Position numbers and translations under genes: made by a program. A DNA stretch of 36,543 nucleotides from NCBI GenBank assembly GCA_022843175.1, contig JALHOE010000079.1, positions 1 through 36,543 of the forward strand, written 5' to 3'. The stretch is from Deltaproteobacteria bacterium. Its GTDB lineage: Bacteria > Myxococcota_A > Polyangia > Polyangiales > JADJMO01. Below are positions 1 to 36,543 of the stretch, one piece after another. Each line of letters begins with the position of its first letter. Position 1 is the stretch's first letter. The notes under the pieces were generated by a model. That model worked only from the letters and a program-made list of their open reading frames with translations. It ran no database searches and was not told the DNA's origin.

Positions 1-2
1 TG

Positions 3-647
3 GTGACCGTGCGCACCGCGGATTGGAACACCTCGAAGGGCACGCTCGCGCGGTTTCGTCGCGGCGCCTCGGGCTGGACGTCGCTCGGCGCGGCGGTGCC
101 GGTGATGCTCGGCCGAAGCGGGCTCGCGTGGGGCCGCGGGCTGCACGGGCTCGGGCGGCTCGAGGGCTTCGACGGCGGCGAGAAGAAAGAGGGCGACGGT
201 CGCTCGCCCGCCGGCGCGTTCCGGCTCCGCAAGACGTACGGGTACGCGACGACTGCGCCCTCTGGCGCGACGATCGCCTACGAGCCCATGACGACGACGC
301 TGCAGTGCATCGAGGACACGGCCAGCGCGTTCTACAACCAGATCGTCGATCGCGCGAAGGTCACGCCCGATTGGTCGAGCACCGATCTCCTCCGCCGCAA
401 GGACGGCCTCTACGAGCTCATCGCGTTCGTCGAGCACAACACCGCGCCCGTGCAGCCCGGCTCGGGCAGCTGCATTCTCCTCCACGTGTGGACGAGCGAG
501 ACGACACCGACCGCGGGTTGCACGTCGATGACGCTCGCCGCGCTCGGCGACGTCATCGCCGGCCTCGCAGCCGACGGCAGCGTGCTCGTGCAACTCCCGG
601 AGGACGCGTACGGAAGGCTCCGCGCAGCGTGGGATCTCCCCGGTTGA
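3..647 (+). CDS. L,D-transpeptidase (YkuD-type) family protein, probably 5'-truncated by the window edge
   Basis: The product resembles YkuD/ErfK-type L,D-transpeptidases, periplasmic enzymes that cross-link peptidoglycan through a catalytic Cys. The family signature GEKKEGDGRSPAGAF lies at residues 59-73. A His (H161 in LLHVW) is followed 12 residues later by the catalytic-type Cys (C173 in TAGCTSM). The usual SHGC block is altered to AGCTS, so this is a divergent member. The first available start is a GTG at base 3 and no signal peptide is visible, so the real start probably lies upstream of the window. It converges on the small membrane-protein gene at 686-979. The family is fairly sure; substrate and activity are not. 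Confidence 0.75.
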   Translation: MTVRTADWNTSKGTLARFRRGASGWTSLGAAVPVMLGRSGLAWGRGLHGLGRLEGFDGGEKKEGDGRSPAGAFRLRKTYGYATTAPSGATIAYEPMTTTLQCIEDTASAFYNQIVDRAKVTPDWSSTDLLRRKDGLYELIAFVEHNTAPVQPGSGSCILLHVWTSETTPTAGCTSMTLAALGDVIAGLAADGSVLVQLPEDAYGRLRAAWDLPG

Positions 648-685
648 AAGTACGATTCCTCGACCTCGCGGGCGATTCGCCGGAC

Positions 686-979
686 CTACTCCGAGGAACC
701 GCCCGCGATGTCTCCGAGCGTGACAAGCGCCGTCCCGATCGCGCCAAGTAGCTTCGCGGCGACCACGCCCGCGATCGTGGCGATCACCCAGCCCAGGGAC
801 GCGCTCACCGCCGCGAGCAGGACGCGGAGGATCTGCGCGGCAGCGCTCGAGACCTCGAGAGAGCTCAGCCAGTGCACGAGCGACAGCACGATGCCCGTGA
901 CACCCAACTTGATGCTGAGCCCCTCGAGCTTCGGGCCGAGGGTCTCGAGGTTCCTGCCGACGGTGTGCGCGTTCGTCAT
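686..979 (-). CDS. Small hydrophobic protein of unknown function
   Basis: This 97-residue protein has a polar N-terminus (about residues 1-22), then hydrophobic stretches at about 25-40 and 45-83 rich in Ala, Val, Leu and Gly, and a short polar tail. It is probably an inner-membrane protein with two or three helices. I recognise no family. The ATG at 977-979 has an AGGG purine run just upstream on the minus strand, which supports the start. It lies 38 nt from the convergent transpeptidase gene. Upstream is a cluster of short palindromic repeats (1028-1166). That this is a real gene is likely but not certain, because short open frames are common at this GC content. Confidence 0.6.
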   Translation of the reverse strand: MTNAHTVGRNLETLGPKLEGLSIKLGVTGIVLSLVHWLSSLEVSSAAAQILRVLLAAVSASLGWVIATIAGVVAAKLLGAIGTALVTLGDIAGGSSE

Positions 980-1027
980 GGAGCCCTGTCGACACGAACG
1001 GCTCGCCGGTTGCGTGCTCGCCTGGTA

Positions 1028-1166
1028 GCACGGCCGAACAGGCGCGCGCGTAAGCGCGTAAGCGAGCGCCTATCGGGTCGGCACGGCCGAACAAGCGCGC
1101 GCGTAAGCGAGCGCCTACCCGTGCGAACGGTGCGAATCACCGAGGCGCTCGCTGACGCGCGCGCCT
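1028..1166. repeat. Cluster of three REP-like palindromic repeats
   Basis: Three copies of an approximately 24-nt imperfect palindrome sit here. The copy at 1143-1166 is in one orientation. The copy at 1093-1116 is its reverse complement with one change in the arm. The copy at 1040-1071 is also reversed but carries an 8-nt duplication of GCGTAAGC. The arms are AGGCGC/GCGCCT with further inner pairing, so each can fold into a hairpin. The two left copies are preceded by the same GCACGGCCGAACA block (1028 and 1081). An identical 24-nt copy occurs at 25839-25862. The cluster lies upstream of the small membrane-protein gene. Confidence 0.75.
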
Positions 1167-1203
1167 ATGGCGTCGGCACGGCCGACGGTTGACGGTTGAC
1201 GGC

Positions 1204-1246
1204 GGCGAAAGGGCAGCGCCCGCGTCGCATCGAAAGCGGAGAGTGC
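1204..1246. repeat. Dispersed intergenic repeat, copy A (second copy at 17342-17386)
   Basis: The first 24 nt (1204-1227) are identical to 17342-17365. After a 2-nt length difference, the next ten nt CGAAAGCGGA are identical, followed by GAGTGC here versus AAGTGC there. This copy ends 7 nt before the stop codon of the minus-strand fasciclin gene. Both copies therefore lie just beyond the 3' end of a minus-strand gene. It contains a small GGGC-AGC-GCCC hairpin but no T-run. Confidence 0.75.
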
Positions 1247-1253
1247 TCCAATT

Positions 1254-2279
1254 CTAGAGCCCCGCCGGGATCAGCACCTTGTCGATGACGTGGATGACGC
1301 CGTTGCTGTTCGGGAGATCGGTCAGCGCGACGTTCGCCGCCGTGGCCGTGGAGTCGCCGATCGTGACCTTCCCCGCTGCGACGGTGAGCTTGAGCTTCGA
1401 GCCCTCGACGGTCGCGGCCTCTCCGGACTTCACGTCCTTGGCGAAGGCGACGGACGGAAGCACGTGGTAGGTGAGAATCTTCGCCAGCTTGGCCTTGTCG
1501 GCGAGGATGGCGTTGAACGCCGCGTCGCCGAGCGCCTTCTTCAGGTCGTCGAAGGCCTTGTCGGTCGGAGCGAAGACCGTGAAGGTGCCGGGGCCGCTCA
1601 AGGTCCCGACCAGGTCGGCGGCCTTCACCGCGGTAACCAGCGTCGAGAACTTCACCGTACCGTCGTCGTAGCCGACCGCGGTGTCGACGATCGTCGGCAG
1701 GAGCACGCCGTCGATGATGTGAATCACGCCGTTCGAAGTAGCCACGTCGGCGGTGGTCACCGTGGGACCTCCGTTGATGATCACCTTGCCGGAGGTGCCG
1801 TCGACCGAGAGCTTCGCGCCGAGCGCGGAGTCGACCGACTGCTTCTTCCCGAGGACGGAGGCGGCCTCCACCTTGCCCGCGAGCACGTGGTACTTGAGGA
1901 TCAGGGCGAGCTCGGTCTTGTAGGGCGCGGACGTCAGCTGCGTGAGGAGGAAGTCGGGGACGCTCTTCTTGAACGCGTCGTCGCTGGGCGCGAAGACAGT
2001 GAACGGTCCGGCCCCCCGCAGCGTTGACTCGAGACCGGCCGCCTGAACGGCAGCGACGAGGGTCTTGAACGAGCCGGCGCCGGCAGCGGTGTCCACGATG
2101 TCCTTTGCGGTGCTCGTGTCGCCGGCCCCCGTGTCGGTGGCAGTGCCCGTATCGGTGGCAGCGCCCGTGTCCGCGGCGCTGGTGTTGGCGTTGTCGTCTG
2201 CGTCGTCACTGCAGCCAGCGAGCGCGAACGGGACGGCGAGGAGCGCGGCGAGGAGAGCGTGACGCGAAGTAAGGGTCAT
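1254..2279 (-). CDS. Fasciclin (FAS1) domain lipoprotein, two FAS1 domains
   Basis: This 341-residue secreted lipoprotein has a signal peptide with lipobox ([11 protein letters not shown], Cys about 22), a linker of repeated Thr-Asp-Thr-Gly units (about 30-50), then two FAS1 domains at about 55-190 and 200-340. Both carry the FAS1 hallmark TVFAP[ST]D and a later YHVL segment. FAS1 domains mediate adhesion and matrix interactions at the cell surface. The ATG at 2277-2279 is chosen over an in-frame ATG at 2336 because a GGAGG Shine-Dalgarno (2286-2290) lies 6 nt upstream and the signal peptide starts there. The linker repeats at DNA level with an 18-bp period. The stop is closely followed by dispersed repeat copy A. 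Confidence 0.93.
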
Positions 2280-2285
2280 GGAGTG

Positions 2286-2290
2286 CCTCC
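2286..2290 (-). promoter_or_regulatory. Shine-Dalgarno GGAGG that fixes the fasciclin start
   Basis: On the minus strand GGAGG lies 6 nt before the ATG at 2279. No comparable purine run precedes the upstream in-frame ATG at 2336, so the shorter product with the signal peptide at its N-terminus is preferred. Confidence 0.75.
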
Positions 2291-2349
2291 GAGTGGATGA
2301 ATTGTTTCCAGGCGCCTCTCGGATGCAGGCGGTCACGGAGGCGTCGCAC

Positions 2350-2385
2350 CATTGTTTTATGTCTGTCTAATGTTATCCCTGACGC
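2350..2385 (-). promoter_or_regulatory. AT-rich island upstream of the fasciclin gene, possible promoter region
   Basis: This stretch is strikingly AT-rich for the window, with ATTGTTTTATG and CTAATGTTAT on the plus strand. It lies about 75-105 nt upstream of the fasciclin ATG. I cannot assign clear -35/-10 hexamers, so only the compositional anomaly and position are certain. Confidence 0.3.
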
Positions 2386-2416
2386 CAGCGCGCGGCCGAG
2401 GCGGAAAGACGTGTAA

Positions 2417-2676
2417 TCTTCGACAGTTCGAGCGCAGCGCTGCCGCGCGTGCGCGGCGGCCTCCGCGCCCCTCGCGCAGGGCGAGTGGTGCGCCGCCAAC
2501 GCAAGGGCCGCCTGCCAGAGACTCGTCGGCTGCTGCGAGTCCTCCGGCTACGAGTCGGACCTCGACAGGTGCGTTCGGAGGGAGCTCGACGAGTGCGACA
2601 CCGAGACGCGTGCGTGCATCGGGTGCGGCGAGAACGAAACATCGCCTCGTTCGCAACCTGCGGCGGCGAGAAGTGA
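2417..2676 (+). pseudogene. Remnant of a Cys-rich protein gene without start codon and with a likely frameshift
   Basis: From 2417 (after an in-frame TAA) a frame without any ATG/GTG/TTG start encodes a Cys-rich, acidic segment: EWCAANARAACQRLVGCC, then DRCVRRELDECDTETRAC and IGCGENE. This matches in style the Cys-rich lipoproteins elsewhere in the window. Near 2632-2642 the protein-like reading shifts by one base into a frame giving IASFATCGGEK followed by TGA at 2674-2676, a natural-looking C-terminus. I interpret it as a decayed lipoprotein gene. No other gene is visible in the 435 bp between the fasciclin start and the next minus-strand stop. The alternative is chance coding-like composition. 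Confidence 0.35.
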
Positions 2677-2714
2677 CGTCAGGACCTCAGTCCGCGCGCA
2701 CGTAGACCGGATCC

Positions 2715-3110
2715 TTACGAAGCTCCTCCGATGTCGGCGTCGTAGTCGAACTTCACCGAGCCGCCGCCCGGGCCGGCCGCCGAGCCCGAGAACCGCATGC
2801 GCGTCGGATCGCCCGAGCGGTCGGGATCGATGAGCGACCAGAACGCATACGGCCCGCAGCCGCCGCGTGTCCAGACCACGCCGGCGCCCTTCGCCGCGCC
2901 GTAGCCATCGGGCCCCGGAGCGCACGCGGTGTGCACGCCGAACGGGCGCGGGTCGAGGGCCTCGTAGGGATCGGATGCTCCATCGACGACATCCTGCGTT
3001 GCATCGAGGGCCGCCGCGTCGCCGGCGCCGTCGCTTGTTCCCTTCGAGCAGCCGGCGACGAGGAGCGCGACAAGAGTCGCTCCAGAGAGCAGCCGATTCG
3101 CCATCACCAT
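2715..3110 (-). CDS. Lipoprotein of unknown function
   Basis: The 131-residue product has a lipoprotein signal peptide (LSGATLVALLVAGC), an Asp/Ala-rich linker (about 25-50), and a short globular part with Cys residues at about 63 and 84 and a GGCGPYAFWSLIDPD segment. I recognise no family. Two in-frame ATGs (3110 and 3104) are possible starts; both keep the signal peptide and neither has a strong ribosome binding site. It follows the 3180-4466 lipoprotein gene on the same strand after 69 bp, so co-transcription is possible. A GAGGCGCGCCTC palindrome (3170-3181) overlaps the stop of that upstream gene. Confidence 0.7.
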   Translation of the reverse strand: MVMANRLLSGATLVALLVAGCSKGTSDGAGDAAALDATQDVVDGASDPYEALDPRPFGVHTACAPGPDGYGAAKGAGVVWTRGGCGPYAFWSLIDPDRSGDPTRMRFSGSAAGPGGGSVKFDYDADIGGAS

Positions 3111-3179
3111 CCGTGATCTGACATGGGTGCTCGTTCGTCAACCTTCGACAGACGAAGTAAGACCCGCGCGAGGCGCGCC

Positions 3180-4466
3180 TCAGCGCGGTAGCGGCAGCAT
3201 GCGCACGTCGTGCAGGTGGTCGGGCCGGGCGAGGAAGGTGCGCTCGCTCACCAGCATGGTGGCCGTGCGCAGGCGGAAGGTGACCGCTCCCGGCGCGAGG
3301 TTGACGACCACGGCGGTGCCGCTCTTGTCCGTCGGCGGCGTCTTCGAGGGGAGCGAGTCGCGCAGGTAGATCACCGTCGCGGCCGGGTCGGGCAGCGGCT
3401 CGAGGGTGAGGCCCGCGGCCTCGCCGAGCACGCAGTCGCGCGCCACAAAGAGCGCCTGCGCCCGGTCCGGATCGCGCTTCGCGCCGATCGTCGCCATGAG
3501 CAGGTCGAGCGTGGACGGCCGCATCAACGCGATCGCCTCGAGGCCGGTGAACGTCTCGTCCTCGACCACCGGCCTCGTCCAGATCACCTGGGTGTGCAGG
3601 TGGTCGGGGTGCTCGGCGTGGATGCACCCCGTGAAGCCGCCGGCGAGCTCGAGGATGACCTCCCCCTTGTCGTTGCTCACGTCGGTCGACAGCGTGCTCG
3701 AGTCCTCGTGGCCGCACGAGCCGCACAGCGGGCCCAGACACGCGTGCACGCGCGCGCCGACGACGATCTTTCCCTCGTCGCCGACGACCGTCATCTTGAG
3801 CTTCGGCCGCAGGGCCAGGCCCGAGCGCCACGAGTACTTACCCACGCACGCGAAGGGATCGGCCGGCGGGCACGAGGCGCAGGACTGCTGCTCCATGCAC
3901 TGCGAGAAGGAGACGAGCTCGGCGCCGCCAGCCGAGAAGCGGCGCGTGCAGTGGTGGATGACGTCGGGATCGAGGCGCTCATGGCCGGCGAAGCAGACGT
4001 ACGCGCGCTCGCAGTCGCCGCTCAGCCCATCGCGCGGGGGCGACGCGAGGCAGGTTGCAGCCGCCGGACGACAGCTCTTGCCCAGGCACTCGCACGACGG
4101 CGGAAGGAGCTTGGTGAGGCTGTCGTCCCCGAGGCAGCCCGCACGACACGAGGCGCGGCGGCAGGTGTCGAGGGCCTGGTAGCGCACATTCGAGCGATAG
4201 GAGAGCTCGGCATCCTCGCAAGCGCTGCGACAGCGCGCGTCGTCGAGCCCGCACGCGGCGACGCAGCGGTGGATCTGCACGCACACCTGATCGCGGTCGC
4301 AGGCGCGCGCCGGCTCCGCGCACTGCTCACGCTCGCAAACGCCGCACTCGGCGCGCGCGAACGCCACGGGCGCCGGCCCGGTGCGGCCCTCGAGGTGCTC
4401 GATGCCGAGCACGCGATCGCAGCCGAGCATGACGACGAGCAGCGCGAGGATGAACCGACCGAGCAT
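3180..4466 (-). CDS. Cys-rich lipoprotein with a C-terminal Ig/carboxypeptidase-regulatory-like region
   Basis: The 428-residue product starts with a short signal peptide and lipobox (LALLVVMLGC). About residues 30-200 are dense in Cys, often as CxxxC pairs, suggesting a disulfide-bonded extracytoplasmic domain. About 215-330 resembles a carboxypeptidase-regulatory or CNA-B-like beta-sandwich (VGARVHAC, then SNDKGEVILEL). The rest is not recognised. The ATG at 4464-4466 is chosen because the signal peptide begins there; the frame stays open upstream only as the antisense of another gene. It lies 5 nt downstream of the beta-lactamase-like gene on the same strand, so the two are probably one transcript. 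Confidence 0.8.
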   Translation of the reverse strand: MLGRFILALLVVMLGCDRVLGIEHLEGRTGPAPVAFARAECGVCEREQCAEPARACDRDQVCVQIHRCVAACGLDDARCRSACEDAELSYRSNVRYQALDTCRRASCRAGCLGDDSLTKLLPPSCECLGKSCRPAAATCLASPPRDGLSGDCERAYVCFAGHERLDPDVIHHCTRRFSAGGAELVSFSQCMEQQSCASCPPADPFACVGKYSWRSGLALRPKLKMTVVGDEGKIVVGARVHACLGPLCGSCGHEDSSTLSTDVSNDKGEVILELAGGFTGCIHAEHPDHLHTQVIWTRPVVEDETFTGLEAIALMRPSTLDLLMATIGAKRDPDRAQALFVARDCVLGEAAGLTLEPLPDPAATVIYLRDSLPSKTPPTDKSGTAVVVNLAPGAVTFRLRTATMLVSERTFLARPDHLHDVRMLPLPR

Positions 4467-4471
4467 TCCGA

Positions 4472-5647
4472 CTACCGCGCCGCTTCGTTCCACAACCGCC
4501 GCTCGATCTCCCCCCACGCCGTCATCTGCTCCTCGCGTTGGAGCGCGATCCGCAGGTGCAGATCGCCGTTGGACAGCAGCACCACGCCCACGCCGTCCTT
4601 GCGGATGTGCATACGCGCCGAGGCTCCGTAGTAGCTGCCGCCGTGACCGAACGCCGGCTGGCCGGCCACCGCGCGGTGCTCCCACAGGTATCCCTGCCCC
4701 GTGATGTCGTTGCCCGGGGCGCTGGCCGGCACCTGGATCGCGGTCATCGCGGCGACGGTCTCCGTCTTGAGCACGCGCGCGCCGTCGAGCTCTCCGCCGC
4801 GGGAGATCGCGGCGAGGAAGCGCCCGAGATCGTTGGCCGTGGTGCGGAGCGTGGTGGACGGGTAGTAGGGGACGCTGGTGTGCTCGAGCGGCACCTGACC
4901 CTTGGTGCCCGTCCAGGTGTAGTGCGTCGCGAGCTGCGCCGGGTCCAAGCCATCGATGCGGAAGGACGAGCGGTTCATCTTCAACGGCGTAAAAATGGCG
5001 CGCTTGCAGTAGGCACTAAACGGCTCGGCGACGACGATCTCGACGATATAGGCGGCGAGGGACGCGGCGAAGTTGGAGTAGACGAACGTCTGCCCGGGCT
5101 TCTGCGGGCCGAAGCTCTCGCCCTCCACATAGGTGGCGCCGCCCGGCGTGAGGTACGGCTCGAAGAGCTCGCGGAACGAAGTGGGCGAGTCGCCCGGCTT
5201 CGCGAGCGAGACCAGGCGCGCGGAGCTCTCTTGAATGCTCGACGTGTGCGTGAGGAGCATCTTGAGCGTGATCGGCACGTCGGGGTGCTTGGGGTTGCGC
5301 ACCTTGAACGGGAGGTAGGTGTTGATGTCGGCGTCGAGCGAGAGCTTGCCCGCCTCGACCTGCTGCATCACCGCGGTGCCGGTCACCGTCTTCGACAGCG
5401 AGCCGATGACCATGACCGAGTCGGCGGTCATCGGCGTCTTCTTCTCGAGGTTGCCGACCCCCCACCCGCGCGCGAACGTGACCTTGCCGTCGCGGACGAT
5501 CGCCGCCGCTGCGCCCGGCAGCTGCGCGGTCTCGAGGTGCTCGGCGATCACCGCGTCGAGGCCCGGCTCGACGACCTCGGGGTCCGAGCTGCAGGAGACG
5601 AGCAGGGCCAGAGCGAGCGCGCGCACCCGCCGAGCGTATGCCATCAT
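4472..5647 (-). CDS. Serine beta-lactamase-like hydrolase (class C/PBP fold), lipoprotein
   Basis: This 391-residue protein belongs to the beta-lactamase/D-aminopeptidase/esterase superfamily. The three expected motifs are present: SLSK at 83-86 (Ser nucleophile and Lys), YSN at 190-192, and HGG at 335-337. The N-terminus is a lipoprotein signal (ALALALLVSCSS), placing it in the cell envelope. Such proteins may be peptidases, esterases or lactamases, and the sequence does not tell which. Two adjacent ATGs (5647, 5644) are possible starts. The start is only 6 bp from the start of the divergent gene at 5654, so each gene's upstream signals lie inside the other. The next gene on this strand follows after 5 nt. 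Confidence 0.88.
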   Translation of the reverse strand: MMAYARRVRALALALLVSCSSDPEVVEPGLDAVIAEHLETAQLPGAAAAIVRDGKVTFARGWGVGNLEKKTPMTADSVMVIGSLSKTVTGTAVMQQVEAGKLSLDADINTYLPFKVRNPKHPDVPITLKMLLTHTSSIQESSARLVSLAKPGDSPTSFRELFEPYLTPGGATYVEGESFGPQKPGQTFVYSNFAASLAAYIVEIVVAEPFSAYCKRAIFTPLKMNRSSFRIDGLDPAQLATHYTWTGTKGQVPLEHTSVPYYPSTTLRTTANDLGRFLAAISRGGELDGARVLKTETVAAMTAIQVPASAPGNDITGQGYLWEHRAVAGQPAFGHGGSYYGASARMHIRKDGVGVVLLSNGDLHLRIALQREEQMTAWGEIERRLWNEAAR

Positions 5648-5653
5648 CGAGCG

Positions 5654-6526
5654 ATGCGCCGCGCCGTTCTCGCCCTCCTCGTCCTCTGCTGCGCCCTGTC
5701 CTGCGCCAAAGAGGAGGAACCGCCCACGACGGTCGCCCCCAACGACACCTGCCTCCGCGAGAAGAAGGGCAAGGTCTCGCTCCTCATCGACGCCGAGCCC
5801 ATCGAGCAGAGCCGCGTCACCGCGAAGTTCGCCACGGTCACGATCTCGAGCCGCGCGCCGCGGTGCACCACCCGGACGATCGCGGGGTGCACGGTCACCG
5901 AGTGCATCAGCGCCGATCCCAACGCCGGCACCCAGTGCGCGTCGCTCGAGCAGATCACCACCGCCGGCGCGATCTCGGTGAGCGGCGGCGACAAGCCCCC
6001 GCTCACCCTCAACAGCGACGCCAAGCGCAGCTACGCCGGCTTCTCCAGCGCGGGACCGCGCTGGGCGCCCGGCACCGAGGTCACGGTCGACGCCGCGGGC
6101 GGGGACGTACCCGCGTTCAACACCAAAATCGTCTTCCCGAGCCGCGTCGAGATCCTCGGCCCGCCCGACTACGTGGCCAAGAAGAACCCCATCCCGCTCG
6201 ACTGGAAGAACGGGGTCCCGCTCCAGTGGAAGCCGGGCGTCGGCACGGTCTACCTGCACTTGATTCAGGGCGATCCCGAGCTCCGCAAGCAGACCGACAT
6301 CGAGTGCGAGGCCGAGAGCAGCAAGGGCACCTACACGATCCCGTCCGAGGCGCTGCAGCAGCTCGAGGGCACCCGCGAGACGGGTAAGGCCAACGCGCTG
6401 CTCGAGGTCGCGGGGCGCGCCCGCGTCGAGCTCACGGCGGGGGAACACAAGGTCCTCGTCGAGGCGTTGTATCGCGAAGAGCCGCGCCAACTGCTGCTCG
6501 CCCTCGACGGTGCCATTCCGAAGTAG
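5654..6526 (+). CDS. Lipoprotein of unknown function
   Basis: The 290-residue product has a signal peptide with lipobox (LLVLCCALSC), then a segment with paired Cys residues (RCTTRTIAGC, VTEC, and a Cys in TQCASLEQ) and a mostly beta-strand-like C-terminal part. I recognise no domain. The ATG at 5654 is chosen for the signal peptide; the frame is open upstream only because it is antisense to the beta-lactamase-like gene. It is divergent from that gene with 6 bp between start codons. The propeller-cytochrome gene follows 34 nt downstream on the same strand, so these two probably form an operon. Confidence 0.78.
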   Translation: MRRAVLALLVLCCALSCAKEEEPPTTVAPNDTCLREKKGKVSLLIDAEPIEQSRVTAKFATVTISSRAPRCTTRTIAGCTVTECISADPNAGTQCASLEQITTAGAISVSGGDKPPLTLNSDAKRSYAGFSSAGPRWAPGTEVTVDAAGGDVPAFNTKIVFPSRVEILGPPDYVAKKNPIPLDWKNGVPLQWKPGVGTVYLHLIQGDPELRKQTDIECEAESSKGTYTIPSEALQQLEGTRETGKANALLEVAGRARVELTAGEHKVLVEALYREEPRQLLLALDGAIPK

Positions 6527-6560
6527 CCAAGACCGAGCGCGCGAGGGTGTCTGTCGCTCC

Positions 6561-8357
6561 ATGCGACGGATCGCCCTCCTCCTCCTCGCGTCGGGACTCG
6601 GGAGCTGCCACACGGATTTCCGGAGTGGCGTCGGCGAGGGCCTCGCCAATCTCCCCGAGCCGATCCGCACCGTGCCGATCGAAGCGTTCGATCGCGACGG
6701 CTCGGCGATCGCCCTCGGGCGCGTGGCCGGTCGCACCGTCGCCTTCATCGCCGACGAGGACGAGGGCGCGATTCATACGATCGATCTCGATCAGCGGGTC
6801 GAGATCGCGCGCACCGAGCTCGAGGGGCGGCCGACGGCGGCGCTGGTGCTCCCGAGCGGCGAGCTCGCGGTCGCCCTGCGCGACGCGGGCTCGGTCGCGG
6901 TGCTCGCGGTGACGGACATCCACGAATCGCTGCTGCAAACGGCGTCGATCGAGACGGCCGACGAGCCCGTCGCCCTCGCCGCCTCGCCCGACGCGCGCAC
7001 GCTGTGGGTCGCGTCCGGCGTCGGCCGCGCGCTCGAGGGCTTCTCGATGGGCAAGCACGTGCGCCGCGCCGCGATCGCGCTCGGTCGCGAGCCGCGCGCG
7101 GTGACGATCTCGTCCGACGGCGCGCGCGCGTTCGTGGGCTACATGTCCGACGGCGGCGTCGGCGTCGTCGATCTCACGAGCCGCCGCGCGGCGCCCCCGG
7201 CGATCGCGTTCGTCGGCTTCGGCCCCGCCCGCGTCGCGCGCCAGACCTTCGCGCTCGTCCGCATGCCCGGGCTCGACGAGAAGCTCCTCGCGCCCACGCA
7301 GATGGTCAACCCCGGCGAGCCGCTCGTGATCAGCGACGGCTACGGCAGCTCCGAGTCGAGCCCCGTAGCGTTCGACCTCGCCACGGTCGACGGGCGGACC
7401 GGCCTCGGGACGTCGTTCGCCTTCGGCCGCGGCGTCGAGAGCGACTGCCGCCTGCCGCGCGGCGCGGCGCTCGATCCCACGAGCAAGGAGCTCGCCGTCG
7501 CGTGCCTCGGGAGCAACGCGGTCGCGTTCTTCGACGCAAAGAACCCCACCCCCGCGTCGGTGCTGAAAGCGCGCGTGATGATCGCCGACGGCCCGTCCGC
7601 GGTCGCCTTCGATCCGGTGCACGAGCGCTTCGTCGTGCTCTCGGCGTTCGCGCGCCGCGTGCACGTGATGACGTCGAAGAAGGCCGCGGTGCCGATCGCG
7701 CTCTCTCACGCCCCGGGCAAGGGCCTGTCGATCGAGGCGGCCGCGGGTCGCAAGCTGTTCTACTCCGCCGACGACGACCGCATCTCTGCCGACGGCCGCG
7801 CCTGCGCGAGCTGTCACCCCGACGGCCGCGACGACGGTCTCGTGTGGTCGACGCCCAAGGGTCCGCGGCAGACGGTGCTCCTCGCGGGCCGCCTCGCCCG
7901 CCCCGCGCCCTACGGGTGGGACGGCAAGCACGAGAGCCTCGGCGCGCACATGAAGGTCACGATGCAGAACCTCCGCGGCGTGGGTCTCCCGGACACCGCG
8001 GTCAGCAAGCTCGCCGCGTACCTCGTCACGCTGCCCCCGCCGCCGAAGCGGGAGAAGCCGCTCACCCCGGAGCAGGCCAAGGGCCGCGACCTGTTCGCCT
8101 CCGCGAAGAGCGGATGCGCGGGCTGCCACGCCGACACGTTCGAGGCGCACGACGTGGCGAGCGCCACCAAGACCGACAAGAACAAAACGTTCCTCGCGCC
8201 CTCGCTCCGCTTCATCGCCGCGAGCGCGCCGTACTTCCACGACGGCCGCTACCCCACGCTCGGCTCGATGCTCCGCGCGAAGGACAGCCAGATGACGGCG
8301 CCGGAGCTGGGCGAGTCCGACCTCAACGCGCTCGAGGCGTACCTCACGACGCTGTGA
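6561..8357 (+). CDS. Beta-propeller di-heme cytochrome c lipoprotein
   Basis: The 598-residue product has a lipoprotein signal (LLLLASGLGSC). About residues 45-385 show YVTN/NHL-like repeats such as VAFIADEDEGAIHTID, RAFVGYMSDGGVGVVD and ELAVACLGSNAVAFFD, indicating a beta-propeller. The C-terminal third carries two c-type heme-binding motifs, CASCH (415-419) and CAGCH (519-523), separated as in di-heme proteins of the MauG/cytochrome c peroxidase group, with YFHDGR after the second. It is probably an exported redox protein; substrate is unknown. The ATG at 6561 starts the signal peptide. The stop codon abuts the convergent stop at 8358 with no gap (shared TGATCA). Confidence 0.88.
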   Translation: MRRIALLLLASGLGSCHTDFRSGVGEGLANLPEPIRTVPIEAFDRDGSAIALGRVAGRTVAFIADEDEGAIHTIDLDQRVEIARTELEGRPTAALVLPSGELAVALRDAGSVAVLAVTDIHESLLQTASIETADEPVALAASPDARTLWVASGVGRALEGFSMGKHVRRAAIALGREPRAVTISSDGARAFVGYMSDGGVGVVDLTSRRAAPPAIAFVGFGPARVARQTFALVRMPGLDEKLLAPTQMVNPGEPLVISDGYGSSESSPVAFDLATVDGRTGLGTSFAFGRGVESDCRLPRGAALDPTSKELAVACLGSNAVAFFDAKNPTPASVLKARVMIADGPSAVAFDPVHERFVVLSAFARRVHVMTSKKAAVPIALSHAPGKGLSIEAAAGRKLFYSADDDRISADGRACASCHPDGRDDGLVWSTPKGPRQTVLLAGRLARPAPYGWDGKHESLGAHMKVTMQNLRGVGLPDTAVSKLAAYLVTLPPPPKREKPLTPEQAKGRDLFASAKSGCAGCHADTFEAHDVASATKTDKNKTFLAPSLRFIAASAPYFHDGRYPTLGSMLRAKDSQMTAPELGESDLNALEAYLTTL

Positions 8358-9242
8358 TCACTCGCAGCCGATCTTGCCGTCCTTCGGCTCGCAGCCCTTC
8401 GCGCACTTCTTGATCGACTTCCAGGTCGAGTCCTCGTCGGTCTTCGCGGGAGTCTTGCACTCGAGCATCGACTTCTTGTCCTGCGAGCACGCCTTGCGGC
8501 CGCCCTCGGTGCAGACGTCCTTCTCGAGCGCGAAGCCCTTGTCGCAGGCCACGCCGCTGCACTTCCCCTCGCCCGGGCAGTCGCTGTCGACCGCGAACTT
8601 GCCGTCCTTGCATGTGAGCAGCGACTTGCCGTCGGCGGTGCACGCCGCCGAGATGAAGAAGCAGGGGTCGCCCGCGGCGAACGCGCCCCCGGGATCGCAC
8701 GCCACCGCGCCGCCCGTCTGCTCGCGGCAGCCCTGGGTGCCGGGGCAGTTCTGCACGACGACGTACTTGCCGTCCTTGCAGGTCATCGCGGCCTTCTTGC
8801 CGGCCGCGCAGAACTGCAAGCGCGGATCGGCGGTGCACGTCTCGCCGGGGTCGGGGTTGCCCTTGTCGCACTTGGCCATGCCCACCTGCTCGGTGGTGCA
8901 GCCGTCCTCGCCCTTGCAGGCCTCGACGACGTACTTCCCGCCCTTGCACATCGCGCGCGTCTTGCGGTCGGCGCGGCACACCGAGAACCCGTCGAGCGCG
9001 GCGGGGCACGGGTCGCCGTCGTTGTTGCCGGTGATGTCGCAGGTGGCCTGGCCCTTGTCCTCGACGCAGCCCTTCGGCCCCTTGCAGGTGTCGGGCTGAT
9101 ACGCGCCGGCCGCGCAGTAGAGGCCGCTCTGCGCGTCGATGCAGGCGCGCGCGCCGTTGTCGCACTTGTCGCCGACCTTCGCTTTGGCCTTGCTGCAGCC
9201 GAGGGCGAGGAGCGCGACGAGGAAGAGGCCGAGGCGAGTCAT
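8358..9242 (-). CDS. Cys-rich lipoprotein with repeated Cys modules (internal start within the longer protease frame)
   Basis: Starting at the ATG at 9240-9242 this gives a 294-residue lipoprotein with its own signal peptide (LGLFLVALLALGC). It has about five related modules, each with a pattern like GDxC..C....C(A)AG....TC(K)DGKYVV..C.G..GC. Similar Cys-module lipoproteins occur in other myxobacteria, as far as I recall; their function is unknown. No stop codon separates it from the protease coding sequence upstream, so the same residues also form the C-terminal half of a 591-residue product. No strong ribosome binding site precedes the internal ATG. I think a separate lipoprotein is the functional unit, because a complete signal peptide sits exactly here. 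Confidence 0.65.
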   Translation of the reverse strand: MTRLGLFLVALLALGCSKAKAKVGDKCDNGARACIDAQSGLYCAAGAYQPDTCKGPKGCVEDKGQATCDITGNNDGDPCPAALDGFSVCRADRKTRAMCKGGKYVVEACKGEDGCTTEQVGMAKCDKGNPDPGETCTADPRLQFCAAGKKAAMTCKDGKYVVVQNCPGTQGCREQTGGAVACDPGGAFAAGDPCFFISAACTADGKSLLTCKDGKFAVDSDCPGEGKCSGVACDKGFALEKDVCTEGGRKACSQDKKSMLECKTPAKTDEDSTWKSIKKCAKGCEPKDGKIGCE

Positions 9243-10133
9243 CGGCGCATCATACGCGCCGGGCGTGCCGACGGTGCAGCCGCCGTCCACGGGTGAGGCC
9301 GCGGGCGCGGGCTCATCGGACGCCGTGGCGAAGGCCCAACCCGGCGCGGGGACCGACAAGCGCGCCGCCGACGCGCGCGCCGCGGCGCGAAGCCAGGAAG
9401 CGTGGGTGTCGAGGCGCTCGTAGATCATCGACCGGCATGTCGTCCTGCTCCCGCGGGACATCACGCCGATCGCCGCGCCGCCCGCGAGCGCTGGCGAGCC
9501 CGAGTCCCCCACGCACGGTCCCTCGGACGCGATCCACTCGCCGTCGACGGTGCGCATCGACGCGCCCACGCTCTCGACCGAGAGGCCCTCGCGCGCGCGC
9601 CGAGTGCCGCTCGTGGTATCCGCGCCGCCGGCCGTCGCTCCATAGCCGACGCCGACGAACGCCTCGCCGATCGCCGGCGGAGCGTCGAGCCGGAGCGGGA
9701 TCGCGCCCACCGGATTGGTGGGCGTCGCGAGCCGCAGCAGCGCGAGGTCGGCGCCGCAGATCGGCCTTCCCTCCGAGTCCGGGAGCACGAGCACCTCGGC
9801 GACGGCCCACCGGGTGGGGTTCATGGTGATCTCGGTGTCGGGGATGACGGTGACCGCCGCAGCCGCGTGCGGCGCCGCCGAGCGCGCGGCGGAGCAGCCG
9901 CCGTTGGGATCGAGGATCGGGCTCACGCAGTGCCTCGCGGTGAGCACGAGATCTGCGGTGATCAGGAAGCCGGTGCACAGCTCCGACGCGTCGCCCGCTG
10001 CGAGCTCCACCGCGACGACCCCGGTGCGGACCTCGTCGCGCACGCCGTTGAGGATCGGCGCCCGCGCGCGGTCGATGTCGTCGGCCGGGGCCGACGCACA
10101 ACCGAGGAGGGCGACCACGAGCCACGAGCGCAC
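8358..10133 (-). CDS. Trypsin-like (S1) serine protease lipoprotein, open in frame into the Cys-rich lipoprotein
   Basis: From a GTG at 10133 the product begins with a lipoprotein signal (LVVALLGC) and a chymotrypsin-fold protease domain (about 25-255). The triad is visible as H68 (LTARHC), D129 (GADLALLRL) and S211 (GDSGSP). After a Pro/Ala-rich linker comes PVDGGCTVGTPG (about 281-292), which resembles the GGC motif of myxobacterial C-terminal sorting signals. The frame then runs without a stop into the signal peptide (M298 onward) and modules of the downstream Cys-rich lipoprotein, giving 591 residues. It is either a real fusion, or a protease gene whose stop was lost. The protease identity is firm; the length is not. 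Confidence 0.78.
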   Translation of the reverse strand: MRSWLVVALLGCASAPADDIDRARAPILNGVRDEVRTGVVAVELAAGDASELCTGFLITADLVLTARHCVSPILDPNGGCSAARSAAPHAAAAVTVIPDTEITMNPTRWAVAEVLVLPDSEGRPICGADLALLRLATPTNPVGAIPLRLDAPPAIGEAFVGVGYGATAGGADTTSGTRRAREGLSVESVGASMRTVDGEWIASEGPCVGDSGSPALAGGAAIGVMSRGSRTTCRSMIYERLDTHASWLRAAARASAARLSVPAPGWAFATASDEPAPAASPVDGGCTVGTPGAYDAPMTRLGLFLVALLALGCSKAKAKVGDKCDNGARACIDAQSGLYCAAGAYQPDTCKGPKGCVEDKGQATCDITGNNDGDPCPAALDGFSVCRADRKTRAMCKGGKYVVEACKGEDGCTTEQVGMAKCDKGNPDPGETCTADPRLQFCAAGKKAAMTCKDGKYVVVQNCPGTQGCREQTGGAVACDPGGAFAAGDPCFFISAACTADGKSLLTCKDGKFAVDSDCPGEGKCSGVACDKGFALEKDVCTEGGRKACSQDKKSMLECKTPAKTDEDSTWKSIKKCAKGCEPKDGKIGCE

Positions 10134-10190
10134 GACACGCCTCGTGTGCAGCGCTCATGCCACCGAGAACTCCCGACAAATCCGGGCGTC

Positions 10191-10212
10191 ACGTCAACTT
10201 GTTGACGTCAAC
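10191..10212. promoter_or_regulatory. Overlapping perfect palindromes, candidate operator between divergent genes
   Basis: ACGTCAACTTGTTGACGT (10191-10208) has perfect 8-bp arms around TT, and it overlaps the perfect 12-bp palindrome GTTGACGTCAAC (10201-10212). Three GTCAAC half-sites are thus arrayed in 22 bp. The site lies in the 111-bp region between the protease start (10133, minus) and the ATP-grasp start (10245, plus), 32 nt upstream of the latter. No regulator gene is adjacent, so the binding protein is unknown. Confidence 0.5.
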
Positions 10213-10244
10213 CCGCTCGCGCCACCGTGATATGCAGCACGGAA

Positions 10245-11066
10245 ATGCGCGCAGTGCTCGCCACGTGCAGGGAGCTCCCCGAGCCCGATCCCGACGAGGC
10301 GCTCCTCGTCGAAGCCCTCCGCGCGCGCGGCGCCGACGTGCACCTCGCGGCGTGGGACCACCTCGGCGCCGACTTCATGGCCGACGTGTGCGTCATCCGG
10401 TCCACGTGGAACTACTACCACGCACCCGAGGCCTTCCTCGCGTGGGCCGCGCGGGTCAATCGCATAACCCGTCTATACAACCCGCTCCCGGTGGTGCGTT
10501 GGAACCACAACAAGCGCTACCTCGCCGACCTCGAGCGCGCCGGCGTGCCCGTGGTGCCGACGGTCTATCCGACGGGCTCCGTCGCCGACGCGATGCGCGC
10601 GCTCGGCACCGACCACGCGGTGATCAAGCCGGTCATCTCCGCAGCCTCGTTCGAGACGATGCGCGTGCACGGCAACGTCGCCGAGGCCGAGGCGCACGCC
10701 AAGAAGATCGCGCGCCGCTGCGACGTGATGGTGCAGCCCTACGTGAAGTCGGTCGAGGGCTACGGCGAACGCTCGCTCGTCTGGATCGCCGGCGAGCTCA
10801 CCCACGCCGTCCGCAAGAGCCCGCGGTTCGGCGGCGAGCACGAGAGCGTATCCGAGGCGCTCCCGATCGAGCCGGACGAGCGCGCGCTCGCCGAGGCGGC
10901 GCTGGCCACGGTGCGCGAGCCCCTGCTCTATGCACGCGTCGACGTGGCGCGGGACGACGCCGGGCGGCCGATGATCATGGAGCTCGAGCTGATCGAACCG
11001 TCCCTGTTTCTGCTGCAGTCGCCGGGCGCGCTCCATCGCTTCGCGGACGCGATCGTCGCCCGCTGA
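10245..11066 (+). CDS. ATP-grasp domain protein (glutathione synthetase/RimK-like ligase)
   Basis: The 273-residue product resembles stand-alone ATP-grasp ligases of the glutathione-synthetase/RimK fold, which join a carboxylate to an amine through an acyl-phosphate. Visible signs are the N-terminal subdomain with VIRSTWNYY, the WNHNKRYLADLERAGVPVVPT entry helix split around residues 87-107, the nucleotide-binding strand HAVIKPVISAASFET (about 124-138), MVQPYVKSVEGYGERSLVW (about 163-181), and the metal-binding MELELIEPSLF near the end. The ATG at 10245 is preferred over a GTG at 10227. The aminotransferase gene follows 29 nt downstream on the same strand, so the pair may act on one amino-acid-derived compound. 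Substrate is unknown. Confidence 0.82.
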   Translation: MRAVLATCRELPEPDPDEALLVEALRARGADVHLAAWDHLGADFMADVCVIRSTWNYYHAPEAFLAWAARVNRITRLYNPLPVVRWNHNKRYLADLERAGVPVVPTVYPTGSVADAMRALGTDHAVIKPVISAASFETMRVHGNVAEAEAHAKKIARRCDVMVQPYVKSVEGYGERSLVWIAGELTHAVRKSPRFGGEHESVSEALPIEPDERALAEAALATVREPLLYARVDVARDDAGRPMIMELELIEPSLFLLQSPGALHRFADAIVAR

Positions 11067-11095
11067 CGATTCGCGCGCTACCGTTGGCCAGCCGC

Positions 11096-12430
11096 ATGAC
11101 CGCCCAGAACCCCCTCCGCACCGACGCAGACTGGCTCGACGCCCACTGGATGCCGTTCACCGGCAACCGCGAGTTCAAGAAGAACCCCCGGTTCTTCGTC
11201 GCGGCCGAGGGCTGCTACCTCACCGACCAGCACGGCAAGAAGGTGTTCGACGGCCTCTCGGGCCTCTGGTGCTGCGGCCTCGGCCACGCGCGTCGCGAGA
11301 TCGTCGAGGCCGTGCAGAAGCAGGTGGCGACGCTCGACTACTCGCCCGCGTTCCAATACGGGCACCCGGGGTCGTTCGAGCTCGCCAACAAGATCAAGGC
11401 GCTCACGCCGGACGGGCTCGACCACGTCTTCTTCACCGGCTCGGGCTCCGAGTCCGCCGACACGTCGCTGAAGATCGCGCGCGCCTACTTCCGCGCCAAG
11501 GGCATGGCCAGCAAGACGCGCCTCATCGGGCGCGAGAAGGGCTATCACGGCGTCAACTTCGGCGGCATCTCTGTCGGCGGCATCGGCGGCAACCGCAAGG
11601 TGTTCGGCACGACGCTCGAGGCCGATCACCTCCCGCACACGATGCTCGCCAAGAACGCGTTCACGCGCGGCATGCCCGCCGAGGGCGCGCACCTCGCCGA
11701 CGCGCTCAACGATCTCGTCACGCTCCACGACGCGTCCAACATCGCCGCCGTGATCGTCGAGCCGTTCGCGGGCTCCGCTGGCGTCATCATTCCGCCCGTC
11801 GGCTACCTGAAGCGCCTCCGCGAGCTGTGCACGCAGCACGGCATCCTGCTCATCTTCGACGAGGTGATCACCGGGTTCGGCCGGGCGGGCGCGCTCACCG
11901 GGGCCGAGGCGTTCGGCGTGACACCGGACATCATGAACCTCGCCAAGCAAACGACGAACGGCGTGCAGCCGCTCGGCGCGGTGGTGGTCAAGCACGAGAT
12001 CTACGAGACGATCATGGCCGCGGGCGGGCCCGAGTACATGCTCGAGCTCCCGCACGGCTACACCTATTCGGCTCACCCGGTGGCCTGCGCCGCGGGCAAC
12101 GCCGCGCTCGACCTGCTCGTGCGCGAGCGCGCCGTCGAGCGGGTGCGCGAGCTCGCGCCCTACTTCGAGAACGCGGTGCACTCGCTCAAGGGGCGCAAGC
12201 ACCTCACCGACATCCGCAACTACGGGCTCGCCGCGGGCCTCACGCTCGCGGCCCTCCCCGGCGAGCCCGCCAAGCGCCCCTACCAGGTCGCGATGCGGTG
12301 CCTCGAGAAGGGCTTCTACGTTCGCTACGGCGGCGACACCATCCAGCTCGCCCCGCCCTTCATCGTCGAGAAGCACGAGATCGACTCGCTCGTCTCGGTG
12401 CTCGCAGAGTCGCTCGACGCCACGGAGTAG
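11096..12430 (+). CDS. Class III aminotransferase, omega-amino acid:pyruvate type
   Basis: The 444-residue protein is a fold-type I PLP enzyme of class III, closest in motifs to beta-alanine (omega-amino acid):pyruvate aminotransferases. FDGLSGLWCCGLGH (51-64), the glycine loop FTGSGSES (113-120), YHG (150-152), IFDEVITGFGR with the PLP-ring Asp D255, and the NLAKQTTNG block carrying the Schiff-base Lys K284 are all present. It would move an amino group between an omega-amino acid or amine and pyruvate. The ATG at 11096 fits the family N-terminus (DAHWMPFTGNREFK). It is probably co-transcribed with the ATP-grasp gene. The stop lies 6 nt from a convergent aminotransferase stop. Confidence 0.9.
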   Translation: MTAQNPLRTDADWLDAHWMPFTGNREFKKNPRFFVAAEGCYLTDQHGKKVFDGLSGLWCCGLGHARREIVEAVQKQVATLDYSPAFQYGHPGSFELANKIKALTPDGLDHVFFTGSGSESADTSLKIARAYFRAKGMASKTRLIGREKGYHGVNFGGISVGGIGGNRKVFGTTLEADHLPHTMLAKNAFTRGMPAEGAHLADALNDLVTLHDASNIAAVIVEPFAGSAGVIIPPVGYLKRLRELCTQHGILLIFDEVITGFGRAGALTGAEAFGVTPDIMNLAKQTTNGVQPLGAVVVKHEIYETIMAAGGPEYMLELPHGYTYSAHPVACAAGNAALDLLVRERAVERVRELAPYFENAVHSLKGRKHLTDIRNYGLAAGLTLAALPGEPAKRPYQVAMRCLEKGFYVRYGGDTIQLAPPFIVEKHEIDSLVSVLAESLDATE

Positions 12431-12436
12431 GGGCGC

Positions 12437-13537
12437 TCAACGCGCCGCCCTGCCCCTGCGCGCGAGCGCACGGAACGCGCGTTCGAGCCGCTGCACCGCG
12501 AGCTCGAGCTCGGGGATCGCCGTGGCGGAGTAACACAGGCGCATCGCGATCGGCGACGAGCGCTCGTCGTGACGAAACATTCGGCCGGGGTCGAACGACA
12601 CGCCGCAGTCGGTCGCGATCGAGAGCAGCGTCGCGTCGTCGCCCGCCACGTCGGTCTCGACCCACACACAGAACCCGCCCTCGGGGTCCTCCATCCGAAA
12701 CGAGGGGAACGCGCGGCGGAGCGCGCGCACGAACCGCTCGGCGCGCCTGCGGTAGAAGCGGCGGGCGCGGGCGAGGCGCGCATCGAAGTCGTCCCCCGCG
12801 AGGTACTCCTCGAGGATCGCTTGTCCGAGTGAGGGCGCCTGCAGATCGAGCTCGCGCTTCGCGGCGATCGCCGCGTCGAGGTCTCGGCGCGGCGGCACGA
12901 GCCAACCCACGCGCAGGCCGGGGCACAGCGACTTGGAGACGGTGCCGACGTGGAAGGTGCGGTCGCGCGCGTCGGCGAGGAGCGGGCGCTCGAGCTTGCC
13001 GTCGAAGCGGAGCTCCGCGTAGGCCTCGTCGACGATCAGCGCGCCACCGCGGGCGATCAGCGCGCGCCGTCGCTCCTCGGGGAGGCCCTGCCCGCGCGGG
13101 TTGCTCACGCCCGGCATCACGTACGCCGCCGTGACCGCGTCGCCGAGGGGCCCCTTCGCCGGCACCATCCGGAGCCCACGCGCGCGGAACAGGTCGAGGG
13201 CCGCGGGATAGCACTCCGGGTCGACCTCGATCGTGCGCGCTCGGAGCACGGCCGTGGCGATCGCGATGCCCTGCTGCGCGCCGCTCGTGACGATGACCTC
13301 GTCCTCGGCGACGAACGCCCCACGGTCGCGGAGCCGCTCGGCGACCCACGCGCGAAGGCCGCGGTTGCCCTCGGGCCAACCGTATTGGAGCCCGTCGGCC
13401 CGCTCGATGGCGCGGAGGAACGCCCGGCTCAGCTGGGCACGCGGAAACAGCTCCGGCGCGGGCAGACCACCGCCGAGCCCGAGGACGCCCGGCCGCGCGC
13501 AGGCCCGCCTCTGGAGGTGGTCGATGCGTGAGTCCAC
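12437..13537 (-). CDS. PLP-dependent class I/II aminotransferase
   Basis: The 366-residue product is a fold-type I aminotransferase resembling 2-aminoadipate/aromatic aminotransferases (the enzyme half of MocR proteins, without the DNA-binding domain). It has QYGWPEGNRGLRAWVAERL (51-69), the VTSGAQQG loop (83-90), NPRGQ (146-150), D170 and Y173 (VDEAYAEL), the Schiff-base Lys K202 (TVSKSL) and R209 (GLRVGW). The C-terminal substrate-binding region (MRLCYSA) is present. The start is a GTG at 13537 with no clear ribosome binding site; a slightly shorter product is possible. It converges on the class III aminotransferase gene with 6 nt between stops. Confidence 0.87.
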   Translation of the reverse strand: MDSRIDHLQRRACARPGVLGLGGGLPAPELFPRAQLSRAFLRAIERADGLQYGWPEGNRGLRAWVAERLRDRGAFVAEDEVIVTSGAQQGIAIATAVLRARTIEVDPECYPAALDLFRARGLRMVPAKGPLGDAVTAAYVMPGVSNPRGQGLPEERRRALIARGGALIVDEAYAELRFDGKLERPLLADARDRTFHVGTVSKSLCPGLRVGWLVPPRRDLDAAIAAKRELDLQAPSLGQAILEEYLAGDDFDARLARARRFYRRRAERFVRALRRAFPSFRMEDPEGGFCVWVETDVAGDDATLLSIATDCGVSFDPGRMFRHDERSSPIAMRLCYSATAIPELELAVQRLERAFRALARRGRAAR

Positions 13538-13606
13538 GCAAGCTACGAAGCAATCGACGGGCCCCGCCCGTGTACGTACGCGCGACGCCGTGTTTGCCTA
13601 GCCGCG

Positions 13607-14839
13607 ATGAGCGCTGCGACCTCGATCCAACCGCAAACCTTCGACGAAACCGGCTGGGCCCGTGCGCTCATCGCCCGCATCGTGGCGGAGTGCCCCAAGC
13701 GCACGGCGACGGGCGAGGACGAGCGCAGGGCGCACGGCATCGTCCGCGACGAAATGGAGGCGCTCGGCCTCGAGACCTCGGTGAAGCCGTTCACCTGGAA
13801 CAAGAGCATCTACGCGAACCTCGCGCTCCACTTCGGCACCGCCACGCTCGGCTCGCTGCTCGCCGGCAAGCGCCCTGCCCTCGGCCTCGCGCTGCACGCG
13901 CTCTCGGCCGCGAGCTACGCCGCGGACTCCGCGCGCGCGGCGTTCGTCATGCGCCGCCTGTTCCCCTTCCGCGCCTCGCAGAACGTGCTCGGCGTGCTCC
14001 GCGCGAAGAAGGCGCCGCGCCTACGAGTGGTGTTCCTCGCACACGTCGACGCGGCGTACACCGGCCTCGTCTTTCGGCCCGAGCTGGTGAAGCGGCTGCA
14101 CTCCAAGCCGGGCACGTTCATGTACAAGTCGCTCCGCGTCGCCACGGGCGCCACCGCCGCGCTCGCCGTGGTCGACGTGCTGCAGCTGGTCTTCGGCAAG
14201 TCGTGGCCGCTGCGCATCGCGCGGCTCGGTCTCTCGGTCCCCGCGCTCGTCGCGTTCCTCTTCAACCTCGACGTCGTGCTCCGCAACCACACCGTTCCGG
14301 GCGCGATGGACGATCTCTCCGGCGTCGCCGGCATCCTGCTCCTCGCCCGGCGCCTCCGGGCGCGGGAGCTCGAGGACGTCGAGGTCGTGTTCGTCGGCAC
14401 CGGCTGCGAGGAGTCCGGCCTCGGCGGCGCGGAGCGGCTCTGCGAGCAGATGCGCGCCGAGTGGAGCCGCGACCGCACCGTGATCATCGGGCTCGACGGC
14501 CTCGCCAACGGCGAGCTCCGCTACTTCGTCGAGGGAGAGATCTTTCCGCTCCCCGTGCAGCCCTGGCTGGCCGAGGCGATCGAGGGCGTCGCCGCCTCCG
14601 ACCCGCGCTTCGCCGAGGTGCGCGCGTTCGAAATCCCGGTCGGCGGCACCGACGCCGTCCCCTTCGCGACGGCCGGTTACCCCGCGGTAACCCTCGGGTG
14701 CGTGGATCCCCACCATGGCATGCCGCGCGAGTACCACCTGCCGAGCGACACACCCGAGAACCTCGAGGTCGAGAAGATACCCTTCTGTGTCGACGTGGCC
14801 GAGCGCGTGTTCGACGCGGTGATTGCGCGGAGAGGCTGA
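13607..14839 (+). CDS. M28 family zinc metallopeptidase with membrane segments
   Basis: The 410-residue product has the M28 (aminopeptidase-type) di-zinc ligand set: H146 and D148 (LAHVDA), D235 (GAMDDLSG), E268-E269 (GCEESGLGG), D in VGGTDAVPF (about 349), and a C-terminal His in EYHLPSD. Two hydrophobic regions, about 70-110 and 180-225, are inserted before and between the catalytic blocks and may anchor it in the membrane. It likely removes N-terminal residues from peptides. The stop overlaps the start of the next gene (TGATG at 14837-14841), indicating translational coupling with the PNGase F-like lipoprotein. Confidence 0.86.
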   Translation: MSAATSIQPQTFDETGWARALIARIVAECPKRTATGEDERRAHGIVRDEMEALGLETSVKPFTWNKSIYANLALHFGTATLGSLLAGKRPALGLALHALSAASYAADSARAAFVMRRLFPFRASQNVLGVLRAKKAPRLRVVFLAHVDAAYTGLVFRPELVKRLHSKPGTFMYKSLRVATGATAALAVVDVLQLVFGKSWPLRIARLGLSVPALVAFLFNLDVVLRNHTVPGAMDDLSGVAGILLLARRLRARELEDVEVVFVGTGCEESGLGGAERLCEQMRAEWSRDRTVIIGLDGLANGELRYFVEGEIFPLPVQPWLAEAIEGVAASDPRFAEVRAFEIPVGGTDAVPFATAGYPAVTLGCVDPHHGMPREYHLPSDTPENLEVEKIPFCVDVAERVFDAVIARRG

Positions 14840-16407
14840 TGCGTAAACTGCTTATCTGTTCCCTGCTTGTCGCGTGCTCCAACAGCAAGAGCGAACCCGC
14901 CGCCCCGGTGGACACCGGCGTCGTCGAGGACGTCGCCGCCGAGGCCGACGCGCCGTCGGCGTTCCGCCCCGGGCCCTATGGCACCACGCCGCGCGCGGTG
15001 GCCGGCCCCTTCACGGCGGACGACTGGTCGTTCGAGCAGCAGTTCAACGGCCAGGACAATTATCTGTTCGTTGTTTACCAATCGACGAATGCGTACTCGA
15101 AGGGGCTCTTCAAGACGCTCGGCGTGCAGCGCCTGCTCGCTGCCTCGCCCCCGAACACGCACTACTTCTTCCTCTACCGCGACGACAAGCCGGGCTTCGA
15201 CGCGTTCGTCGAGGCGGCGAAGCCCGTGGTGCCCGCGGAGTGGACCGAGCGCGTTCACTTCGTGAGCAAGCCGGTCCACGAGCTCGAGGGTTGGCTCGGC
15301 GACATCTACCGGGACCGCGATACCAAGAAGCTCCCCTACGAGCGCTACGACGCCATTCACTGGGCGGTGGACTACACGCAGCACGTGCGCGAGGTCGGCA
15401 TGCTCGGTCGCCTCGGCGGCGCGAGCGGCGTCACGTCGGACCTCTCGTTCCTCGCGAGCGAGGCCGTGTACTACAACTTCGAGAAGGCCCGCGAGGAGAA
15501 GCTCGCCGCCGAGAAGGCCACGGTCCTGGAGGTCTTCAAGGACAAGGTCGTGGTCGACGAGACGTTCGTCGACGTCGACATCCCGGACACCGCCGCGTTC
15601 GACACCCTCGAGGTCGACCTCTCGACGAACTGCGAGAACCACCGCGACGGCGAGTGCGGCGCGTGGGATTACCTCTCCGACCTGCGCGTGTGCGAGGGCT
15701 CCGACGACGCGGGCAAGCCGCGCTGCGACCTCGAGATCGCCCGCTGGATCACCACCTACTGGCGCGAGGGCCGCTGGGTGACCGACATCAGCGGGATGCT
15801 CCCGGTCCTCGGCACCGGCAAGAAGAAGCTCCGCTGGTGGGCGTCGAAGCAGTGGGATCCGCGGCCCGCGAACTACGTCGGGTCGCTGTCGCTTCGGTTC
15901 TCCAATCGCGCCAAGGGCATGCGCCCGGTGTCCGCGACGAAGCTGTTCGAGGGCGGCACGCTCAACGACGGCTACAACGCCAAATATCCGCCGCGCAAGC
16001 TCGACATCCCCGCCGGCACCAAGAAGGCGGAGCTCTACGCGCTCATCACCGGTCACGGCAGCGAGACCGATCAGTGCGCGGAGTTCTGCAATCACACCCA
16101 CCACTTCACGGTCAACACCGGCAAGCGCAGCTCGCTCACGTTCCCCGGCGCCAAGTCGAGCGACGGCTGCCGCAAGCTCGTCGGCGAGGGCGTGGTGCCG
16201 AACCAGCACGGCACCTGGTATTTCGGCCGCGGCGGCTGGTGTCCCGGCTTCGACGTCCGCCCCTTCATCGCCGACGTGACCGCCGACGCCAAGCTCGGTG
16301 GGGAGAACACGCTCGCGTACGAGGCGCTGATCGGAGACAAGCCGCCGGCGGCGATGATCGGTTACGGGAACGTGCAGATGGTCACGTATCTCGTGCTCTG
16401 GAAGTAG
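14839..16407 (+). CDS. PNGase F-like peptide:N-glycosidase lipoprotein
   Basis: The 522-residue lipoprotein (LLICSLLVACS) has an unassigned N-terminal region (about 50-225) and a C-terminal part resembling peptide-N4-(N-acetylglucosaminyl)asparagine amidase F, which removes N-linked glycans from glycoproteins. Marks are DGECGAWDYLSDLRVCE (270-286, D277 at the place of the PNGase F active-site Asp), ALITGHGSETDQCAEFC (401-417, with acidic E415), and GTWYFGRGGWCPGFDVRP (458-475). Assignment of catalytic residues is from memory of the family. It overlaps the M28 peptidase stop by one base, so a peptidase and a deglycosylase are made together, consistent with digestion of extracellular glycoproteins. 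Confidence 0.82.
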   Translation: MRKLLICSLLVACSNSKSEPAAPVDTGVVEDVAAEADAPSAFRPGPYGTTPRAVAGPFTADDWSFEQQFNGQDNYLFVVYQSTNAYSKGLFKTLGVQRLLAASPPNTHYFFLYRDDKPGFDAFVEAAKPVVPAEWTERVHFVSKPVHELEGWLGDIYRDRDTKKLPYERYDAIHWAVDYTQHVREVGMLGRLGGASGVTSDLSFLASEAVYYNFEKAREEKLAAEKATVLEVFKDKVVVDETFVDVDIPDTAAFDTLEVDLSTNCENHRDGECGAWDYLSDLRVCEGSDDAGKPRCDLEIARWITTYWREGRWVTDISGMLPVLGTGKKKLRWWASKQWDPRPANYVGSLSLRFSNRAKGMRPVSATKLFEGGTLNDGYNAKYPPRKLDIPAGTKKAELYALITGHGSETDQCAEFCNHTHHFTVNTGKRSSLTFPGAKSSDGCRKLVGEGVVPNQHGTWYFGRGGWCPGFDVRPFIADVTADAKLGGENTLAYEALIGDKPPAAMIGYGNVQMVTYLVLWK

Positions 16408-16592
16408 CGACGAGCAGAGATTGGTCATCGCGCACGGCTCGCTACGCCTGCGCGATGTATTCGCGTTCGGATGCGCGGGGCGCGCGGCGGGCGTAGCTGC
16501 GCTCGCCCTGATTCGTTCTCGTCACGTCGAGCATGGCACCGGCGCTGCAATCGCCTCGAGCGGGTCGACGCACTCGAGCGTCCGACCGCAAA

Positions 16593-16598
16593 AAGGAG
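16593..16598 (+). promoter_or_regulatory. Strong Shine-Dalgarno AAGGAG
   Basis: AAGGAG lies 6 nt before the ATG at 16605. It is the best ribosome binding site in the window and decides against in-frame upstream starts such as 16533. The preceding 197 bp after the PNGase-like gene hold no gene or clear terminator that I can see. Confidence 0.8.
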
Positions 16599-16604
16599 CC
16601 AACC

Positions 16605-17342
16605 ATGAAGCTGTTCGCTGTCCTCGGTTCCCTCGCGTTGCTCGCCAGCGGATGCGCCGCGACCGTGAGCACGGAGCCCGATCTCGGGAGCGAGCCCGAG
16701 GACAAGGGCAAGGCGGTCCCGATCGACACGGGCAAGACGCTGCGAGCGATACCCGTCGCGCCCCGCGGGCTCCTCCGTCTCCCGCCGCTCGTGATCGACA
16801 AGCCGGGCGCCGGCGACCTGACGCCGGGCGTCTCGCTCGAACCGGGGGGCGGCACCGGAGATCCCGGCGGCACCGGAGATCCCGGCGGCACCGGAGATCC
16901 CGGCGGCACCGGAGATCCCGGCGGCGCCGCAGATCCCGGCGGCACCGCAGATCCCGGCGGCACCGCAGATCCCGGCGGTGCCGGAGATCTCGGTGGCACT
17001 GGCGAGATCGGCGGCACCGGCGAGCTCGGTGGCCCCACGCTCGGCGGCGGGCCCACCGTGCTCGAGGGCAACCCCAACTGCGCGAGCCTCGGCGCGTCGT
17101 TCTCGGAGCTCAAGATCGAGCCGGTGAAGACCGGCACGTACACGAGCGGCGACGGCACGTTCTCGGTCACCATCGCCGTCACGGGCTCGACCTTCGACTA
17201 CACCTGCAGCACGAGCGCCACGGTGCTCGTGAAGGGCGGACCGCACTCGAACCTCTACCCCGCGGCGACCGAGGGCCTCGGCCTCACCACCCCCGAGGGC
17301 GAGGGCCTGAGTCACGTCACGTTCTGCTACGGCGCGAACTAG
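16605..17342 (+). CDS. Lipoprotein with Gly-Gly-Thr-Gly-Asp-Pro tandem repeats and a C-terminal VKGGP domain
   Basis: The 245-residue product has a lipoprotein signal ([11 protein letters not shown]), a charged linker, a tandem hexapeptide region (GGTGDP and variants, residues 82-141), and a C-terminal domain of about 80 residues. That domain ends [12 protein letters not shown]... and [14 protein letters not shown], resembling a secreted bacterial domain with a VKGGxxANxY and GLSHVxFC(Y) signature; its function is unknown to me. Two Cys residues in this domain may pair. A strong AAGGAG precedes the ATG. The gene ends directly at dispersed repeat copy B, and a probable miniature transposable element follows. 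Confidence 0.82.
16848..17027 (+). repeat. 18-bp coding minisatellite, 10 units
   Basis: Ten in-frame 18-bp units encode GGTGDP-type hexapeptides. Units 1-4 (16848-16919) are identical at DNA level; units 5-7 become [12 protein letters not shown]; units 8-10 are [12 protein letters not shown] and GGTGEL. The gradient from identical to diverged copies suggests recent expansion at the 5' side. Copy-number change would keep the reading frame. Confidence 0.92.
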
Positions 17343-17386
17343 GCGAAAGGGCAGCGCCCGCGTCGATGATCGAAAGCGGAAAGTGC
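17342..17386. repeat. Dispersed intergenic repeat, copy B
   Basis: The first 24 nt are identical to 1204-1227 and the ten nt 17371-17380 are identical to 1231-1240, with a 2-nt length difference between these blocks. It begins at the last base of the stop codon of the repeat lipoprotein gene. If the adjacent mobile element is removed, this repeat alone fills the space between two convergent stop codons. That suggests a role, or a tolerance, at gene 3' ends. Confidence 0.75.
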
Positions 17387-17638
17387 GCTAACCCCAATGC
17401 TGTTCGGTTAACGCCGCGCAGCGACAAACCGGGCGCCAGGGAGAAGAGCCTCACGCCAAGAGCGCCCGGGAGCGAAGTCGCCTGCCGATGCTCGCCGAGA
17501 CGTCGTTGCCGCAGAGTGCAGCGCACCCGTCGATGCGCACCCATGGGCTGCGCCCCATGGGAATCTCGGGCGGCCTTGGCGTGAGGCTCTTCTCCCTGGC
17601 GACCGGTCCTCTTATCCGAACAGCATTGGCGCTAACCC
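17385..17638. mobile_element. MITE-like element (about 234 bp, 17395-17628) with terminal inverted repeats and flanking direct repeats
   Basis: The ends are inverted copies of CAATGCTGTTCGG (17395-17407 and 17616-17628). Immediately outside are direct repeats of GCGCTAACCC (17385-17394 and 17629-17638), consistent with a target-site duplication. An alternative reading is 14-bp ends with an 8-bp duplication. Inside are 27-bp perfectly complementary arms (17434-17460 and 17575-17601). There is also a CCCATGGG-CTGCGC-CCCATGGG hairpin (17539-17560 region). No transposase gene fits in this length. The right duplication contains the stop codon of the ferritin-like gene, so the insertion left that gene intact. 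Confidence 0.72.
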
Positions 17639-18480
17639 AACGTCCGCAGCAGCTCCACGTACGCGGGCTCCGCCTCGGGCAGGCCGATCGCGACGAGGCC
17701 GGGGACGACGTCCTCTTCCATGCCGTCGAAGAACGCGCACGCGTAGCCGGCGTCGCTGAGGGTTCCGAAGTTCGGCCCCTCGTCCACGTGCGGCTCGCTG
17801 CGCGCGCGCTCGGGCGGCCCGGTCACGCGACACAACCCGGCGAAGTGGCGAAAGAGGAACGGTAGACGGCGCGCGAGCTCGCCTCGCTCGACGTCGAACT
17901 GCGGGCCGTCGCGCCGCATCAACAGCGCGCCGAGCTCCCAACCGAGCTCGCCGTGAAAGGTCTCGTCGACGACGATCGCGGCGACGACCTCGCGCGCGAG
18001 CGGCACGTCGGTGGCGCGGAGCGCGCGGCGAAACATGCGCCCGCTGATCGTCTCGCCGATGCAGAACGCCGCCACGATCGTCTGGCGTACGTGCGAGCGC
18101 GGCGAGGCGGCGGCGAGCAGGTGCAGCTCCGCGGGATCGATCTCCGGGCTCGCCGGGCGACCGAGGGCCTCGCACATGCGAAGGCACAGATCGGTGTGCC
18201 GGACCTCGTCGGCGATCATTCGCGCGAACGCGCCCGACCAATCGAGCGGCGCGCCGAGGAGGTGGAGCTGGCCCGCGAGCTCGGTGAAGAGCGCGAGGGA
18301 GTGCATCTCCTGGACGGCGCGCGTGCACCACAACGCGGCCGCCTCGTCGAGCGCAGCGGGCTCGTAGGCGGCGGGCTCGAACGAATCCCAGTGGACCTCG
18401 CCCTGCCTCGGGCGCGCGATCGCGAGGTGCTCTTGGTGCAGCGAGAGATCGCTGCCGCTCGAGCGCGCGAGGCGATACAT
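17632..18480 (-). CDS. Ferritin-like di-iron-fold protein
   Basis: The 282-residue product is mostly helical and has the paired Glu/His pattern of ferritin-like four-helix bundles. An early Glu in AVQEMHSLALFTELAG (about 57-67) is followed by IADEVRHTDLC (about 89-99), then CIGETISGRMF (about 140-150) and VVDETFHGELGWE (about 170-182). These give two ExxH-type halves that could hold two metal ions. Substrate and partner are unknown. The start codon overlaps the stop of the Pro-rich lipoprotein gene upstream (TGATG on the minus strand), so the two are translated together. The stop codon lies inside the right direct repeat of the MITE-like element. Confidence 0.75.
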   Translation of the reverse strand: MYRLARSSGSDLSLHQEHLAIARPRQGEVHWDSFEPAAYEPAALDEAAALWCTRAVQEMHSLALFTELAGQLHLLGAPLDWSGAFARMIADEVRHTDLCLRMCEALGRPASPEIDPAELHLLAAASPRSHVRQTIVAAFCIGETISGRMFRRALRATDVPLAREVVAAIVVDETFHGELGWELGALLMRRDGPQFDVERGELARRLPFLFRHFAGLCRVTGPPERARSEPHVDEGPNFGTLSDAGYACAFFDGMEEDVVPGLVAIGLPEAEPAYVELLRTLG

Positions 18481-18779
18481 CAGTGGGGCGGCGAGTTGGT
18501 GTGCTTCGGCGGCTTCGGCGAGTTGACCTTGGGCGGATTGGGATCGGCCGTCGGCGGCGAGTTCACGGTGGGCGGCTTCGGCTCCTCCGGCGGCGCGGTC
18601 GTGGACGCGCTGGCCACGACCGGCGTGGTGGTGGGCGCCTCACCGGTGCTCGGCGCGGGCGCCGGCGCGTTGACGTGCGGCGCCTCGGGGGGCCCCGCTT
18701 CCTTGTTGCACGCGGCGAGTCCGATGAGGGCCGCCCCCTGGGTGAGCATGCTGAGACGGCGAAGGCGACGAGCGATCAT
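18480..18779 (-). CDS. Small Pro-rich lipoprotein
   Basis: This 99-residue protein has an N-terminal signal with lipobox (ALIGLAAC) followed by a tail in which Pro dominates, with repeated (V)NSPP/PKVNSP motifs and no predicted fold. It probably forms an extended tether in the periplasm. Its stop overlaps the ferritin-like gene start by one base, indicating coupled translation and a shared role. A second in-frame ATG (residue 11, just before the hydrophobic stretch) is an alternative start. Function unknown. Confidence 0.72.
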   Translation of the reverse strand: MIARRLRRLSMLTQGAALIGLAACNKEAGPPEAPHVNAPAPAPSTGEAPTTTPVVASASTTAPPEEPKPPTVNSPPTADPNPPKVNSPKPPKHTNSPPH

Positions 18780-18807
18780 GCGGTTTGAAGCCTAGCATGG
18801 GGCCCGC

Positions 18808-20688
18808 TCACTCCGCGTCGAGCTTGACGACGCACTCCGCAGACGGCGGGCCGCCGTGAGGGAACGCCACGGCGAGCGCGCGCGCCACGCGGGCGGCGCG
18901 CTCCCGCGATCCGACCTCGTTGGGGTGGATCGCGTCCGGGAGGAACCAGGCGTCGCGCACCTCGCTCGCCCAATCGTAGACGCGCATGTTGGGGTAACGC
19001 TTGCAGGAATCGAGGAGCGCTTGATTCCAATTCAGCATATGCGCGTTGCGATAGGCGCCCTTGGCGAGCACGGTCTTGTTCGTCAGCCACAGCACCGGCG
19101 CTCCCCCCGCGCGCTCCATCATCCACCGGATGCGGTTCATCAGCCCGGGGACGTTGCCGAGCGTCGTCGCCGCGTCGGAGGTGCCGAGCGCGAAGACCCA
19201 GCAGCCCTTGAAGCTCTCGGCGGTGCGCGCGGCCACCACCTCGTACGCGCTCGGCTTCTCCTGGTGCTTCTCGACGATCGACCGTCCGCCGGAGATCTCG
19301 GGGATGAACAGCGTCACGCCCACCGATTGATAGCGCGCGTCGAGCCGGTCGGCCGGATCGGGGAGGTACTGCTTGGAGATCAGGCCGAGCGAGGTCGAGT
19401 CGCCGAGGTGAACGAGCTGCGTGCACGACGTCCGCGGGGCGGCCTTCGCCATCGGGACCGCCGCGAGCTCGACGGGGCGCGCCTCGGGCGTCTCGGCCGC
19501 GAGCTCGGCGAGCGGATCGAGATCGCGCGCGGACGCCGGCGTGAGCTTCGGCCACACAATCAGCGCGCCAGTGGCGATCGGCACGAGGAGCGTGACCCCG
19601 GCGAAGCGAAGCGCGCGCTCGGAGAACGCCGCACGGAAGCCATTGCGGCGAATGGGGTCCTCGAGCAGCGCCCACGAGAGCGCGGCGAGCGCGAGGATCG
19701 CCGCGACCTGCACGAGGACGCGCGCCACGGGCCGGCCCTGCAGCGCCGAGGGCGGCATGAACGCGACCACCGGGAGGTGCCACAGGTAGATGCCGTACGT
19801 GCGCTCGCCAAGCCAGCGCAGCGGCGCGACGCCGAGCGCCCTGCCCACCCACGTGGACGGGTGCCCCGCAGCCACGACGAGCACCGCGCTCGCGAGCGCG
19901 ACGACCACCTCGCCGCCTTGATAGAGGAAGGGCGAGAGCTCGTCGGTCCGCGCGACCACGACCACGACCACCGCGAGCGCGACCAAGCCGACCGCCTCGA
20001 GCACCAGCCGTCGCCCGCGGCCGCCCTCGCCGGTGCGCTCGAGCGGGACGATCATCGCGGCGAGCGCGCCGATCAGGATGGGCGCCGCGCGCGTGTCGGT
20101 GCCCTCGTACGCGCGAGTGTTGTTGACGGCGTGGGGCACGTAGCACACGGCCATCCACACCGTGGACATCACGGCGAGGACGCCGGTCACGAGCATGAGC
20201 TGGGTCTTTCGTCGCGCGGAGAGCATGAGCATCCCCGCGACGACGAGCGGCCATACCACGTAGAACTGCTCCTCGATCGCCAAGGACCACAGGTGATCGA
20301 ACGGCGCAGGGCCGCTGAAGCGATGGAAGTAGTTGTCGCCCCTGGCGATGGTGGCCCAGTTCGCCACGTAGAGCGCCGCTGACGCGGCCTGCTTTGCGTG
20401 CAGAGAGAGCTGGCTCGGGCGCGCGATCGAGGTCGCCGCGAGGACGACGACGAGCAGTAGACCGAGCGCCGGGAGCAGGCGTCGCGCGCGACGCACCCAG
20501 AACGTGCGGAGGTCGACGCCGCGGAGCAGGATCGAGGTGATGAGATAGCCGCTCAGCGTGAAGAAGACCGTGACGCTGAGGATGCCACCGCGGATGAGGC
20601 CGAGGTGATACGCGGTGATCGCGGCCACGGCGACGCCGCGGATGCCGTCGAGCCCCGCCGCGTGCCGCTTGGCCGTCCCCCCGTCCAT
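18808..20688 (-). CDS. Membrane acyltransferase (OafA/YrhL, acyltransferase 3 family) with C-terminal SGNH domain
   Basis: The 626-residue product starts with the acyltransferase-3 signature: R17 and H28 form the R-x10-H motif (LDGIRGVAVAAITAYH), followed by FFTLSGYLIT (42-51). About ten membrane helices run to residue 380, including WLGERTYGIYLWH (291-303). The C-terminal 200 residues form a periplasmic SGNH domain: HLGDSTSLG with Ser430, FALGTSDA, and DAIHPNEVG near residue 592. Such proteins move acetyl groups across the membrane and onto cell-surface polysaccharides. The acceptor here is unknown. The ATG at 20688 matches the family N-terminus. It is divergent from the SH3b protein gene with 135 bp between. 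Confidence 0.9.
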   Translation of the reverse strand: MDGGTAKRHAAGLDGIRGVAVAAITAYHLGLIRGGILSVTVFFTLSGYLITSILLRGVDLRTFWVRRARRLLPALGLLLVVVLAATSIARPSQLSLHAKQAASAALYVANWATIARGDNYFHRFSGPAPFDHLWSLAIEEQFYVVWPLVVAGMLMLSARRKTQLMLVTGVLAVMSTVWMAVCYVPHAVNNTRAYEGTDTRAAPILIGALAAMIVPLERTGEGGRGRRLVLEAVGLVALAVVVVVVARTDELSPFLYQGGEVVVALASAVLVVAAGHPSTWVGRALGVAPLRWLGERTYGIYLWHLPVVAFMPPSALQGRPVARVLVQVAAILALAALSWALLEDPIRRNGFRAAFSERALRFAGVTLLVPIATGALIVWPKLTPASARDLDPLAELAAETPEARPVELAAVPMAKAAPRTSCTQLVHLGDSTSLGLISKQYLPDPADRLDARYQSVGVTLFIPEISGGRSIVEKHQEKPSAYEVVAARTAESFKGCWVFALGTSDAATTLGNVPGLMNRIRWMMERAGGAPVLWLTNKTVLAKGAYRNAHMLNWNQALLDSCKRYPNMRVYDWASEVRDAWFLPDAIHPNEVGSRERAARVARALAVAFPHGGPPSAECVVKLDAE

Positions 20689-20823
20689 CGGCGGCCGAGC
20701 CTACGTCACTCCGTGGGCGGGAGGCTTCGAGTTTCTCCAACCCGACTGAAGTGTTCTCGTGCGACGGGACGGACAGACGATGTAAGCGCCGAGGAGAAGG
20801 CCGCGTACATAGCGTCGTTACGC

Positions 20824-21957
20824 ATGGCGCAACACCCCCTCCCATCGTCCACGCTTCGTCGCAGCTCGCTGCTCGCCGCGCTGGTGCTTGCAGTCGTCCA
20901 CGTCGCCTGCGTCGCAGACGGCGCGTTCGACGAGGAAGAGGGCGCCGACGACACCGGCGACGGCTACGGCGCGCAGAGCGTCCTCGGCGAGGTCGCCGTG
21001 GGCTCGTCGCTCCGCGCCACGACGACCGTGAACCTGCGAAAGGGCCCGGGCACCGGCTACGCCATCCTGCGCGTGGTGCCGAACGGCGCGACCGTCACCG
21101 TCGAGTCCGCGACGCCGAGCGGCGGCTTCTACAAGGTGAAGTACAACGGGGAGATCGGCTGGTCGTATGGGCTCTATTTCGATCGGCTCACGCCGCCGCC
21201 CGCCACACCCGGCAGCGGCAAGCTCGATGCGATCAAGTCCATGGCGGTCAACTCCGCCTGCTATCGGTACTCCTGGAAGGATCGCGGTCAGATGCCGCGC
21301 GGCTACATCAAGGGCGTCGCGCTCGTCTTCGCGCGCGCGGTCTGCGAGAAGAGCCGCTCGGATGTCGCGCTGGTCTCCAGGGCGGCCACGACCGACGACG
21401 CACGGGACGCGCTCTCCTGGTATCGCTCGACGTTCAGCGCGCTCGGCATGTCGAACGACGGCGGCGTGGACACGCTACGGCACGTCTACGCGCTGCTCCT
21501 CGGGCTCGGAATGCGAGAGAGCTCCGGCAAGCACTGCACGGGTCGAGACGCCTCGGCGACGAACACGTCCTCGAGCAGCGCCGAGGCCGGCGCCTGGCAG
21601 ACGAGCTGGGACTCGCGCGGGTCGAGCTCCGAGCTGCCGGTCCTGTTCGCGAAGTACCGCAAGAGCGCCGACGGGTGCTTCCTCGAGACGTTCCGCGAGG
21701 GGGTGAGCTGCAACGCCTCCAACTGGGAGAACTGGGGCACCGGCGCCGACGGCATCGACTTCCAGCGAATCTCGAAGGCGTGTCCCGCGTTCGCCGCCGA
21801 GTACGCCGCGGTGATGCTCCGCACGCGCGGCGGAAAGACCGGCCACTACGGCCCGCTCCGCACCCGGGCGGCGGAGGTCCGGCCGGAGTGCGATTCGATG
21901 CTCGAGCAGGTCCAGGACTACGTAGAGGCGAATCCCTCGGTCTGCGACGCGCTGTAG
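20824..21957 (+). CDS. SH3b domain lipoprotein with lysozyme/transglycosylase-like C-terminal domain
   Basis: The 377-residue product has a signal peptide with lipobox (VVHVAC), an acidic linker, a bacterial SH3 domain (about 60-125: TTVNLRKGPGTGYAILRVV ... GEIGWSYGLYF), and a C-terminal domain from about 135. In that domain GLGMRESSGKHCTGRD followed by SAEAGAWQTSW recalls the E-S...S..AG..Q pattern of SLT/lysozyme-like enzymes. The Glu of MRESSG is then the candidate catalytic acid. Three to four Cys pairs are likely. It probably binds and cuts a cell-wall or polysaccharide substrate; the second domain assignment is tentative. Its stop lies one base from the convergent aldehyde dehydrogenase stop. 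Confidence 0.77.
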   Translation: MAQHPLPSSTLRRSSLLAALVLAVVHVACVADGAFDEEEGADDTGDGYGAQSVLGEVAVGSSLRATTTVNLRKGPGTGYAILRVVPNGATVTVESATPSGGFYKVKYNGEIGWSYGLYFDRLTPPPATPGSGKLDAIKSMAVNSACYRYSWKDRGQMPRGYIKGVALVFARAVCEKSRSDVALVSRAATTDDARDALSWYRSTFSALGMSNDGGVDTLRHVYALLLGLGMRESSGKHCTGRDASATNTSSSSAEAGAWQTSWDSRGSSSELPVLFAKYRKSADGCFLETFREGVSCNASNWENWGTGADGIDFQRISKACPAFAAEYAAVMLRTRGGKTGHYGPLRTRAAEVRPECDSMLEQVQDYVEANPSVCDAL

Positions 21958-21958
21958 G

Positions 21959-23509
21959 TCAGTCGACCTTGAAGCTCCGCGGCAACAGGCGGGCGAGCTC
22001 GGTGACACCCGACGCCCGCTCGGGCAGCGAGCCGGTGAGCATCGCGATGATCCCCTTGAGGCCGTCGTACACGCCCTTGCCGTGCGGGTGCCACCACATG
22101 TTCTTCTTCACCATCGGCATGTAGTCGTGCACGACGCACTGCGGTTGGGTCATCTCGTCGAACCCGATCTGCCCGTGCGTGCGTCCGATGCCGGACTCCT
22201 TGAAGCCGCCCCACGGCGTCTCGGGGAGTCCGTGACTCATGAGATGGTCGTTGATCATGACGACGCCCGCGCGGACGCGGCGGCCGAGCGACTCGGCGGC
22301 GCCGCGATCGCGTGACCACACCGACGCGGTGAGACCGAGGTTCGAGTCGTTGGCGAGCGCGACGGCTTCGTCCATGTTGTCGACGGCCATCACGCCCACG
22401 ACCGGGCCGAACGTCTCGTCACGCATGACGTCCATCGTGTGATCGACGTTGATGAGGACCATCGCCGGGTGGAAGTTGCCCGTCGGCGGGCACGACGACT
22501 CGGCGTAGACGACGGCGCCCTTCGCGACCGCGTCGGCGACGTGACGGCGCACGAGGTCGCGCTGCCCCTCGGTCGTCATCGCGCCCATGTCGACGTTGAA
22601 GTCGACGTCCACGCCGACGCGGAGCGCGCGGACCTTCTCGGCGAGCTTGTCGATGAACGTTTGGTAGACGTCGCGGTGCACGTAGATTCGCTCCACGCCG
22701 CCGCACGACTGACCGGCGTTCTGCATGCCGGCCCAGCACGCGCCCGCGGCCGCGCGGTCGAGATCGGCGTCGGGGCAGACGAGCATCGCGTCGTTGCCGC
22801 CGAGCTCGAGGACGAGCGGGGTGAGCGTGTCGGCCGCCTTGCGCATCAGCTGCTTGCCGACCGGCACCGAGCCGGTGAAGAACAGTTTGTCGACGCCCGC
22901 CTCGAGGATCGCATCGCCCGCGAGCCGCCCCGGGAGGTTGAGGTACGTGAACACGCCCTCCGGCAGGTCGGCGGCTTGGACGGCGCGCTCGAGCGCGCGG
23001 CCGACGAGCTGCGTTTGCGTGGCGGCCTTGAGGATGACGGCGTTGCCAGCGAGGAGCCCCATCACGACCTCGGAGAACGGGATCGCGAACGGGTAGTTCC
23101 ACGGCGAGATGATCGCGACGACGCCGTAGGGCACGCGGACGATCTTGCTGATCTTGTTCGCGAGCAGCGGGTTGCCGGGACGCAGCGAGCGATCGGCGAG
23201 GAACGACTCCGCGTTGCTCGCGTAGTAATCGGCCGAGAGCACCGAGGGCAGAACCTCGGTCGCGAGCGCGTCGGTGCGCGTCTTCCCGTTGTCGCGCGAG
23301 ATGATCGACGCGAGCTCGTCGGCGTTCTTCGCGAGGTGATCGCGGATGCGCCGGATCGCCTCCGCGCGCTTGGCCACGGGCACCGCGGCCCAGCGCGTCT
23401 GCGCCTCGCGCGCGCGCTCCACCGCGCTCCGCACCGACGCGAGGTCGTCGAGGGGCGTGGTTCCGATGACTTCTCCGGTCGCGGGGTTGGTGCTCGTCGT
23501 CTCCGCCAT
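21959..23509 (-). CDS. NAD(P)-dependent aldehyde dehydrogenase
   Basis: The 516-residue protein belongs to the aldehyde dehydrogenase superfamily. It shows the oxyanion Asn in SPWNYP (N138), the nucleotide-binding FTGS (211-214), the general base E235 in LELGGND, the nucleophile C269 in GQSCGGVERIYV, and ETFGPV and PWGGFKESGIGR further on. It oxidises an aldehyde to an acid; the motifs fit succinate-semialdehyde- or aromatic-aldehyde-type enzymes but do not fix the substrate. A C-terminal extension of about 45 residues (after CVVHDYMP) exceeds many relatives. A GGGAGG run just upstream supports the ATG at 23509. The next minus-strand gene lies 48 nt upstream. Confidence 0.93.
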   Translation of the reverse strand: MAETTSTNPATGEVIGTTPLDDLASVRSAVERAREAQTRWAAVPVAKRAEAIRRIRDHLAKNADELASIISRDNGKTRTDALATEVLPSVLSADYYASNAESFLADRSLRPGNPLLANKISKIVRVPYGVVAIISPWNYPFAIPFSEVVMGLLAGNAVILKAATQTQLVGRALERAVQAADLPEGVFTYLNLPGRLAGDAILEAGVDKLFFTGSVPVGKQLMRKAADTLTPLVLELGGNDAMLVCPDADLDRAAAGACWAGMQNAGQSCGGVERIYVHRDVYQTFIDKLAEKVRALRVGVDVDFNVDMGAMTTEGQRDLVRRHVADAVAKGAVVYAESSCPPTGNFHPAMVLINVDHTMDVMRDETFGPVVGVMAVDNMDEAVALANDSNLGLTASVWSRDRGAAESLGRRVRAGVVMINDHLMSHGLPETPWGGFKESGIGRTHGQIGFDEMTQPQCVVHDYMPMVKKNMWWHPHGKGVYDGLKGIIAMLTGSLPERASGVTELARLLPRSFKVD

Positions 23510-23557
23510 TTCACCCTCCCACCACGAATGACGCGGTGCGTCTAGTGGCAGGGTGGG

Positions 23558-24421
23558 TCAGAACGTCTCCCGCTTCGCCGACACCGACATCCGGCCCGTG
23601 CCGGACATCGCGATGCCCGCGTCGCCGGAGCCGATCGTGAGCGGCGCCTCGATCTCGTAGGCGATCGTGGCGCCGTCGGAGGCTCGCACCGTGAGCGTGC
23701 CCGTGATCGGGAGCTTCATCGAGAGCGTGCCGGCGCGCACGGCGACGAAGGTCGCCCTCACCGAGAAGACGACCTCGTCGTTCGTGACCTTGTCGACCTT
23801 CACCACGACCTCGCCCTCGGGCTCGAGCTCTTTCACGCCGCCCACGCGATCGCGGAACGCGCGCGCGAGCGACGGCGCCGGATCGCCGACGCGCAGGGGT
23901 GTGTCGGGGAGCCCGGCGAGCACCTCGTCCTCCTTGCCGAAGGCGGCGTAGTCCTTCTCGACGACAACCGCTTCGGAGACCGGCAGCTTCTTGCCGTGCA
24001 CGTCGACGACCTCGACGCCGCTCTTGGTGACCGCCACGACGTACGTCTGGCCGGCCACCGGCGAGGGCTTTTTTACCGGGGGGCCGCTCCCGCCCGAGCT
24101 CGACGTCTCCTCGCGCGAGTCGTAGGTGACCCGCAGCTTCGTGACCACCCGTCCCTCGACCGCCAGCACCTCTTCGGTGCGCACGTCGTCGTGGCTCATG
24201 GTGATCGTCATCGGCGACGACGGTGAGCCGCCGATCAGCATGCTCATCTCCATCGACTGCTTGCGCGTCTCGCGCGCGCGATCGCCGACGCGCGGCGCGC
24301 CGCGGTGAATGACGACGCCGCTCGTCTTCACGAGCTTCTTGCCGTCCGGATCTGCCTTCACCGCGGGCGAATCCCGCTTGCACCCGCACGCGAGTACGGC
24401 GACCAGCAACAGCGCGCGCAT
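23558..24421 (-). CDS. Lipoprotein of unknown function
   Basis: The 287-residue product has a lipoprotein signal (MRALLLVAVLACGC) and a predominantly beta-strand body in which polar strands alternate (for example RVVTKLRVTYDSREE, GEVVVKVDKVTNDEVVFSVRATF, IAYEIEAPLTIG). The layout resembles exported proteins of the type annotated as DUF6263, but I cannot confirm that. A Ser/Gly/Pro/Lys-rich loop lies near 100-115. The ATG at 24421 starts the signal peptide. It is divergent from the Ser/Thr kinase gene (start 24500), with 78 bp between, and precedes the aldehyde dehydrogenase on the same strand. Confidence 0.75.
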   Translation of the reverse strand: MRALLLVAVLACGCKRDSPAVKADPDGKKLVKTSGVVIHRGAPRVGDRARETRKQSMEMSMLIGGSPSSPMTITMSHDDVRTEEVLAVEGRVVTKLRVTYDSREETSSSGGSGPPVKKPSPVAGQTYVVAVTKSGVEVVDVHGKKLPVSEAVVVEKDYAAFGKEDEVLAGLPDTPLRVGDPAPSLARAFRDRVGGVKELEPEGEVVVKVDKVTNDEVVFSVRATFVAVRAGTLSMKLPITGTLTVRASDGATIAYEIEAPLTIGSGDAGIAMSGTGRMSVSAKRETF

Positions 24422-24499
24422 CGGGGGCAATGGTAGCTCCGCCTTGGGTCCTCGACCCAGCGCGCACGCCGGTTGCAGCTCGCAGCCCGGGGTGCACCG

Positions 24500-25834
24500 A
24501 TGAGTGAGCTCGTGGTGGGCGAATACGTAACTCCCTGGCTCAGGCTCGTCGCGCCGTTGGGGCAGGGCGCGATGGGCAGCGTGTGGATCGCCGAGCACGT
24601 CACCTTGCGCAGCCGAGTCGCGGTCAAGTTCCTGTTGCGTGCGCTCGCCGACGAGCCGGAGTGTGTGGAGCGTTTCGCGCGCGAGGCCTCGGCGGCGGCC
24701 CAGGTGCGGAGCCCGCACGTCGTGCAGGTGCTCGACTATGGCGTCGGCGACGGCGAGCTCCCCTACATCGTGATGGAGCTCCTCGACGGCTGCGATCTCG
24801 GCGAACGACTGAGACGCGAGCACCGCCTCCCGCTCGGCCAGGTGGTCTCCATCGTGGTGCAGGCTTGCAAGGCGCTCTCGGTCGCGCACGCGCGGGGCGT
24901 GATTCACCGCGACATCAAGCCGGAGAACATCTTTCTCTGCGACGACGCGAGCGGCACTCCCTTCGTGAAGCTCCTCGACTTCGGGATCGCGAAGGCGATC
25001 GACCACGCCGCGCAGCTGACGCGTGGCGGCGTATGGCTCGGGAGCCCCTCGTACATGAGCCCGGAGCAGATCGACGCGCCGCTCACCATCAACGGACGCA
25101 GCGATCTGTGGGGCCTCGGCGTCGTCGCGTACGAGGCGCTCACGGGTGTGCGTCCGTTTCGCGCGGACAGCCTGCCGGAGGTGCTGAAGCGGATCCGGAG
25201 CGGCGCGTTCGATCCGCCGTCGAAGCTCGTGCCCTCGCTCCCGCCGGAGGTCGACGCGTGGTTCGCGCGCGCGATCGCGCGTAACCCCGGGGAGCGGTTC
25301 CCCACTGCGCGCGAGATGTCGGACGCGTTGGTGCACGCCGTGAGCCGGGTGCAGCTCGCCGATACGCTGGTCGCGCCGTCGATCGCGTTTCCCCTGCTCC
25401 GTCCGCGCGATCCGGTCGAGCACGTCGAGCACCTCGAGCACGTCGAGCGACCGTCGGTGCGCGACGTCGTCCCCGAGCACCGCCCACGCTGGCCGTGGGT
25501 GGTCGCCAGCGGGCTGCTGGTGGTCGGTGGCGGCGTCGGCTACGGCGTCGTTCGCGATCGCGTGTTGCACGAGCAGCATCGCCAATACCTGGCGGTCGAG
25601 TCGCCGCGGGCCGAGCCGACGGACGACCCGCCGATCGTCGAGGACAGCGGCACCCCCGAGGTGTTCGTGCCGCCACCGCCGCCGCCGCCGCCGAGGAAGA
25701 AGGCGACCATCTCGGTCCCGGAGGTGTCGGATGCGTCGGCCAGGGAGGCGGAGACCGAGCCGGAGATCGGAGCGGACTCCGCCGAGCCGGTCGACGCCGT
25801 CGAGGACGTGGCGGAGGAGGGCGTCTCCGATTGA
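24500..25834 (+). CDS. Membrane-anchored Ser/Thr protein kinase (PknB/Hanks type)
   Basis: The 444-residue product has an N-terminal Hanks-type kinase domain (about 15-280) with the Gly-rich loop GQGAMG (21-26), catalytic K43 (VAVKF), HRDIKPEN (136-143), DFG (160-162) and SPEQ in the activation segment (187-190). All catalytic residues are present, so it should be active. A charged EHVEHLEHVE segment (307-316) precedes a single membrane helix (about 331-351). The outer part has a run of eight Pro residues (25670-25693) and an acidic tail with no recognisable sensor. The ATG at 24500 is preferred to a TTG at 24473. It is divergent from the 23558-24421 lipoprotein gene. Confidence 0.92.
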   Translation: MSELVVGEYVTPWLRLVAPLGQGAMGSVWIAEHVTLRSRVAVKFLLRALADEPECVERFAREASAAAQVRSPHVVQVLDYGVGDGELPYIVMELLDGCDLGERLRREHRLPLGQVVSIVVQACKALSVAHARGVIHRDIKPENIFLCDDASGTPFVKLLDFGIAKAIDHAAQLTRGGVWLGSPSYMSPEQIDAPLTINGRSDLWGLGVVAYEALTGVRPFRADSLPEVLKRIRSGAFDPPSKLVPSLPPEVDAWFARAIARNPGERFPTAREMSDALVHAVSRVQLADTLVAPSIAFPLLRPRDPVEHVEHLEHVERPSVRDVVPEHRPRWPWVVASGLLVVGGGVGYGVVRDRVLHEQHRQYLAVESPRAEPTDDPPIVEDSGTPEVFVPPPPPPPPRKKATISVPEVSDASAREAETEPEIGADSAEPVDAVEDVAEEGVSD

Positions 25835-25838
25835 AGTG

Positions 25839-25862
25839 AGGCGCTCGCTGACGCGCGCGCCT
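25839..25862. repeat. REP-like palindrome, single copy identical to 1143-1166
   Basis: These 24 nt are identical, in the same orientation, to 1143-1166. The sequence is a near-perfect palindrome with AGGCGC/GCGCCT ends. It sits in the 43-nt space between the convergent stops of the kinase and the catalase-like gene, where it could act as a transcript-end hairpin for both. Confidence 0.75.
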
Positions 25863-25877
25863 ATCTGGTGAAGTTGC

Positions 25878-26831
25878 TCAGGCGCTGGCGCCGCGGACCT
25901 TCTGGCTCTCGAAGTAGACGACCTTCCGCGCGCGCATCACGTCGCCGAGGGGGCGGTGCTCGGCGAGCGCGTTCCACGGATCGAACTTGAGCAGCTCGGT
26001 CGACACCTCGAGATCCTCGCTCTGCTTCGGGATCGTCAGGCGCGCCACGGTGACGAAGGGCGTCGGCCACTCCACCGAGGCGTCCTCGATCGGGGTCGTC
26101 GCGCTGTCGGTGAAGAACTGAAGCTGGAGCTCCCAGGTCATCTCGTCGCGCGCGCGGAGGTCGGCGGCCCAGTCCTTGTTGTCCTTCGCGGGGGCGGGGT
26201 TACCGACCGGGAGCGCGCGGACCTTCACGGCGTACGGCCCGCACGCGATCGGCGCGGCGGAGAACAGCGGCGACGCGGCGAACCCCGGAAAGGGCTGGCC
26301 CAGACCGCGCGAGAGCTCGCGCACCTTGCCGAGCCCGCGGAAGAATCCGTAGCGGCGAATCATGTAGCGAACGAGCGACCCCGGACCGGGCGCCGCCGCG
26401 ATCACCAGGCCCACGAACTCGTCGCTCGTCGCGAAGCTGAACTTCGAGTGATTGATGAGCAGGAGATCCTGTTCCGTCGTGGTCCCGCCGAGGGCGCTCG
26501 GAGCGGCGTCGAGGCCGAGGACCTTGATCGCCATGCCGCGGACGTCGGGGCGACGATCGGCCACGCGATCGGCGCCGCCGTTGGAGAACCGGACGAGCGC
26601 GTCGAACGATCTCGGCCGCGCGAACAGACCGTGCCGCGCGTGCTCGGGGAGCTCGCCGAGCACCTCGACCCGCCCGCGCATGGCCAGGAGCTGCTTGCGG
26701 TGGAGCGCGCGGCCGTTGCCGAACCGCTCGGACTTCTTGCGCTGCATCTCCGCGAACTGCGCCCCGTAGCGCGCGAAGCGCTCGTCCTCATCGGGGGCAA
26801 CCGTCTCGGACCACTCGGTGCTCGGCTTCAT
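25878..26831 (-). CDS. Catalase-like heme protein (small catalase-related family)
   Basis: The 317-residue product resembles the minimal catalase-like proteins (y4iL-type), much shorter than true catalases. Key segments are ALHRKQLLAMRG (about 43-54, with a His where the distal His is expected), LPEHARHGLFARPRSFDALVRFSNGG (around 60-85) and RRPDVRGMAIKVLG (about 91-104), matching the catalase VRFS...D.RG.A.K pattern. Later parts are divergent and the proximal Tyr cannot be placed with certainty. Members of this family may act as peroxidases or on lipid hydroperoxides. The ATG at 26831 is chosen over upstream 26906. It is divergent from the cytochrome P450 gene, 83 bp away, so the two may be co-regulated. 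Confidence 0.8.
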   Translation of the reverse strand: MKPSTEWSETVAPDEDERFARYGAQFAEMQRKKSERFGNGRALHRKQLLAMRGRVEVLGELPEHARHGLFARPRSFDALVRFSNGGADRVADRRPDVRGMAIKVLGLDAAPSALGGTTTEQDLLLINHSKFSFATSDEFVGLVIAAAPGPGSLVRYMIRRYGFFRGLGKVRELSRGLGQPFPGFAASPLFSAAPIACGPYAVKVRALPVGNPAPAKDNKDWAADLRARDEMTWELQLQFFTDSATTPIEDASVEWPTPFVTVARLTIPKQSEDLEVSTELLKFDPWNALAEHRPLGDVMRARKVVYFESQKVRGASA

Positions 26832-26879
26832 GGCCCGCTTCGTAACACAGCTGCGCGCCGCGGAGACCGAGGGCCGGAC

Positions 26880-26907
26880 TTGTCGCGCGGAGCGAGCGGT
26901 CCACAAT
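26880..26907 (+). promoter_or_regulatory. Candidate sigma-70-type promoter for the P450 gene
   Basis: TTGTCG (26880-26885) and CACAAT (26902-26907) are separated by 16 nt and match the -35 and -10 consensus at three and four positions. The -10 ends 7 nt before the ATG at 26915, so the transcript would be nearly leaderless. This is a weak pattern match. Confidence 0.25.
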
Positions 26908-26914
26908 CCGTCGA

Positions 26915-28405
26915 ATGGCTACGCCGGCTCCGTTCTCCAGCGCACCCGGTCCCGAGCCGATGCCCGTCGTCGGCGCGACGGGCAACATCCTGCGCTACAT
27001 CCGCAACCCGATCCGGTTCGCAGGCGAGCTGTTTCGCCGCTACGGGAACGTGGTGTCGATGGTGCGGGCGCCGATCCACATCGCGAGCCCGGGCCCCGGC
27101 TGGGGCGGGCGCGCGGCGCACGACGCCGCCGGCGCGGGTGTGGTGCTGGTCAACGGCGCCGAGAACAACCGCGAGATCCTCACGCAGCACGACCGCTATC
27201 ACATGATCGCCCTCCCCGGCCGCCTCGTGCCCACGCTGCGTGAGGTCACCGCGCGCGAGCGCCCGATGTTGCGGATGATGACCGGGCTGTTCGACGTCAA
27301 CGGCGACGAGCACCGGCGCCACCGGCGGTTGCTCATGCCCGCGTTCCACAAGACGCGCATCGAGGGCTATCGCGACGACATGGCGCGCATCACCGAGGAG
27401 ACGCTCGCGCGCTACCGCCCGGGCCAGCTGCGCGACATACACGCCGACATGACCGAGCTCACGCTGCGCGTCGCAACCAAGACGCTGTTCGGCGAGGACG
27501 AGGGCGAGCGCGGCGTCGCCCTCGCTCGCATGATGCAGTCGTGGCTGGTCACCATGTTCTCGCCGTGGATGCTGCTGTTGCGGTTCGACGCGCCGGGCAC
27601 GCCCTACCGCCGCTTCCTCGATCTCACCCAAGCCATCGACCGAGAGACCGAGGCGATCGTGCGCGCCAAGCGCAGCCGGGGAGAAGACGCCGCCGACATG
27701 CTCTCGACGCTGCTCGCCGCGCGCGACGAGGACGGCCGCGCGCTCGACGAGGACGAGCTCATCGGCCACGCGGGCGTCATCTTCGCCGCCGGCCACGAGA
27801 CGAGCACCAACGCGCTCGCGTGGACGCTGTTCCTGCTCTCGCAGCACGAATCCGTGGTGCGCGACCTGGAGGACGAGCTCGACGGAGTGCTCCGCGGTGC
27901 CCCGCCCTCGATCGAGGCGCTCGCGAAGCTGCCGCTGCTCGACGCGGTTGTGAAGGAGAGCATGCGCGTGCTCCCGCCGGTGCCGTTGCACCCGCGGATC
28001 GTGGCCGAGGATCACGAGCTCTCGGGTCACCATCTGCCGGCGGGGAGCGAGCTGTTCCTGAGCATCTTCCACATGCACCACGACGCCGCGGTCTTCGCCG
28101 AGCCCGAGCGCTTCCTGCCGAAGCGATGGGAATCGTGCAAGCCGAGCGTCTACGAGTACAACCCGTTCAGCGCCGGCCCGCGCATGTGCATTGGAGCCAC
28201 CTTCGCGCTCATGGAGATCAAGATCGTGCTCGCCACGATGCTGCAGCGATTCCGCCTCGAGCTCCCCGAGGGCACGCGCGTCGACCCACGGATCGCGATC
28301 ACCATGGCGCCGATCGGCGGGCTCAAGATGCGCGTACGCCGGCGCGACGAACGAAGCCGTCCCTCGCGCGTGCGCGGCGCGATCCGCGAGCTCGTGCAGC
28401 TGTAG
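26915..28405 (+). CDS. Cytochrome P450
   Basis: The 496-residue protein is a soluble bacterial P450 monooxygenase. It has the I-helix oxygen-activation motif AGHETST (292-298), the K-helix ExxR (E348, R351 in KESMR), and the heme loop FSAGPRMCIGATFA with the thiolate ligand C425. Position 3 of the usual heme motif FxxGxRxCxG is conserved. Substrate cannot be told. Residues 55-75 hold a Gly/Ala-rich insertion (SPGPGWGGRAAHDAAGAG) not usual in this region. No ferredoxin or reductase gene is next to it. It is divergent from the catalase-like gene and its stop lies 3 nt from the convergent SGNH hydrolase stop. Confidence 0.95.
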   Translation: MATPAPFSSAPGPEPMPVVGATGNILRYIRNPIRFAGELFRRYGNVVSMVRAPIHIASPGPGWGGRAAHDAAGAGVVLVNGAENNREILTQHDRYHMIALPGRLVPTLREVTARERPMLRMMTGLFDVNGDEHRRHRRLLMPAFHKTRIEGYRDDMARITEETLARYRPGQLRDIHADMTELTLRVATKTLFGEDEGERGVALARMMQSWLVTMFSPWMLLLRFDAPGTPYRRFLDLTQAIDRETEAIVRAKRSRGEDAADMLSTLLAARDEDGRALDEDELIGHAGVIFAAGHETSTNALAWTLFLLSQHESVVRDLEDELDGVLRGAPPSIEALAKLPLLDAVVKESMRVLPPVPLHPRIVAEDHELSGHHLPAGSELFLSIFHMHHDAAVFAEPERFLPKRWESCKPSVYEYNPFSAGPRMCIGATFALMEIKIVLATMLQRFRLELPEGTRVDPRIAITMAPIGGLKMRVRRRDERSRPSRVRGAIRELVQL

Positions 28406-28408
28406 CGG

Positions 28409-29179
28409 CTACTTCGCGGGGAAGAAGCCGCTGAACGCCTCGGCGATGGCCTTGTTGCGAAAGGCGTAGCCGGCCGTCGTGTGGTGGATGCCGTCGCTGT
28501 AGGGCGCGACGCCCGTCGCCGCGACGGCCGCCCAGTCGTAGATCTTGAGGTTCGGCCAGCGCGCGAGGGCCTTGTCGAGCGCTTGGTTCCACAGCTTCAT
28601 GTTGTCGTTCGACCAGGAGCCGGTGGTCTTGGTGGTGAACGTGTTCACCCACATCACCGGGACCTTCGCGGTCGGATCGATCGCCTTCATCATCTCGTCG
28701 ATCGCGGTGGCGCGCGTGTACGAGGCGCCGACGGCGATGTTCGCGGTGTCGTTGGTGCCGAGGGCGACGACGTAACAGCCCTTGAAGCCCGCGCTCGCGA
28801 AGTCGAGCGCCGCCTGCTTCCCCGTCTTCGGATCGGCCGGCAGCTTCTGCAGGATCGCGCGGCCCCCGTAGGCGTCGAGCTCCGCGGTCACGCCCACGTT
28901 GGCGTAGGCCATCGTCAGCGGATCGATCGTATAGGCGGTGAGGCTGTCGCCGATGTGCGCGACCATGGCGCACCGAACGCCCGCCTCGGTCGCGGCGTCG
29001 ACCGGCGCGTCGACCGCCACCTCCGAAGCCACCTCGGGAGCGGTCGAGTCGACCGCCGGGGAGCTCGTGTCCTCGACCATGGAGTCGCCGGCGTCGACCT
29101 CCGTCGGCGACGCGTCGCTCGAGCCCGCGCAGGCCGGGATGGCGAGCGCGAGCGCAACGCGAAACAGCGCCGAGAACAT
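28409..29179 (-). CDS. SGNH/GDSL-family hydrolase lipoprotein
   Basis: The 256-residue product has a lipoprotein signal (VALALAIPAC), an acidic Asp/Ser/Thr/Val-rich linker (20-65), and an SGNH hydrolase domain: block I HIGDSLTAY (Ser79), the Gly block in AYGG, block III LGTNDT, and block V DGIHHTTAG with the catalytic Asp/His. It is likely an extracytoplasmic esterase. Its wording (LGTNDTAN, IYDWA, DGIHH) parallels the C-terminal SGNH domain of the acyltransferase at 18808-20688, so the two domains look paralogous. The ATG at 29179 starts the signal peptide. It is divergent from the methyltransferase gene. Confidence 0.88.
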   Translation of the reverse strand: MFSALFRVALALAIPACAGSSDASPTEVDAGDSMVEDTSSPAVDSTAPEVASEVAVDAPVDAATEAGVRCAMVAHIGDSLTAYTIDPLTMAYANVGVTAELDAYGGRAILQKLPADPKTGKQAALDFASAGFKGCYVVALGTNDTANIAVGASYTRATAIDEMMKAIDPTAKVPVMWVNTFTTKTTGSWSNDNMKLWNQALDKALARWPNLKIYDWAAVAATGVAPYSDGIHHTTAGYAFRNKAIAEAFSGFFPAK

Positions 29180-29248
29180 CGCCCTCGATCCTAGCAGAGC
29201 GCGCGTGTCCCCTCGGTCGACCCGCCATGGTCGTATGATGACCAGCCC

Positions 29249-29890
29249 CTGAGCGATTCCACCTGCCCGCTCTGCAGTTCCACCGCGACACGCGACTTCC
29301 ACGCGCGCAACGACCGCAGCTTCCTGCGCTGTGCGCGGTGCCAGCTGGTCTTCGTCCCGCGTCGCTTCCACCTCTCGCCCGAGGCGGAGCGCGCCGTGTA
29401 CGAGCTGCACGACAACCGCCCGGACGACCCGCGCTATCGCGCGTTCCTCTCGCGGATGTTCACGCCGCTGCGGGCTCGCGTGCAGCCCGGCGCGTCGGGG
29501 CTCGATTTCGGCTGCGGCCCCGGGCCGACGCTCTCGGCGATGTTCCGCGCCTCCGGCGTCGCCTGCGCGGACTACGATCCGTTCTTCCGCGACGACCGCG
29601 CGCTGCTCACGCGACGCTACGACTTCATCGCGTGCACCGAGGTGGTCGAGCACCTCTCCGATCCCGCCGGAGTGTTGCAGCAGCTGTGGTCCATGCTGCA
29701 GCCGGGGGGCTGGCTCGGGGTGATGACCAAGCGGATCACCACGGAGAGCGCGTTCGCGACCTGGCACTACATCCGCGATCCGACGCACGTCGCGTTCTTC
29801 AGCGACGAAACGTTTCTCTGGATCGGCCGACGCTTCGGCGCACCCGTGCACTTCGACTCGAAGGACGTCGTGTTGCTCGGGCCGATCTAA
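29249..29890 (+). CDS. Class I SAM-dependent methyltransferase with N-terminal zinc ribbon; start codon uncertain
   Basis: The frame encodes a zinc-ribbon-like CPLC...CARC pair (first 35 residues), then a Rossmann methyltransferase domain with motif I GLDFGCGPGP, the D-Y-D acidic strand and ACTEVVEHLSDP. This layout occurs in small-molecule or sugar methyltransferases. No ATG/GTG/TTG precedes the zinc ribbon in frame. The only upstream frame-2 candidate is the CTG at 29249. A tandem ATG ATG (29235-29240) is one base out of frame across a CCCC run (29246-29249); one more C would give a natural start MMTSPLSDSTCPLC. A GTG at 29396 would drop the zinc ribbon. Confidence 0.7.
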   Translation: MSDSTCPLCSSTATRDFHARNDRSFLRCARCQLVFVPRRFHLSPEAERAVYELHDNRPDDPRYRAFLSRMFTPLRARVQPGASGLDFGCGPGPTLSAMFRASGVACADYDPFFRDDRALLTRRYDFIACTEVVEHLSDPAGVLQQLWSMLQPGGWLGVMTKRITTESAFATWHYIRDPTHVAFFSDETFLWIGRRFGAPVHFDSKDVVLLGPI

Positions 29891-29974
29891 CGCCGATCGG
29901 TTTGGCGTGCATCAAGCGAGTAGGAGATGTCGTTCAGCGGCTCGTGCCCATCGCGCTTGCTAGGCTGCGGCCCT

Positions 29975-30598
29975 ATGGCTTTTCGATTCTTTGGTTCGCT
30001 CGCGAGCCTGCTCGTCATCGGTTCGCTCGGCTGCTCCTCCGCCACTTTCGACGTGGTCGACGACCGCACGGACGGGGCGATCGACGAGGTGGCCGACACC
30101 TCGACGGAGGACTCGTCGCCGAGAGACGACACCGCGTCGGGCGACGACACCGCGTCGAGCGACGACTCCTCGCTGCCGCCCGACACCGCTACGGTCGACA
30201 GCAACGCGCCGGACTCCGCCAAGCCCGACACCTTCGTCGCCGACACCGCCAAGCCCGACACCTTCGCCGCCGACACCGCCAAGCCCGACACCTTCGTCGC
30301 GGTCGACACCGCGCCGATCGACACCGGATGCTCGGTCGGGGCGACCGAGGGCTGCGAGTGCGGCGGCGTGCGGACCTGCGTCGCGGGCGGGCTGTGGGGC
30401 GACTGCGAGATGAAGTGCTCCACCTCGCCCTCCCGTATGATCTGCGCCTACGGCAAGAACGGCTGCGCCGAGAAGGTTTGCTTCGACTCGAACAACTGCG
30501 GTGCGAAGTGCGGCTGCTCCCCGAGCAGCTCGGGCACCGTCTGCGCGCTCATGGATCCCTGCTGGGGCACCGTGTGCAACGGCCACGTCTGCCCCTGA
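29975..30598 (+). CDS. Cys-rich lipoprotein with Asp/Thr linker repeats
   Basis: The 207-residue product has a lipoprotein signal (LLVIGSLGC), a long low-complexity linker rich in Asp, Thr, Ser and Ala (about 25-120), and a Cys-rich C-terminal domain with GCECGGVRTC, GDCEMKC and about ten further Cys residues, ending at NGHVCP. The linker includes three 10-residue repeats TAKPDTFVAD. This architecture, a tether plus a disulfide-rich head, recurs in the window. Function unknown. The ATG at 29975 is chosen for the signal peptide. The stop is 3 nt from the convergent stop of the small basic protein. Confidence 0.8.
   Translation: MAFRFFGSLASLLVIGSLGCSSATFDVVDDRTDGAIDEVADTSTEDSSPRDDTASGDDTASSDDSSLPPDTATVDSNAPDSAKPDTFVADTAKPDTFAADTAKPDTFVAVDTAPIDTGCSVGATEGCECGGVRTCVAGGLWGDCEMKCSTSPSRMICAYGKNGCAEKVCFDSNNCGAKCGCSPSSSGTVCALMDPCWGTVCNGHVCP
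30215..30304 (+). repeat. 30-bp coding tandem repeat, three units
   Basis: Three in-frame 30-bp units (30215-30244, 30245-30274, 30275-30304) encode the 10-residue unit [ST]AKPDTF[VA]A[DV]. The units differ at only a few bases, so recent duplication is likely. Confidence 0.88.
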
Positions 30599-30601
30599 GG
30601 A

Positions 30602-30730
30602 CTACTTCTTCTTCGGCTGATTCGCCGACTGCTTGGCGACCTTGTCGGCCGCGGCCGCCTTCTTCTGGTCCTTGCCGGCGGTGTCCTGCTTCTTCGCTTT
30701 GTCTTTCGCCTTCGGAGACTTGTCGCCCAT
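30602..30730 (-). CDS. Small Lys/Ala-rich basic protein (42 aa)
   Basis: This 42-residue protein begins MGDKSPKAKDKAKKQ and continues as a Lys-, Ala- and Gln-rich, helix-prone chain ending in QPKKK. I recall similar very short MGDKSPK-type proteins annotated in several bacterial phyla, which argues that it is a real gene; their function is not known to me. The charge suggests nucleic-acid or ribosome contact, which is speculation. It lies downstream of the regulator-hydrolase-methyltransferase operon on the same strand, after a hairpin at 30755-30791. Confidence 0.65.
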   Translation of the reverse strand: MGDKSPKAKDKAKKQDTAGKDQKKAAAADKVAKQSANQPKKK

Positions 30731-30754
30731 CGGAACCGAGCCCTTCGTTGACGA

Positions 30755-30791
30755 GGTCTCGGGGAGATCCCGAGGCGACGCTCCCGAGACC
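30755..30791 (-). terminator. Hairpin downstream of the methyltransferase operon, possible terminator or attenuator
   Basis: GGTCTCGGG (30755-30763) pairs perfectly with CCCGAGACC (30783-30791), and an alternative inner hairpin TCGGGGAGATCCCGA is possible. It lies 8 nt beyond the methyltransferase stop and 25 nt before the start of the small basic protein. No T-run follows on the minus strand, so intrinsic termination is uncertain. The two mutually exclusive folds also allow attenuation. Confidence 0.45.
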
Positions 30792-30798
30792 GTAACAC

Positions 30799-31464
30799 TC
30801 AGCGCGTCGGCGCCGCGAGCAACAAGCGGTTCTTGGGGGTGATCGCGGCGGGAATCGTCTGGGTGACCACCCGATAGCCGTGCGCGCGCAGCAGCGCCGC
30901 GCGCGTGGCGTCGATCGCGAGCGGCGCGTCGAGCCATCCGTCGAGACCGCCCGTGTCGCACGTGGCGGTGTCGTGACAGCAGGGCAGGACCACGACCCGC
31001 GCCGCGCTCGCGACCGCCCGCGCGAGGACCTCGTCGGTGAGCGCGCCGCACGCGTGGGTGGACACGACGACATCACTGGCGGCCAGCGGCACCTCGGCGA
31101 TCGACGCCTCGACGAGCTCGACCCGCCCGGCGATGCGCGGCCACGCCGCGGCGAGCGCTTGCCGCACCCCGGCCGCGGACGGGGGCAGTGCGGTGTCGAC
31201 CGCGAGCGCGGAGGGCGACGAGTCGTCGAGGATGAGCATCAGCTGCGCGACGAGCGCGTGCCCGCACGCGAGATCGACGACGCGCCCGCCGCGAAAGCGC
31301 CGCCGCGCGCGCCGCGCGACCTCCCACGACTCGTAGAGCTCCTTGCGCGGGAGACACTCGGCTTCGCAGACCACGCGGGCGACGCGATCGAACAACGAGG
31401 CGCCGGGGAAGCGGTTGAGATCGTGCCGGGTCAGGGTGGAGCGCCGCGCCGGGTCGAAGGTCAC
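30799..31464 (-). CDS. SAM-dependent methyltransferase (Methyltransf_32/METTL25-like)
   Basis: The 221-residue product has a Rossmann methyltransferase motif I VVDLACGHALVAQL (about 61-74), an acidic ribose-binding position (SALAVDTALP), VVVSTHACGALTDEVL (about 125-140) and VVLPCCHD (about 152-159). The HACGALTD and PCCH blocks are shared with METTL25/RRNAD1-type proteins, whose substrates in bacteria are not known to me. The start is a GTG at 31464 that overlaps the stop of the dienelactone-hydrolase-like gene by 4 nt (GTGA), so translation is coupled. It is the last gene of the three-gene operon led by the FHA-AAA+ regulator. Confidence 0.82.
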   Translation of the reverse strand: MTFDPARRSTLTRHDLNRFPGASLFDRVARVVCEAECLPRKELYESWEVARRARRRFRGGRVVDLACGHALVAQLMLILDDSSPSALAVDTALPPSAAGVRQALAAAWPRIAGRVELVEASIAEVPLAASDVVVSTHACGALTDEVLARAVASAARVVVLPCCHDTATCDTGGLDGWLDAPLAIDATRAALLRAHGYRVVTQTIPAAITPKNRLLLAAPTR

Positions 31465-32288
31465 GGAAGCAGCTTCTCGCGGAACAGCGAGAGCACAGTC
31501 TGCAGCGCGTCGTGGGTGCGCTCGCCGGGCTCGTCGATGAGGTCGGCGGTGAGCACCGAGTGGTGGCGCGGGAGCGGGCCGCGTGGGTGGCCGTCGGACT
31601 GCTCGAGCTCCACCGAGACGAAGCTGTCGCCGAGCTGCTCGCGGAGGAACTCGAACCGTTCGCGCGGCACCAGGGGATCGCCGTGGAAGCGGAGGCCGAT
31701 CACCCGCAGGCCCTCCTCGTCGCAGCGGCGCTTGACCACGCGGAGCTCCTCGGCGCTGCAATCGATGCCGCGGCGGTGGTCTCCGGAGGGGCCGATGGGC
31801 AGCGACGGCTGCGACAAGACCGGCGCGAGCACGCAGGGCTCGACCGCCATCGCCAGCCCGAACCCGCCGGTGAAGCACATGCCCACGACGCCGACGCCGG
31901 GCCCGCCGCAGCGCTCGTGCTCCTTGCGCGCGAGCGCGCGGAGGAACTCGACGACCGGCGACGAGCGGTTCGTGGCGAACGTGACGAACTCCCTGCTCAC
32001 GCACGCGCGCGCCATCGTGCTCACGCCGTACAGCTTGGTCGCGACGTCGCTGCGGAGCGGATCGCGACCCGCCTCGCCGAACAGATCGGGGAGCACCGCC
32101 GTGCACCCGAGGGCGACGACGCGATCGGCGAACCCGAGCACCATCGGCGAGATGCCCGGCATCTCGGCGATGACGAGGACGGCGGGGCCCTGCCCCTTGC
32201 GGTAGACGTCGTGCGAGAACCCCGCGTACGAGAACCGCTCCCGCGTGAACGTCGCGAGCTCTCCCACCGGTGCCATTGCGCGCTTCAT
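31461..32288 (-). CDS. Dienelactone-hydrolase-like alpha/beta-hydrolase
   Basis: The 275-residue product has an alpha/beta-hydrolase fold of the dienelactone-hydrolase type, with a Cys nucleophile: GMCFTGG (136-142, C138). A candidate acid is D204 (FHGDPLVP) and the His is H242 or H243 (RHHSVLT). The N-terminal strand AVLVIAEMPGISP carries the oxyanion region. It would cleave a lactone or ester; the true substrate is unknown. The ATG at 32288 overlaps the stop of the FHA-AAA+ regulator (ATGA), and its own stop overlaps the methyltransferase start, so all three are translated in a chain. Confidence 0.87.
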   Translation of the reverse strand: MKRAMAPVGELATFTRERFSYAGFSHDVYRKGQGPAVLVIAEMPGISPMVLGFADRVVALGCTAVLPDLFGEAGRDPLRSDVATKLYGVSTMARACVSREFVTFATNRSSPVVEFLRALARKEHERCGGPGVGVVGMCFTGGFGLAMAVEPCVLAPVLSQPSLPIGPSGDHRRGIDCSAEELRVVKRRCDEEGLRVIGLRFHGDPLVPRERFEFLREQLGDSFVSVELEQSDGHPRGPLPRHHSVLTADLIDEPGERTHDALQTVLSLFREKLLP

Positions 32289-33700
32289 GCCTTTCCCTCG
32301 TCGCGTTCGATGCCGTACTTCTTCATCAAGCGATAGAGCGCGTAGCGGCTGGGGAGACCGAGCTTACGCGCCGCCTCGCTCACCCCGTGCGCCGCGAGCG
32401 CCGCGCGAATCGCCGCCTCCCCCTGCTCCGCCGCCGGCGCGTCCTTCTCGACGACGCGGAGCTCCGCGGTGACCTCGGGCGTCAGCGCGATGAAGTCCTC
32501 GCGGCTCGTGGAGACCGCGAGCCACAGCAGTCGCTCGAGCTCGCGCAGGTGGTGGGTGTATTCGTGGCGGAGGAGCGCCTCCATCAAGCGCGGATCGAGC
32601 GCCGCGTGGCCGTCCTTGAAGAACCGCGAGGCGACCTCGGGCGCGTCTCGTTCGAAGCGCGCCAAGAGGCTCCGCACGAGGATCGGCACGTCCTCGCGGC
32701 GCTCGCCGAGCGGTGGGATCTCGACCCGGGCGCCGAACCGCGCGAGCACGTCGTGCTTGAGCGAATCGAGCGGCCGGTTGGTGGCGGCGACGACGCGCAA
32801 GTCGGAGTGACGCACGCGCGACTCGCCGAGGCGCTGATACTCGCCGGCGCGATCGAGCACGCGGAGCAGGCGCGCCTGCAGGTCCTCGGGCAGCTCGCCG
32901 ATTTCGTCGAGGAAGAGCGTGGTGCCGTCGGCCTCGCCGATGAGGCCCGGGCGCTCGGGCGAGCCTGCGTGCGGGTAGTTCTTCGCGTTGCCGAACAGCT
33001 CGGCGTCGACCAGGCCCGCGGGGAACGTCGCGGCGCTGCGGGCGACGATCGGCTTGTTGGCGCGGCTCGAGAGGCCGTGGATCGCGCGCGCGGCGAGCTC
33101 CTTACCAGCGCCGCTCGGCCCGCGAATGAGCACGTGATGCGGAGAGTGCGCGGCGATCGCGAGGGCGTTGCGGAGCTCCCACGCGGCGAGGCTCTCGCCG
33201 ACGATCCCGAACGGGTCTGCCGCGCCGAAGGGGAACGCCGGCAGCTTCGCGCGCAGCGGCTCGTTGGCCCGACGGCGCGCGAGCAGGAGGACGAGCGCGT
33301 TGCGGAGGACGATGACGTCGCCGTCCTCGGCCTCGATCCGCTCGACCTCCTCCCCCGCCACCGACATCGGGCAGCGGCCGACCGAGGTGATCTCGACCGT
33401 TTCGTCGCGCGTCCGCCGGAGCATCAACTGCACGCGCGAGAGCCGGGCGGCCGAGAGCGGGGGGCTCGGGCGCGCGTCGCCGGGGCGCCGGGCGTGGAAG
33501 ACCAGACGTCGCCCACCGTCGTCCGCCTGCGCACCTCCGCGCCCGAGCACCGACGGCTCGGTGATGACCGCCGACTGGCCGATTCGCTCGGGCTCGTCGA
33601 TCGACCAGGCGATGAACAAATGCCAGTCGATCCGCTCGTGGAGCCGCCGCTGCTGGTCCCAGGGTAGATCGTGCTCGGTCAGCGTTCCGGTCTCGGACAT
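32285..33700 (-). CDS. FHA-AAA+-Fis regulator of bacterial enhancer-binding-protein type, lacking the GAFTGA loop
   Basis: The 471-residue product has an N-terminal FHA-like phosphothreonine-binding domain (about 45-140: VLGRG 51-55, LSRVQLML 87-94, GDVIVLRN). Next is an AAA+ domain with Walker A GPSGAGKE (194-201) and Walker B LFLDEIGEL (262-270), then a C-terminal Fis-type helix-turn-helix (about 436-461: SEAARKLGLPSRYALYRLMKK). Where sigma-54 activators have GAFTGA, it reads NAKNYPHAG (238-246). It therefore probably does not remodel sigma-54 in the normal way. It is first in a coupled three-gene operon and faces the kinase-globin-hydrolase gene across 45 bp, making it the likely phospho-target. 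Confidence 0.88.
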   Translation of the reverse strand: MSETGTLTEHDLPWDQQRRLHERIDWHLFIAWSIDEPERIGQSAVITEPSVLGRGGAQADDGGRRLVFHARRPGDARPSPPLSAARLSRVQLMLRRTRDETVEITSVGRCPMSVAGEEVERIEAEDGDVIVLRNALVLLLARRRANEPLRAKLPAFPFGAADPFGIVGESLAAWELRNALAIAAHSPHHVLIRGPSGAGKELAARAIHGLSSRANKPIVARSAATFPAGLVDAELFGNAKNYPHAGSPERPGLIGEADGTTLFLDEIGELPEDLQARLLRVLDRAGEYQRLGESRVRHSDLRVVAATNRPLDSLKHDVLARFGARVEIPPLGERREDVPILVRSLLARFERDAPEVASRFFKDGHAALDPRLMEALLRHEYTHHLRELERLLWLAVSTSREDFIALTPEVTAELRVVEKDAPAAEQGEAAIRAALAAHGVSEAARKLGLPSRYALYRLMKKYGIERDEGKA

Positions 33701-33745
33701 CGATCGCGATCATACCGGGCGGGGAGCGATGCTATAGGGCAGAGG
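33701..33745. promoter_or_regulatory. 45-bp divergent intergenic region between the regulator and the kinase-globin fusion
   Basis: This short space must hold the start signals of both genes. It contains the 10-bp perfect palindrome GATCGCGATC (33702-33711), next to the regulator start, and GCTATAGG (33731-33738), a possible -10 for the kinase gene that would give a near-leaderless transcript. An AGAGG run directly precedes the kinase ATG. Site assignments are tentative. Confidence 0.4.
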
Positions 33746-36010
33746 ATGGCCGACACCGCGGTCCCCGAGAGCGTAGGGCTCGCATGGGTGCCCCCGAGCG
33801 GGTTCGATCAGTTCACGGTGCTCCGGCCCCTCGGCCGCGGCGGCATGGGCCACGTCTACCTCGGCCGTGACCGAGCCCTCGACCGGCTCGTCGCGCTCAA
33901 GTTCATCTCGTCTCGCCACCCGTCGGACGCGGTTCGCGAGCGCTTCCTCGTCGAGGCGCGGGCGATCGCGCGGCTCTCGCACCCCAACGTGGTGAGCGTG
34001 TTCTCGATCGGCGAGGTCGCGGGGCGCCCCTACATCGCCTACGAGTTCGTCTCCGGCAACAGCCTCGATCGAATCGCGCTCCCCCTGGCCTGGCAGGTCG
34101 CGCTCCGGCTCGCGGTCGGCGCGGCGCGCGGGCTCGAGGGAGCGCATCGCGAGGGCATCCTCCACCGCGACCTCAAGCCGGGGAACATCATCCTCTCCGA
34201 GCGGGGCGAGGTGAAGCTCCTCGACTTCGGCCTCGCCAAGCTCGACGAATCGCCGCGCCTGGCGAGCTCGGAGCCCATCCCCGTCGCTGCGTACGACGTC
34301 GAGCCCGAGGGCAACACCGTCGACGCGCTCACCCGTCCCGGCGCGCTCATGGGCACGCCCGCCTACATGGCGCCGGAGCTGTGGTGCGGCGAGCCCGCGT
34401 CGCAGCGCACCGATGTCTTCGCGCTCGGCCTCGTGTTCTACGAGCTCATCGCCGGCAAGCTCCCGCACGGCGGCTTCCCGTCGGCCGAGATCGCGCGCCG
34501 GCTCGTCGAAGAGGATCTGCCGCCGGTCCGCAGCTTCGCCCCCGAGCTCCCCGAGTCGCTCGGCGCGGTGATCGATCGCGCGGTGCGGCGCGATCCCGCC
34601 GAGCGCTTCCCCTCGGCCGCCGAGCTCCGCAGCGCGCTCGAGGAGATCCAGAAGATCTTCCTCCCCACCCAGTCGGGCGCCGAGCCGATCGACAAGGCCC
34701 GCCTCGCCGTCGCGGCGTCGTTCTATCGCGTCCGCGAGCAGGGCGACGCGTTCATCTCCAGCATCTACGAACGGCTGTTCGCGATCGAGCCCGCCGCACG
34801 CGCGCTCTTTCCGTCGGACCTCTCGGCGCAGCGACAAAAGCTCCTCCACATGTTCGGTCTCGTCCTCGGCGCGATCGCCGAGCCAGAGCGGCTCGCGCCG
34901 GTGCTCGAGGACCTCGGCCGGCGTCACCTCCACTACTCCGTCGAGCCGCAACACTTCCGCGCGCTCGAGAAGGCACTGCTCGGCGCGCTCGAGGCGCACG
35001 ACGCCGCCTGGAACGACGACGTCGCCCGCGGCTGGCAGCGCAGCTTCAGCTTCATCGAGTCCGCGATGACCCGCGGCATGAGCTCGGAGCACAACACGGT
35101 GCTCACCGACGACTCCGGCAGCCTGCGGCGCAAGCCGCTGCCGCTCGAGCGCTGGCCGCGCGCGCCGGAGCCGAAGGCACCCATCCCCGAGGGCGTCCGC
35201 ACCCGCTACGCGCTGAACGACGACGTCACCCTGGCGTATCAGACGTTCGGAACCGGACCGATCGACCTCGTCCTGGTGCTCGGGTCGATCACGCACGTCG
35301 AGCTCAATTGGCAGCACCCCACGCTCGCGACGTTCCTCGGGCGCCTCGCGCAGATCGCGAGGGTCACCGTGTTCGACAAGCGCGGCACGGGTCTCTCCGA
35401 CCGCGCCTTCGACCCGGAGTCGATCGAGGAGCGCATCGACGATCTCACCGCGGTGATGGACCACACCGGCGTCAAGCGCGCCCTGCTCTTCGGCGTGTCC
35501 GACGGCGCGGCCATCGCGGCGCGCTTCACCGCCGCGCAGCCGGCGCGGGTGAGCGGCCTCGCGCTCTACGGCGCGAGCACCACCGGCCTCACGCCCGAGC
35601 AGCTCCAGGCCCGCGCGACCACCATTCGCGAGCGGTGGGGCGAGCCGCTGTTCGTCGACGACGAGGCGCCGTCGATGGCGCACGACAAGGCCTACTGCAC
35701 CTGGCTCGCGCTCTACCAACGCATGGCCTCGAGCCCGGGCAATGCGATCAAGATGACGCGCACCGTGGCGAGCAGCGAGCTCGCGGCGATCCTGCCGTCG
35801 CTCTCGTTGCCGACGCTGGTCCTCCACCGGACCGGAGACCGCGTCGTCCCGGTCGCCGCCGGGCGCGCCCTCGCCGAGCAGATCCGCGGCGCCCGATTCG
35901 TCGAGCTCCGCGGGGACGATCACCTCCCCTACGTGGGAGACATCGAGCCGCTCCTGGCCGAGGTCGAAGCGCTCACGCGGCTTCTTGCCGCGCAGCCTCC
36001 GCGCCCTTGA
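33746..36010 (+). CDS. Ser/Thr kinase-globin-alpha/beta-hydrolase fusion protein
   Basis: The 754-residue product has three domains. Residues 20-302 are a Hanks-type kinase with G-loop GRGGMG (30-35), K52, HRDLKPGN (140-147), DFG (160-162) and APE (209-211), so it should be active. Residues 316-446 match a flavohemoglobin-type globin: Y341 (B10), F355 (CD1), Q362 (E7) and proximal H394 (LGRRH), the set linked with O2/NO chemistry. Residues 485-745 are an alpha/beta-hydrolase with nucleophile S585 (GVSDG), D698 and H726, like the domain joined to some cyclases and LuxR-type proteins. No membrane segment is visible. The ATG at 33746 begins just after the antisense regulator start. The last 38 nt overlap the free globin gene. 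Confidence 0.92.
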   Translation: MADTAVPESVGLAWVPPSGFDQFTVLRPLGRGGMGHVYLGRDRALDRLVALKFISSRHPSDAVRERFLVEARAIARLSHPNVVSVFSIGEVAGRPYIAYEFVSGNSLDRIALPLAWQVALRLAVGAARGLEGAHREGILHRDLKPGNIILSERGEVKLLDFGLAKLDESPRLASSEPIPVAAYDVEPEGNTVDALTRPGALMGTPAYMAPELWCGEPASQRTDVFALGLVFYELIAGKLPHGGFPSAEIARRLVEEDLPPVRSFAPELPESLGAVIDRAVRRDPAERFPSAAELRSALEEIQKIFLPTQSGAEPIDKARLAVAASFYRVREQGDAFISSIYERLFAIEPAARALFPSDLSAQRQKLLHMFGLVLGAIAEPERLAPVLEDLGRRHLHYSVEPQHFRALEKALLGALEAHDAAWNDDVARGWQRSFSFIESAMTRGMSSEHNTVLTDDSGSLRRKPLPLERWPRAPEPKAPIPEGVRTRYALNDDVTLAYQTFGTGPIDLVLVLGSITHVELNWQHPTLATFLGRLAQIARVTVFDKRGTGLSDRAFDPESIEERIDDLTAVMDHTGVKRALLFGVSDGAAIAARFTAAQPARVSGLALYGASTTGLTPEQLQARATTIRERWGEPLFVDDEAPSMAHDKAYCTWLALYQRMASSPGNAIKMTRTVASSELAAILPSLSLPTLVLHRTGDRVVPVAAGRALAEQIRGARFVELRGDDHLPYVGDIEPLLAEVEALTRLLAAQPPRP

Positions 36011-36404
36011 GCATCAGGTCGCGGATCGCGCCGAACGCCGCGGCCCACGCCGCGCCGGTCTCGGCCGTCCAGTCGTCGCCCGCCGCCTCGGCGAGCGCGG
36101 CGATCAACGACTCGCCGACCCAGTCGTACATCTCGTCGGCGACGCCATAACCGACGTGACGCTTGCCGAGCGCGAACAGCGTCTCGGTCAGCCAGGGCGC
36201 GTCCTCGAGGTGATCGAGGACCGCGACGAGCGCATCGGTGAGCATCTTCTGCTGGCGCTCGAGCGCCTGCGGGGACCCGCCGAACATCGGGCGCACGACG
36301 GGATAGCGCTCGAAGAAGATCTCGTAGAAGCGCGCGGTGACGGTGGGGGAACGCTCGACCACGAGGTCGAAGCTGGAACGGAGGAGGGCGATGTCGAGGC
36401 TCAT
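35973..36404 (-). CDS. Single-domain globin (flavohemoglobin-type, Vitreoscilla hemoglobin-like)
   Basis: The 143-residue protein is a complete single globin domain without the FAD/NAD reductase of true flavohemoglobins. Y27 (B10, ARFYEIFF), F41 (CD1), Q51 (E7, RQQKML) and proximal H83 (ALGKRHVGYGV) are all present, so heme and O2 or NO binding are expected. The same four residues occur in the globin domain of the neighbouring kinase fusion. The ATG at 36404 matches the usual globin N-terminus; upstream in-frame codons up to 36509 look non-coding. Its stop lies inside the 3' end of the kinase gene, giving a 38-nt tail-to-tail overlap. Two identical palindromes lie upstream. Confidence 0.92.
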   Translation of the reverse strand: MSLDIALLRSSFDLVVERSPTVTARFYEIFFERYPVVRPMFGGSPQALERQQKMLTDALVAVLDHLEDAPWLTETLFALGKRHVGYGVADEMYDWVGESLIAALAEAAGDDWTAETGAAWAAAFGAIRDLMLKGAEAARQEAA

Positions 36405-36476
36405 GGCAGCGAGCCATCGCAGGCGCCGTGCCAGCGCGATTCTCCGAGGATTCTCTGTGTTCCGGCGCGTTCGCGA

Positions 36477-36509
36477 CCGTGCGCGCACGGTTGCGGAGTG
36501 TGCGCGCAC
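36477..36509 (-). promoter_or_regulatory. Two identical palindromes 21 bp apart upstream of the globin gene
   Basis: GTGCGCGCAC occurs at 36479-36488 (within the perfect 14-bp palindrome CCGTGCGCGCACGG, 36477-36490) and again at 36500-36509. The start-to-start spacing of 21 bp is two helical turns, so both would face the same side of DNA, as expected for a pair of regulator dimers. They lie about 75-105 nt upstream of the globin ATG. GC-rich composition makes chance palindromes commoner, but the exact repetition is notable. The remaining bases to the window end hold no recognisable gene. Confidence 0.5.
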
Positions 36510-36543
36510 GCTCAGGGATCGGGCGCGGCGCCGTAGAGCGGCG

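Follow-up and report, generated by a model that had tools for sequence, protein, structure and literature searches.

The window, that is the whole stretch of 36,543 nucleotides analysed here, encodes on its reverse strand a regulator, a dienelactone-hydrolase-family protein and a Methyltransf_32 protein and, divergently from the regulator, a fusion of a Ser/Thr kinase, a globin and an alpha/beta hydrolase; a stand-alone globin completes the locus (Table 1).

Table 1 Features of the locus, with positions counted from the first nucleotide of the window
Feature	Position	Strand	Details
FHA–AAA+–Fis-type HTH regulator	32285-33700	(-)	471 aa; FHA by predicted fold, Sigma54_activat by Pfam
N-terminal tail motif T4-G-T6-L7 (T-x-T-[LIV]), candidate kinase site	33680-33691	(-)	
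FHA domain	33266-33631	(-)	residues 24-145; AF2 pLDDT mostly >90
AAA+ domain	32486-33208	(-)	residues 165-405; Walker A, Walker B and arginine finger R321 retained
NYPHAG loop at the GAFTGA site	32963-32980	(-)	residues 241-246; family consensus NYPNPG
Fis-type helix-turn-helix	32306-32419	(-)	residues 428-465; three helices in model
Dienelactone-hydrolase-family protein	31461-32288	(-)	275 aa; DLH PF01738 E 2e-7
Methyltransf_32 protein	30799-31464	(-)	221 aa; PF13679 E 1e-9
Divergent Ser/Thr kinase + globin + alpha/beta hydrolase fusion	33746-36010	(+)	residues 24-288, 339-441, 517-730 (Pfam)
Globin domain within kinase gene	34760-35068	(+)	PF00042
Stand-alone Vitreoscilla-type globin	35973-36404	(-)	143 aa; PF00042 E 4e-15; 1vhb E 2e-16

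The AAA+ domain of the regulator matched the Pfam model Sigma54_activat with an E-value of 7e-38, and the Walker A (GPSGAGKE) and Walker B (TLFLDEIGE) motifs, which the original prediction had described as kept, were both read in its translation. Comparison of this domain with NtrX and FleQ gave VIA Z scores of about 22, at 2.0–2.4 Å over about 240 residues. Overall, the regulator shares with the bacterial enhancer-binding proteins of the NtrC/PspF/NtrX/FleQ class its AAA+ fold, Walker motifs, R168-type arginine finger and C-terminal Fis-type helix-turn-helix. The retention of this last domain had also been predicted and is borne out across the family: the HTH_8 match of the window protein is weak (E 0.001, under the cut-off of that model), and HTH_8 was found at E ≤0.01 in 9/14 family members examined.

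Residue counts given here refer to 55 aligned homologues and neighbour counts to 67 loci. In the family alignment, Walker B, the position which we take to be equivalent to PspF R168 and the sensor region were mostly retained. The clade departs from enhancer-binding proteins in carrying NYPNPG for GAFTGA, in an altered WPGN near sensor II and in the presumed equivalent of PspF Arg162, which is Lys in 43/55 members. The glutamate-switch Asn is present in 45/55 relatives, with Ser in eight others and in the window regulator (Ser222, 33035-33037), where judging from the sequence it may alter ATPase control. ATPase activity of the regulator is assumed in what follows from its retained motifs.

The FHA domain and its N-terminal tail

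A fold search with the whole regulator listed AAA+ matches alone, and the N-terminal part was therefore folded separately. The top Foldseek and VIA matches of the predicted N-terminal fold were all FHA domains, the best being the FHA domain of DgcB from Bdellovibrio (VIA Z 14.0, 97 aligned residues, 1.6 Å), and a profile of the N-terminal part matched FHA chains in the PDB with weak E-values. No Pfam FHA match was obtained at E ≤0.01 in 14 family members, so the FHA domain of the original prediction is supported by the modelled fold and the PDB profile matches; on these grounds the N-terminal domain is predicted to be an FHA fold. More specifically, residues G53, R54 and S88 are invariant (55/55), the usual FHA His is Gln in 48/55 and the FHA Asn site is altered. 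The Gly-Arg pair and the Ser are putative phosphate-binding residues, and binding of phospho-Thr is not certain.

The tail ahead of this domain is disordered in the structure model. Among 44 family tails, which are related sequences and for which the motif was picked after inspection, T-[LIV] occurred in 31 against about 14 in shuffles, a count never reached in 1000 of them, and T-x-T-[LIV] in 13 against 1.6. Tail Ser motifs and other spacings showed no clear excess over shuffles. Enrichment of T-x-x-[LIVMF] was weak after removal of redundancy (reached in 65/2000 shuffles), while the excess of T-[LIV] and of T-x-T-[LIV] persisted.

The FHA domain of DgcB has been shown to bind its own N-terminal tail around Thr14 and also a phosphorylated tail peptide (PMC6733907). 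The regulator resembles DgcB and the actinobacterial proteins GarA and OdhI in the disordered, Thr-bearing N-terminal tail that precedes its FHA domain; it differs from them at the FHA His and Asn sites and in its output domain, those proteins having another one or none. FHA-domain enhancer-binding proteins of Myxococcus xanthus were reportedly described by Jelsbak, Givskov and Kaiser in 2005 and tied to the sigma-54 regulon; judged by the title of that paper, they share the combined FHA and enhancer-binding-protein architecture of the regulator.

A conserved loop in place of GAFTGA

The original prediction held that NYPHAG stands where GAFTGA would be expected in a sigma-54 activator, and the alignments agree. 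The loop of the regulator, ELFGNAKNYPHAG, aligned without gaps to the ELFGHxxGAFTGA segment of 20 other activators from the same genome; these controls have GAFTGA or a near variant after ELFG, and NYPHAG fills those columns at equal length. Pro243 and Gly246 are unchanged in 55/55 homologues, where the 20 controls carry F/Y and A; position 242 is Tyr or Phe in 54/55, and the position of the GAFTGA Thr is Asn or His in most of the 55 members. No GAFTGA equivalent was found elsewhere in the loop in any of the 55 aligned sequences. Across the 55 homologues the loop had a mean entropy of 0.86 bits, the lowest among the regions compared (1.43 bits for the AAA+ domain); a decayed loop would look otherwise.

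In the NtrC proteins of R. capsulatus and Caulobacter the GAFTGA loop is deleted (PMC10274813). An L1 deletion of this kind is absent from the regulator, whose loop matches that of the 20 GAFTGA controls in length; as aligned, it is a substitution and not a deletion, and this replacement at equal length sets it apart from both NtrC proteins. Two distant relatives, L064 (G205:C75) and L063 (G180:C500), have wholly or partly lost the loop, possibly by secondary decay inside the clade.

Single changes at the Phe or Thr of GAFTGA mostly abolish activity in known activators (PMC3162934). TyrR, DhaR, HupR, VpsR and the NtrC proteins of R. capsulatus and Caulobacter are without a functional GAFTGA and are expected to work free of sigma-54 (PMC10274813, PMC3162934), the regulators other than the two NtrC proteins showing loop substitutions or deletions (PMC3162934). 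Some GAFTGA-less proteins act at sigma-70 promoters, in part reportedly without a need for ATP hydrolysis (PMC10274813). The regulator has the absence of a functional GAFTGA in common with this group and differs from it in that its loop is a conserved, same-length replacement common to a clade across a phylum.

Distribution of the family

Searching 379 Myxococcota genomes returned 54 homologues at E <1e-50 in 37 of them. Six peptides of the window regulator, scanned against 84,980 species, added 13 full-length relatives, nearly all labelled as Myxococcota groups; the close full-length relatives in that scan came only from records labelled Myxococcota or bearing vague or doubtful labels. When a tree was calculated without the loop columns, one branch with a support of 100 parted 59 NYP proteins from 20 GAFTGA-type activators of the window's own genome, and by this phylogeny the NYP-type regulators are one Myxococcota clade. 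One record labelled Pseudomonadota, L109 (JAUXTN010000190.1), gave the same match as G219:C81 of the window's phylum, and its label is probably wrong.

The gene rpoN was found in the source genome of the window regulator and in 36/37 regulator-bearing genomes. The sole genome that lacks it is just 81% complete, which makes rpoN absence uninformative as a test of sigma-54 independence; it was rejected as such, since with this distribution genome content cannot decide the matter.

Neighbouring genes

The original prediction had proposed that homologues with the NYP-type loop be examined for a clade with conserved neighbours. The single clade was recovered; the neighbours that recur are kinases and, in the window's branch, globins, and not the hydrolase–methyltransferase pair.

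In the window, the kinase domain of the divergent fusion (PF00069, E 9e-40) has VALK, HRD, DFG and APE at residues 48, 140, 160 and 209, respectively. In 37/67 loci a Ser/Thr kinase gene was found no more than two genes away from the regulator, and in 27/67 directly beside it, against a background of 7/232 genes (3%) in random control stretches; the other 30 loci have no kinase within two genes, some of their contigs ending early. Beside the paralogue in the window's own genome (L066), a kinase gene on the same strand ends 2 nt before the regulator. The accessory domains of the neighbouring kinases vary (WD40, AAA_16, PD40, globin), which suggests repeated pairing with the regulator. A kinase within two genes was also found for 4/20 other activators of the window's genome, and two of these four appear FHA-like at their N-terminus; among the FHA-bearing ordinary activators of that genome, kinase neighbours were seen for 2 of about 4. 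The kinase link may in part be a trait of FHA activators generally and not of the loop. Elsewhere in the window, the product of a gene at 24500-25834 (+) is 37% similar over 264 residues to that of the kinase gene beside L066 and is probably another Ser/Thr kinase. In one branch, a gene for an AraC-type regulator (Arabinose_bd + HTH_18; L075:7479-8504, (-)) directly precedes the NYP regulator.

Globins of the PF00042 family are scarce, with 83 domains in the 379 genomes. Of the 67 loci, 8 have one no more than two genes away from the regulator, 7 of these in the window's ten-member branch; a 4-nt overlap with the regulator was seen for six adjacent globins, four of them downstream and two upstream. 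In a separate branch, the regulator of L075 is flanked by a kinase–globin–hydrolase fusion 43% identical to that of the window and by a lone globin. Both window globins retain the main heme-pocket residues Tyr B10, Phe CD1, Gln E7 and His F8, at helix positions that presumably correspond to those of Vitreoscilla hemoglobin, to which the lone window globin is closest. The latter combines PF00042 with the four pocket residues and was assigned to the F-family heme globins. For the kinase-fused globin, Pfam matches at E 0.1 included no protoglobin model, PF00042 being the only globin match. The fusion is like globin-coupled sensors such as AfGcHK in that a globin, as candidate gas sensor, is joined to a kinase; it differs in that its globin is of the Vitreoscilla type (PF00042) and its kinase a Ser/Thr kinase, where those proteins join a sensor globin to a histidine kinase. 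Frames with matches to both a Ser/Thr kinase and a globin were also seen in L175, L167, L169 and L173 (genomes G107, G240, G227 and G371), and such domain matches suggest that the linking of globins to Ser/Thr kinases may be more widespread among myxobacteria. No gas-sensing route through a globin-linked Ser/Thr kinase was found in the literature searched.

On the other side of the regulator, the translation of the hydrolase gene shows the DLH nucleophile context GMCFTGG and that of the methyltransferase gene a PCC motif. The 4-nt overlaps that had been claimed for both junctions were confirmed as ATGA at 32285-32288 (regulator/hydrolase) and GTGA at 31461-31464 (hydrolase/methyltransferase). 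The description of these genes as fully coupled stands for the reading frames and fails as a sign of function: exact 4-nt overlaps occur in 19/154 (12%) co-directional pairs of control DNA plus the window and, being ordinary, are weak evidence for a common function of regulator and enzymes. Neither a hydrolase nor a methyltransferase of this kind was found near the regulator in any other homologue locus searched, which speaks against the earlier view that regulator and enzymes are made in fixed proportion as a meaningful unit; in two genomes of the same family, the orthologous methyltransferase genes sit among different neighbours. The operon was rejected as a functional unit because its coupling is unconserved in other loci and methyltransferase orthologues lie elsewhere. 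From the loci compared, the two genes are best seen as lineage-specific local additions, and are perhaps targets of the regulator or passengers.

Proposed mechanism and alternatives

We consider it fairly probable that the regulator is the output of a Hanks-type kinase acting through an FHA domain, that its loop has a partner other than sigma-54, and that in the window's branch it is probably gas-responsive. In this scheme, the neighbouring kinase would phosphorylate a Thr in the disordered N-terminal tail, and the FHA domain, in the manner of DgcB and GarA, would bind the resulting phospho-Thr either in its own chain or in the neighbouring subunit. Such binding would change ring assembly or ATPase activity, and the helix-turn-helix would position the ring at its promoters. 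There the ring would most likely act on something else than sigma-54 region I, for example a sigma-70-family holoenzyme or another regulator, because the Phe and Thr with which GAFTGA contacts sigma-54 have become Pro and Asn or His in a conserved loop. In the window's branch the input would probably be a gas or redox ligand (O2 or NO) on the kinase-fused globin, on the partner globin or on both. Sigma-54 independence of the regulator is plausible, and gas sensing via the globins of this branch is inferred. Tentatively, and with less than even confidence, we propose in addition that NYPNPG represents a novel L1 loop, specific to the phylum, through which an ATP-driven ring, switched by the FHA domain and kinase and coupled in the window's branch to a heme-globin kinase signal, remodels a non-sigma-54 partner.

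The same loop could instead be an alternative sigma-54 contact, which would make these proteins genuine sigma-54 activators whose GAFTGA has diverged and which kinases control by way of the FHA domain. The unchanged loop length and flanking scaffold, the retained ATPase machinery and the rpoN genes of 36/37 genomes are compatible with this, as is the strong conservation of the loop, which implies that it binds something. We regard it as unlikely, however, given that all members have Pro for the Phe and most have Asn or His for the Thr, that single changes at those sites mostly abolish activity in known activators (PMC3162934), and that the WPGN near sensor II is altered too. A sigma-70-type activator or repressor whose ring serves mainly as an oligomerisation platform, as may be compared with VpsR and R. 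capsulatus NtrC, would leave the loop as a structural remnant; known GAFTGA-less proteins do act at sigma-70 promoters, some reportedly without ATP hydrolysis (PMC10274813). It appears distinctly unlikely here, where the loop is of full length and not deleted as in the NtrC examples, shows stronger conservation than the remainder of the domain and is accompanied by retained catalytic residues.

Two further readings concern the neighbouring genes. Were the gene order functionally meaningful, as originally predicted, the protein would be a local regulator of the hydrolase–methyltransferase operon; we find this very doubtful, for the exact 4-nt overlaps at both junctions that favour it are shared by 12% of co-directional pairs, neither enzyme is near any other homologue searched and the methyltransferase orthologues sit in other contexts. 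It is also conceivable, and in our estimate highly improbable, that globins and kinases are unrelated neighbours whose association reflects chance or the shared descent of the locus. The loci are indeed related, and just 8/67 have a globin within two genes; yet globins are uncommon, are found both before and after the regulator, six times overlapping it by 4 nt, and recur as a kinase-globin fusion in a separate branch, while the varied accessory domains of the kinases (WD40, AAA_16, PD40, globin) suggest repeated pairing.

Conclusions

AAA+ activators of this class are taken as sigma-54 machines, and loss of GAFTGA has usually been explained by deletion or decay. What is new here is a loop conserved as a replacement, rather than lost, in regulators of the enhancer-binding-protein type. 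A clade with a swapped and equally conserved loop makes testable the long-standing question of whether the ring can power transcription through a different target. The kinase-to-FHA scheme provides a possible circuit into which the many orphan Ser/Thr kinases of myxobacteria and their FHA proteins might fit, together with a candidate gas-sensing route through a globin-linked Ser/Thr kinase. If the ring does remodel a non-sigma-54 partner under such control, the system would amount to a counterpart of two-component signalling, made of a kinase, a phospho-Thr reader and an AAA+ output.
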